From NCBI GenBank assembly GCA_003250475.1, contig QKGI01000153.1, forward strand, positions 1 to 45,016: a stretch of DNA of 45,016 nt, read 5' to 3'. A program made the translations under genes and the position numbers. The notes beneath the pieces are model-generated. The model was not told the origin of the DNA, did not search any database, and saw nothing but the letters and a program-made list of their open reading frames with translations. The stretch is from Bacteroidota bacterium (lineage in GTDB: Bacteria; Bacteroidota; Bacteroidia; Bacteroidales; VadinHA17). Shown here piece by piece: positions 1-45,016 of this stretch. Within the stretch, counting starts at the first letter, position 1, and every line of letters starts with the position of its first letter.

Positions 1-106
1 TCAACACTGGGGAAATTCAGACCTCAAGTTATCAAATTTATGGTTTAAATCTCGATGCCTTGTAATTGCAGCTTCTATCATTCTTGGGGGCAAAGACACA
101 ATATGC

Positions 107-793
107 TTAGAAAGAGAATGAATAAGAAATACCCAAACCTCCTAAATAGCCATATTTAGAAAAGACATCCTCCCATAGAAGGGTATTAAGTTTTTCATTC
201 AGCTCAGGAGCCTCGTCTTCGTCGATAGTTAAACCGGAATGCGTATATATATGTTTGAATGCAGATAACTCGATCTTAAGTACATGCCGTTTCTTCTCTC
301 CAAGCAGAAACTTTCTTCCTGCCCGTACGCCTGCAGCTATCATACTCAGGGATAATTCAACATCCTTCTGTGTAAGGTCATATATATCCCAAAAGAAAAT
401 ATCAGTACCAACAACAGATTCAATAAGATCACCGGAAGTACTGGATGATGTTAAATAATCGAAACGAACTTCTGGACCAGCATACCACAACTGATTTTCC
501 CCCAACTTTATATATGGATTTATTCCATTCATCCACCCAAATTGAAATGCAGGCTCAAGAATATCAATATAAATTTCGTCAACACCTAAAGCACCTATAG
601 AAAAAAGAACTGCATTGGAATATGGAGGTGCTAATATTCCTGTTCGATATGCAATACCTAATCTATTTGACTCAATGGAAACACCCGCGTAATACTGATA
701 TGGAAAATCTGTTCCAACCATAAAGTTTGCTTCTTGAGCTTTAGCTGTAAACAAACAATTTATAAGAAATATAAATAATACCGTTCTTATCAT
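107..793 (-). CDS. Secreted outer-membrane-like protein, function unknown
   Basis: A 228-residue protein that I do not recognise. It starts with a clear signal peptide (Ile/Leu/Phe-rich residues 3-17, likely cleavage after TAKAQ near residue 20). The rest alternates aromatic and polar residues and ends in SYSFSF; a terminal Phe after alternating residues is typical of outer-membrane beta barrels. It lies 28 bp downstream of a nucleotidyltransferase gene on the same strand and could share its transcript. The gene is AT-rich compared with the rest of the window and sits in the segment that ends at a tRNA fragment, so it is probably accessory. A small OmpW/PorV-like barrel is a guess only. Confidence 0.6.
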   Translation of the reverse strand: MIRTVLFIFLINCLFTAKAQEANFMVGTDFPYQYYAGVSIESNRLGIAYRTGILAPPYSNAVLFSIGALGVDEIYIDILEPAFQFGWMNGINPYIKLGENQLWYAGPEVRFDYLTSSSTSGDLIESVVGTDIFFWDIYDLTQKDVELSLSMIAAGVRAGRKFLLGEKKRHVLKIELSAFKHIYTHSGLTIDEDEAPELNEKLNTLLWEDVFSKYGYLGGLGISYSFSF

Positions 794-821
794 AATAATT
801 CAAAACGAAAATTCTGATTGG

Positions 822-1136
822 TCATAGGAGAATTGCTTCATTTAGAATATTTTTAATTATATGACCAGGCAACTTCCTCTTCTTTAGCTCTTTTTTACAC
901 TGGATAAGGATATCCGATCGGATACCCATTACAAGGAGGTCTTTTCTGATATTTGTTTTCAGGGGCAGCTTTTGTTTGGGAGCAAGGTTTAATGAAGTTA
1001 TGACAAGTACATCAAAGTCACTGTCATCCAGAACGTCTCTTCGTGCGCGAGAACCAAATAATAAGACTTCTGCATCAGGCAGATACCTACATGCTGTAAC
1101 TTTAATAAGATCTGTTATCTCACGATCCGTGTCCAT
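822..1136 (-). CDS. MNT-type nucleotidyltransferase domain protein
   Basis: A 104-residue protein of the minimal nucleotidyltransferase fold (MNT, PolBeta-like superfamily). The active-site signature is intact: GSRARRDVLDDSDFDVLV at about residues 28-45 gives the GS motif followed by the DxD metal-binding pair. Members are often antitoxins that AMPylate an adjacent HEPN toxin, or stand-alone enzymes. No HEPN gene is present: downstream is an outer-membrane-like protein and upstream is non-coding sequence up to the tRNA-Asn fragment. The start is an ATG at 1136. AT-rich composition and position put it in the presumed island. Family assignment is fairly sure; the target is unknown. Confidence 0.8.
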   Translation of the reverse strand: MDTDREITDLIKVTACRYLPDAEVLLFGSRARRDVLDDSDFDVLVITSLNLAPKQKLPLKTNIRKDLLVMGIRSDILIQCKKELKKRKLPGHIIKNILNEAILL

Positions 1137-1339
1137 CTAGTACAAAGATATCAAATTAGTAACCAACCGAAAAATCAAGCTCTTGTCTTTACTTTAATAA
1201 AAATGGTGTCAGTTTCGGGGCCAGTATTTCCGCCATATAGGTATAAAACCATAAAATCTTTTACATTTAAGTAGCTACAAAACTAATTGGTACAAACAGA
1301 TACAAATCTGTGTAAACCAGTGTGAATGCCAATCTTTAC
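1137..1339. other. Non-coding AT-rich edge of presumed genomic island
   Basis: No credible coding region. The sequence is AT-rich and contains a perfect 6-bp inverted repeat (ACAGAT and ATCTGT separated by ACAA, about 1296-1311). It ends where tRNA-Asn-like sequence begins at 1340. A position just inside an attachment site is where arm-type integrase sites are expected, but none can be proven from one end. Confidence 0.4.
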
Positions 1340-1381
1340 CTGTTAATCAGGGGCTCCTAGGTTCAAGTCCTAGCTGGGGAG
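1340..1381 (+). pseudogene. tRNA-Asn 3' half (probable attachment-site remnant)
   Basis: The sequence reads as the 3' half of a tRNA: anticodon loop CTGTTAA (anticodon GTT, Asn) at 1340-1346, 3' anticodon stem TCAGG, variable loop GGCTC, a perfect T stem CTAGG/CCTAG around TTCAAGT, then 3' acceptor strand CTGGGGA and discriminator G. The bases upstream of 1340 do not form the 5' anticodon stem, D arm or 5' acceptor strand, so the gene is broken exactly at the anticodon loop. A terminator follows directly. This is the pattern left at the far end of an element that integrated into the 3' part of a tRNA gene. Confidence 0.75.
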
Positions 1382-1486
1382 CAGAGAGCCGGTCAGATGA
1401 CCGGCTTTTTTGTTTTTGAATGGGCTTGAAAGCCTGCCCTGCAGTCTGACCCTTCCCTAAAATTGCCCACCGGGCAATTTATTAAC
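1360..1486 (+). repeat. 127-bp tandem repeat, copy 1 (tRNA tail + terminator + hairpin)
   Basis: First copy of a 127-bp unit made of the T arm and acceptor end of tRNA-Asn, its terminator, and a short dispersed palindrome (arms AAATTGCCC and GGGCAATTT around ACC, 1460-1480). The second copy lies at 1496-1622 with a single mismatch that I can see (TGGGCTTG against TGGACTTG). Near-identity points to a recent duplication. Confidence 0.85.
1387..1411 (+). terminator. Rho-independent terminator after tRNA-Asn fragment
   Basis: Perfect 8-bp stem AGCCGGTC/GACCGGCT with AGAT loop, followed by a run of T residues. It probably terminated the original tRNA-Asn transcript. Confidence 0.85.
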
Positions 1487-1495
1487 GGTCAGGTC

Positions 1496-1622
1496 GGTTC
1501 AAGTCCTAGCTGGGGAGCAGAGAGCCGGTCAGATGACCGGCTTTTTTGTTTTTGAATGGACTTGAAAGCCTGCCCTGCAGTCTGACCCTTCCCTAAAATT
1601 GCCCACCGGGCAATTTATTAAC
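1496..1622 (+). repeat. 127-bp tandem repeat, copy 2
   Basis: Second near-identical copy, starting at the T arm (GGTTCAAGTCC) and carrying the same terminator and palindrome (hairpin at 1596-1616). The two copies are offset by 136 bp, so about 9 bp of unique sequence separates them. Only the T arm and acceptor end of the tRNA are present here, not the anticodon loop. Confidence 0.85.
1523..1547 (+). terminator. Rho-independent terminator, second copy
   Basis: Same 8-bp AGCCGGTC/GACCGGCT hairpin with AGAT loop and T run as at 1387, carried by the second tandem copy. Confidence 0.8.
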
Positions 1623-1625
1623 CAG

Positions 1626-1689
1626 CCTCTTCTGCAATCTGGCTCCTCATTAAAATGATCCACAGGATCATTTCTTTACGTTCGGCCCC
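1626..1689. repeat. Short dispersed hairpin repeat (REP-like), GATCC type
   Basis: About 64 bp starting CTCTTCTGCAATCTGG and ending ACGTTCGGCCCC. The core at 1653-1673 is a perfect 9-bp inverted repeat (AAATGATCC, spacer ACA, GGATCATTT). Nearly the same sequence recurs at 2362-2424, and the hairpins at 1460 and 1596 share the flanks but have a different stem. Confidence 0.75.
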
Positions 1690-1745
1690 AGTTCAAGTCT
1701 TAGCCGGGGAGATGGAAGCCGTTCGATGACCGGCTTTTTATTTGT
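1690..1745 (+). repeat. Third, diverged tRNA tail with decayed terminator
   Basis: GTTCAAGTCTTAGCCGGGGAG followed by an AGCCG...CGGCTTTTT hairpin resembles the tRNA tail and terminator of the first two copies. Several T-stem pairs are lost and one G is missing from the terminator stem. It looks like an older copy that has drifted. Confidence 0.6.
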
Positions 1746-1865
1746 CTAACAACCTGATCAAGCCTCTGCAGCAGGACTGCTTTACCGGGGGATTAATTTT
1801 ACTTGACTTTGTCATTTTTCGGGCTCAACTTTGTATATGTTGATAGTGAAAAAAAATCAAGCATC

Positions 1866-2354
1866 ATGAAAAAGAAAAATCCAGGCAGCGCGGGACTGAT
1901 CTACAATTCTGTGCTAATTCTGTTCGTTCTCCTGCTTCTTGTAACATGCAAGAATAAGCAGGTACTGCCAACCCGCGATGAAGCTGAGAAAGCAATCTGG
2001 GACATGATTGTAGCTGCTAATGACAAGTGGGCTGCCGGTGACCCGATGGGATTCATGGAAAGTGCAGCACCGGATATCATCTGGAGCGATGACCTTGGTG
2101 CCCAGAACAGGATTACCGGTTATGAAAACCTCAAGGCATATCTTGAAACTTTTAAAGGACAAATACCTCCACACCAGCATGAGCTGATTGATCCGATGTT
2201 TCAGTTTTTTGATGATATTGTGATTGTATCATACCGCTATCAGGGGATATTCGAAGGAGAAACAGCACCCCCATGGAAGGTGACTTCCGTATACAGGTAT
2301 GCAGACGGTGATTGGTTGTCAGTACATGAAAACTGGACGGTGGTAAAGCAGTAA
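1866..2354 (+). CDS. NTF2-like (SnoaL/DUF4440-type) lipoprotein
   Basis: A protein of 162 residues from the ATG at 1866. An in-frame ATG at 1803 would add 21 residues but place the signal sequence inside the protein, so I prefer the later start. The N-terminus has basic residues, a hydrophobic stretch (SVLILFVLLLLVTC) and a lipobox Cys, so it should be a lipoprotein. The remainder resembles NTF2-like proteins: a helix ending in NDKWAAGDPMGFMESAAPDIIWSD, then strands ending in an SVYRYADGDWLSVHENWT pattern, as in DUF4440/SnoaL-like proteins that bind small ligands. No catalytic residues can be assigned. It is convergent with the PrxQ gene, with a dispersed hairpin repeat between them. Confidence 0.7.
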   Translation: MKKKNPGSAGLIYNSVLILFVLLLLVTCKNKQVLPTRDEAEKAIWDMIVAANDKWAAGDPMGFMESAAPDIIWSDDLGAQNRITGYENLKAYLETFKGQIPPHQHELIDPMFQFFDDIVIVSYRYQGIFEGETAPPWKVTSVYRYADGDWLSVHENWTVVKQ

Positions 2355-2361
2355 TAACCGT

Positions 2362-2424
2362 CTCTCCTGCAGTCTGGCTCCTCACTAAAATGATCCACAG
2401 GATCATTTCTTTACGTTCGGCCCC
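2362..2424. repeat. Short dispersed hairpin repeat (REP-like), second GATCC-type copy
   Basis: Near-identical to 1626-1689: CTGCAGTCTGGCTCCTCACT, then a perfect 9-bp inverted repeat at 2388-2408 (AAATGATCC, ACA, GGATCATTT), then CTTTACGTTCGGCCCC. It fills the gap between two convergent genes, where such a palindrome could act on both transcripts. Confidence 0.75.
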
Positions 2425-2435
2425 CCGTCCGGCAG

Positions 2436-2894
2436 TCAAAGTTCCCGCAGAATACGAAGAGATTCCTCTACATGTTTCTCGACACGCGATTGCGAATTGA
2501 ATGTGTAGACTACCTTACCATCCTGGTTGATGACATAGGTTACCCGTCCCGGAACAAGGCCGAATAAATCGCCAGGCACACCGAATAATTTGCGCACTTT
2601 ATTCCCCGGATCACTCAGTAAGGTAAACTTCAACCGGTGATGCCGTGCAAACTCCGCGTGACTTTTTACCGACTGGGCACTGATACCAATTATCATGGCA
2701 TCTGCTTCGGCGAACTGATCAAACTGGTCACGAAACAGGCAGGCCTGCCTGGTGCATCCGGCGCTTTCATCCTTAGGATAAAAATATATTACTAGGTTCT
2801 TCTTGCCCAGGACCGAATCAATTGAGAATGATTCACCATACTGGTCCTTTAATGTGAATGAGGGAACGTCACTTCCCACCTCTATCTTTTTCAT
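2436..2894 (-). CDS. bcp: Thioredoxin-dependent thiol peroxidase, PrxQ/Bcp family
   Basis: A 152-residue cytoplasmic peroxiredoxin of PrxQ/Bcp type, the usual family length. It reduces hydrogen peroxide and organic hydroperoxides using thioredoxin. The peroxidatic motif PxxxSxxC is at residues 40-47 (YPKDESAGCTRQAC), with Cys47 peroxidatic and Cys52 as the resolving Cys five residues on, as in alpha-helical PrxQ. Arg117 (VPGRVTYVI) matches the conserved activating Arg. Ser replaces the usual Thr of the motif, a known variant. It is last in a leftward operon with DUF1295 and DAK2-DegV genes, 11 bp after the DUF1295 stop. Confidence 0.92.
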   Translation of the reverse strand: MKKIEVGSDVPSFTLKDQYGESFSIDSVLGKKNLVIYFYPKDESAGCTRQACLFRDQFDQFAEADAMIIGISAQSVKSHAEFARHHRLKFTLLSDPGNKVRKLFGVPGDLFGLVPGRVTYVINQDGKVVYTFNSQSRVEKHVEESLRILREL

Positions 2895-2905
2895 TTTTAC
2901 AAATC

Positions 2906-3682
2906 TTATTTTTTGGGAAACCAGGGAAAAAACGAACTGGTTTTCTGAATGTATTCCCGGTATTGAGGTTTTGTCGCGGTCAGAGATTTTTCTAAAAGGG
3001 CCACCCCTGACACCCTTATAATCAGCAAAGTCATTACGACAGAGCCGGTTATCTGCCAGTAACTCCCGGCAGCAAGGCTAAACAGTGCATAGGCCCACCA
3101 TACTGCCGAATCACCAAAGTAGTTAGGGTGACGCGTATATTTCCAGAAACCTGTATCCAGTACTTTCCCTTTATTAGCCGGGTCACTCTTAAAGCGTGAC
3201 AACTGGAAATCACCACCTGCTTCAAAGGTAAATCCGATCAGCCAGACAATTACTCCCAGGAAATCGAGCAGATTCAAGTTACCAGGATGGGAGCTCAAAC
3301 TGATACCCAATAACGGTAAAGAAACAACCATTATCAGAAGTCCCTGTAGCAGGAATGTCTGAAAATAGCTGATCCACCAGTAACGCTCATGGCCATATTT
3401 AAGCCTGAATTCCCGGTAACGGAAATCCTCTCCCTTGCCGCTATTTCTTATTGCCAGATGGGTAGCAAGCCTTAGTCCCCAGACTGACACCAACACCAGA
3501 ATCAGAATTTTCCTGGGATTCAGTTCTCCCGGGAGGAATACGTAAAACGCATTTACCGCAACAAAAGCTATTCCCCAGAAGATGTCTACAATACTCACGT
3601 TTTTTATGATGACGCTCCATATCCACAGGAGGGTAACCAGAACCCATATTAGCAGCAAAGCATATATAAACGCAGTAAGCAT
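2906..3682 (-). CDS. DUF1295 family membrane protein (steroid reductase/ICMT-like)
   Basis: A 258-residue polytopic membrane protein with about six to seven hydrophobic segments. The C-terminal motif FWKYTRHPNYFGDSAVWW is the signature of the DUF1295 family, related to 3-oxo-5-alpha-steroid 4-dehydrogenase and isoprenylcysteine carboxyl methyltransferase; it forms the NADPH- or SAM-binding end. The substrate is unknown. I chose the ATG at 3682, 10 bp after the DAK2-DegV stop; a longer form starting at 3739 would overlap that gene and add a polar non-family extension. Being between a fatty acid kinase and a peroxidase hints at lipid or isoprenoid reduction, which is inference. Confidence 0.82.
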   Translation of the reverse strand: MLTAFIYALLLIWVLVTLLWIWSVIIKNVSIVDIFWGIAFVAVNAFYVFLPGELNPRKILILVLVSVWGLRLATHLAIRNSGKGEDFRYREFRLKYGHERYWWISYFQTFLLQGLLIMVVSLPLLGISLSSHPGNLNLLDFLGVIVWLIGFTFEAGGDFQLSRFKSDPANKGKVLDTGFWKYTRHPNYFGDSAVWWAYALFSLAAGSYWQITGSVVMTLLIIRVSGVALLEKSLTATKPQYREYIQKTSSFFPWFPKK

Positions 3683-3692
3683 TAACAGGCTT

Positions 3693-5492
3693 TTAATTGT
3701 CAAACAATATAGAAATGGCAATGGCTCCGTTGCCCGCATGCATGCCGATCACAGGAGATATATCGACCGTGGAAACAGGTTTTAATCCGGTCATCTCAGT
3801 CATTTTCTCCTCTGCCTCAAGGGCACCCCCGGGGTTGTGAGCGTGGAGGATTATATAGTTCCATACAGATTTTCCGGTACTTATCTCCTTAATATGCCTG
3901 AAGATCTTGTTCAGGCTTGACTCCTGGCTGAAGGTCTTCCCGAACAGGGTTGATTTCCCGTTTTCATCCATCGAAATAACAGGGTTCAGGCCCAGGGTCT
4001 TTGCAATTATTCCTGTTGGTTTGGAGACCCTGCCTCCCTTGATCATATATTTCAGATCGCGGACGCTCACAAATATTTTTGATTGAACGATATCTTTTTC
4101 GATTGTGTCTAAAATTGATTCCAGGGACTCTCCTGCCTCAATGTTACGTGCTGCTTTCAGAACAAGCAGTCCCAGTGAACCTGACAGGGTTTTTGAATCG
4201 ATTATGTGGACAGGTTTGTTGAATTCTTTCGAGATACGCTTGCCGGCCTTCACACTGTTTGCGTAAGTTCCGCTGAACTGTCCGGTCAGGTGTATGCCGA
4301 TGATGGCATCATAATGGGAAGCCAGGTGTGAATATAGATTGGTGAAAGACTGCTCGTTTATCTGGGATGTTTTGGGAAACTCAGGATAAGTTTCAAGCAG
4401 ATCGTAAAACTGATCGGGTTGAATGGTTAACTTATCCAGGTAATGATTGTCACCGAAATTCAGATTAAGCGGAACAACATGGACCTGGTAATAATCAATC
4501 AGTTCCTGTGGCAGATCGCAGGTGGAATCGGTAACGAGAGCGATGTTCCATTTTCGCCTGACAACCGCCTCCTGCTGACGTACCATATCATCTACTTTCT
4601 GAAAGGTGATGGTCCCCATATCTTTCAACCGGTGAAAAAGTTCAGCAGGATGATTGGTGTGGACATGGATCCGGCACATGTTTGCCGAACCGGCAACAAC
4701 TACAGAATCGCCATTATCAACCAGTATTTTTTGAATATCCGACCTTGTGACGTTCACGTTCCTGATAATTGCCTCCGTGCAAAACCGGTATTCAATTTCC
4801 TCAGTACTTACCTCCTCGGTATGGACGAGTGAAATTTTCTCCCCGGATTCAAAAACCAGGTTGCGGATGTTCCGGTTTTTAATGAAGTCAATTATTCCCC
4901 TGATGAACAACACGAAACCTTTAGCTCCGGCATCGACAAATCCTGATTTCTGCAAGGCTTTCAGTTTGACAGTGGTTTCGGCCAGTGATTTTTCCAGTAC
5001 TGCAAATGAATCAATGATTACATTTTTAAAATCATGAATGGCTTCCTTTTTTGCTGTCAGAAAGTCAGACCATTCCTTGATGACCGTTAGCATTGTACCC
5101 TCAACAGGATTGGAAATGGCTTCGTAGATGTAAGGAATTGACCTCTTGACACTATCTGCAAATTCAGGAAGGGTGATGCTGGTTTTGTTCAGTGTCTCCC
5201 TGCTCAGACCGTGTAAAAACTGGGCGAAAATAACACCCGAATTACCCCGGGCACCTGTCATTGCAGCATCAGCGATATTATTTACCGTGGTTTTATACGA
5301 TCTGTGCGGTTTGATATTGTCGATCACGGAACGGACGGTAGATGCAAGGTTGGTGCCTGTATCATTATCGTTTACCGGGAAGACATTGATCCTGTTTATT
5401 TCAACCTGGTTCTGAAGAATTCTGTTCCCACCTGCAATGAATGCGTAGTAAAGAAATTTTCCGTTGATATGTGGTGCTTCTGTTTGGTACAT
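3693..5492 (-). CDS. DAK2-DegV fusion: fatty acid kinase and fatty-acid-binding protein in one chain
   Basis: About 599 residues from the preferred ATG at 5492 (616 from 5543; numbers below use the long form). Residues 25-220 form a DhaL/DAK2 ATP-binding kinase domain with INVFPVNDNDTGTNL (54-66, metal-binding Asp residues), GARGNSGVIFAQ (97-108) and DAGAKGF (204-210). Residues 250-320 match the FakA central domain (GDSVVVAGSANMCRIHVHTN). Residues 333-616 are a DegV/FakB fatty-acid-binding domain with VTDSTCDLP, HLTGQFSGTYANS and the closing VIGMHAGNGAIAI. In Firmicutes FakA and FakB are separate and phosphorylate FakB-bound fatty acids; here both are fused. The family normally begins just before GKFLYYAFIAGGNRI, supporting the later start. 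First gene of the operon with DUF1295 and PrxQ. Confidence 0.9.
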   Translation of the reverse strand: MYQTEAPHINGKFLYYAFIAGGNRILQNQVEINRINVFPVNDNDTGTNLASTVRSVIDNIKPHRSYKTTVNNIADAAMTGARGNSGVIFAQFLHGLSRETLNKTSITLPEFADSVKRSIPYIYEAISNPVEGTMLTVIKEWSDFLTAKKEAIHDFKNVIIDSFAVLEKSLAETTVKLKALQKSGFVDAGAKGFVLFIRGIIDFIKNRNIRNLVFESGEKISLVHTEEVSTEEIEYRFCTEAIIRNVNVTRSDIQKILVDNGDSVVVAGSANMCRIHVHTNHPAELFHRLKDMGTITFQKVDDMVRQQEAVVRRKWNIALVTDSTCDLPQELIDYYQVHVVPLNLNFGDNHYLDKLTIQPDQFYDLLETYPEFPKTSQINEQSFTNLYSHLASHYDAIIGIHLTGQFSGTYANSVKAGKRISKEFNKPVHIIDSKTLSGSLGLLVLKAARNIEAGESLESILDTIEKDIVQSKIFVSVRDLKYMIKGGRVSKPTGIIAKTLGLNPVISMDENGKSTLFGKTFSQESSLNKIFRHIKEISTGKSVWNYIILHAHNPGGALEAEEKMTEMTGLKPVSTVDISPVIGMHAGNGAIAISILFDN

Positions 5493-6019
5493 TTCTGATC
5501 GGGTAATCTGTTTTACAATCCTAAAACCGCAATAGCCGGCCATGGCGAAAAGTGCTGATCACCGGTCGATATAAGAATTCCTTACGCACCGATATCCTGA
5601 GCAGTAAAATGCCATATTTATGGTTCACGGTTTTACTGTTGTAAATATCTCCTGTTTCATACATAAACATCAGTGCAAAGTTATTCTGAATACTGAAACA
5701 TAAACAATTTCCGGGCACCAAAGTTCAGTTAATGTATTCAGCAACAGAGAATAACTTGCCGGTGTAGATGTAAGCTTTCCCGATATCCGGCCGGGTAAGA
5801 TTAGATGATAGCCAGCCCTTGAGCCCTCCCTGCTAGCAGGCCACCTCCTTCGAAGCCTTAAATCCTAAAATTCAACATAATTACAATCCCGGGCAATTTA
5901 ATCACAGATTTTACATGTTTTTGAAACCTGTCTGCTATGCATTGCCTTCCTGTTTTTCAGAACTTGACTACGAATTAAATCAGTTTCTATCTGTATAGTA
6001 ACCCCAAAAATTTAATCAG
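5493..6019. other. Intergenic region between divergent genes
   Basis: A 527-bp gap between the leftward DAK2-DegV operon and the rightward beta-helix lipoprotein. The only structure I see is an 8-bp inverted repeat, CAGTAAAA (5602-5609) and TTTTACTG (5631-5638), about 110 bp upstream of the DAK2-DegV start. No convincing ORF, RNA or promoter box was recognised. Confidence 0.5.
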
Positions 6020-7264
6020 ATGAAAACTCTTGGCAAATTATTGTTTCTGGTCACCTGTATGGGTGTAATCTCAGGTTGCGCAAAGGATGAAATGCTCCCT
6101 GACCAACCTGATGTGATGCTGAAAAAGACTGTAAAAGAAATGGTACAGCCGTGCACTTCCACCAATGTGGCAGAAAAAGCCGAAACGGACTGGCAGAATA
6201 TTACCCGGGCACTTCAAAATGCCGGCCCTGGTGAAGTTGTTCAGCTTTGTGAAGGTACATACTACCTGCATAAAAGTATTGTCTGCTGGGATTTTGATGG
6301 AACACTGAGAGGATCTGGAACCGGAAAAACCATCATCCGGACAGCTCCCGGGATGTTGTTTGATGTCGATGGATGTCCACCTGTAAACTGGTCGTTTGAA
6401 GACAACATGGGTTCTTTCTTTATCTCTTTCCCCCATAATTACTTTGAGGGTGAAAGGACTGTCACTGTTGCTGATTTGTCTATTATTATTGATGAACCGA
6501 CCAACCGTGAAACCGATCAAACTCAAAACAGGAATTCCGTTCATGGCATCATGGTTTATAATATTGATCTGGATAATGATCGTGATAAGCCTGTTAACCT
6601 GAATATAGTGTATAGAAATCTGTCACTATTGGGTGAGTATGGTGATGAATACAATTATTACAACTATAGTCTGTTTTCGGGTGTTTCCGGCTATGGTTAT
6701 TCCAATGGCGTATTCGAGGCAAAAAATGTATTTGTTGAAAATGCCAGCGGATGCATTAAACCTCATGGTTTTTTTGGTCCTGATGCACAGGTGATTATAA
6801 AAAACTGCCGGTTTAATCATTGTTTCTTTGGTGTATACGCTTTTTTTGATCACAGTTGGACCATAATGAACAATTCAATAAGTGATTCAGAAAAGGGAAT
6901 TGTTTTAATAAAGAAAGGTCCCTATGGTGAACCATGGGATGGACCGGAGGGAGTTTCCTATATCAAAGACAACTGGATTCAGTTTGAAGGCACTGATGCT
7001 ATGGGCATTGGTATTCAGTATGCATCTAATGTGCAGGTAAAGAATAATGTTGTGGAGGGAAGCAGCGTTAAGTACGGAGGCATTGTAAGTTTACGGGCAA
7101 ATAACTGGATCATAAAGTACAACAACCTGTGCGGGGTGAGTACCAAACCTATTTACCTGCTCTTCTCAACAAATTTTGAGATACGGAACAATTACAATCA
7201 GGATGTTACCTCTGTAGGATGCTCCAATATTGTAATCGGGGATGGTCTTGAATGTGAACATTGA
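6020..7264 (+). CDS. Right-handed beta-helix lipoprotein
   Basis: A 414-residue lipoprotein: hydrophobic leader (LLFLVTCMGVISGC) with lipobox Cys near residue 20. Residues 60-110 (GEVVQLCEGTYYLHKSIVCWDFDGTLRGSGTGKTII) are the opening turns of a right-handed parallel beta helix as in pectin-lyase-like and NosD-type proteins. Later coils show the repeating pattern of short strands with Asn and Gly (VQVKNNVVEGSS, WIIKYNNLCG, FEIRNNYNQD). I see no conserved polysaccharide-lyase catalytic residues, so activity is uncertain; it could bind or cleave a polysaccharide at the cell surface. It stands alone, convergent with the HAD phosphatase gene. Confidence 0.75.
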   Translation: MKTLGKLLFLVTCMGVISGCAKDEMLPDQPDVMLKKTVKEMVQPCTSTNVAEKAETDWQNITRALQNAGPGEVVQLCEGTYYLHKSIVCWDFDGTLRGSGTGKTIIRTAPGMLFDVDGCPPVNWSFEDNMGSFFISFPHNYFEGERTVTVADLSIIIDEPTNRETDQTQNRNSVHGIMVYNIDLDNDRDKPVNLNIVYRNLSLLGEYGDEYNYYNYSLFSGVSGYGYSNGVFEAKNVFVENASGCIKPHGFFGPDAQVIIKNCRFNHCFFGVYAFFDHSWTIMNNSISDSEKGIVLIKKGPYGEPWDGPEGVSYIKDNWIQFEGTDAMGIGIQYASNVQVKNNVVEGSSVKYGGIVSLRANNWIIKYNNLCGVSTKPIYLLFSTNFEIRNNYNQDVTSVGCSNIVIGDGLECEH

Positions 7265-7395
7265 CACAAGGCCAATGCATCTTTATTGAGTGGAGGGAAT
7301 CGGTAAATCTCTGACGGACACTGTCAGGCAGGGAGATCATAATCCCGGATGGAAATAGTTGTAGGAGTGAATACGGCTCCCCCGCTGAATGCTTG

Positions 7396-8085
7396 CTAAT
7401 GCCAGAAATTAATCTTCCATCCTTTTTTACCGGCATACTTAAGCAGCTTTCTGTCAGGATTAATACATACAGGGGTTCCGACAAGCTTCAGTGCCGGGAG
7501 ATCTGAAATGGAATCCGCATAGTACCATGCGTTTTCCGGAGCTATACTGCTCCTGTTACAATATTCAACCAGCCTGTTGACTTTCTCATGCCCGAAACAA
7601 AGAGGCCCGGTTGACCGGCCGGTATATTTACCATTCTCTACCTCAAGTTCAGAACAGATTACATCGTCAAATCCGAGGTGAGCGGCTATTTTACTGCAGA
7701 CTGGAGCTATCGATGAGGAGAGGATCACCACCCTGGCATTCCTCTCTTTGTGAAGTCTGATCTCATCCGGCACTTCACTGTAGATTGACGGAACAAGGGC
7801 GTTGTGAAATACCTCATAAGATAATTTCTCCATTGTCTCCACGGGCATTCCTTCAATCCATCTAACCATCTTATTAATGATTCTCAGGGGATTGACTATA
7901 TTAAACTTGTTGGCCATGGATATAAGAAGCACCTGTATCAGGTCAGTAAAAGAGAGATGTTTTTCTTTCAGGGCATACCTGACAAACTCCCTTCCGCTGA
8001 TCGTTTCTGTGATTGTCCGGTCAAGGTCAAAGAAGGCGATATAGTTTCCGTGGTTCTCTGTATAATCTGCAGGTGCGATATTCAT
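7396..8085 (-). CDS. HAD-IB family phosphatase
   Basis: A 229-residue haloacid-dehalogenase-type phosphatase of subfamily IB (SerB-like). Motif I is DLDRT (Asp20 nucleophile, Asp22 acid/base), motif II VVILSSSIAPVC, motif III Lys in FGHEKVNRL, and motif IV ADSISDLPAL. Between motifs I and II lies the helical cap typical of this subfamily. Members next to acyltransferases often act on lipid phosphates such as lysophosphatidate or on related phosphomonoesters; phosphoserine is also possible. It follows the PlsC-like gene on the same strand with a 182-bp gap, and that pairing favours a lipid substrate. Confidence 0.85.
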   Translation of the reverse strand: MNIAPADYTENHGNYIAFFDLDRTITETISGREFVRYALKEKHLSFTDLIQVLLISMANKFNIVNPLRIINKMVRWIEGMPVETMEKLSYEVFHNALVPSIYSEVPDEIRLHKERNARVVILSSSIAPVCSKIAAHLGFDDVICSELEVENGKYTGRSTGPLCFGHEKVNRLVEYCNRSSIAPENAWYYADSISDLPALKLVGTPVCINPDRKLLKYAGKKGWKINFWH

Positions 8086-8267
8086 CCGGTAAAAAGTTAA
8101 TTCTGAATGCTGTCTCTCTATTTATATTCTCCGGTTCAGACTGGTTGTCAGCGTAAGTGATGACATCCCATCCGGACTTCTTCCTGTCGTAACAAACAGG
8201 CTATCCGTCCTGCTATGGATTGCAGATATACGGCCCCCCCTTTTTTGCTGTACGGCATACTTGTAGA

Positions 8268-8975
8268 CTATTGATAGGAAGACTCAATAACAGTTTTTAC
8301 AGTTTCAATTATCTGATGATCATTCATATTCACAAGCTCCTCCCTGGGTATCGGGCTGTGTATCACGACGCCAAGTCTCGAGCCGAAATTGATATATGAC
8401 CTGTTCTTTGGCTTCAGCTTATAGAAACCGTTAAGGGTAACAGGTAAAATGTTTATATCCCTTGAACGAAAGAGGTAAATGAATCCCCTGTAGAAAGAAT
8501 TTATTTTACCGTCTGTTGTCCTGGTTCCCTCGGGAAAGAGTGCCACGGACCTGTTCAATGAGTTTTCCATAAGATGTTCAAGCATACGGCGCGTGTTCCT
8601 GACGGTTGGCTCTTTAAACGGAACATAGCCTGTAAGCTTCAGGAAATGGCTGAAAACCGGCACTTTGAGCAGTCGTTCGTGACCAAACCATGAGATGCCC
8701 GGGTAGAAAGACATGATGGCAACAATGTCGAATAGACTGGCGTGATTGGCAATAAGGATATATTTCTCCTCCTTTTTTATATTCTCCCTTCCTGTAACCG
8801 GAAGTCTCTTGAACATTAACATGAACACCGACCTGGCCCAGCCCCTTGATATCACCCTGACAAGCCCGCCTGCCCTGAACCAGGAGAGAATGATGAGAAT
8901 AAATACCACAATTGCAGTGTACGCATACAGGATTGCAAATACGACAACGGACAGTATTTTATAGGCAGGAACCAT
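8268..8975 (-). CDS. PlsC-like 1-acylglycerol-3-phosphate O-acyltransferase
   Basis: A 235-residue membrane-anchored acyltransferase. One or two N-terminal membrane segments (about residues 8-33) precede the catalytic block NHASLFDIV (NHx4D motif, about residues 76-82), the substrate-binding motif FPEGTRTTDGKINSFYRGF, and the hydrophobic ILPVTLNGFYKL block. This is the PlsC/AGPAT layout for making phosphatidate from lysophosphatidate at the inner membrane. Length is normal. It precedes a HAD-IB phosphatase on the same strand. A strong inverted repeat at 9075-9099, about 100 bp upstream of the start, may be part of its control region. Confidence 0.88.
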   Translation of the reverse strand: MVPAYKILSVVVFAILYAYTAIVVFILIILSWFRAGGLVRVISRGWARSVFMLMFKRLPVTGRENIKKEEKYILIANHASLFDIVAIMSFYPGISWFGHERLLKVPVFSHFLKLTGYVPFKEPTVRNTRRMLEHLMENSLNRSVALFPEGTRTTDGKINSFYRGFIYLFRSRDINILPVTLNGFYKLKPKNRSYINFGSRLGVVIHSPIPREELVNMNDHQIIETVKTVIESSYQ

Positions 8976-9074
8976 GCTGATGATATATCTTCCGGGTATT
9001 ACTTTAAATTATTACTTCCTGGTTTACTATTTAATACCGGGCTTTAAGATAATTCATTATTTGATATATACAGA

Positions 9075-9099
9075 ATTACCTGCAGCGATGGCAGGTAAT
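9075..9099. promoter_or_regulatory. 9-bp inverted repeat upstream of the PlsC-like gene
   Basis: Arms ATTACCTGC (9075-9083) and GCAGGTAAT (9091-9099) are perfect over 9 bp with a 7-base spacer. A third half-site, ATTACCTGT, lies at 9112-9120. No T run follows on either strand, so a dimer-binding operator is more likely than a terminator. Function unproven. Confidence 0.4.
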
Positions 9100-9185
9100 G
9101 TGTCCGTAAAAATTACCTGTTTGCGGTTTAATGCACTACTGTTTGTTATGAAGATAATGTGCCGGGCCTCAAGGAAATACCAATT

Positions 9186-10145
9186 TTATGTGGCAGCTAT
9201 CCATTTGAGACTCATTAAGATCAGGGGCAGGGTGATCACACTGAGTATTGTTGAAATAAATACATTTGCCGTCGCGATATCATCATCCTTTCCCAGGATG
9301 TTTACCATGATAACCACATTCACCATACAGGGCATGGCTGCCTGCATCACAATTACCGAGAGGACATTTCCATTAAGCATTGACGGGAAGAAATAGTTCA
9401 AAAGAGCGAATATCCCGATAAGTATGAAGGGTACAACCAGCAGTCTGTTAACTGACAGCAGGTAAACATTCTTGTTTCTCAACATTTTCCGGCCATCAGC
9501 GAAGTATAATACCGAACCGATATATATCATCGACAGGTAGGTTGTTGTACCGCCAAGAGCGCCGACAGAATCAAGAATCAATGAAGGAAGTTTGATAGAA
9601 AATAGAAAAAGAATGAACCCCGAGATGATTGCTACGGTATTGATGTTTAAGATTTTTAATAGATTTCCCCTGATACTGAATGACTTGCCGGGGGTAACCA
9701 CTGCAACTCCAACAGTCCACATAAGGATATTTGATACCAGAATAAAGATACTCCCGTAAAGAAGTCCCTCTTTCCCGAACCGGGTTGAGATCAGGGGCAG
9801 GCCAAGGTATACTATGTTCCCGAGCATACTGTGCAACCTGAAAATAGCAGCGTGGGCACTCTCCATGCCTGCCAGTTTTGAGATCAGCCATCCCATGAAG
9901 AGCAAGAAGAGAAGTACGAACAGCGACAGGAGCAGAGCCTGAAGGCTTCCTGACAACAGCTCGGGAGTCAGATCTATCTTGCTGAAATTCGTAAAGAGCA
10001 GCGACGGAAGGGTAACATAAAATATTATCCTTGCCAGAAAATCTTTTGAGGTTGCACTGATGACTTTCATCCTGGAGGCTGCCACTCCTGTCAGGACAAG
10101 GATTGCAAGTAATGCAATCTGCCTGATAACTATTCCCTGTGCCAT
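9186..10145 (-). CDS. AEC family transporter (auxin efflux carrier-type permease)
   Basis: A 319-residue inner-membrane protein with about ten hydrophobic segments in two five-helix halves. The N-terminal MKVISATSKDFLARIIFYVTLPSLLFTNF and the second-half pattern around LPSLILDSVGALGGTTTYLSMIYIGSVL are typical of the auxin-efflux-carrier/malonate permease group. Characterised bacterial members move organic anions such as malonate or malate; the substrate here cannot be read from the sequence. Monocistronic as far as can be seen. Confidence 0.85.
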   Translation of the reverse strand: MAQGIVIRQIALLAILVLTGVAASRMKVISATSKDFLARIIFYVTLPSLLFTNFSKIDLTPELLSGSLQALLLSLFVLLFLLFMGWLISKLAGMESAHAAIFRLHSMLGNIVYLGLPLISTRFGKEGLLYGSIFILVSNILMWTVGVAVVTPGKSFSIRGNLLKILNINTVAIISGFILFLFSIKLPSLILDSVGALGGTTTYLSMIYIGSVLYFADGRKMLRNKNVYLLSVNRLLVVPFILIGIFALLNYFFPSMLNGNVLSVIVMQAAMPCMVNVVIMVNILGKDDDIATANVFISTILSVITLPLILMSLKWIAAT

Positions 10146-10562
10146 TGAGATATATTTAGCAATTCATGGAAGAGGAGTGTATCATTTGAGCCATATTCCG
10201 TTTCTCTTCCAGGTTGTACATATGATTACACATTAAAAGGGCGAAATTATAGTTTTATTCCAGATTTGGCTTTTTATAATTATAGCACATGCAGGCTGTC
10301 ATGCAGAGCTTTGAGGGCAGCGCCCGGAACCATCTCCACGGAATCCGGATACATTTTTCTTTCTCTGATATTTAATATAAATTACAATGAAATTGATAGT
10401 CATATATTAAACAAAGCATTATTAATGTCAATATGCTCAAAAACGGTGCCCGCCTTCAGTTTCCCGGGAAGCCGTGCAACAGGGCAGATAACACCGTGTA
10501 AATAAATACTAACCTGCTTTAAATGGCAGGTTATCATAATCTTCAACTCAACTTCAGGCATA
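10146..10562. other. Divergent intergenic region, with inverted repeat near the right-hand gene
   Basis: No gene. It contains an inverted repeat, TAACCTGC (10510-10517 with its leading T) and GCAGGTTA (10526-10533) around TTTAAATG, 30 bp before the start at 10563, where it would fold in the 5' leader or serve as an operator. A weaker GGAAGAG/CTCTTCC pair lies near the AEC gene start. No clear promoter box seen. Confidence 0.4.
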
Positions 10563-11696
10563 ATGAAAAAAATAGTTATTCTGGGAGCCGGCATGGTAGG
10601 ACGTGCCATGGCAAAGGATCTGTCCGCGAAGCACATTGTTACATCTACCGACATTGACAGCAGGGCACTTGATCTCCTTGATGGCATACCCAACCTTGGG
10701 AGAGCACTTCTTGATGTAACAGATCACGGTGCCCTGGCAAGGGTAATAGAGGATTCAGACATTGTTCTGTCGGCGGTGCCGGGCTTTCTTGGCATGCAGA
10801 CGATGACGCAGGTAATTAAAAACAGGAAGGACCTGGTTGATATCTCATTCCTGCCTGAAGAGGTGTCGCAGCTTGACGGGCTTGCAAAGACCAACGGGGT
10901 CACAGTGGTAATGGATTGCGGCGTTGCCCCGGGTATTCCAAACTATGTCGCCGGATATCATAACGAAAGGATGAAGATCGATGAACTGAACTATATGGTC
11001 GGAGGTCTTCCATTGATCAGGAGACTGCCTTTCGAATACAAGGCACCCTTTTCACCGTGTGATGTGATAGAAGAATATACAAGGCCGGCAAGGTTTATGG
11101 AAAACGGCCAAGTGGTGGTGAGGCCCGCAATGAGTGATACCGAATATGTGGATTTTGACAGGGTTGGCACACTTGAGGCATTCAATACCGACGGCCTGCG
11201 ATCGCTCCTTCGTACCATGAGGCACATACCTGACATGAAGGAAAAAACGCTGCGTTACCCGGGACACATCGGCCTGGTGGGAGCGCTTAAGCAGGCAGGG
11301 TTTTTCGACAGTGAACCTGTTGTCATCAACGACACAGAAATCTCCCCGCTGGATTTCACCTCAAAAATTTTATTCAATGCCTGGAAGCTTGAAGATGGTG
11401 AACCGGAGTTCACTGTTATGCGGATAACCATCAGGGGGACAGAGCAGGGAATAGCCAGGGAGATAGTATATGACCTTTATGATGAGTATGACACCGGGGA
11501 AAAAGTCTCTTCGATGGCCAGAACCACCGGTTTCACAGCCACCGGGACAGCTGAAATGATCCTGGCCGGGCTGTTCACGGAAAGAGGAGTCTTCCCGCCC
11601 GAGCTTGTAGGAAGGCACAGTAAGTGTTTCGATTTTATTATCAGATACCTGCAGGAGAGGAATGTTCATTACAAGGTTACTGAACTAAATGGATGA
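10563..11696 (+). CDS. Saccharopine dehydrogenase-like oxidoreductase
   Basis: A 377-residue cytoplasmic enzyme. The N-terminus has a Rossmann nucleotide-binding motif (VILGAGMVGRAMAKDL, residues 5-20) and an acidic residue ending strand 2 (TSTDID), which suggests NAD preference. Residues 100-350 follow the saccharopine dehydrogenase/LYS9 layout: MDCGVAPGIPNYVAGY, a substrate region with YMVGGLPLIRRLPFEYK, TLEAFNTDGLRSLLRTM, and KTLRYPGH. Plausible reactions are saccharopine reductase or lysine 6-dehydrogenase; sequence alone does not decide. A DksA/TraR-like gene follows after 56 bp on the same strand. Confidence 0.85.
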   Translation: MKKIVILGAGMVGRAMAKDLSAKHIVTSTDIDSRALDLLDGIPNLGRALLDVTDHGALARVIEDSDIVLSAVPGFLGMQTMTQVIKNRKDLVDISFLPEEVSQLDGLAKTNGVTVVMDCGVAPGIPNYVAGYHNERMKIDELNYMVGGLPLIRRLPFEYKAPFSPCDVIEEYTRPARFMENGQVVVRPAMSDTEYVDFDRVGTLEAFNTDGLRSLLRTMRHIPDMKEKTLRYPGHIGLVGALKQAGFFDSEPVVINDTEISPLDFTSKILFNAWKLEDGEPEFTVMRITIRGTEQGIAREIVYDLYDEYDTGEKVSSMARTTGFTATGTAEMILAGLFTERGVFPPELVGRHSKCFDFIIRYLQERNVHYKVTELNG

Positions 11697-11752
11697 GATC
11701 CTGCAGGGACGGCAGGAATTGGTAATTTAGCCTGATAAACAGGGGAGTCAGA

Positions 11753-12082
11753 ATGACCGACGAAGAGAGGGAAATAATAAGGAATCAGATTACCCGCCAG
11801 ATAGTGGTGGTTAACAAGTCAATCGAAACATTGTCGGAGCTGATCAGCGGGGAGGTTCAGTCGGATGCAAATGACTGGTTTACATCCAAGGAAGCCAATC
11901 CGTCGAAAGAGATCAACGAGATGGCACTGGCAAAGGCGAAACAGAAGCTGGTTGTACTGAAAAATGTTCTTACAAGAGTTGATTCCCCGGGTTATGGCAT
12001 TTGCATCAATTGCGGGAGACCGATCCCGTTTGAGAGGCTAAAGGCATTACCGGCTGCCACGCGCTGTATGTCGTGCGGTTAG
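11753..12082 (+). CDS. DksA/TraR-type C4 zinc finger protein
   Basis: A 109-residue protein with a long charged helical N-terminal part (residues 1-75, probable coiled coil) and a C-terminal C4 zinc finger, CINCGRPIPFERLKALPAA followed by TRCMSCG, the two CxxC pairs of the DksA/TraR family. Such proteins insert into the RNA polymerase secondary channel and modulate transcription, often with ppGpp. The Asp-rich tip (DANDWFTSKEA) resembles but does not exactly match the E. coli DksA tip. The protein ends immediately after the last CxxC, shorter than E. coli DksA (151 aa). Its stop overlaps the convergent TrkH stop. Confidence 0.87.
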   Translation: MTDEEREIIRNQITRQIVVVNKSIETLSELISGEVQSDANDWFTSKEANPSKEINEMALAKAKQKLVVLKNVLTRVDSPGYGICINCGRPIPFERLKALPAATRCMSCG

Positions 12083-13524
12083 TTTCTCCGGAATGTTCTG
12101 GTAAATATGGTAAGGACGGTAAAGATCTCAAGTCGGCCGATTATCATCAGAAGCATCATTACCAGCTTGGCGACGGTGTTGAAATGGGCATAGTTGCCCA
12201 TGTTTCCCGATGCTCCGAGCCCGGGCCCTATCCCTGCAAGGCAGGTTGCTGATGCCCCCGAGGCTTCGCGGATGGAGATGCCGGATACCTGCATTATCAG
12301 GTTACCGGCAATGAAGATCAGAATATACATCGAAATGAATACCACCATCTGATTTACTGTGTTCTCAGACACAGTCTGCCCGTTCAGCCTGATGGGCATC
12401 ACTGCATTCGGATGGTGCAGCTTGATGAATGTGCTTCTGAGGTTTTTGAGGGAAATCAAATGCCTGGCCATTTTTATCCCTCCGGTAGTAGATCCTGTTG
12501 ATCCTCCCAGGAACATTATGAGGAACATGAAAAACCATCCTGTCGGAGGGAATGCCATATAATCGGTTGTTGCAAAGCCGGTGCATGAGATCTGTGAGAT
12601 AACCTGGAAAAATGCGTGCCTGAAAGAGAGTTCGAGATTGCGGTCCGTTTTATAATACAGTGTGAGAGTTATGAACGTAACGCCTGCCGTCACCATAAAG
12701 ATATAGAACCATAACTCCTCATTTCTCAGCACTTTGCGGAAATTGCCCGACAGCAGGTAATAGTAAACCACGTAACTGGTAGCCGAAAGAAACATGAACA
12801 CCCCTATAACATATTGTATGTAGGGTGAATACTCCGAGATACTTGTATTTTTTGTTGAAAATCCACCGGTGGCAATTGTCCCGAATGAATGGCAGACACT
12901 GTCAAAAGGACTCATACCACCCAGGATCAGGAATATTATTTCGAGAAATGTGATGCCCAGATAGATGATCATTATCCTGTTAACCACACCTTTGATCCGC
13001 GGGTGAATTTTTTCCTTAACTGACGATTCCAGGCTGAAGAGATGATAGCCTGACACTTTAAGTGACGGCAGGATAAGTATAACCAGCACTATTATTCCTA
13101 TTCCCCCGATCCAGTGAGTCAGGCTCCTCCAGAAGAGTATTGAATGAGGAAGGCTTTCGACCTCCCTGAGAATTGAAGCTCCTGTTGTTGTAAATCCTGA
13201 TGTTGACTCAAACAATGCGTTTATGAATGAGGGAATTGTTTTGCTGAAAAGATATGGCAGGGTGCCGGCAATTGAAATGATAATCCATGCCAGGCTGACA
13301 ACCAGGAAGGTATCCCTGTTGCTTATCTCACTTGTAACAGACCTGCGGCTTATTACCCTCATGATAATATAAAGCAAACCGGTCAGCAATGATGACCACA
13401 GGAAGGGACTGACCGGCTCTCCGTAAATGAATGATACAGGCAGGCAGGCAAGGAACGAGACAGCTTCAATAAGCAGTATTATGCCAAGGATCTTGATAAT
13501 ATTTACAGGATTTATCAGCCTCAT
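12079..13524 (-). CDS. trkH: TrkH family potassium uptake protein
   Basis: A 481-residue inner-membrane K+ transporter subunit. The four P-loop selectivity regions can be recognised: TSGFTTTGAS, SFGTIATGGFST, QISCTGFATTDY and TCLAGIGPGLG, each with the conserved central Gly. SLTHWIGGIGIIVLVILILP is a strong TrkH signature, and GGSTGSTTGGIKMAR another. I prefer the ATG at 13524 (MRLINPVNIIK) because 13 more residues from 13563 look atypical. No trkA gene is in the window. The stop codons of this gene and the DksA-like gene share the sequence TTAG. Confidence 0.92.
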   Translation of the reverse strand: MRLINPVNIIKILGIILLIEAVSFLACLPVSFIYGEPVSPFLWSSLLTGLLYIIMRVISRRSVTSEISNRDTFLVVSLAWIIISIAGTLPYLFSKTIPSFINALFESTSGFTTTGASILREVESLPHSILFWRSLTHWIGGIGIIVLVILILPSLKVSGYHLFSLESSVKEKIHPRIKGVVNRIMIIYLGITFLEIIFLILGGMSPFDSVCHSFGTIATGGFSTKNTSISEYSPYIQYVIGVFMFLSATSYVVYYYLLSGNFRKVLRNEELWFYIFMVTAGVTFITLTLYYKTDRNLELSFRHAFFQVISQISCTGFATTDYMAFPPTGWFFMFLIMFLGGSTGSTTGGIKMARHLISLKNLRSTFIKLHHPNAVMPIRLNGQTVSENTVNQMVVFISMYILIFIAGNLIMQVSGISIREASGASATCLAGIGPGLGASGNMGNYAHFNTVAKLVMMLLMIIGRLEIFTVLTIFTRTFRRN

Positions 13525-13903
13525 AGCGTGCGATACGAAAAACGGCCCGAAAGCAAGCCCCAAATCATGACAGGTACTTTAAAATAAACCAGTGCAAATG
13601 TAAATCTTAATTGTCCATTCTCTTCAATGAATCGCATGAACTATTTTCTTTTCACGCCTGGCAGGATTGTAGTCCGTTTTGAGATTTTTGTTGGCATGAT
13701 TTTATTCATCGGCATAAGGGATGAATTCTTTGCACTCATTTATTACCTGTCGGTTGATAAAAAGTGCAGGTAGCCATGCATATAAGATACAATACTGAGG
13801 TTTCCGTCAATTAAGAAAACCGGGATTTTTGCAACTTACTGGTCATTGATAGCGTTAAACAGGTTGCAGTACAAACCACAGTGGAGAATGGAACCGACGG
13901 TTC
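13525..13903. other. Intergenic region between divergent genes
   Basis: A 379-bp gap between trkH and the PKD-repeat protein gene. I see no ORF worth naming. A weak TACCTG/CAGGTA inverted pair (13744-13749 and 13767-13772) is the only repeat noticed. Promoters for both genes should be here, but no box matched well. Confidence 0.4.
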
Positions 13904-16435
13904 ATGAAAAGATGGATCCTAAATATTATTGCTATACTGTTAACGATCAATACCTACGGGCAGAACTGTTCGATATTTTCCAAGGCAAATAATATTACAC
14001 CCGACAAGCTCTGTTCGCCGGTAACTGCTACCTGGACTGTTAGTTATACCGGTGTAAATGATGACGGGTATCCGGTGGAGATAAGGTTTGACTGGAATAA
14101 CGGTACCATAGAGACCATTCCAGCAACTGAGACATCTCCGGGGGTCTTTGAGGCTACAGCCATTGTAACCTATACATCAGCCGGCAGCATATGCAATTAT
14201 CATCCACAGGCAACGCTTGTTGTCAACGGTGTTCTCTGTACCTCCTCATCACAGGAACAGATCGTAACAGTGTGGGATGATGATGATCATAACGGCGGCC
14301 AGATGCATATTGATCCGCTGGTCTATCCCATCTGTTTCGGCAACAGTGCCAATGTGCGTTTTCAGGATCTGACCCGTTTCAACTGTGTTCCCCCGCAGGA
14401 AAATGACAACCCGAATGTTAACACAAGATGGATACAGTGGATTTACGGCACCTCCAGCACCATGACCGGCAATCCGGTTACTGTTGACGGCAGGTTAAGA
14501 ACCTATCCCTATACTGATGATGTAATTACGTTACCCGGTCCGGTAACAGGGTCCGGGGTCCTTTCCGATGTTATTTTTGTCGATAATGACAAGCTGATAG
14601 GGCAATATTTTGAGGTAACACTGAGGAACTGGAATTACTGTAATCCCTATGATGATCCTGCTATTCCCGGCGGACCGCGTGACCGCGTTAACGGGGACCA
14701 TCCGCCTGTTGAGACCACAGCCATCATACTGATAGTCCCTTATCCGGATGCAACCATTACACCTGTATCCAGTTTATGTGCAAATGATCCTCCTGTCACG
14801 CTCGTGGCTCATGATCCCGGTGGCATATGGACGGGTGATGGTGTTACAGGAGATATTTTCGATCCGTCGATAGCCGGACCCGGGAATCATATCATAAGAT
14901 ATGAGGTCACCAATGGAGATGGTTGCAGTGACGTGGATGAGACCGTAATAACTGTTTATCCTGTACCGGATGCAACGATCCTTAACGGGGGAATAGTATG
15001 CTCTACCGACCCAGTTATTGTTCTTCAGGCCCGTGACCCGGGAGGTGTATGGTCAGGAACAGGGGTAGTGGGCAATATATTTTATCCGGCAGTGGCCAAT
15101 ACCGGCAATCATGTCATAACATATTCAATAACTGATGCAAACGGGTGTTCAGACTTTGATGAGACTATCATCACCGTTGCCACACCCGATGCCACCATCA
15201 CTCCTGTTGACACGTTGTGCGAGGACAGCCCCGCTGTCACCCTGACTGCCCATGACCTGGGAGGTATCTGGTCAGGACCGGGCGTTGTTGGTGATCAGTT
15301 CGTGCCTGCCCTTGCCGGGGTAGGCGATCACCTTATAAAATACAACATTGTAAACACCGATTGCAGCGACAATGACAGCACTGTCATAACTGTCATGCCA
15401 ATACCTTCAATAATAACAGATAATCCCGGGACAGCTTTTCTTAACGGTTCTCCTGTCACCCTTGTGGCCTATCCTACCGGTGGGAGCTGGTCAGGAACAG
15501 GCGTGACGGGAAACGTATTCGATCCCTCGGAAGCCGGGCTCGGGATTCACAACCTGACATATGAGCTGCCCCCTCACAGCTGGGGATGTGCAGCAAGGCA
15601 GAGTATTCAGATAACTGTTATCATGCCACCTCTGCCTGTGGCAGATTTTGAGTTTCCTTCAGACGGATGTGCCCCTCTAACGGTACAGTTCAAGAATAAA
15701 AGCATCCACGGAGAGAGTTATACCTGGGATTTCGGTGACAGGCAATATTCTGACGAAAAAAATCCGGCGCATACATATTATGTGCCCGGCAGCTACATAG
15801 TCAAGCTTACTGTCCATAATATCGCGGGAGAGGCTGTCCGTAACGGAACAGTCACTGTCTATCAGAATCCCTCTGCAATCTTTGACGCCTATCCCACCCA
15901 TATAGTAAACAATGAGCAGATAGTCGTTTTTTACAGCTACTCTTTCTTTGCTGACAGCTGGTTTTGGGATTTCGGTGATGGCAGCACCTCAACTGAAGAA
16001 AATCCATACCACAAGTATGAATCACAGGGGACATATACTGTTTCCCTTAATGTTGCCACCGGTTATGGTTGTGTCGATTCAGCGGTGATGGAGACCCCTG
16101 TTGTGGTTGAATGGAAGATGGGCAACCTAAGGTTCCCCAACGTGTTCAAATGGAACGGCAACGGTCCGACAGGCGGACAATGGAGTGATGGAGTATATCC
16201 TGAGATGGATTTTGTTTTCAGGCCATTTTTTGAAAATGTAGTTGAATACAAACTCCAGATATTCAACAGGTGGGGTACGTTGATATTTGAAAGCCATGAA
16301 CTGGAGAAGGGCTGGGACGGATATTTCGGTAACGGAGATCTTGCTGCCCAGGGAGTATATGTCTGGAAGGTCTCGGGAAGATACGCTGACGGCGGGTATT
16401 TTGATGAAGTGGGTGATGTAACGTTTTTACATTAG
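13904..16435 (+). CDS. Secreted multidomain protein with PKD domains and type IX secretion C-terminal domain
   Basis: An 843-residue exported protein. A signal peptide (residues 1-19, ending NTYGQ) is followed by a non-repetitive N-terminal region (20-280). Four tandem repeats of about 73 residues follow (281-354, 355-427, 428-499, 500-573), each with a GGxWSGxGVxGxxFxP core. Then come two PKD domains (578-654 and 655-735, each with WDFGD), and a gliding-motility-associated type B C-terminal domain (740-843: FNRWGTLIFES, GWDGYFGNGD, GVYVWKVSGRY). The last domain directs export through the type IX system and surface attachment. The role is probably adhesive or structural. No type IX machinery genes are nearby. 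Confidence 0.9.
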   Translation: MKRWILNIIAILLTINTYGQNCSIFSKANNITPDKLCSPVTATWTVSYTGVNDDGYPVEIRFDWNNGTIETIPATETSPGVFEATAIVTYTSAGSICNYHPQATLVVNGVLCTSSSQEQIVTVWDDDDHNGGQMHIDPLVYPICFGNSANVRFQDLTRFNCVPPQENDNPNVNTRWIQWIYGTSSTMTGNPVTVDGRLRTYPYTDDVITLPGPVTGSGVLSDVIFVDNDKLIGQYFEVTLRNWNYCNPYDDPAIPGGPRDRVNGDHPPVETTAIILIVPYPDATITPVSSLCANDPPVTLVAHDPGGIWTGDGVTGDIFDPSIAGPGNHIIRYEVTNGDGCSDVDETVITVYPVPDATILNGGIVCSTDPVIVLQARDPGGVWSGTGVVGNIFYPAVANTGNHVITYSITDANGCSDFDETIITVATPDATITPVDTLCEDSPAVTLTAHDLGGIWSGPGVVGDQFVPALAGVGDHLIKYNIVNTDCSDNDSTVITVMPIPSIITDNPGTAFLNGSPVTLVAYPTGGSWSGTGVTGNVFDPSEAGLGIHNLTYELPPHSWGCAARQSIQITVIMPPLPVADFEFPSDGCAPLTVQFKNKSIHGESYTWDFGDRQYSDEKNPAHTYYVPGSYIVKLTVHNIAGEAVRNGTVTVYQNPSAIFDAYPTHIVNNEQIVVFYSYSFFADSWFWDFGDGSTSTEENPYHKYESQGTYTVSLNVATGYGCVDSAVMETPVVVEWKMGNLRFPNVFKWNGNGPTGGQWSDGVYPEMDFVFRPFFENVVEYKLQIFNRWGTLIFESHELEKGWDGYFGNGDLAAQGVYVWKVSGRYADGGYFDEVGDVTFLH
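14744..15622 (+). repeat. Four tandem in-gene repeats encoding ~73-residue modules
   Basis: Four diverged copies (about 72-74 codons each) within the secreted protein. Each encodes a P-x-A-T-I-x-x opening, a DPGGxWxGxG core and an ITVxPxP-like close. They differ enough at DNA level that recent slippage is unlikely. Confidence 0.8.
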
Positions 16436-16536
16436 CCGGAGAGAGGATTGCATCAGCAAAAACTGTATAGATCTTCTATCGGTGGTAAGAATCACTCACT
16501 CCTGTGATTCAACAATGAACAGGTATATACCGGTGA

Positions 16537-19491
16537 TCAGGTATTCTTTTCAGCTGCCGGTTTCATGATGACCCCGGTCTTTTTCTTCCCGTCTATCATG
16601 ACCGTCATGGGCAACGGGAACCTCACGTGCCTGATAAGATCATCCTCATATATCCTTTTCCCGCCTGAAAGGAAATCATAGTCTATAAATCCGTCGCCGA
16701 TAAAAGGATTTACTGTAAAATAACCGACCCTGAACGCAGTGAGGTTCTGGAAAAAATGTGTTCCCTGGCTCGGATCGATCCTGTAATTCTCAAGACCGGA
16801 CTCTACAATAATCCTGGCGGCAGATATCTGCTGCCATTTGATGGGTATGCCGCGCCACGGATCACTTGATCCCCATCTGCCGGGACCGATAAGAATATAA
16901 TTCCTATCCTCTTTCAGAAACCTGTCATTGATCCCATTTAGCCTGTCGGCTATCTCCTGGTTTTTAGAAGCCTCAAAATTTTCAGTCCTGATGTAGACAA
17001 GATCACATAACCCATTGACTGTTCCGTTTCCAAGCGCAGAATGCGAGAAAACCACAGTCTCGTCTTCCGGTATCTCCTCCAGTCTGAATTTTATTGTTTC
17101 ATAGTTTTCTACAACGGGGCGTATCTGCAGCAGGTTAAAGTTGACCGGTTTCTTCTTTTCCGGGTCAATATTGGCGGCAAACTCTATCTCCACAGGGTTA
17201 TTCAGTTGTTGCTGCCCGAGCTCGAGTATTGTCTTCAGGATCTCTGCCATCGGAAACAGATCATATTTGAGAATATTGGCAAATGTGATCACCTTCTTGC
17301 CCCCCTCCATGGGTTCGTCCCTGAGCATATCATCCTGGTAGTCATATGTCGAAGCGGCAAAGTCAAGAGACCCGTCATTTTCCGCATCGGTGATCTTAAG
17401 CTTAAGCAGGTTGACAGAATCGTCGGTACTGGGGACAAAGCTTGCCGGGTCAAGATCCAATGCGTAAAACTCCTGTTGGGTTTCGCGCAGTGCCATCTTT
17501 GTATCTGATAGCTGCAGGATTTTGCGCGGGTATTTTGGAGAGAATCTGAGGGCTATTCCCCCGTCAACGATATATTTACCGAGGCCGAAGGCAAGGCTGA
17601 CAAATCCATCCTCAGGTTTTTCCGGTTCCAGGGGATAGAAATTCACGGATCTTGCCACGCCGGAGATGGTCGGGTAGAAGCGGTTGCCATATTGCTGTCC
17701 GCATATTTCCTGTAAGACGACCCCCATTTTTTCCTCCTCGATGACATTGGCAGTGGCCTTCATATAATCCTTGCTGCCCTTAAAAAATACCGAGGCATAG
17801 ACGCTCTTAATGCTTGTGCTCAGCAGGTCGAGCATGATCCCCTCATCCTCAGTTCTGGGTATCATGTAGGTTGAATACACCCCGGCAAAAGGCTGAAAAT
17901 GTGAATCTTCAAGAAGGCTGGATGAGCGTATTGCCACCGGCCCGCGAATTATTGAGATGAAGACAAAAAGATCCTTGTGGATCCTTACGGGCAGCCTGGC
18001 ATTAACGAAAGCATCAAGAATATCGTCATCACTCCTGTCAGACAGGCCAATCCCGTAGAGATTGTTTGTCTCCATGAACTCATCAAACACGTCGGTACTA
18101 AGGACTACCGTTCTGGGTATGGAGACTATGGTATTGCTGAAGCTTTCAAAAAAACTGTTCTGCTTGACAAGGTAATCGAGAAAGGCGAGTCCGCGTGCCT
18201 TACCGCCCATCGAGCCCTCACCTATCCTTGTAAATGCAAGGTATTCATCAAAATGTTCCCTGTAGAAGTCAGCTACTACCCCGTGTCCTTTGTTCCGCCT
18301 GAAGTTGGCAATAGTATCGAAAATAAAGCGCCGGGCCTGGTCAAGGCTTGTAAAGTCGTCAAGGCTTATCTCTTTCAGAAACTCGGCCAGGGAAAAAAGG
18401 GCACGGGCATAAAGCCATTTCGACAGCTGGTTTTTTGACAGGTGGTAACGAAGTGACTCATCAGGTATCTCAAATATCCTGCGTTGAAAATTCTGGAGAT
18501 CGGAGACACGGGCAATCTCTGCGCCAGTTCCCGGGTCAGTGAAAACAAAATCGCCAAAAGAGAAATATTTTCTTAACAGAGCTTTGATCTCCGGCTGCAG
18601 GCCGAAGGATGTATCGCTCAGGAATACCGTTGAATATCCACCGGCAACCTTTTCATTATCAGGATCTGTTGAATGTATTATAACCGGAATGTCACCGTCC
18701 CGGTCTTTTATATGCCTGAAAAAGTCATCTGCGGTATTCCCGGTTTTGATACCGTTCCGGTAAATGTCAAAACAACCGATAACGCCAAGAAGCTGGGATT
18801 TATGTTTTTCATAAAGACTGATGGCGCTTTCAGTGTCTGTTGCAAGGATAATTTTTGGTCTCCCTCTCATCTGCATCATCTTCTGATGCTCATTCAGCCC
18901 TTCAGTCATGTACTCAAGCGACTGTTCGAGGATAATCCGGTACAGGTGACGCAGGGAGACTGATGCCAGCCTGACTGAACTCTCGAAAAGCAGGATTGAC
19001 TGCACCCCTTCGTGCCTGGCATCTTCGTCTACGTTCATCCTGTCCTCAACGAGGCTTATTACCGGGAGAAGAATATTTGTGCTTCCCAGCCAGTTGAACA
19101 CATAATCGATGCACGCCATCTCCTCGGTGTCGAGTCTGAGGGCTATCTCCCTGGATACGGGAGCAAGTATCACTATTGGCTTGTCAGGCCATTCGTTTTT
19201 AATCTTCAGAGAGAGCTCAAACGGGTCCATATCGCTGATACTCAGCATATTTATAACCAGATCGATCTGTCGGTGACCCAGTTCCTTTAATGCCTGTTCA
19301 GCAGAAGTGACATGTATGAACCTTGGAGGGTAACGGAGATTGAATGATACGTAGTCATTGAAAACTTTCTCATCAATTTTCCCGCCCTCTTCCATAATAA
19401 AGGCGTCATACCTGCTGCAGATGAGCAGTACGTACTGTACTCTCTTCTGCATCAGGACTTCGAATGAGGTCTCTCTGAAGATGCTTTTCAC
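16537..19491 (-). CDS. PPDK-type ATP-binding domain protein with two degenerate receiver domains
   Basis: A 984-residue cytoplasmic protein, by its layout a signalling or phosphotransfer protein. Residues 17-150 and 163-315 look like two response-regulator receiver folds, both without the phosphoacceptor Asp (DLVINM at 77-82; VIGC, Cys240, in the second). Residues 424-795 match the pyruvate phosphate dikinase PEP/pyruvate-binding N domain: GGKARGLAF (429-437), GPVAIRSSSLLEDS (517-530), PFAGVYSTYM, and the closing LLQIRPV (787-793). No His swivel domain or PEP-binding barrel follows; instead a C-terminal module (796-984) has IGPGRWGSSDPWRGIPI and GTHFFQNL. It begins 3 bp after the gdhA stop with a GTG; an ATG at 19452 is the alternative. 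It is a shorter paralogue of the divergent 1557-aa protein. Confidence 0.85.
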   Translation of the reverse strand: MKSIFRETSFEVLMQKRVQYVLLICSRYDAFIMEEGGKIDEKVFNDYVSFNLRYPPRFIHVTSAEQALKELGHRQIDLVINMLSISDMDPFELSLKIKNEWPDKPIVILAPVSREIALRLDTEEMACIDYVFNWLGSTNILLPVISLVEDRMNVDEDARHEGVQSILLFESSVRLASVSLRHLYRIILEQSLEYMTEGLNEHQKMMQMRGRPKIILATDTESAISLYEKHKSQLLGVIGCFDIYRNGIKTGNTADDFFRHIKDRDGDIPVIIHSTDPDNEKVAGGYSTVFLSDTSFGLQPEIKALLRKYFSFGDFVFTDPGTGAEIARVSDLQNFQRRIFEIPDESLRYHLSKNQLSKWLYARALFSLAEFLKEISLDDFTSLDQARRFIFDTIANFRRNKGHGVVADFYREHFDEYLAFTRIGEGSMGGKARGLAFLDYLVKQNSFFESFSNTIVSIPRTVVLSTDVFDEFMETNNLYGIGLSDRSDDDILDAFVNARLPVRIHKDLFVFISIIRGPVAIRSSSLLEDSHFQPFAGVYSTYMIPRTEDEGIMLDLLSTSIKSVYASVFFKGSKDYMKATANVIEEEKMGVVLQEICGQQYGNRFYPTISGVARSVNFYPLEPEKPEDGFVSLAFGLGKYIVDGGIALRFSPKYPRKILQLSDTKMALRETQQEFYALDLDPASFVPSTDDSVNLLKLKITDAENDGSLDFAASTYDYQDDMLRDEPMEGGKKVITFANILKYDLFPMAEILKTILELGQQQLNNPVEIEFAANIDPEKKKPVNFNLLQIRPVVENYETIKFRLEEIPEDETVVFSHSALGNGTVNGLCDLVYIRTENFEASKNQEIADRLNGINDRFLKEDRNYILIGPGRWGSSDPWRGIPIKWQQISAARIIVESGLENYRIDPSQGTHFFQNLTAFRVGYFTVNPFIGDGFIDYDFLSGGKRIYEDDLIRHVRFPLPMTVMIDGKKKTGVIMKPAAEKNT

Positions 19492-19494
19492 GGG

Positions 19495-20838
19495 TTACAC
19501 CACTCCCTGGGCCAGCATGGCCTCGGCAACCTTTACAAATCCTCCTATATTAGCCCCGTCAACATAGTTGATGTATCCGTCTTTCTGTGTTCCGTATTTT
19601 ACGCATGTTGCATGAATATCCTTCATGATCTGGTGCAGCCGGCTGTCAACCTCTTCACGGGTCCATGACAGACGCATTGAGTTCTGTGTCATCTCTAGTC
19701 CTGAAGTTGCAACTCCACCGGCGTTTGCTGCTTTCCCGGGGCCAAAGAGTATCTTATGTTTGATAAACACATTCACTGCTTCCGGCGTGGAAGGCATGTT
19801 TGCTCCTTCTGAGACGACGAAGCAACCGTTTTTAACAAGGAGTTCGGCATCGGCACCCGATATCTCATTCTGTGTGGCAGAGGGGAGTGCTACCTGGCAT
19901 GGCACTTCCCATGGTGTGGGTTTACCATCGACATACTGGCACCTGTATTTCTCAGCATATTCCCTGATCCTTCCTCTTTTAACATTCTTCAGGTATTTGA
20001 CGAAAGCAAGTTTCTCTTCGTTAATACCTTCCGGATCGTAAATATATCCGTTTGAGTCAGAGAGAGTAACAACTTTGGCGCCCAGCTGAATGGCTTTTTC
20101 GACGGCAAACTGGGCCACGTTACCCGAACCGGAGACGGTGCATATTTTGTTTTTCAGTGTTTCGCCCCTCGTATTGAGCATCTCCTCGGCGAAATAAACC
20201 TGTCCGTAACCTGTTGCCTCAAGCCTGATAAGGCTGCCGCCCCATTCGAGGCCTTTTCCTGTGAGTACGCCGGTAAATTCATTTCTCAGGCGCTTATACT
20301 GACCGAAGAGGAACCCGATCTCTCTTCCGCCGACACCTATATCACCGGCAGGTACGTCGGTGTTTGCACCCACATGCCTGAACAGTTCGCTCATGAATGA
20401 CTGGCAGAACCGCATCACCTCGTTATCACTTTTTCCCTTGGGATCAAAATCAGACCCTCCCTTGCCGCCACCCATCGGCAGGGTGGTCAGGCTGTTTTTC
20501 AATACCTGCTCGAATGCCAGGAACTTGAGAATACCCAGGTTTACTGTAGGATGGAAACGAAGGCCACCTTTGTATGGTCCGATAGCACTGTTCATTTCGA
20601 TGCGGAAGCCTTTGTTAATCTGGATCTCACCCTTATCGTCCACCCACGGGACTCTGAAGATTATAATTCTTTCGGGTTCAGACATTCTTTCAAGGATTTT
20701 AGCAGAGCGGTACTTCGGATTCTCCATTATGAAAGGCATAAGGGATTCACTTACTTCTCTGACTGCCTGGTGAAATTCTACCTCACCTGGATTCTTGGCG
20801 ATGATCTTCGCCATAAATTCTTCAACGGGATTTGACAT
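19495..20838 (-). CDS. gdhA: NADP-specific glutamate dehydrogenase
   Basis: A 447-residue enzyme, exactly the length of the E. coli hexameric GdhA. It interconverts 2-oxoglutarate plus ammonium and glutamate with NADP(H), and is a main ammonium-assimilation route. Visible signatures are GPYKGGLRFHP (87-97), the catalytic Lys126 in PMGGGKGGSDFDP, DVPAGDIGVGGREIG (161-175), and the nucleotide-binding VSGSGNVAQ. The downstream PPDK-domain gene starts 3 bp after its stop, so both are almost certainly on one transcript. A 13-bp palindrome lies 70 bp upstream of the start. Confidence 0.97.
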   Translation of the reverse strand: MSNPVEEFMAKIIAKNPGEVEFHQAVREVSESLMPFIMENPKYRSAKILERMSEPERIIIFRVPWVDDKGEIQINKGFRIEMNSAIGPYKGGLRFHPTVNLGILKFLAFEQVLKNSLTTLPMGGGKGGSDFDPKGKSDNEVMRFCQSFMSELFRHVGANTDVPAGDIGVGGREIGFLFGQYKRLRNEFTGVLTGKGLEWGGSLIRLEATGYGQVYFAEEMLNTRGETLKNKICTVSGSGNVAQFAVEKAIQLGAKVVTLSDSNGYIYDPEGINEEKLAFVKYLKNVKRGRIREYAEKYRCQYVDGKPTPWEVPCQVALPSATQNEISGADAELLVKNGCFVVSEGANMPSTPEAVNVFIKHKILFGPGKAANAGGVATSGLEMTQNSMRLSWTREEVDSRLHQIMKDIHATCVKYGTQKDGYINYVDGANIGGFVKVAEAMLAQGVV

Positions 20839-21128
20839 AGTTTTTGGTTTTTGAAATGAGTGTTTGTAACAACAAAATTTGGAAATTAAATTTCACTAAT
20901 TTCCATTTGTTTGGCAAACATTATCAGGGATTTTTTTTTACTTTCATCAGAATATAATTTTGATTTATCATTGTGATGAAACCACTGATGATTGCAGGCA
21001 GCTCTGCCTTATTTGTGGTTGTTATGGCAGAGCCTGCCGGCGGGGTTGTGGTTGCTGGTTTTCACGGGGATTACAGGTTGAATTGAATATGGTCCCCGGT
21101 TTATCTCATTTTTTGAAGCGTTAGCAGG
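20839..21128. promoter_or_regulatory. Divergent control region of gdhA and the 1557-aa sensor gene
   Basis: A 290-bp region between divergent starts. Two structures stand out: a perfect 13-bp palindrome TGTTTGGCAAACA at 20908-20920, close to gdhA and overlapping a near-match (TAATGTTTG on the minus strand) to a Bacteroidota -7 box; and a bulged hairpin at 20994-21037 close to the 1557-aa gene (GCAGG + CTCTGCC pairing with GGCAGAG + CCTGC, 3-nt bulge). Neither is followed by a T run. Confidence 0.45.
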
Positions 21129-24100
21129 ATGGAAGATATATCCAGATGGCAGAAGGAGATGCAGAAACTTCTGGCTGAGAAAATTCAAAGCCAGAAGGGG
21201 CTTTCCATTATCTATACCATCAATAAGATTATCAGCAAAAACAAGCCGGTTGAGAACACTCTTCTGGAAATAGTCAGGGAGATCCCCAGGGGCTGGCAGT
21301 TTTCGGAGTATGCCTATTCGCGGATAAAATATGACGGGAAGGAATATAAACCGGAATCGTTCAGGGAGACACGCTGGATACAGAAGCAGATATTTGAGAC
21401 CTATGACAGGAAGTGGGGCGCTATTGATGTCTTTTACACCAAGCAGTTTCCCCGCGCAGATGAGGGACCCTTCCTGCATGAGGAGAGACAGTTGCTCGAG
21501 AATATTGCCACTATTATCTGCAACTACCTCAATTCTCAGAATGCACTTGAATCCGCAGATACTCCCAGGTTAGAGACCACACGTAAGCTCGAAAGCACAA
21601 GAAGGCAGATAGAACAGAAAAATATTGAGGAAACTCTCTCACAGATATGCAGGGACATGCCCAAGTCGTGGAAATACCCTGAATATGCTGTAGGAAGGAT
21701 TTTATATGACGGGAATGAATACATCAGTTCCGATAAAAATATAGATAACGCCGAATACAGCTTACGACAGGAGTTTTTCACCATCGATAACAAATCAGGT
21801 AAGATTGAATTCTTCTACCTGAAGGGATTCCCGTTTGATAACAGGGAGGCTTACCTTAAATCCGAGAGGGAACTTATAACAAACATGGCCAATCTCATTA
21901 CCGGCTTTTTAAATATAATCAAGGGTAATGAGATGAGGCAGCCGGGGGAACGGGACGGACTTCAGTCCACCGGCAAGACAGAAGGCACCAGGATATTTGC
22001 CTGTATCAACGAGATCTCGAAACGCCTGAGAAATGGCGTTTCCATTGAGGTGACCCTCAAGGAGATAATTGAACTGATACCCCGGGCCTTCAGGTACCCT
22101 GAGAATATAACGTGCCGGATCAGGTATGATGGAAAGGACTATTCGTCACCGGGGATGGAAGAGCTACCACTGGTGACCGAGGCAACCTTCAGTACTATCT
22201 CAGGAAAGAGTGGTACAATACAGGTATTTTCCACAGGAGATCATCTCACCGAAGGCGAAGAGCCGTTCCTGGAGGAAGAAAAGCAGTTTGTCGAGACACT
22301 TACATTACTTACTTCTGGCTTCATAAATCTTATCTATGGCCTTGATTCGGTGATAGCTACCGAGAGAGGACTGAAGGAGATAATTTATGAAAAGACCGAA
22401 CGTATAAAGGAGCTGGCATGTATCAACCAGACCACCTCAATACTTCAGGCGGAGAAATCGATAGACAACGCCCTTAAACAGATAGTCTATATCCTTCCCG
22501 ATGCCTGGCAGTACCCGGAGAATACCGTGGCAAGGATAAGCTTTGATGGCAGGGAGTACATGTCGCCGGGATTTATTATCACGAAATGGAGGCAGAGGCA
22601 GCCGTTCCTTACCATCGATGACAGGGCCGGGGAGGTGGAAATATATTATACAAAGGAGTTTCCTGATATTGATGAGGGTCCTTTCATGAAGGAAGAGAGG
22701 GACCTTATAAATAATATTTCAACGCTGATCTGTAATTACCTCAACAGCGTTCAGGGAGAGGTTGCCATAAAGAAGTACAGATCCGATGAGGAGCTGAAAC
22801 AAAAATACCAGGCGGCAAAGGATTTTCTCCTTACAAAACGTAAGCTGCTGCAAAATTTTCTTGAGAAGAACAATTATGACCGCGACATATTTCATGACCT
22901 CATGAAATTCAAGGTCAAGGAGATACTGATCATATCAAACCTGTATGATGCGTACAGCCTGGAGCGTGAGGGCAAGTTTTCAGATTATATCCTTGGGGTT
23001 TACTACCAGCTTAACCTGACTACCATACCCAGGATCACCGGGGTCTCCTCTTTTGAGGAGGCATTCGAGAAACTGTACTCGAGGCATTTTGACCTGATAA
23101 TAATAATGGTTGGTGTCGACAAAAAGGTGCCGATGGAGATTGCAGGCAAGCTTAAGTCGCTTTACAAGTATATACCTATTTATCTGTTGCTCAACAATAA
23201 TCAGTACGTTGAGTTTTTTCAGTCCGAGCAGAAGAGAACCAGCCTTATTGACAACGTTTTTGTCTGGAACGGTGACTCAACGATCTTCTTTGCCATGGTA
23301 AAGCAGCTTGAAGATTATGTCAATGTGGAAAACGACACAAAAATCGGATACAGTCGCATAATCCTGCTCGTTGAAGATTCGGCCAAATATTATTCACGAT
23401 ACATACCTCTTCTCTATCATTGTGTGATGGAGCAGACCAGGCGCATCATCGAGGATGTAAGCACGATGGATGAATTATACAGGGTGCTTCGCCTGAGGGT
23501 CAGACCCAAGGTGCTGATGGCAGCCAATTATGAGGAGGCTATCAGTATATTCAGAAAATACAAGGATTTTTTCCTTTGCCTGATAACCGATGTGAAGTTT
23601 CAGAAGAACGGCAAATTTGATGAGAATGCCGGCTTTGACCTGGTCAGGTATGTAAAGAGCGAGATTTCAGATCTTCCTACCATCATACAGTCTTCTGACA
23701 GGGAGAATGAGAAGCTTGCCACAGACCTTAACTGTGCGTTTATCAATAAGGATTCCGATACGCTTGCGCAGGACATAAGGAATTTCATCAGCTACAATCT
23801 GGGATTTGGCGACTTTATCTACAAGGATGCCCTGGGCAGGACGATCGGGACCGCCAAGAACATGAATGAGTTTGAAGAGCAGCTCCAGTCCATTCCTATC
23901 GAGACCCTTCTCTATCATGCCCGGAAGAACCATTTTTCACTTTGGCTGACAGCACGCGGTGAGATCCAGCTGGCGAGGGAGATAGCTCCCAAGAAGATAA
24001 GTGATTTCAGGGATCCCGAGTCTTTGCGCGATTACCTCGTCGGGATTGTAAAAAAGCTGAAATATGAAAAGAACAAGGGAAAGATCGTAGACTTTGACGA

Positions 24101-25802
24101 GACGCTGCTGCTGGAGGAGAGCAATATCATCCAGCTTTCCCCGGGCGCACTCGGCGGCAAAGGCAGGGGATTGTCATTTATCCACACGCTGATCTACAAT
24201 TTTGATATCTCACTGTATGTACCAGGCATAAACATCAAGGCTCCACGGACCTTCATAATAGGCACGAATGAGTATGATGATTTTCTCGACAACAACAGGT
24301 TGAGAGACAGGGTTTTCACAGAGACCAACTATGATAATATCAAGAGATGGTTCATCGAGGGCAGGCTCTCTGCCGCGCTGGAGTATAAACTGCGTATCAT
24401 ACTTGGCAAAATAAGCAAGCCGCTGGCAGTCCGTTCTTCAGGGCTGTTTGAAGACTCCCTGATGCAACCTTTTGCGGGAATTTTTGAAACATACCTTTTA
24501 CCAAACATACACGAGAACATTGATGTCAGGCTGGAACAGCTGACAGGAGCCATTAAGCTTGTATATGCTTCAATCTTCTCAAATACGGCCCGTGATTATA
24601 TCAGTGCCATCAACTATAAAATAGAAGAGGAGAGGATGGCTGTCATCATTCAGGAGGTGGTGGGGGAACATCATGAGAACTCATATTATCCGCATATCAG
24701 CGGTGTCAGCCAGTCGTACAATTACTATCCCTACGGTCACATGCAGCCTGAGGACGGGTTTGCCGTCACTGCGATAGGGCTGGGCACGTATGTGGTCGAG
24801 GGAGAAAAGGCTTTCCGGTTCTCACCAAAATACCCCATGCTGGAAAACAGCAGCCCCAGAGACCAGTATCTTAATTCACAGGTTGAGCTTTTCGCTGTTG
24901 ACCTGAACAAAAAGGAGTTTAACCTTCTTGAAGGAGATACCGTGGGGCTAGTCAGGCTGACTGTCGAAGATGCAGAAAGACACGGTGTTATCAATCATTG
25001 TGCCTCTGTCTATTCTGCGGAGAATAAATCTATTTATCCTGGGATTGACAGGCCGGGCCCGAGGGTCATCAATTTTGCAGATATACTTAAGTATGAATAT
25101 ATACCTCTTGCCCAATCGCTGACCGAGATACTTGATATTGTCAAGGAGGCACTGGGGACTCCTGTTGAGATAGAGTTTGCCATCGACCTTGAAAAGGATG
25201 CCGACTACAAGGCGTCATTCTACCTGTTACAAATCAAGCCTATAATAGGCGCGGCTATTGACTATGAGGTCAATATGGATGATATTGACAGTTCGCGCAT
25301 TCTCCTTTATACTGAGAAAAGTATGGGTAATGGCATGATCGGCGATATAAGCGATGTGATCTATGTAAACAGGGAGACTTTTGACAAGTCAAAGACTGTT
25401 GAAATTGCAGCGGAGATAGATTCTTTCAATGATGCTATGAAGAAATCCGGAAGGCAATACCTGCTGCTCGGGCCGGGAAGATGGGGAACCAGGGACAGAT
25501 GGATAGGCATTCCGGTCACCTGGCCGCAGATATGTAATGCCAAGGTGATTATTGAGACCAGTCTTGATGATTTTCCTCTTGATGCGTCCTACGGATCACA
25601 TTTTTTTCACAACGTTACGTCGATGAATGTGGGTTATTTCTCCGTTCAGCACAACCAGAAGAATACTATCCTGAACTGGGATATACTGCAGAAGCAGAAA
25701 GTAATAAAACGGGGCCACTATGTGACGCATGTACAGTTTAAGCACTGTCTTACCGTTAAGATGGACGGGAAGAAGAGGATCTCCGTAATTACATGGGAGT
25801 GA
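21129..25802 (+). CDS. Giant sensor protein: four GAF-like domains, two receiver-like domains, PPDK-type ATP-binding domain
   Basis: A 1557-residue cytoplasmic protein. Residues 25-135, 155-262, 286-402 and 425-540 are four copies of a sensor-like module (IPRGWQFSEYAYSRIKYDGKEY opening, EGPFLxEERxLxxNIATxI closing), similar to GAF-like domains found ahead of some histidine kinases. A coiled linker (545-590) leads to a pseudo-receiver (597-735, no Asp: LIIIMVGV) and a second receiver (742-895) that keeps the acidic pair (LLVEDS), Asp821 (LITDVKF), Ser855 and Lys874. Residues 1003-1371 form the PPDK N-type ATP-binding domain (GGKGRGLSF, LAVRSSGLFEDS, LLQIKP). The end (1375-1557) carries LLGPGRWGTRDRW and YGSHFFHN. 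No His swivel or TIM barrel is present. It is divergent from gdhA and its 984-aa paralogue. An AGG lies close before the ATG. Confidence 0.85.
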   Translation: MEDISRWQKEMQKLLAEKIQSQKGLSIIYTINKIISKNKPVENTLLEIVREIPRGWQFSEYAYSRIKYDGKEYKPESFRETRWIQKQIFETYDRKWGAIDVFYTKQFPRADEGPFLHEERQLLENIATIICNYLNSQNALESADTPRLETTRKLESTRRQIEQKNIEETLSQICRDMPKSWKYPEYAVGRILYDGNEYISSDKNIDNAEYSLRQEFFTIDNKSGKIEFFYLKGFPFDNREAYLKSERELITNMANLITGFLNIIKGNEMRQPGERDGLQSTGKTEGTRIFACINEISKRLRNGVSIEVTLKEIIELIPRAFRYPENITCRIRYDGKDYSSPGMEELPLVTEATFSTISGKSGTIQVFSTGDHLTEGEEPFLEEEKQFVETLTLLTSGFINLIYGLDSVIATERGLKEIIYEKTERIKELACINQTTSILQAEKSIDNALKQIVYILPDAWQYPENTVARISFDGREYMSPGFIITKWRQRQPFLTIDDRAGEVEIYYTKEFPDIDEGPFMKEERDLINNISTLICNYLNSVQGEVAIKKYRSDEELKQKYQAAKDFLLTKRKLLQNFLEKNNYDRDIFHDLMKFKVKEILIISNLYDAYSLEREGKFSDYILGVYYQLNLTTIPRITGVSSFEEAFEKLYSRHFDLIIIMVGVDKKVPMEIAGKLKSLYKYIPIYLLLNNNQYVEFFQSEQKRTSLIDNVFVWNGDSTIFFAMVKQLEDYVNVENDTKIGYSRIILLVEDSAKYYSRYIPLLYHCVMEQTRRIIEDVSTMDELYRVLRLRVRPKVLMAANYEEAISIFRKYKDFFLCLITDVKFQKNGKFDENAGFDLVRYVKSEISDLPTIIQSSDRENEKLATDLNCAFINKDSDTLAQDIRNFISYNLGFGDFIYKDALGRTIGTAKNMNEFEEQLQSIPIETLLYHARKNHFSLWLTARGEIQLAREIAPKKISDFRDPESLRDYLVGIVKKLKYEKNKGKIVDFDETLLLEESNIIQLSPGALGGKGRGLSFIHTLIYNFDISLYVPGINIKAPRTFIIGTNEYDDFLDNNRLRDRVFTETNYDNIKRWFIEGRLSAALEYKLRIILGKISKPLAVRSSGLFEDSLMQPFAGIFETYLLPNIHENIDVRLEQLTGAIKLVYASIFSNTARDYISAINYKIEEERMAVIIQEVVGEHHENSYYPHISGVSQSYNYYPYGHMQPEDGFAVTAIGLGTYVVEGEKAFRFSPKYPMLENSSPRDQYLNSQVELFAVDLNKKEFNLLEGDTVGLVRLTVEDAERHGVINHCASVYSAENKSIYPGIDRPGPRVINFADILKYEYIPLAQSLTEILDIVKEALGTPVEIEFAIDLEKDADYKASFYLLQIKPIIGAAIDYEVNMDDIDSSRILLYTEKSMGNGMIGDISDVIYVNRETFDKSKTVEIAAEIDSFNDAMKKSGRQYLLLGPGRWGTRDRWIGIPVTWPQICNAKVIIETSLDDFPLDASYGSHFFHNVTSMNVGYFSVQHNQKNTILNWDILQKQKVIKRGHYVTHVQFKHCLTVKMDGKKRISVITWE

Positions 25803-25827
25803 CAGACAAGTATTTCCCCGATGTTGA

Positions 25828-26949
25828 TTAGAGGTCCTTCTGGTAAATCCTGAATTTCTTGACTACCTTACAGCCTATCCGTTCGTATTCACCCCTCATT
25901 TTAAGGTTATCCTCAAGCACCAGGTGGCTGTCTATGGTTTTCATCTTGCTTTTTATTGCATCCTGAAGTATTTTCACTCCCATCAGCACGTCAATACCTT
26001 TTCCCCTGAAATCCTTCTTGACGCCCCCGAGCATCATAATCAGTTTTGTTGATCGTTTTGATTCGCGCAGGACTTTAAAGATTCCGAATGGCAGTAACCT
26101 GCCACGGCAGGCTTTTATGCCCCCGCTCAGATCGGGCATTCCGATGGCAAAACCTATTAACTGGCCATCCTTTTCCACCGCCTTGATAAACTTAGGATCC
26201 AGAATAGGCAGATAACGGGCGGCAAAGTCAGACTTTTCCTTGTCGGTAAGGGGGACAAAGCCATATATCTCGGCGAATGTGTCATTCATCAGCTCCAGGA
26301 TCGGGATGATATATGGTTTCATTTTCTTTTTACTCTGGAACTCAGTGATTGTAAATTCATCGCTTCTATTGATTCTGTCAAGTACCCTTTCATATACTAC
26401 CGGGAACTCTTTCGGTATATCGCCGAGATAATTTACAAGGTCTATCTTCTTGCCATACCCCTCGTTCTCTATCAGTTCCACCATATAGGCGGAGTTGTTG
26501 GCGCTGGTGATGAACTGCGGATACTCAAAACCCTCAATCTGAAAACCCTGGGGATCCTTATCGGAGAAACCGAGCGGACCAACAATCCTTTCCATACCGT
26601 TTTCCCTGGCCCACTCTTCGATTTTGTTCAGCAGTACATGAAACACCTCCTTATCGTTATAGCATTCAAAAAAGCAAAACCTGCCGTGGTTCTCATTGTT
26701 AATTTCATTATATCTGCGGTTGATCAGGCCCATGATCCTGCCAACGGGTTTCCTGTCACGGTAGGCTATCAGCAGTTTGGCATCGGCATAGCCGAATGAT
26801 TTGTTCTTCTTTTTATCATACAGTTCCCACTCGTCCATATAAATAGGCGGCAGCCATTCAGGTTCATTCCTGTGAACCCTCTCCGGCAGATAAATGAAAT
26901 CACGGAGCTCTTTCCGGGTAGTTACTTCCTTAACGTCTATTTCTCCCAT
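25828..26949 (-). CDS. GNAT-fold acetyltransferase-like protein
   Basis: A 373-residue protein I place in the GNAT superfamily. The N-terminal part (5-150) carries the strand-turn KLLIAYRDRKPVGRIMGLINRRYNE and a short FFECYNDKEVFHVLLNKIEEWAREN helix. The C-terminal part (230-370) has a second GNAT-like half with VEKDGQLIGFAIGMPDLS and GVKKDFRGKGIDVLMGVKIL, which resembles the acetyl-CoA pyrophosphate-binding R/Q-x-x-G-x-G/A motif. The substrate is unknown. It is last in a leftward run with a CDP-alcohol phosphatidyltransferase (32 bp upstream) and an acyltransferase, which suggests work on a lipid headgroup or an amino-acid-derived lipid. Confidence 0.7.
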   Translation of the reverse strand: MGEIDVKEVTTRKELRDFIYLPERVHRNEPEWLPPIYMDEWELYDKKKNKSFGYADAKLLIAYRDRKPVGRIMGLINRRYNEINNENHGRFCFFECYNDKEVFHVLLNKIEEWARENGMERIVGPLGFSDKDPQGFQIEGFEYPQFITSANNSAYMVELIENEGYGKKIDLVNYLGDIPKEFPVVYERVLDRINRSDEFTITEFQSKKKMKPYIIPILELMNDTFAEIYGFVPLTDKEKSDFAARYLPILDPKFIKAVEKDGQLIGFAIGMPDLSGGIKACRGRLLPFGIFKVLRESKRSTKLIMMLGGVKKDFRGKGIDVLMGVKILQDAIKSKMKTIDSHLVLEDNLKMRGEYERIGCKVVKKFRIYQKDL

Positions 26950-26981
26950 AGTTTGTCAGCTTGTACGGTTATAAAGATAGT

Positions 26982-27707
26982 CTAAGTTTTTTCTTTGAGT
27001 TCCTGTTTGTCAATAGCATCAGCCACACGGAGCAAATGCCTGGTATCGATGATATTAACAATGAACAGCACAACAACAACCAATCCGGCTGAATAGGTAA
27101 GCGACCCTGGCAGAAGAACTTCGGCAATCATAATCAGGCCGATAATTATTCTTACTTCGGTAGGCCCCATCTTCCCCGAGTCGATTGAGTAGTTACCTGT
27201 AATTTTATATCGGATCAGGGCTATAATCATCTCCCATCCGTACATAACCACGAATCCGTAACCAAAAAGCTCCCATTTACCCTTTGCATATACAATGTAT
27301 GCAAGGCCTATCAGTATGATGCTTATCCAGTCTATTGTTATATCGAGTGTGAAACCGTATTTCTTTCTTGGTTTGTTCCTGTAATAGGCAAGGCGTCCGT
27401 CAAGGGAATCTCCGAACCAGCCGATGATGAAGCCCAGCAATCCGAACAGGAGGAAGCTCCTGTTGAAAGAGCTCGCCAGGATGAAGCTTGAGGCTACGAT
27501 CATATTGCCGAAGAATCCTATCGCTGTGAGCATGTTGGAGGTGATGAAAGACGGTATCCGCTGCACCAGCCAGGAAATTACTATCTGTTCCTGTTTTTTA
27601 AGAAGATTTGTTCGTGCCCTGTCACTAAAGACAGTCCTTATCATGTCACCGTTGAGAACAGTTCTCAGGTTTTTACCATGCCGATTACCCTCAGTCATAT
27701 CAGCCAA
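26982..27707 (-). CDS. CDP-alcohol phosphatidyltransferase family protein
   Basis: A 241-residue inner-membrane enzyme with about six membrane segments. The active-site motif is complete (D-x2-D-G-x2-A...G-x3-D-x3-D): GDSLDGRLAYYRNK followed by YGFTLDITID near residues 95-125. It transfers a phosphatidyl group from CDP-diacylglycerol to an alcohol acceptor; the acceptor cannot be told. The first ~55 residues (RTVLNGDMIRTVFSDRARTNLLKKQEQ) form a soluble lead-in seen in some family members. The start follows the acyltransferase stop by 3 bp, so translation is probably coupled. Confidence 0.88.
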   Translation of the reverse strand: MADMTEGNRHGKNLRTVLNGDMIRTVFSDRARTNLLKKQEQIVISWLVQRIPSFITSNMLTAIGFFGNMIVASSFILASSFNRSFLLFGLLGFIIGWFGDSLDGRLAYYRNKPRKKYGFTLDITIDWISIILIGLAYIVYAKGKWELFGYGFVVMYGWEMIIALIRYKITGNYSIDSGKMGPTEVRIIIGLIMIAEVLLPGSLTYSAGLVVVVLFIVNIIDTRHLLRVADAIDKQELKEKT

Positions 27708-27710
27708 ATA

Positions 27711-28571
27711 TTATTCCTTAAGATTAATCATTTTTCCCGGAACAAACGTATCTGGCAGAGGCATTTCGTAAACTTTTTTTCTAAGGAAATCTCCCAGTGA
27801 CAGCGGATCCTGAAACATCGCCTGTTCCTTTGGCGCAATCAGGTTTCCGATTCCGATACGCGGGGACTGATCACTTTTATTGAAGACTTCGGAAGGGAGC
27901 CTGAGCAGGCGCACCCTCCAGTTGATCAGCCCCAGGAAGTAAAAGAAGGGTGAGTTTTTGTCGAAAAACCGAATGGGCAGAACCGGTAATTTCACCGAAT
28001 GAATGACATGGAGAATACTCTGTTGCCACTTACGGTCCCTCACACGGCAGTCACGGATACTGAAATCAGAGACGGCACCCGAGGGAAAAAAGCCAACCGG
28101 GTGTCCTTTTCTGAGGTGTTCAAGTGTATCCCGTATTCCTTTTATGCTGGCTGCCTTTATCCCTGTTTTTTTGTTACCGGCAGGGACTACCGAGATGAAG
28201 TTATTATTCATCGTCTTGATCATGGAAAGGATCCTGTTCACCATGAACTTGTAATCGGGACGCAGGCGGGCTATCAGGTCAATCGACATTATACCGTCGA
28301 GGCCTCCGTACGGGTGGTTTGAGATGGTAATGAAAGGACCGTCAGGTAATGAATAGAGTCTCTCGGCATTGCCTACAACATAACTGACACCCAGGTCATC
28401 CAACAGTCTGGATGTGAATTCAGCGCCGGAGAAATCACTGGAATTATCATAGACATGATTCACCTTGTCTATTGCAAGGAACCTCATTATCCGCTCAGCG
28501 CGACGGTGTCCCTTATCGCCACTGAAAATAGGAGAGAGCTCTTCGAAATCCTTTGGCTCAATAACATTCAT
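27711..28571 (-). CDS. Lysophospholipid acyltransferase-like protein
   Basis: About 286 residues from the ATG at 28571; a start at 28679 would add 36 residues unlike the family. The catalytic block is NHPYGGLDG (NHx4D), followed by SVVPAGNKKTG, GHPVGFFPSGAVSDFS in the position of the acyl-acceptor motif, and LPVLPIRFFDKNS. This is the PlsC/hemolysin-type acyltransferase group seen in Bacteroidota, which includes enzymes of ornithine/glycine lipid synthesis. It heads the operon with the CDP-alcohol phosphatidyltransferase and GNAT genes, so an unusual phospholipid or aminolipid is the likely product. The exact substrate is inference. Confidence 0.82.
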   Translation of the reverse strand: MNVIEPKDFEELSPIFSGDKGHRRAERIMRFLAIDKVNHVYDNSSDFSGAEFTSRLLDDLGVSYVVGNAERLYSLPDGPFITISNHPYGGLDGIMSIDLIARLRPDYKFMVNRILSMIKTMNNNFISVVPAGNKKTGIKAASIKGIRDTLEHLRKGHPVGFFPSGAVSDFSIRDCRVRDRKWQQSILHVIHSVKLPVLPIRFFDKNSPFFYFLGLINWRVRLLRLPSEVFNKSDQSPRIGIGNLIAPKEQAMFQDPLSLGDFLRKKVYEMPLPDTFVPGKMINLKE

Positions 28572-28865
28572 GGCAGTTATTACAAATTTATAAATTATCA
28601 CGTGTGCGGCAAGAGTTATTAAGAATTGCCCACGCAAAAGCCCCGCTCCTTCCTCCGGTATGGACCTCCTGCTGTTCATGCACGTGGTTGACTTCCGGGA
28701 GGTTTTGATGAGTACCTGCCCTGTGCCTTTAAGATGCCTGTTAATGCCAGGTGAGGCGTCTTATTTCCGGCAAAGTTGAAAAATACAGGTATCGGAGCAA
28801 TATGACTGAAAATCGGTATATTTAGCACGCCTCAAAGAAAACTTAACTTAATGAATCAGATATCA
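28572..28865. other. Divergent intergenic region
   Basis: Just under 300 bp between the lipid operon and the GH20 gene. An imperfect inverted repeat (AAGATGCCT at 28731-28739, AGGCGTCTT at 28754-28762, one T-G pair) is present. No clear promoter box or RNA was recognised. Confidence 0.35.
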
Positions 28866-30431
28866 ATGAAAAAAATCAATCCCTTCATCGTCCTGGCCGG
28901 ATGTATGGTAATATGTGGCATTGCGGCCTGTTCTTCAGAGCCGACTGATATGACCGCGGCCTCAATTATTCCAAAGCCGGTATCAGTTACTGCAACAGGT
29001 GAAACATTCAAACTTGGCAGGAGCAGTGATATTTTTGTCCGGGAGGGATCCGGTGAAGCAGCCGTGGCCGGACAATTTCTGGCTGATAAACTGAATCCGT
29101 CGACAGGCCTGGGATTGACAGTTGTTTCCGGCAAAGGTAAACCCGGGAGGGGGGATATCCTCCTCGAACTGACCGGGGAGGATACTGAACTGGGTGAAGA
29201 AGGATATGTTCTCGAGGTGACCAGCCGGTTACTTAAGATAACTGCCAATAAGCCGGCAGGCTTGTTTTATGGTATTCAGACACTGAGGCAGCTCCTGCCG
29301 GCAAGGATTGAGATGAAGGAGGTACAGGAGGGACCGTGGGAGATACCGACCGGGGTTATTCGCGATTTCCCGGTATATGGCTATCGCGGGATCATGCGCG
29401 ACGTGGCACGCCACTTTTTCGGGGTTGAGGATATAAAGACCTTCATCGACCAGATGGCTGCATATAAAATGAATGTTCTTCATCTGCATCTTTCAGATGA
29501 CCAGGGATGGAGGATCGAGATCAAATCATGGCCCGACCTGGCACTGTACGGAGGAAAGACTGAAGTCGGCGGAGGCGAAGGAGGGTTTTATACCCAGGAA
29601 CAATACAGGGAGATTGTTGAATATGCACAGGAAAGATATGTCACAATTATCCCTGAAATAGATATGCCGGGTCATACAAATGCTGCACTGGCTTCATATC
29701 CGGAGCTTAACAAAGGTGGCAAATCACCTGAACTGTACACAGGTATCAAAGTAGGGTTCAGCACACTTGACACCAGGTCTGAAACCACCTATAAATTTGT
29801 TGATGATGTAGTAAGAGAACTGGCATCAATGACTCCGGGCGAATATATACATATCGGTGGAGATGAATCTCTTGTTACGAAGGATGATGACTATGTATAT
29901 TTTGTCAACAGGGTCCAGGATATAGTTATTTCTCACGGGAAAAAAGTCCTGGGCTGGGATGAGATCGCACTGGCTACACTGAAGCCTAACACGGTGGTTC
30001 AGTATTGGGCAAGATCCGGGAATGCAGTCAAAGGTGTGCAGCAGGGCGCCAGGGTTCTCATGTCGCCGGCAAAGTACGCATATCTTGATATGAAGTATGA
30101 TTCTGCAAGTATATACGGACTGAACTGGGCAGGCTATATAGAGGCAGACAACGGTTACAGCTGGGATCCTGCCAGCCTGGTCCCCGAAATAACGGCAGAA
30201 AATATCATCGGTATCGAGGCGCCCCTGTGGTCTGAAACAGTGTCGGACCGTGAAGAGGCTGAATACCTTCTTTTCCCGAGGCTCCCCGGTTATGCCGAGA
30301 TAGGCTGGACACCATCAGACATGAGGTCGTGGGATGAGTACAAGGCTCGCCTGGCTGATCACGGGAAGCGCATGGAAGCCATGGGAATAAACTTTTATAA
30401 GTCTCCGCGTGTAAACTGGGATAACCGGTAA
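28866..30431 (+). CDS. GH20 beta-N-acetylhexosaminidase lipoprotein
   Basis: About 521 residues from the ATG at 28866; an ATG five codons upstream (28851) is possible. The leader IVLAGCMVICGIAAC ends at a lipobox Cys. Residues ~30-155 form the GH20b N-terminal domain, and 160-500 the GH20 barrel, with GIMRDVARHFF, MNVLHLHLSDDQGWRIEI, PEIDMPGHTNAAL and the catalytic Asp333-Glu334 pair in HIGGDES. It releases terminal GlcNAc/GalNAc from glycans or glycoconjugates, probably at the cell surface or in the periplasm. A GH30 gene follows after 83 bp on the same strand. Confidence 0.94.
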   Translation: MKKINPFIVLAGCMVICGIAACSSEPTDMTAASIIPKPVSVTATGETFKLGRSSDIFVREGSGEAAVAGQFLADKLNPSTGLGLTVVSGKGKPGRGDILLELTGEDTELGEEGYVLEVTSRLLKITANKPAGLFYGIQTLRQLLPARIEMKEVQEGPWEIPTGVIRDFPVYGYRGIMRDVARHFFGVEDIKTFIDQMAAYKMNVLHLHLSDDQGWRIEIKSWPDLALYGGKTEVGGGEGGFYTQEQYREIVEYAQERYVTIIPEIDMPGHTNAALASYPELNKGGKSPELYTGIKVGFSTLDTRSETTYKFVDDVVRELASMTPGEYIHIGGDESLVTKDDDYVYFVNRVQDIVISHGKKVLGWDEIALATLKPNTVVQYWARSGNAVKGVQQGARVLMSPAKYAYLDMKYDSASIYGLNWAGYIEADNGYSWDPASLVPEITAENIIGIEAPLWSETVSDREEAEYLLFPRLPGYAEIGWTPSDMRSWDEYKARLADHGKRMEAMGINFYKSPRVNWDNR

Positions 30432-30514
30432 CAGGTGCCTATAACGGGCTACCGAAAGACAACGGACAATACATCATTGATGATTGTTGTAACATTATCA
30501 TTTTAAGTTTAAGC

Positions 30515-31993
30515 ATGAGAAAAGGATTGATATTCACAGGATTAATGCTTCTGGCAGCATGCTCGGGCAGAGAGGTTAAAGAGAAAGCCAGGGCGGGCAA
30601 TTCATCACCCTCATCTGCATCAGCAGTCATGAAGGTGGTTGTTTATACCACCGCCGAAGGGACTGACCTGAGGCTATCCCCTACAGATACGCTTGTCTTT
30701 TCTGATCCTGACCAGCCACTTGAGACTCAGCCGTGTGTGTTTGTTGACCCTGACCACAGATTTCAGACCTTTCTAGGGATTGGAGGAGCTTTTACCGATG
30801 CCTCAGCCGAGACATGGGCAAAACTGCCGGAAGAACAGCAGGAAAAAATAATAACGGCATACTTCGACAGAAACCTGGGCATTGGCTACTCCTTTGGAAG
30901 AACCAACATGAACAGCTGTGATTTCTCGAGTGACATGTACACCTATGTTGACGAAGGAGACAGGAACCTCACCTCGTTTAATATAGGACATGATGAGAGA
31001 TACAAGATCCCTTTTATAAAAAAGGCAATGGAGGCTGCCGGCGGTGAAATGTCACTGTTTATCAGCCCCTGGAGTCCTCCCGCCTGGATGAAGGATAACG
31101 GGGACATGCTTCATGGCGGCACCCTGCTCCCTGAATACTATCAATCATGGGCAAATTATTATGTTAAGTATATACAGGCTCTTGAACAGGCAGGGGTTCC
31201 GGTATGGGGACTGTCGGTACAGAATGAACCTATGGCCAGGCAGGTATGGGAGAGCTGTATATATACTGCTGAGGAGGAGAGGGACTTCATTAAGAATTAC
31301 CTGGGGCCGACGTTGCACTTTAACAACATGGAGGACAAGAAGCTGATTGCCTGGGATCACAACAGGGATCAGGTATATCACAGGGCATCTGCGATACTGG
31401 GTGATCCTGAGGCAGCCGTGTATGTATGGGGAATAGGCTTTCACTGGTATGAGGTATGGACCGGAGGAAGACAGTATGAAAATGTCAGGCGGGTAAACGA
31501 AGCATTTCCCGGGACTAACCTGCTCCTGACGGAAGCCTGCAATTACCCCTTCAGCTGGGAGACAATAGATGACTGGAAATGGGGAGAGAATTATGGGGAG
31601 AATATGATACATGACCTGAACAACGGCGCTGTTGCCTGGACTGACTGGAATATTCTTCTTGACGAAACAGGGGGCCCGAACCATGTGGATAACTTCTGTT
31701 TTGCACCTGTACATGCAAGGGTGAGTGACGGCAGTCTCCATTTTATGAACTCATACTATTACATAGGACATTTCTCGAAGTTCATCAGACCGGGAGCTGC
31801 CAGGGTCATTAGTTCATCAAGCAGGGCTCAGCTTCTTACAACGGCATTCATCAACACTGACAATTCCCTTGCGGTTATCGTGATGAATCCGACCGATGAA
31901 GAGATCAGTTACAGGTTCTATATCGGAACAAAGGCAACAGTCACTGTCAGTGCTCCCCATTCAATAAGCACTCTACTTGTTCAAAACAGATGA
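30515..31993 (+). CDS. GH30 glycoside hydrolase (glucosylceramidase-like) lipoprotein
   Basis: A 492-residue lipoprotein with leader GLIFTGLMLLAAC and lipobox Cys at residue 16. The catalytic barrel carries GIGGAFTDASAE, YSFGRTNMNSCDFSS, SPWSPPAWMKDNGDM, the acid/base Glu238 in SVQNEP and the nucleophile Glu340 in LLTEACNY, followed by the C-terminal beta-sandwich that packs on the barrel. These are GH30 signatures; members include glucosylceramidase, beta-1,6-glucanase and beta-xylanase types, and the specificity is not certain here. It lies between GH20 and lipid kinase genes on the same strand. Confidence 0.92.
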   Translation: MRKGLIFTGLMLLAACSGREVKEKARAGNSSPSSASAVMKVVVYTTAEGTDLRLSPTDTLVFSDPDQPLETQPCVFVDPDHRFQTFLGIGGAFTDASAETWAKLPEEQQEKIITAYFDRNLGIGYSFGRTNMNSCDFSSDMYTYVDEGDRNLTSFNIGHDERYKIPFIKKAMEAAGGEMSLFISPWSPPAWMKDNGDMLHGGTLLPEYYQSWANYYVKYIQALEQAGVPVWGLSVQNEPMARQVWESCIYTAEEERDFIKNYLGPTLHFNNMEDKKLIAWDHNRDQVYHRASAILGDPEAAVYVWGIGFHWYEVWTGGRQYENVRRVNEAFPGTNLLLTEACNYPFSWETIDDWKWGENYGENMIHDLNNGAVAWTDWNILLDETGGPNHVDNFCFAPVHARVSDGSLHFMNSYYYIGHFSKFIRPGAARVISSSSRAQLLTTAFINTDNSLAVIVMNPTDEEISYRFYIGTKATVTVSAPHSISTLLVQNR

Positions 31994-32047
31994 ATAGTAT
32001 TACCTTGCGAAGGAAACATATAAAGTAAACCGACAAACAGCAGAGCT

Positions 32048-33022
32048 ATGGAAAAGCATAAGAAGTGGGTTTTCATTGTAAATCCTGTGGCCGGCAGCGG
32101 CTACGCTCTTTCACTTGTTGAAAAAATAGAGCAGATGATAGCCATAAACGGGCTTGATGCTGCGGTTGAAATAACCAGGCATAAAGGGCATGCTACAGAG
32201 CTTGCTGAACATTACTCCTCAAATGGTTATAACTGCATCATTGGAGTTGGCGGAGACGGCACCATGAATGAAATTGCAGCTCCGTTAATTAACAGGAGGG
32301 ATATTGTTGTGGGCCTTATTGCCGGGGGTACAGGGAACGATTTCGTCCAGATCACCGGATTTCCTGACCGGTTTTCAGAGAAAGACTGGGAAATATTTTT
32401 CAGGGCAAAATCCATCCCGATGGATGTTGGCACCTGTAACGGAAAGATAATTCTCAATGGCATGGGGCTGGGTTTCGATGCACAGGTAGCTTCGGAGAAT
32501 TATACCGAATCAGGGGAGGTCAAGCAGGGTGGTAAAAGCAAATATCTATGGCATATCATCAAAACTCTGATCACCTACAGGGAAAAGAAGGTGAAAATGC
32601 TGTTCAACGGATCTGCTTACGAGACAGATTGTTTTATGCATACCATTGCCAACGGAAGACGGTTTGCCGGCTCCTTCCTCCTGACTCCCAGGAGCATTGC
32701 CAATGATGCGCTGCTCGATATTTGTGCTATCAAAAAACTGTCATTAATTCAAAGGCTTAAGATTTTGATGATGGTCCCATCCGGTACACATGTAAAGGAT
32801 AAAAGAGTCAACTATTACCAGACTGACAGGGTGTCGCTGGAGTTCCCTGCACGGATGCCATATCATGTTGACGGGGAGCTCTTTTATGCTCAGCATTTTG
32901 ATGTAAGTGTATTACCGGGTGCTCTCAATATCATATATAACCCTGAGGGAAAGCATTTCTTTAACGTCGGCACCGGGGTAACTGTCCAGGCTGACAATGC
33001 AGCCATGCTCAGCGGCAACTAA
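32048..33022 (+). CDS. Diacylglycerol/sphingosine-kinase family lipid kinase
   Basis: A 324-residue protein of the DAGK catalytic (YegS/DgkB/sphingosine kinase) family. Visible motifs are VNPVAGSG (residues 12-19), the nucleotide-binding GVGGDGTMNE, the following GLIAGGTGNDF, and the C-terminal PYHVDGELF. It phosphorylates a lipid hydroxyl with ATP; diacylglycerol, a ceramide-like base and phosphatidylglycerol are known substrates in the family. It follows GH30 by 54 bp, and its stop overlaps the convergent CdsA-like stop by 4 bases. Confidence 0.92.
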   Translation: MEKHKKWVFIVNPVAGSGYALSLVEKIEQMIAINGLDAAVEITRHKGHATELAEHYSSNGYNCIIGVGGDGTMNEIAAPLINRRDIVVGLIAGGTGNDFVQITGFPDRFSEKDWEIFFRAKSIPMDVGTCNGKIILNGMGLGFDAQVASENYTESGEVKQGGKSKYLWHIIKTLITYREKKVKMLFNGSAYETDCFMHTIANGRRFAGSFLLTPRSIANDALLDICAIKKLSLIQRLKILMMVPSGTHVKDKRVNYYQTDRVSLEFPARMPYHVDGELFYAQHFDVSVLPGALNIIYNPEGKHFFNVGTGVTVQADNAAMLSGN

Positions 33023-33765
33023 CCTGAACCAAGTAAGGAGAGGATTTGCCCCAGCAGGGCAACGCCGGCTCCACCTGCAATAAGACTGTCAAACCTGTCA
33101 AGGAAGCCTCCGTGACCCGGAATGATCTTCGAAAAGTCCTTGACATTGTATTTCCTTTTATAGAGTGACTTCACAGCATCACCCAGAAAGGCAAAGAAGA
33201 CCACTACCGCAGCTGTAATCAATGCCTTGCCGGAATCTGCCGGTATGATGCCTTTAAAAACAAGGGCACTCAATATTGCAACAAGTGATCCTCCTGCCAG
33301 ACCTTCCACGGTTTTGTTGGGGCTGACTCTGGGAAAGAGCTTTTTCTTACCCAGGAGCTGGCCTGTAACCTGGCTGAATCCATCAAAGATGCAGAGTATT
33401 AAGAAGGAAAAAAGTATCAGGCCCTGTCCCATTCCGGTGAATACAAAGAATCCGCCTGAAAGAACACTAAAAATCAGTAACGATGTCAGGAAGAACAGTT
33501 TATGCCTGTACCCGGACTCTATAAACAATTTTATCAGTTCAGAAAAACCAACAGCAATGATTAAAGCTGCAACATAACGGAACACAACAGTGCGTATCAC
33601 TATACTGAAAAACAGGATATTGACGAGGAAAAAATATATGATATGTTTCTCCCAGGCTTTATATCTGGACTCCGGGTCTTTTTTACGGTTGATGAAGTAT
33701 ATGCCTATTGTTCCCAGCAGGTAATATACAATGATGACAAGATATGTGATCCAGACAGATTTCAC
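33019..33765 (-). CDS. Phosphatidate cytidylyltransferase-like protein (CdsA family)
   Basis: A 248-residue inner-membrane protein with seven to eight membrane segments. The CdsA signature is clear in the C-terminal third: RVSPNKTVEG, FLGDAVKSLYKRKYNVKDFSK and IPGHGGFLDRFDS. CdsA makes CDP-diacylglycerol from phosphatidate and CTP, the donor for phospholipid synthesis. It overlaps the upstream TauE/SafE gene by 4 bases (ATGA-type overlap). It could be the main CdsA or a paralogue making a CDP-activated intermediate for the linked CDP-alcohol phosphatidyltransferase. Confidence 0.88.
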   Translation of the reverse strand: MKSVWITYLVIIVYYLLGTIGIYFINRKKDPESRYKAWEKHIIYFFLVNILFFSIVIRTVVFRYVAALIIAVGFSELIKLFIESGYRHKLFFLTSLLIFSVLSGGFFVFTGMGQGLILFSFLILCIFDGFSQVTGQLLGKKKLFPRVSPNKTVEGLAGGSLVAILSALVFKGIIPADSGKALITAAVVVFFAFLGDAVKSLYKRKYNVKDFSKIIPGHGGFLDRFDSLIAGGAGVALLGQILSLLGSG

Positions 33766-34595
33766 TGTAGCACTATTGAACCTGCAAATGTATATGCACT
33801 TATGATCATTGCTATGCCAAAGAGTATCATTCCGATGGCAAACCAGAAGCGAATAGGGCCGTCAACATGCTCCAGCCTGGCTCTTTTTATTATTTTTGGG
33901 CCAATCAGAGAACCGGCTATTGTCCCCGCTGTAAGGAACCAGACCAGTGTAAGATCAATCTTTCCCACGAGAAAATGCGCTCCAAGGCCGGTGGCCGTAT
34001 TTATCATTACGACCATCATGGATGTTCCTATTACAATTCTTACCGGTTTGTGCATGGCAAACAATCCTGCCTGCACCGGCGTTGCACCGGTAGTGCCTGA
34101 AGAGGCAGTTATCACTCCTGCCAGGAAACCATAAAAGGTACTTTTTGCAGATGTCTGTAACTTAGTGTCTTTATTGTTTTCAATCCCATTTGCCTTATCT
34201 CTTTTCTCCTTCCAGATGCCTCTGAGCACTATTATGGAAAGCAGTACGGAATAAAAGCCATACAGGACGATCAACTGCTCATGAGTGATAAGACTTGTGA
34301 AGCCTGCACCTGCAAGGCCGCCCACAATACCTCCGGCTGACATTAAAAGACCAATGCGGAGATCGATATGGCCGATCCTGTAATAACTTATTGAGCCGAC
34401 AAGGCAGATAGGCAGTGTAGCGGCAAGGGAGGTGGTGATGGCGACATGTGCCGGAACACCGAACAGAAGAACAAGAACAGGAATAAAGAAAAAACCGCCT
34501 CCCCCGCCTCCGATAAGAGTACTTATCAGTCCTACGAGGAACCCTACGACAGGCAGCCACAGATACAGGTTCTGGAAAGCGGAGTGAAAGATCAT
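33762..34595 (-). CDS. TauE/SafE family membrane transporter
   Basis: A 277-residue polytopic protein of the TauE/SafE (DUF81) family with about eight membrane segments in two repeats. The first half has LVGLISTLIGGGGGGFFFIPVLVLLFGV, the second half GFLAGVITASSGTTGATPVQAGLFA, the paired Gly-rich family motifs. Members export sulfite, sulfoacetate or similar organosulfur anions. It overlaps both neighbours by 4 bases, so the three genes form one tightly coupled unit; the sulfur-lipid link this suggests is speculative. Confidence 0.88.
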   Translation of the reverse strand: MIFHSAFQNLYLWLPVVGFLVGLISTLIGGGGGGFFFIPVLVLLFGVPAHVAITTSLAATLPICLVGSISYYRIGHIDLRIGLLMSAGGIVGGLAGAGFTSLITHEQLIVLYGFYSVLLSIIVLRGIWKEKRDKANGIENNKDTKLQTSAKSTFYGFLAGVITASSGTTGATPVQAGLFAMHKPVRIVIGTSMMVVMINTATGLGAHFLVGKIDLTLVWFLTAGTIAGSLIGPKIIKRARLEHVDGPIRFWFAIGMILFGIAMIISAYTFAGSIVLQ

Positions 34596-35185
34596 TCTGT
34601 TGTTTTCTTAGTTGCCATTTTTTCTTTTACTACCCAGTAAAGTCCCTTGATGTCGGACCGCATTTCAGGTATTAACAGGTTAATTGCAATACATTCAACC
34701 GCACCCATAATAGCCCAGACCAGCATGAAATAGTAAAAGAGGGGAATAAAACCGATAGTAAACAGGGAGATAAAAAAGCCTCCCTCGATATACCCTCCGG
34801 CTTTTGTTGTATAGAGATGATAGGTTGGAAATTTCCTGAATTTGATCAGGGAAACAATAACCGTTGACACCAGCATGATGATCATAATAATAAAGCTCAC
34901 CATATGAGGCCTGATGTCATCCATCCTGAAGACAAAAATGCCGATAAATGCAAGCACATATGTGAAATTGTCAGCAAAACCGTCAAGTTTTGCACCTATC
35001 TCAGTCTCCTGTTTCAGTCTGCGCGCAATGAAGCCGTCGAGTGCATCGGACAGAAGGTTTATTATCAGGAAAATTGCGAACAGGCGTTCATTACCTGAGA
35101 TGATGAAATACAGAATAACCGGATCAATTACAAGCCGGTAGGAAGTAATGATGTTCGGAATAGTCAGAAACTCATTCTTTCTCAT
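34592..35185 (-). CDS. CDP-alcohol phosphatidyltransferase (PgsA/PssA-like)
   Basis: A 197-residue inner-membrane enzyme with the complete active-site motif in DALDGFIARRLKQETEIG followed by AKLDGFAD (DGx2ARx8Gx3Dx3D), near residues 47-72. The lead-in IPNIITSYRLVIDPVI resembles phosphatidylglycerophosphate synthase N-termini. Length fits PgsA-type enzymes. It heads the 4-base-overlap operon with TauE/SafE and CdsA-like genes. The acceptor (glycerol phosphate, serine, inositol phosphate or other) cannot be decided from the motif. Confidence 0.9.
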   Translation of the reverse strand: MRKNEFLTIPNIITSYRLVIDPVILYFIISGNERLFAIFLIINLLSDALDGFIARRLKQETEIGAKLDGFADNFTYVLAFIGIFVFRMDDIRPHMVSFIIMIIMLVSTVIVSLIKFRKFPTYHLYTTKAGGYIEGGFFISLFTIGFIPLFYYFMLVWAIMGAVECIAINLLIPEMRSDIKGLYWVVKEKMATKKTTE

Positions 35186-35283
35186 CAGTTTACATGCTTT
35201 AATAAACCCGTTATTCCAGGGTGCTCAAGCAAAATTCTGACAAAGCTTTAGCAAATATGGCTAAAAAACCAATAGGAGGTAAT

Positions 35284-38064
35284 CTAAAAATCACCTTCGG
35301 CATTACCGAAGATCCTGAAATTATATGTAAGCATAAAAATTGGCCGTGCAAAGATTGTCATCTGGTAGCCCTTGACCTCTCCATTCTCGTTCTTAAAGAA
35401 TATCGAGTACGGATTTTTTCTTCCGAGCACATTATATATCGTTGCAGTGAGAGATGAATGATTTAGCTTTTTAGCGCGAAGGTTTCCGTTTATGGTAGCT
35501 GACATATCGAGTCTCATGTAATACGGAATGCGGTAATCGTTTCGCAAAGAGTAATATACATGACTTGAGTTATAGAAATCGTAGAATGCAACCGGGTAAG
35601 TAATGGGTCTTCCGGAACTGTAAACAAAGTTGGATGTCAGGTTGAAACGCCTGGAAGCTTTTGCGTTAACTACTATTTTCAGGTCATGCGGCTTGTCATA
35701 ATTAGCCGGGAAATAGTTGCCGCCGTTCACTTTTTCTTCTTCGAAGCGCCCATCAACCCTCATGAAAACCCTTGAATATGTATAACTTATCCACCCGGTC
35801 ACGTTGCCGGTCTGTTTTTTCACCATCAGCTCGATACCATATGCTTTCCCGTCGCCGTTAATGATGTCAGTTTCAAGGTGTTCATTCATTAAAAGTTCGG
35901 CTCCGCCCTTATAGTCAAGGGTATTTTTCAGCCATTTATAATATGCCTCAACAGAAGTCTCGATAGCCTTACGGTCAAAATTGACGTAGTAGCCAGCCGA
36001 AACCTGGTCTCCTCTCTGGGGTTTTATGTAGCTGTCGCTCAGTTTCCAGATATCGACGGGAGACATTGAGGTCGTGTTTGATATCATGTGAAGGTACTGA
36101 AATGCTCTCTGGGCTCCTATTTTAACCGAGGAAGAGGGTGTAAGGATGAAGCGAGAAGAAAACCTGAAGTCAAGGCCCGGATATACATTTATTATTTCCT
36201 TACTTCCATATGTTATTGTGTCGGTAATATTTTCAACTCTCCTGGGCATGTCTTCATAGTATGTGAATTCAGTGCCTGGGCCGAAGTTGGAATAGAGAGT
36301 CCCGCGTATGCCGGCAGAGACTGATATTCTGGGAGTTATCTCGTATTCGTCGCTTAGATAAAGAGAAGGTTCAAGAGCACGTTCCCTCTCCATAACCATA
36401 GGTGTGATCCGTGAATAATCGCCAAAGGGTTCTCGTCTTCCGGGGTCCAGTGTGTAGTAGGTGGCATCAACACCGAATTCCAGTTTGTTCGTTGCCGATG
36501 AATTGAATGTAAAATCAGCCCTGGCTATCTTCTGGTTAAGATTATAGAATGTGTACTGGTATTCTGTTGAATCCGATTTGGAGGTCAGCCTGTACTGGTA
36601 GTCACTTGTTATGGCAAAAAACTGTGCAGAAAGTCTCCTGCTGAATGAATGTTTCCATTTCAGCGTTGCTGCCTTGTTCCCGTAATTGAATCCGCTCTCC
36701 ATGAAGTAATCGAACCTGTCATTACTAAGGTATCCTGAGAGTGAAAGCGAGTTTTTCTCGTTGATATTTGCGCTGAGGGTTCCCTGCAGGTCATAAAACC
36801 CGGCTGAGCTGTTTCTGAGTTTGACATCGTTGAGCATTCCGAGCAGCCAGTCGGAATATGTTGTACGGGCGCCAAGAACGAACGAAACCTTATCTTTCAC
36901 TACCGGGCCGTCAACCATGATCCTGCCTGTGACAGGGCTGATTCCACCGCTTACCTTGACTTTTTCCGTGTTACCTTCAACAGGAATGATCTCCATGACA
37001 GACGATAACCTGCCGCCGTATCGTGCCGGCATACCACTCTTGAAGAGGGTGACGTCAGTTATCAGGTCGGAATTGAATGCCGAGAAAAAACCGAAGAAGT
37101 GGGATGCATTAATTATAGGTGCATAATTAAGGAGTATCAGATTCTGGTCGGTGCTGCCTCCACGAACATTGAATCCACTGGATGCTTCTCCCACTGTCTG
37201 GATACCGGGGAGCATCAGTGAGCTTTTCAGCAGGTCAGCCTCACCCAGACCCAGTGGTATTTGTTTAAGCATTTTGACATTTATCTTTTCAATGCCGATC
37301 CGGGAATTTCTGACATTGTTCTCGCGGTTGGCGGAGACAATCACTTCATTCAGCTGGCTGGGACTCTGGGTCATGTTGACATCAAGCGAGCCGTCAGAGT
37401 AGATTAAGACATTGCGGCTGGAGGATTTCATGCCAATCATCCTGTATTCGATACGGTACTGGCCGGGAGGAAGGGATATCGAATAGAATCCCACGCTGTT
37501 TGTCATCGCACCCGACTTAAGCTTATCGACATAGACCACCGCGCTGGGAATCCCTTCTCCGTCGGAGGCATCTCTTACCACTCCGGTCAGTGTAACCCTT
37601 TCAGGCTGCCTGGAGGCTACCGGTCTCCCGATCCTGAATAACCTGTACTCTTCGTTTACAGATGATTCTTCTGTTTGTATCACAGGCCTGGCAAATTCAG
37701 CTGATGAAGCCTCGGCATAACGCTTCCGGAGGTATTCGTCATACTCCTTTCCGAAGCCTGTCTTAATGGAGTATCCCTTTGAAAGGATGATCCTGTTATC
37801 CTCTGTTATCATAAACAACAGCCCGTTACGTCTCAGCGTTCTGTCAAGTAGTCCGTCAAGAGAGCTGTTATCTGCATTGATATTCAGGTAAAGACTGTCG
37901 GTCCATCCGGGGGCGTAGTATATCCTTACCGGAACCTTTTTTTCAATCGTATCGACAAGGTCATCAAAAAGAATCTGGTTAAACTGGAATGTAAGATTAT
38001 TGACCTGCCCTTTAAGATAGATGGCTGAACCAAGTAAAATGATGATTAAGAATAACTTTCTCAT
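35284..38064 (-). CDS. TonB-dependent receptor with STN and carboxypeptidase-like N-terminal domains
   Basis: A 926-residue outer-membrane receptor. Signal peptide (residues 1-19), then a short secretin/TonB N-terminal domain (20-95: LRRNGLLFMITEDNRIILSK), a carboxypeptidase-regulatory-like domain (150-235: VTLTGVVRDASDGEGIPSAV), a plug (245-370: SSGFNVRGGSTDQNLILLNYAPI, MPARYGGRLSSVMEI) and a 22-strand type barrel to the end. The STN domain in other systems contacts an inner-membrane anti-sigma factor, but no sigma/anti-sigma pair is nearby. It is 2 bp downstream of a 258-aa secreted protein gene. The ligand is unknown; unlike SusC loci, no SusD is present. Confidence 0.92.
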   Translation of the reverse strand: MRKLFLIIILLGSAIYLKGQVNNLTFQFNQILFDDLVDTIEKKVPVRIYYAPGWTDSLYLNINADNSSLDGLLDRTLRRNGLLFMITEDNRIILSKGYSIKTGFGKEYDEYLRKRYAEASSAEFARPVIQTEESSVNEEYRLFRIGRPVASRQPERVTLTGVVRDASDGEGIPSAVVYVDKLKSGAMTNSVGFYSISLPPGQYRIEYRMIGMKSSSRNVLIYSDGSLDVNMTQSPSQLNEVIVSANRENNVRNSRIGIEKINVKMLKQIPLGLGEADLLKSSLMLPGIQTVGEASSGFNVRGGSTDQNLILLNYAPIINASHFFGFFSAFNSDLITDVTLFKSGMPARYGGRLSSVMEIIPVEGNTEKVKVSGGISPVTGRIMVDGPVVKDKVSFVLGARTTYSDWLLGMLNDVKLRNSSAGFYDLQGTLSANINEKNSLSLSGYLSNDRFDYFMESGFNYGNKAATLKWKHSFSRRLSAQFFAITSDYQYRLTSKSDSTEYQYTFYNLNQKIARADFTFNSSATNKLEFGVDATYYTLDPGRREPFGDYSRITPMVMERERALEPSLYLSDEYEITPRISVSAGIRGTLYSNFGPGTEFTYYEDMPRRVENITDTITYGSKEIINVYPGLDFRFSSRFILTPSSSVKIGAQRAFQYLHMISNTTSMSPVDIWKLSDSYIKPQRGDQVSAGYYVNFDRKAIETSVEAYYKWLKNTLDYKGGAELLMNEHLETDIINGDGKAYGIELMVKKQTGNVTGWISYTYSRVFMRVDGRFEEEKVNGGNYFPANYDKPHDLKIVVNAKASRRFNLTSNFVYSSGRPITYPVAFYDFYNSSHVYYSLRNDYRIPYYMRLDMSATINGNLRAKKLNHSSLTATIYNVLGRKNPYSIFFKNENGEVKGYQMTIFARPIFMLTYNFRIFGNAEGDF

Positions 38065-38066
38065 TG

Positions 38067-38843
38067 TTAATGACTGACGCCCGTCTGACCGTCAAATAGT
38101 GTTAGCACATTTATAATGTCACGTTTGCCTGCTTTGCGAACTTTCAGGTTGCGTCGTTCAATAATTTTCCTCATCTCCAATGACCGTACCCCGAATATTT
38201 TGAAGAATTTCGAGTTGGAGGCTATCTTCATATACCCGTTCTCTGTCATCACATAACCGGTGGGAGCGTAGAAATACTCATTAATACCACTTCGCTGATG
38301 TACAACTGATCTGTGTTTGATCAGGTATCTGCTGGGACCGTCATATGCCAGCTCATAAAACCCCGGGGGAAGACCTCTCGAGTCATCCGTTCCTCCGTAG
38401 TACCGGAACCGCAGGGTATCATCTCTGAAGTAAAGTGTAAAAGAGCTGATGATATCTTTATTAATGGCTATCTGAAATGTTTTATTGCCAAAATTGTTTT
38501 CAAGTTCAGGAAATACAACTTCATCAGTATAGGTGTCATACTCCAGCATAAGGTTGTCATATTTTCTGCCGCTGACAGTAATCGAAGCCGTACGGTCTTT
38601 CTGATAAAAGAGCAGGGGCTTATGTTTCGCCCTGTAATGGTAAGGGTAATAGTCATTTCCGTTGATGAATGCATATTCAGTTCCTGTTCTGACCGTATAA
38701 ATACTGTCGAGAAAAGCCCTGTTTCCGGATTCGAGTGTTGCATAAGTGCTTAACATCCTGCCATTGATGGCAGATGATTCCTGCTGGGCACAAACGCATA
38801 CAACACAAAGATGAAACAATAACAGAAATGAAATTCTTTTCAT
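38067..38843 (-). CDS. Secreted protein of unknown function linked to TonB receptor
   Basis: A 258-residue protein with a signal peptide (LLLFHLCVVCVCAQ, cleavage near residue 20). I do not recognise a family. The body contains alternating strands (TASITVSGRKYDNLMLEYDTYTDEVVFP, GFYELAYDGPSRYLIKHRSVVH) and a basic C-terminal region (RKIIERRNLKVRKAGKRDI). The receptor gene starts 2 bp after its stop, so the two are surely co-expressed and probably work together at the outer membrane. Confidence 0.7.
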   Translation of the reverse strand: MKRISFLLLFHLCVVCVCAQQESSAINGRMLSTYATLESGNRAFLDSIYTVRTGTEYAFINGNDYYPYHYRAKHKPLLFYQKDRTASITVSGRKYDNLMLEYDTYTDEVVFPELENNFGNKTFQIAINKDIISSFTLYFRDDTLRFRYYGGTDDSRGLPPGFYELAYDGPSRYLIKHRSVVHQRSGINEYFYAPTGYVMTENGYMKIASNSKFFKIFGVRSLEMRKIIERRNLKVRKAGKRDIINVLTLFDGQTGVSH

Positions 38844-38870
38844 TGCAGGTCCATTGGATGAAAATTAAGC

Positions 38871-38892
38871 CGAAATAACAAATATTATTTCG
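38871..38892. promoter_or_regulatory. 8-bp inverted repeat in the TonB-receptor divergent promoter region
   Basis: Perfect arms CGAAATAA (38871-38878) and TTATTTCG (38885-38892) with a 6-base spacer, 28 bp upstream of the 258-aa gene start. The spacing between arms fits a dimer-binding operator. No T run supports a terminator. Confidence 0.45.
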
Positions 38893-38974
38893 AATATGAG
38901 TCCAGTTAACATAATTTAATGCTTTTCCTGCCCGATTTCTTGCCGGGAAGTGTCAGGCGGGAGTAATTAAATCC

Positions 38975-38982
38975 TATTTTTG
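38975..38982 (+). promoter_or_regulatory. Candidate Bacteroidota -7 promoter box for the DUF4249 gene
   Basis: TATTTTTG fully matches the TAnnTTTG consensus, about 52 bp before the start codon at 39035. The -33 TTTG partner is not clear. Confidence 0.4.
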
Positions 38983-39034
38983 TCAATTCTACTGAACCGG
39001 AATTATCAATAAAAATTAAACTAAGGAAGGCAAC

Positions 39035-40258
39035 ATGGTTAAAAGATGGCATAAGATTACCTTTGTTTTGTTCGCCTCCTTTATTTTAGTAACCTGTATT
39101 GATCCTTATACTCCTGACCTCAGGAAGTTCGAATCACGTCTCGTTGTTGATGCACTTGTGACCGATGAGGAGGCTTCAAACTATGTACGGCTCTCCCAGA
39201 CAGTAGAGGCTCCGGATGACGCGGCGCTACCCATAAGCGGTGCCACGGTGACCATCTCCGATGATCTTGGTAATACTACAACCCTTGAGGAGAGGTACCC
39301 GGGTGATTACCGCACTGACAGCCTTCTCTTCAGGGGAATCGTCGGGAGGACCTATACCCTGCACATTGAGACAACTGACGGAGACGTCTATGAATCAGAA
39401 CCATGCATTATGTACCCGGTCCCGGGTATTGATAGTCTCTATTATGGAAGGGATCAATTATTCTCTGAAGAAACAGGGACTTTCAACGAAGGAATTACAT
39501 TCTACATTGACACCAGGGATGAAACTGCGGGCAGTTACTACCGCTGGTCATATGATGAGTGGTGGAAGTTTACTGTTCAGGAGCCTAAAACATATGACTA
39601 TATTAACGATTCGACAATTATCCCGCTGGCAGAGATAAGGAGCACCTGCTATGCATATAACCGTTCGAACACCATTGATATCGAAAATACCTTTTCAGGT
39701 CATTCGGGTGATTTCATTAAGAAGCCGGTACTCTTTGTGTCTTCATCAGAGAGCGACAGGCTGATGATACAATACTGCGTTGAGGTCAGGCAAATGTCAC
39801 TGTCAGCAAGGGAATACGAATTCTGGCACCTCATGACAGAGATCAATAAAGCCGGCGGTGACATTTTTGACAAGCAACCCTTTCAGGTATTCAGTAACAT
39901 CACTAATAAATCCGACGGTGATGACCAGGTAATCGGTTTCTTTCAGGTCTCAGCCGTTGAGACGAAGCGTATGTATGTCACATACAGGGAAATAGACGAG
40001 CTTGATCTCCCGATGTATTACTATGATTGTGGCAGGATTGAGAAGGGGGAGGTTGACTATCCTCCTCCCGGAGCCGGAAGAGGATTGACTTTTAACATGA
40101 TATATGCAGCATTCCTGAACTCCGGATACACATTCATTAAGCCTATATATACTCCTGAAGGTGAGCTTTACAGACTTGCTTTTGTGTGGCCTGAATGTGC
40201 CGACTGCACTATCAGGGGGAGCCTTAAAAAACCATGGTTCTGGGTTGACCTGTTATAA
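39035..40258 (+). CDS. DUF4249 domain-containing lipoprotein
   Basis: A 407-residue lipoprotein: hydrophobic leader (ITFVLFASFILVTC) with lipobox Cys near residue 21, then CIDPYTPDLRKFESRLVVDALVTDE, the characteristic opening of DUF4249 proteins. The N-terminal 130 residues look like an Ig-type domain (ISGATVTISDDLGNTTTLEE, GIVGRTYTLHIETTDGDVYES); the C-terminal part ends near a CADCTIRGSLKKPWFWV motif. In Bacteroidota DUF4249 lipoproteins often accompany TonB receptors, as here with the divergent receptor. A 792-aa gene follows after 14 bp. The molecular role is not established. Confidence 0.88.
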   Translation: MVKRWHKITFVLFASFILVTCIDPYTPDLRKFESRLVVDALVTDEEASNYVRLSQTVEAPDDAALPISGATVTISDDLGNTTTLEERYPGDYRTDSLLFRGIVGRTYTLHIETTDGDVYESEPCIMYPVPGIDSLYYGRDQLFSEETGTFNEGITFYIDTRDETAGSYYRWSYDEWWKFTVQEPKTYDYINDSTIIPLAEIRSTCYAYNRSNTIDIENTFSGHSGDFIKKPVLFVSSSESDRLMIQYCVEVRQMSLSAREYEFWHLMTEINKAGGDIFDKQPFQVFSNITNKSDGDDQVIGFFQVSAVETKRMYVTYREIDELDLPMYYYDCGRIEKGEVDYPPPGAGRGLTFNMIYAAFLNSGYTFIKPIYTPEGELYRLAFVWPECADCTIRGSLKKPWFWVDLL

Positions 40259-40272
40259 AATATTGTTGATGG

Positions 40273-42651
40273 ATGAATAAACAAAAGCGCAACCACGTTC
40301 AGCACTTCACGAGAGGCATTTTGCTCTCTCTTGCTGCTGGTTTTGTTTTCCATGCTTCCGTATCCGGGCAGGCCGCCGGAGAAAGCATTTCAAGCATCAG
40401 TTACGGAACCGGTAACATGGAGGAGATCTACCTGCAGACAGACAGGGATATCTACATTGCAGGGGAGGAGGTCTTTTTCAGAACAGTGCAGTCAGGAAGA
40501 CTGACGCACGATCCGGGAACCATAAGCAAGGTGGTGTATGTTGATCTCCTTGACAGCTACAGGACGCCTGTCAAACAGGTAAGGACTGGTACCGACGGGG
40601 TTAATGGCGCCGGTGTCTTCAGAATACCTGACACCCTTCGGACAGGCAATTACTTTATCCGGTCATTTACCAACCTGATGAAGAACTACCCGCAGGCGTT
40701 GTTTGCATATAAGAGAATTTCCGTCCTGAATCCCTTTGAGAATCTCAACAGGATGAAAATCCCACCTTCAGATCATCAGCCTGACAGCATAGTATTTTTT
40801 CCTGAAACCGGGCACCTTGTTTCAGGCCTGGAGACCCGTACCGGCGTGAAATGTTTTAACGGAGAAGGTGATCCTGTTGTAACCAGTGGCCTGGTGTTGA
40901 GTAATGGGGGCGATACTCTTGCCAGATTCAGAACTGACAGGTATGGCACAGCACTATTTACGATCACACCTCCTGACAGCGGGTCATTATTCCTAACCAC
41001 CTCCGACGGCAAAGGCGCAGGAAGGAGATTTGCCATGCCTCCTGTCAGCAGCAGCGGTGTCACCTTCAGGATCCTCCCGGAAGACAGGTCTGGATCCTTG
41101 ACTATATCCCTGGAGGCTAGCCACGACTTCAGGGCAGGTGCGGTAAAGATATCCTATTCACCGGTAGCTTCAGCCTCTATTGAGAAATCGACCACTGTGA
41201 ACGGCCAGAACAGTGTCACTTTTGCCCGGGGGACACTACCGGCAGGCCTGGCAAGGATAACGGTATCTGATATGACAGGAACTGAACTTGGCTCAAGGTG
41301 GTATTATCATGAAACAAAGCCGGACATCAGGCTTGACGTTTCAGTTTCTTCAGGCAGGGTGGCCCCGCGTGAAAAAGAGGAACTAACCATCAGGGCAGTT
41401 GATGGGAACGGATCTCCGGTCAAGGCGGGAATCTCTGTTTCAGTGGTAAAACCGGCCCTGATGATGGAAAACCATTATGCAGACCTGGCAAGAAAGATTC
41501 AGTTGCCATCGATGCAGGCTTTCAGGACCGAGACGGTTCTGCCTGATATTAATGATTATCTTATCTTCTGCGATGAGAACGGCAGCCTCCAAAACAGTGA
41601 CGGCAATAAGACGGAGCTCAGATATCTGCCGGAACCGGAGGGGCATCTGGTCAGTGGCGTTGTCAGGGACAAAAATACAGGAGAACCGATAGCCGGGGAA
41701 GACCTGTCATTATCTATTGTCGGGAGAACAGCCCGGTGTAGTTTTGCCAAAACAGGATCCACGGGTGAGTTCAGCTTCCCGATAAGGGAATTCGGGAAAA
41801 GGGAGATAGTTATACAACGGCTCTCCCCGGAAGCCAATGGCTATTTTGTCGACCTTAATGATCCGTTCCTCTTTGAGATGAAGCTGGACCAACAGCCGGG
41901 GTCATATTATCCTGACACAACAAAACTGAAGGATCTGAACGATGCGATCATCAGCATGCAGGTCCAGAATATTTACAACTCTTACCTGAGGAAAAAGACA
42001 GTAAGACTGGCCGGGGAAGATTTCCCCGATTTTTTCGGAGAGCCTGACCGCATAATTTTACTCTCTGAATTTATTGAGCTGACGACAGTCCGTGAGGTAT
42101 TTAAGGAGATAGTTCCGGGTCTCTCGGCTTCAGGGAGAAACGAGAGGAGCAGCCTCCGGCTAGTCAACAGGAATCCGGGACTACCATTCAATGGTCCTCC
42201 GCTTGTGATTGTTGACGGTATACCTGTCTATGATCTTGATAAGCTTCTTGATGTTCCCTCTTCACTCGTAGAGAGGATAGAGGTCTTCAATACACGATAT
42301 TTCATCGGTGATATCATCCTTGACGGGATAATCAATATAGTATCCTATAAAGGAGATCTAAGCCTGATGGATTTTGACAGATCAATATTCAGGCAGGAAT
42401 ATAACCTACTCCTTGACAGTTACGATTTGATTACGCCTGATTATTCTTCAGACGCTCTTAAAATGAGCCGCATCCCTGATTACAGGAATACTCTTTTCTG
42501 GGATCCGGCTATTAAAACAGATAATGGAGGCAATGCTTCAGCATCGTTCTGGACTTCCGACGAACCCGGGGAATATTATGTGATAGTAGAGGGAATAACC
42601 GCCGACGGAAGGCGCGGACGAAGCGTGACATCATTCTTTGTACTCAAGTAA
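40273..42651 (+). CDS. Large secreted protein with MG2-like and TonB-plug-like domains
   Basis: A 792-residue exported protein (signal peptide ends near SVSGQ, residue 33). Residues 50-150 resemble the macroglobulin MG2 domain (EEIYLQTDRDIYIAGEEVFF). Residues ~360-400 look like a second Ig-type domain, ~456-515 like a carboxypeptidase-regulatory domain (HLVSGVVRDKNTGEPIAGED), and 640-692 like a TonB receptor plug remnant (PLVIVDGIPVYDLDKLL, SLVERIEVFNTRYF) without a barrel. The end (760-792: SFWTSDEPGEYYVIVEGI) resembles the closing part of alpha-2-macroglobulin-like proteins. It lies 14 bp after DUF4249. Probably part of the surface complex with the divergent receptor. Confidence 0.8.
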   Translation: MNKQKRNHVQHFTRGILLSLAAGFVFHASVSGQAAGESISSISYGTGNMEEIYLQTDRDIYIAGEEVFFRTVQSGRLTHDPGTISKVVYVDLLDSYRTPVKQVRTGTDGVNGAGVFRIPDTLRTGNYFIRSFTNLMKNYPQALFAYKRISVLNPFENLNRMKIPPSDHQPDSIVFFPETGHLVSGLETRTGVKCFNGEGDPVVTSGLVLSNGGDTLARFRTDRYGTALFTITPPDSGSLFLTTSDGKGAGRRFAMPPVSSSGVTFRILPEDRSGSLTISLEASHDFRAGAVKISYSPVASASIEKSTTVNGQNSVTFARGTLPAGLARITVSDMTGTELGSRWYYHETKPDIRLDVSVSSGRVAPREKEELTIRAVDGNGSPVKAGISVSVVKPALMMENHYADLARKIQLPSMQAFRTETVLPDINDYLIFCDENGSLQNSDGNKTELRYLPEPEGHLVSGVVRDKNTGEPIAGEDLSLSIVGRTARCSFAKTGSTGEFSFPIREFGKREIVIQRLSPEANGYFVDLNDPFLFEMKLDQQPGSYYPDTTKLKDLNDAIISMQVQNIYNSYLRKKTVRLAGEDFPDFFGEPDRIILLSEFIELTTVREVFKEIVPGLSASGRNERSSLRLVNRNPGLPFNGPPLVIVDGIPVYDLDKLLDVPSSLVERIEVFNTRYFIGDIILDGIINIVSYKGDLSLMDFDRSIFRQEYNLLLDSYDLITPDYSSDALKMSRIPDYRNTLFWDPAIKTDNGGNASASFWTSDEPGEYYVIVEGITADGRRGRSVTSFFVLK

Positions 42652-42823
42652 CAGCAATAAGAGTTTCTCCGGTATAGACCCGGATTGATGTGTGCTGTCA
42701 GCCGGTGACAAGGAGTGGCAAATTTCCGGTTCAAACAACCCTTTACGGAAAAATGGTGTAATTTTATGAGTCTGTTCTCTGCTAAAGAAGAGACAGGGTT
42801 ATATCAGAACAACAGCGTGTCGT

Positions 42824-43222
42824 ATGAAACGAGCTTTATTACTGATATTTATTGTCCTGATTTCCTCTTGCAGCTCTTACAGGAGAGCTGCTACTGACCT
42901 TAAGGAAGATGACCTGGTCATTATAAGGAAGTATGTCGGCAGTTATATAGATCACCGGATGACAGGACCTGAGAACTATGACGGACCACATTTAATCTGG
43001 ATTAAGACCTCCATGGAGGATGTCTACGGCATCATTTCTGCCTATGGCAGAAGGTGTGACTTCACGGAGGGTGACAGATTATATCTTAGAAGGGTATTTT
43101 ACAGTCCCGGGATAATATCCGGTTACTGGGTTTATTACATTGAAAATGATGCTTCTGTATCTTACCGGGCGACGGACCTGCAACATGACCGGGAGGTTTA
43201 TATCAAGTCATGGTTTGAATAA
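42824..43222 (+). CDS. Small lipoprotein, function unknown
   Basis: A 132-residue lipoprotein (leader ALLLIFIVLISSC, lipobox Cys16). I do not recognise a family. The mature part (SYRRAATDLKEDDLVIIRKYVG, then IWIKTSMEDVYGIISAYGRRC, and RRVFYSPGIISGYWVYYI) is a compact alpha/beta-looking stretch. It stands between the 792-aa gene (172 bp away) and nhaA (111 bp away). Confidence 0.65.
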   Translation: MKRALLLIFIVLISSCSSYRRAATDLKEDDLVIIRKYVGSYIDHRMTGPENYDGPHLIWIKTSMEDVYGIISAYGRRCDFTEGDRLYLRRVFYSPGIISGYWVYYIENDASVSYRATDLQHDREVYIKSWFE

Positions 43223-43277
43223 CTGCCAATCATCATTATTTTGTGAAACCGGGCCGGATTACAAAAGTGCTATATTA

Positions 43278-43292
43278 AGGTTTGGTAAACCT
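43278..43292. promoter_or_regulatory. 6-bp inverted repeat upstream of nhaA
   Basis: AGGTTTGGTAAACCT has perfect 6-bp arms around GGT, 41 bp before the nhaA start. It may be an operator or weak leader hairpin; unproven. Confidence 0.3.
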
Positions 43293-43333
43293 CATGAACG
43301 ATCCGACGGTATAGGATAAACAGGAGTAAATCT

Positions 43334-44647
43334 ATGAAAAGCATAATACTTACTACTTTTCAGAAGTTCGATCGTGCCCAGAGTATGGGCGGCATAGTTC
43401 TTTTCGGCGCGACTATCCTGGCATTAATCTTTGCCAATACCCAGTTGAGTGATTTCTATGACAGCCTCAGGGCATCAAGTGTTGGTATCGACGCCGGGAA
43501 CTTCAGTCTGAAGAAACCCCTGATACTATGGATTAATGACGGATTAATGGCGATCTTCTTTTTTATGATCGGCCTTGAAATCAAAAGAGAGATAATGATA
43601 GGAGAGCTTAACTCTCCATCCAGGGCAGCACTGCCTCTGATTGCAGCCCTGGGAGGCATGGTTGTTCCGGTAATATTTTATTTTCTGCTGAATAATAATC
43701 CCGGGGCATCACATGGATGGGGCATCCCCATGGCCACTGACATTGCATTCACCCTTGCAATTCTCAAACTACTTGGTAAAAGGGTTCCGATAGGTCTCAA
43801 GGTCTTTCTAGCTGCCTTTGCCATTATTGACGATATCGGAGCAGTGCTTGTGATTGCCATTTTCTACAGTTCTTCAATCGACTGGATGATGTTATTATGG
43901 GCTGTGCTTCCATTTGGCCTGCTCATCTATCTGAATCTGAGGCATATGTTTTCCAGGTACCTGCATCTTGTATGCGGGTTGGTAATATGGTATTTGTTTC
44001 TTAAATCAGGCATTCACCCAACGATTGCAGGGGTGCTTCTTGCATTCACCGTACCCTTACGGCAGAAGACAGATATAAAAACATTTACCGGCAAACTGCA
44101 TGAAATTGCAGGTGAGATAAGTGTGACAGGCAAGTCGCGTACCCCGTTGCTTACTTCAGGGCAGATGGAACAGATTGATGAAATCGAAGCCTGGACATGC
44201 AGGGTACAATCGCCCCTGCAGCGTCTTGAACATGGGTTGCAGGGTTGGGTGGCGTACCTGATCATGCCTCTCTTTGCATTTTTCAATGCGGGGGTGGTTT
44301 TCAGTGCCGGGATGCAGCCGGACATGTCACTTGTCACCAGCCTGGCTTTAAGTCTTTTCCTGGGGAAGACGGCAGGAGTGACCCTGTTTTCCTATGTCGG
44401 CATCAGGTTCAAGCTGGCCAGCCTGCCTGAAGGCGTATACTTCCGCCAGATAATCGGCATAGCTATGCTTGCAGGAGTCGGGTTTACCATGTCTATGTTT
44501 ATTGCCAACCTGGCCTTTGCCGATGCAATGATCCTGATGGATTCCGCCAGGACAGGGATACTGGCCGGATCGCTTCTGTCAGGAGTGGCGGGATATTTAA
44601 TGCTACGGTACTACAGGAAAGATGACAGAATGCTGACCCATGCCTGA
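43334..44647 (+). CDS. nhaA: Na+/H+ antiporter NhaA
   Basis: A 437-residue inner-membrane antiporter exchanging Na+ (or Li+) for H+. Key motifs are FFFMIGLEIKREIMIGEL, PMATDIAFTLAIL, the ion-binding Asp166-Asp167 pair in FAIIDDIGAVLVIAIFY (matching Asp163/164 of E. coli) and GVGFTMSMFIANLAF near the end. It is about 50 residues longer than the E. coli protein because of an inserted cytoplasmic loop (about 245-295) rich in charged residues, common in Bacteroidota homologues. Probably monocistronic. Confidence 0.96.
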   Translation: MKSIILTTFQKFDRAQSMGGIVLFGATILALIFANTQLSDFYDSLRASSVGIDAGNFSLKKPLILWINDGLMAIFFFMIGLEIKREIMIGELNSPSRAALPLIAALGGMVVPVIFYFLLNNNPGASHGWGIPMATDIAFTLAILKLLGKRVPIGLKVFLAAFAIIDDIGAVLVIAIFYSSSIDWMMLLWAVLPFGLLIYLNLRHMFSRYLHLVCGLVIWYLFLKSGIHPTIAGVLLAFTVPLRQKTDIKTFTGKLHEIAGEISVTGKSRTPLLTSGQMEQIDEIEAWTCRVQSPLQRLEHGLQGWVAYLIMPLFAFFNAGVVFSAGMQPDMSLVTSLALSLFLGKTAGVTLFSYVGIRFKLASLPEGVYFRQIIGIAMLAGVGFTMSMFIANLAFADAMILMDSARTGILAGSLLSGVAGYLMLRYYRKDDRMLTHA

Positions 44648-44760
44648 ATGAGCCCACCGGATTTGCAGCATAACCAGGATCGAAGCCATGCATCATGAAT
44701 AAAGAGACTAAATGAGGTGAATGCAGTTAAATAATTAGTTAATTTATCATAATACTGACC

Positions 44761-44792
44761 TATTGAACTTTCAGGTCCAACACATAATATTG
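44761..44792 (+). promoter_or_regulatory. Candidate promoter for the ferritin-like gene
   Basis: TATTG, 19 bases, then TAATATTG (one mismatch to TAnnTTTG), about 25 bp before the ATG at 44817. The spacing fits Bacteroidota promoters. Confidence 0.35.
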
Positions 44793-44816
44793 CTATATAA
44801 TTAAAGCACGCCCGGA

Positions 44817-45016
44817 ATGAAAAGCAGGAATCTGCAAACTGAAATTGATGCCAGTTTTCTTTATAAGAGGCTGGCCGATAATGAAGAGGATGCCACTATA
44901 GCGCATGTATTCAGACAGATGAGTGAGATTGAAAGAAGCCATGCTGAGGCGTTTGCAAAATCAGAGAACATAAGCACGGAAGACCTGATCCGTCCATCAG
45001 GGAGGGCAAGAATGCT
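44817..45016 (+). CDS. Ferritin-like/rubrerythrin-type protein, N-terminal part (cut by window edge)
   Basis: Only the first 66 codons are in the window and the frame is open to the end. QTEIDASFLYKRLADNEEDA followed by FRQMSEIERSHAEAF gives the ExxxxxLY...E..H pattern of ferritin-like di-iron helices (Glu9 and Glu39-x-x-His42 by my count). This opening is typical of rubrerythrin-like proteins and of VIT1/CCC1-type iron transporters with an N-terminal ferritin-like domain; the part that would tell them apart is outside. Start chosen at the ATG after CCCGGA. Confidence 0.7.
   Translation, partial: MKSRNLQTEIDASFLYKRLADNEEDATIAHVFRQMSEIERSHAEAFAKSENISTEDLIRPSGRARM

Follow-up and report, generated by a model that had tools for sequence, protein, structure and literature searches.

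Results

Gene organisation around gdhA

The window, i.e. the whole stretch of 45,016 nucleotides that was analysed, is one contig (C31) of a genome of 168 contigs (3.47 Mb). It carries a gdhA gene, whose product scored 762 bits against the NADP-specific glutamate dehydrogenase (GDH) family NF006929 (cut-off 536), and two genes for large related proteins, which are called A and C here (Table 1). Gene A lies downstream of gdhA and starts with a GTG codon only 3 bp after the gdhA stop codon, and C is transcribed divergently from gdhA. This layout had been reported in a preliminary description of the locus, and the coordinates obtained here agree with it. The paralogy of A and C was likewise confirmed, with 34% identity over 970 aligned aa (606 bits). 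The same genome contains a third paralogue, B (a 1156-aa open frame), on contig C135 and a second gdhA (64%) on contig C74. An Rfam scan of the window, including the 290-bp region between gdhA and C, gave no match.

Table 1 Features of the gdhA locus in the window.
Feature	Position	Strand	Basis or remark
gdhA, NADP-specific glutamate dehydrogenase, 447 aa	19495..20838	-	ORF calls, Pfam, NCBIfam
A, 984 aa: pseudo-receiver, receiver, PPDK_N and C-terminal module	16537..19491	-	ORF calls, Pfam
C, 1557 aa: paralogue of A, N-terminal repeats	21129..25802	+	ORF calls, Pfam, A-C alignment
Divergent intergenic region gdhA/C, 290 bp	20839..21128	.	ORF calls
A, first receiver-like domain, M82 at the acceptor position	19027..19443	-	boundaries approximate
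A, second receiver domain, degenerate (S171, C240, D293)	18556..19005	-	boundaries approximate
A, PPDK_N ATP-grasp, residues 427-798; K431, R522, E768, E770, Q789	17098..18213	-	Pfam, alignment
A, C-terminal module, GRWG and S-Q-G-T-H-F-F (H912)	16561..17154	-	alignment, no Pfam family
C, four tandem ca. 120-aa repeats, possibly GAF-like sensors, Pfam GAF weak	21189..22808	+	repeat comparison, Pfam
C, two receiver-like domains, the second keeping E-D, D, S, K	22914..23798	+	boundaries approximate
C, PPDK_N, residues 1008-1373	24150..25247	+	Pfam
C, C-terminal module	25206..25793	+	alignment

In near relatives, the gap between gdhA and A was 7 bp between the aligned regions (loci L006-L011) or about 90 bp (L012), and the GTG start of A recurred in L006, L009 and L011. 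A is under purifying selection, with a pN of 0.118 against a pS of 0.736 in the comparison with its counterpart in L006.

Domains of A, C and their relatives

The preliminary description had assigned receiver-like folds, a PPDK_N domain and a common C-terminal module to both proteins. PPDK_N (PF01326) was clearly recognised by Pfam (122.5 bits and E 3e-35 in A, 138.8 bits and E 3.4e-40 in C; cut-off 27) and the module proved to be conserved; the receivers (PF00072) were also found, but with 22.1 bits in A and 16.9 bits in C they remained under the Pfam cut-off of 30.2. Conservation was evaluated in an alignment of the family with 90 rows (66 A and 24 B/C) and in an outgroup set of 35 A proteins chosen for having GDH upstream. 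The ATP-grasp residues K431, R522, E768, E770 and Q789, whose catalytic roles we take to be those of the corresponding residues in PPDK, were invariant in all 90 rows, in 35/35 outgroup A proteins and in five short forms of the family (see below), and 12 proteins of a ca. 1060-aa form had the same residues with D replacing E at 768.

Protein A ends about 185 residues past PPDK_N. The C-terminal module contains the motifs GRWG and SxG[ST]HFF, both invariant among 23 diverse members; in the numbering of the first sequence of that alignment (A2), the invariant positions were GRWG, D98, G102, E118, S129, G131, H133-F-F and Y145. The module His was invariant in 90/90 rows. No Pfam family corresponded to the module (five families were each matched by one of the 23 members, best E 0.029), and no convincing relative was found in the PDB, where the best hits, a phage-tail collar protein (E 0.072) and a synaptobrevin-like protein (E 0.091), were judged to be chance matches. 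The module was also compared by hhalign with the swivelling phospho-His domain, the phosphate acceptor of PPDK N domains that the preliminary description had named as background. The comparison did not support a relationship: a narrow set gave a P of 0.15, and with a broader set the score of 12.2 was close to the shuffle mean of 11.6 and was reached by 21 of 60 column shuffles.

The acceptor position of the first receiver, assigned by analogy with the receiver family, is not an Asp; it was occupied by M in 61/66 A rows and 23/24 B/C rows and by T in 34/35 outgroup A proteins. The second receiver was canonical (acid pair, acceptor Asp, Ser/Thr and Lys) in all 35 outgroup A proteins, one of which had T for S, and its acceptor Asp was present in 89/90 rows, including 24/24 B/C rows. 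These residues predict a functional receiver in nearly all family members examined. Among the 66 A rows, the acceptor Asp was lost in the A protein of the window alone (C240), which also has S171 in place of an acid-pocket residue and D293 in place of the Lys. The domain is decaying in this protein and in five close relatives (L006, L009-L012), where position 171 is S or N and position 293 is H, S or D, and only these six A rows lacked the Lys. C keeps the three features that the A protein of the window has lost, namely the acid-pocket residue, the acceptor Asp and the Lys. Since the whole pocket is retained in C and decayed in A, C could have replaced A as the phosphorylation input in this genome.

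The four N-terminal repeats of C were 31-46% identical to each other, and one such repeat was read from the sequences of B and of two ca. 1060-aa relatives. A GAF identity was considered, and Pfam GAF was matched by only one of seven repeats (E 0.24). A search of the repeats against the PDB gave no relative (best E 0.47).

Forms and distribution of the family

Two further forms were found besides the long form. A short form of ca. 580 aa consists of PPDK_N and the module only, without receivers. The ca. 1060-aa form has one sensor-like repeat at the N-terminus and, in four of the five proteins scanned, an NTP_transf_2 domain at the C-terminus (28.2-34.6 bits, cut-off 21); the strict GS...DxD motif was present in 8/12 proteins of this form. 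No nucleotidyltransferase match was obtained for A or C with Pfam. A defence-system reading was also tried: PADLOC returned nothing for A or C and matched only the nucleotidyltransferase part of the single ca. 1060-aa protein scanned.

The family was present in 49/296 genomes of a draw across the phylum, a count that was unchanged whether two or up to ten candidates were scored per genome, and in 131/148 genomes of a draw from the order Bacteroidales (own genome counted in both). Named members occur in Parabacteroides distasonis, Phocaeicola massiliensis and a Prevotella, and that of P. distasonis (WP_041525632.1) is annotated solely as 'PEP/pyruvate-binding domain-containing protein'. The records of all three are filed as plasmids; the Prevotella record is one of 1.77 Mb and is suspected to be chromosomal.

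Linkage to GDH across the phylum

With the own genome excluded, GDH was located within 6 kb of 68 of the 82 family genes (85 matches minus the three of the own genome), in 40/48 genomes of the phylum draw. The value of 68/82 is a lower bound because only 76 of the 102 GDH matches were entered; the 26 omitted were nearly all ca. 30% identical. As a control, genes with PF00391 (PEP-utiliser) were surveyed in 13 of the same genomes, the overlap of 30 genomes chosen for variety with the phylum-draw linkage set, and 0/25 lay within 10 kb of GDH. The linkage between the family and GDH is strong. The preliminary description had proposed the link to GDH from one locus; the pairing recurs in other genomes, and an adjacency unique to the window genome is refuted.

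For the long form, GDH was within 1.5 kb in 40/49 cases and within 500 bp in 39/49, mostly directly upstream on the same strand. The short form was within 1.5 kb of GDH in 9/11 cases, mostly following it, and 7/11 matches of the ca. 1060-aa form were within 1.5 kb of GDH, those seven starting within about 145 bp. The order GDH-short-1060 was seen at loci L184 and L185. Since the short and ca. 1060-aa forms also follow GDH, PPDK_N plus the module is what the GDH neighbours share. Among the 14/82 family genes unlinked to GDH are those of the four genomes with the family label f57, all of which have the ca. 1060-aa form with GDH not nearby.

The arrangement varied, with gdhA tandem upstream, tandem downstream, divergent or convergent relative to the family gene, and two kinds of GDH stood beside the family: the NADP type, and another that best matched the archaeal type NF040817 (492 and 536 bits, under its cut-off of 750). 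Eight genomes contained two GDH-A pairs each, and when partners were swapped within these genomes, the true assignment ranked first of 256 by the correlation between the tree distances of GDH and A. This correlation (r 0.625) was computed over 36 pairs, namely those of the long form with GDH upstream on the same strand at less than 2 kb; short, ca. 1060-aa, downstream and divergent pairs were omitted. One genome (G231) had a pair with GDH and A in non-matching clades. These results indicate that GDH-A pairs duplicated and stayed together. Since the genes of an operon are inherited together, the partner-swap test speaks for co-retention and does not prove contact of the proteins.

Bacteroidales loci and other partner enzymes

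The 80 loci examined in Bacteroidales were the best 80 of 488 by similarity to A only, and contig ends shorten the flanks in many of them. The gene-by-gene view of neighbourhoods covers the window and the loci from L173 on, and genes called by it in earlier loci did not enter the counts. GDH was found in the fetched flank of 29/80 loci. Among the 45 of these 80 loci that were well flanked (4.5 kb or more upstream and 2.5 kb or more downstream), GDH was present in 18 and absent from the flanks in 27, and 12 had a paralogue-A tandem. Some of the loci lacking GDH have KorAB or a NuoEF/Fdh-like cluster in its place. The GDH link is looser inside Bacteroidales than across the phylum; homologues lying mostly away from gdhA, which the preliminary description had set against a functional link, are therefore the pattern in these Bacteroidales loci but not in the phylum. 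Its picture of gdhA sandwiched by two paralogues held in the genus of the window; the usual arrangement in other loci was one family member on its own or a B-A tandem.

Orientations in Bacteroidales also differed: gdhA precedes A in the genus of the window, and elsewhere follows A, is divergent from B or is convergent with A (L081). P. distasonis and P. massiliensis each have two gdhA genes at the locus, one divergent from A and the other 3.5-4.1 kb downstream. The Prevotella locus had no GDH within its 8-kb flanks.

Among loci L012-L085 (n = 74, from the same best 80 of 488), GDH was found at 23, korA-korB at 10 and a NuoE-NuoF-(GltD/NuoG/Fdh-like) cluster at seven, together 39 loci. The Kor and NuoEF/Fdh-like contexts imply that GDH is not the sole partner. 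The gene order at L049 is korA-korB-A-gdhA, and in the window genome the B frame begins 64 bp after korA-korB, whose products matched 2-oxoacid:acceptor oxidoreductase families. These two arrangements point to a metabolic coherence of the family. With A and C at gdhA and B behind korA-korB, members in the window genome would stand beside two enzymes meeting at 2-oxoglutarate, if KorAB is 2-oxoglutarate-specific.

Discussion

In bacteria that assimilate ammonium, GDH connects carbon with nitrogen metabolism. A functional link of the family with GDH or the 2-oxoglutarate node is very probable, and a role in regulation rather than metabolism is somewhat favoured. We tentatively propose, at a little under even chances, that A and C belong to an ATP-dependent control family dedicated to enzymes of the 2-oxoglutarate/glutamate node, above all GDH, with a core that would use ATP on the partner. 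The effector core would be PPDK_N (the ATP-grasp) together with the GRWG/GTHFF module. It would probably modify the partner enzyme covalently with ATP, by phosphoryl, pyrophosphoryl or nucleotidyl transfer; alternatively, it may use ATP to hold the partner in an altered state. Input would come through exchangeable extra domains, the receiver in A and the ca. 120-aa repeats plus receiver in B and C, and these would gate the core acting on GDH. Most ca. 1060-aa relatives examined add a C-terminal nucleotidyltransferase, which would support transfer chemistry, although A and C have no such match. The regulatory role, GDH as the substrate and the group transferred are what we infer from these data. 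Likewise putative is the sensing of a metabolite or redox state that the preliminary description suggested. A wider version, in which a hitherto undescribed, phylum-wide nitrogen/carbon control class combines the ATP-grasp with a new catalytic C-terminal domain and, with receivers and sensor repeats as its inputs, reversibly modifies GDH and in other operons 2-oxoacid:ferredoxin oxidoreductase, is possible but more doubtful.

The repeated position beside GDH and KorAB, with which the family gene is often co-oriented, would also suit a metabolic enzyme acting after GDH or Kor, i.e. a PPDK_N-type ATP-dependent ligase or kinase on glutamate or 2-oxoglutarate, for which the receivers and repeats would be allosteric. 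Its ATP-grasp residues are intact and PPDK_N is known in ligases such as PigC, to which the matches were weak. The fused receivers, the tandem sensor-like repeats and the nucleotidyltransferase of most ca. 1060-aa relatives examined are, however, more like signalling, and several paralogues occur per genome with different partner enzymes; we regard this reading as rather unlikely. All three recurring partners (GDH, KorAB and NuoEF/Fdh-like) are redox enzymes, so that A might instead be no regulator and serve NAD(P)H- or ferredoxin-linked oxidoreductases as an ATP-dependent chaperone, assembly or repair factor. This is unlikely given that the receiver pocket is retained in every outgroup A protein and that NADP-GDH is not known to have a metal cofactor in need of assembly.

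A and C might also be PEP synthase/PPDK-like, with the phospho-His half diverged into the module, H912 as the phospho-His and the receiver Asp or GDH as the acceptor. The PPDK_N homology and the invariant His of the following domain agree with this, but PF00391 was undetected in A, C and the module, the profile-profile score was no better than that of shuffled columns, the module has neither a Pfam nor a PDB relative, and the genome has a separate PPDK-type gene with PF00391; the idea is therefore improbable. Neighbourhood inertia, an old synteny of unrelated housekeeping genes, would fit the missing linkage at most of the well-flanked Bacteroidales loci (among the best 80 of 488). It is already disfavoured and highly improbable in view of the varied arrangements, the two GDH kinds, the paired duplications and the control genes, none of which was near GDH.

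The association is real and widespread and, as far as searched, undescribed: no paper joining a PPDK_N protein and GDH was recognised in the open literature, subscription journals being mostly outside the search. The main text of an article on Prevotella ruminicola nitrogen metabolism (PMC5552732) does not contain 'dikinase' or 'phosphoenolpyruvate'. A possible pair of GDH genes around BT1970-BT1973 in Bacteroides thetaiotaomicron was also considered; the literature searched gave only BT1971, as a catalase (PMC12596196; PMC4595636).

If the proposed control family is real, a dedicated ATP-dependent partner of GDH would add a level of control that has gone unrecognised, and proteins now annotated just as 'PEP/pyruvate-binding domain-containing protein' would gain a function. 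It is testable in a cultured gut commensal, P. distasonis, in which the family gene lies between two gdhA genes.

Among known systems, PEP synthase/PPDK (PF01326, PF00391 and a PEP-binding barrel) has in common with A and C a PPDK_N with K, R, D/E, E and Q. A and C differ in their own C-terminal module and in the receiver-like domains in front; Pfam detected in them neither the swivelling phospho-His domain PF00391 nor a C-terminal PEP/pyruvate-binding barrel, and the single PF00391 match of the window genome is the PPDK-type gene elsewhere (C136). Rifampicin phosphotransferase (Rph) and PigC/RedH-type enzymes resemble A and C in having PPDK_N outside central carbon metabolism. The scores were, however, far under the NCBIfam cut-offs, with 19.7 bits for the Rph equivalog in C only (cut-off 999) and 45.7 and 51.5 bits for PigC in A and C (cut-off 1300), and neither protein has a PF00391 match. 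Mycobacterial GarA is a small FHA protein that regulates GDH; A and C, as proposed here, would also act on GDH, but no FHA match was found in either with Pfam. The nucleotidyltransferases GlnE and GlnD exert covalent control of nitrogen enzymes. The likeness lies in the idea of covalently controlling an ammonium-assimilating enzyme and in the NTP_transf_2 domain of four of the five ca. 1060-aa relatives scanned, among whose listed matches no GlnE/GlnD family appeared, A and C being without a nucleotidyltransferase match. Unlike GlnE/GlnD, the present family has a PPDK_N core, and its partner would be GDH rather than glutamine synthetase or PII. If the wider version given above is true, the family would be to GDH what adenylylation is to glutamine synthetase, in gut Parabacteroides and Phocaeicola too.

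Gene rows with glutamate dehydrogenase

In two loci from other genomes (L184 and L185), the genes for glutamate dehydrogenase (GDH), a short PPDK_N protein and a ca. 1060-aa PPDK_N protein stood tightly in a row in this order, with the short and long genes overlapping by a few bases. The ca. 1060-aa protein of these rows carried a nucleotidyltransferase motif at its C-terminal end.

In four loci of other genomes (L189, L192, L200 and L205), besides the GDH-A pair, an extra GDH gene lay after the gene for A (a 984-aa protein in the window) on the same strand (GDH-A-GDH). The extra GDHs showed 30-31% identity to the window's GDH, and that of L189, the one scanned of the four, matched the archaeal type best.

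Features and their coordinates
Feature	Location
GDH-short-1060 row	L184:2100-8337
GDH-short-1060 row	L185:99-6418
korA-korB-B locus	L266:4045-10433 (G000:C135)
PKD protein	window 13904-16435
Saccharopine dehydrogenase-like protein	window 10563-11696
Second receiver-like domain (REC2) of A	window 18556-19005
DUF5752 match in C	window, about 23856-24101

Other neighbours and domains of A and C

A followed a NuoE-NuoF-large protein row in seven loci (L031, L033, L039, L045, L052, L054 and L078); the large protein of L039 (1235 aa), the one scanned, combined GltD-like, NuoG-like and formate-dehydrogenase-like parts. In the window, A was adjoined by a PKD protein of 843 aa whose C-terminal domain is of the type IX secretion (CHU_C) kind, and a saccharopine dehydrogenase-like protein was encoded ca. 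5 kb away. Glutamate/2-oxoglutarate/lysine chemistry is also within the scope of the saccharopine dehydrogenase enzyme class.

Decay of REC2 was seen in A of the window and of its close relatives; in C, the divergent 1557-aa paralogue, REC2 was still intact. Between the window and a relative's locus (L006), pN was 0.245 for REC2 of A versus 0.106 for PPDK_N plus the C-terminal module. Residues 910-991 of C, between the receivers and PPDK_N, gave a sub-threshold DUF5752 match (17.7 bits; cut-off, 23).

A third paralogue behind korA-korB

In the window's own genome, a third paralogue (B) started 64 bp after korA-korB, which encode a 2-oxoacid:acceptor oxidoreductase (KorAB). KorAB is a second enzyme with a possible meeting point at 2-oxoglutarate.
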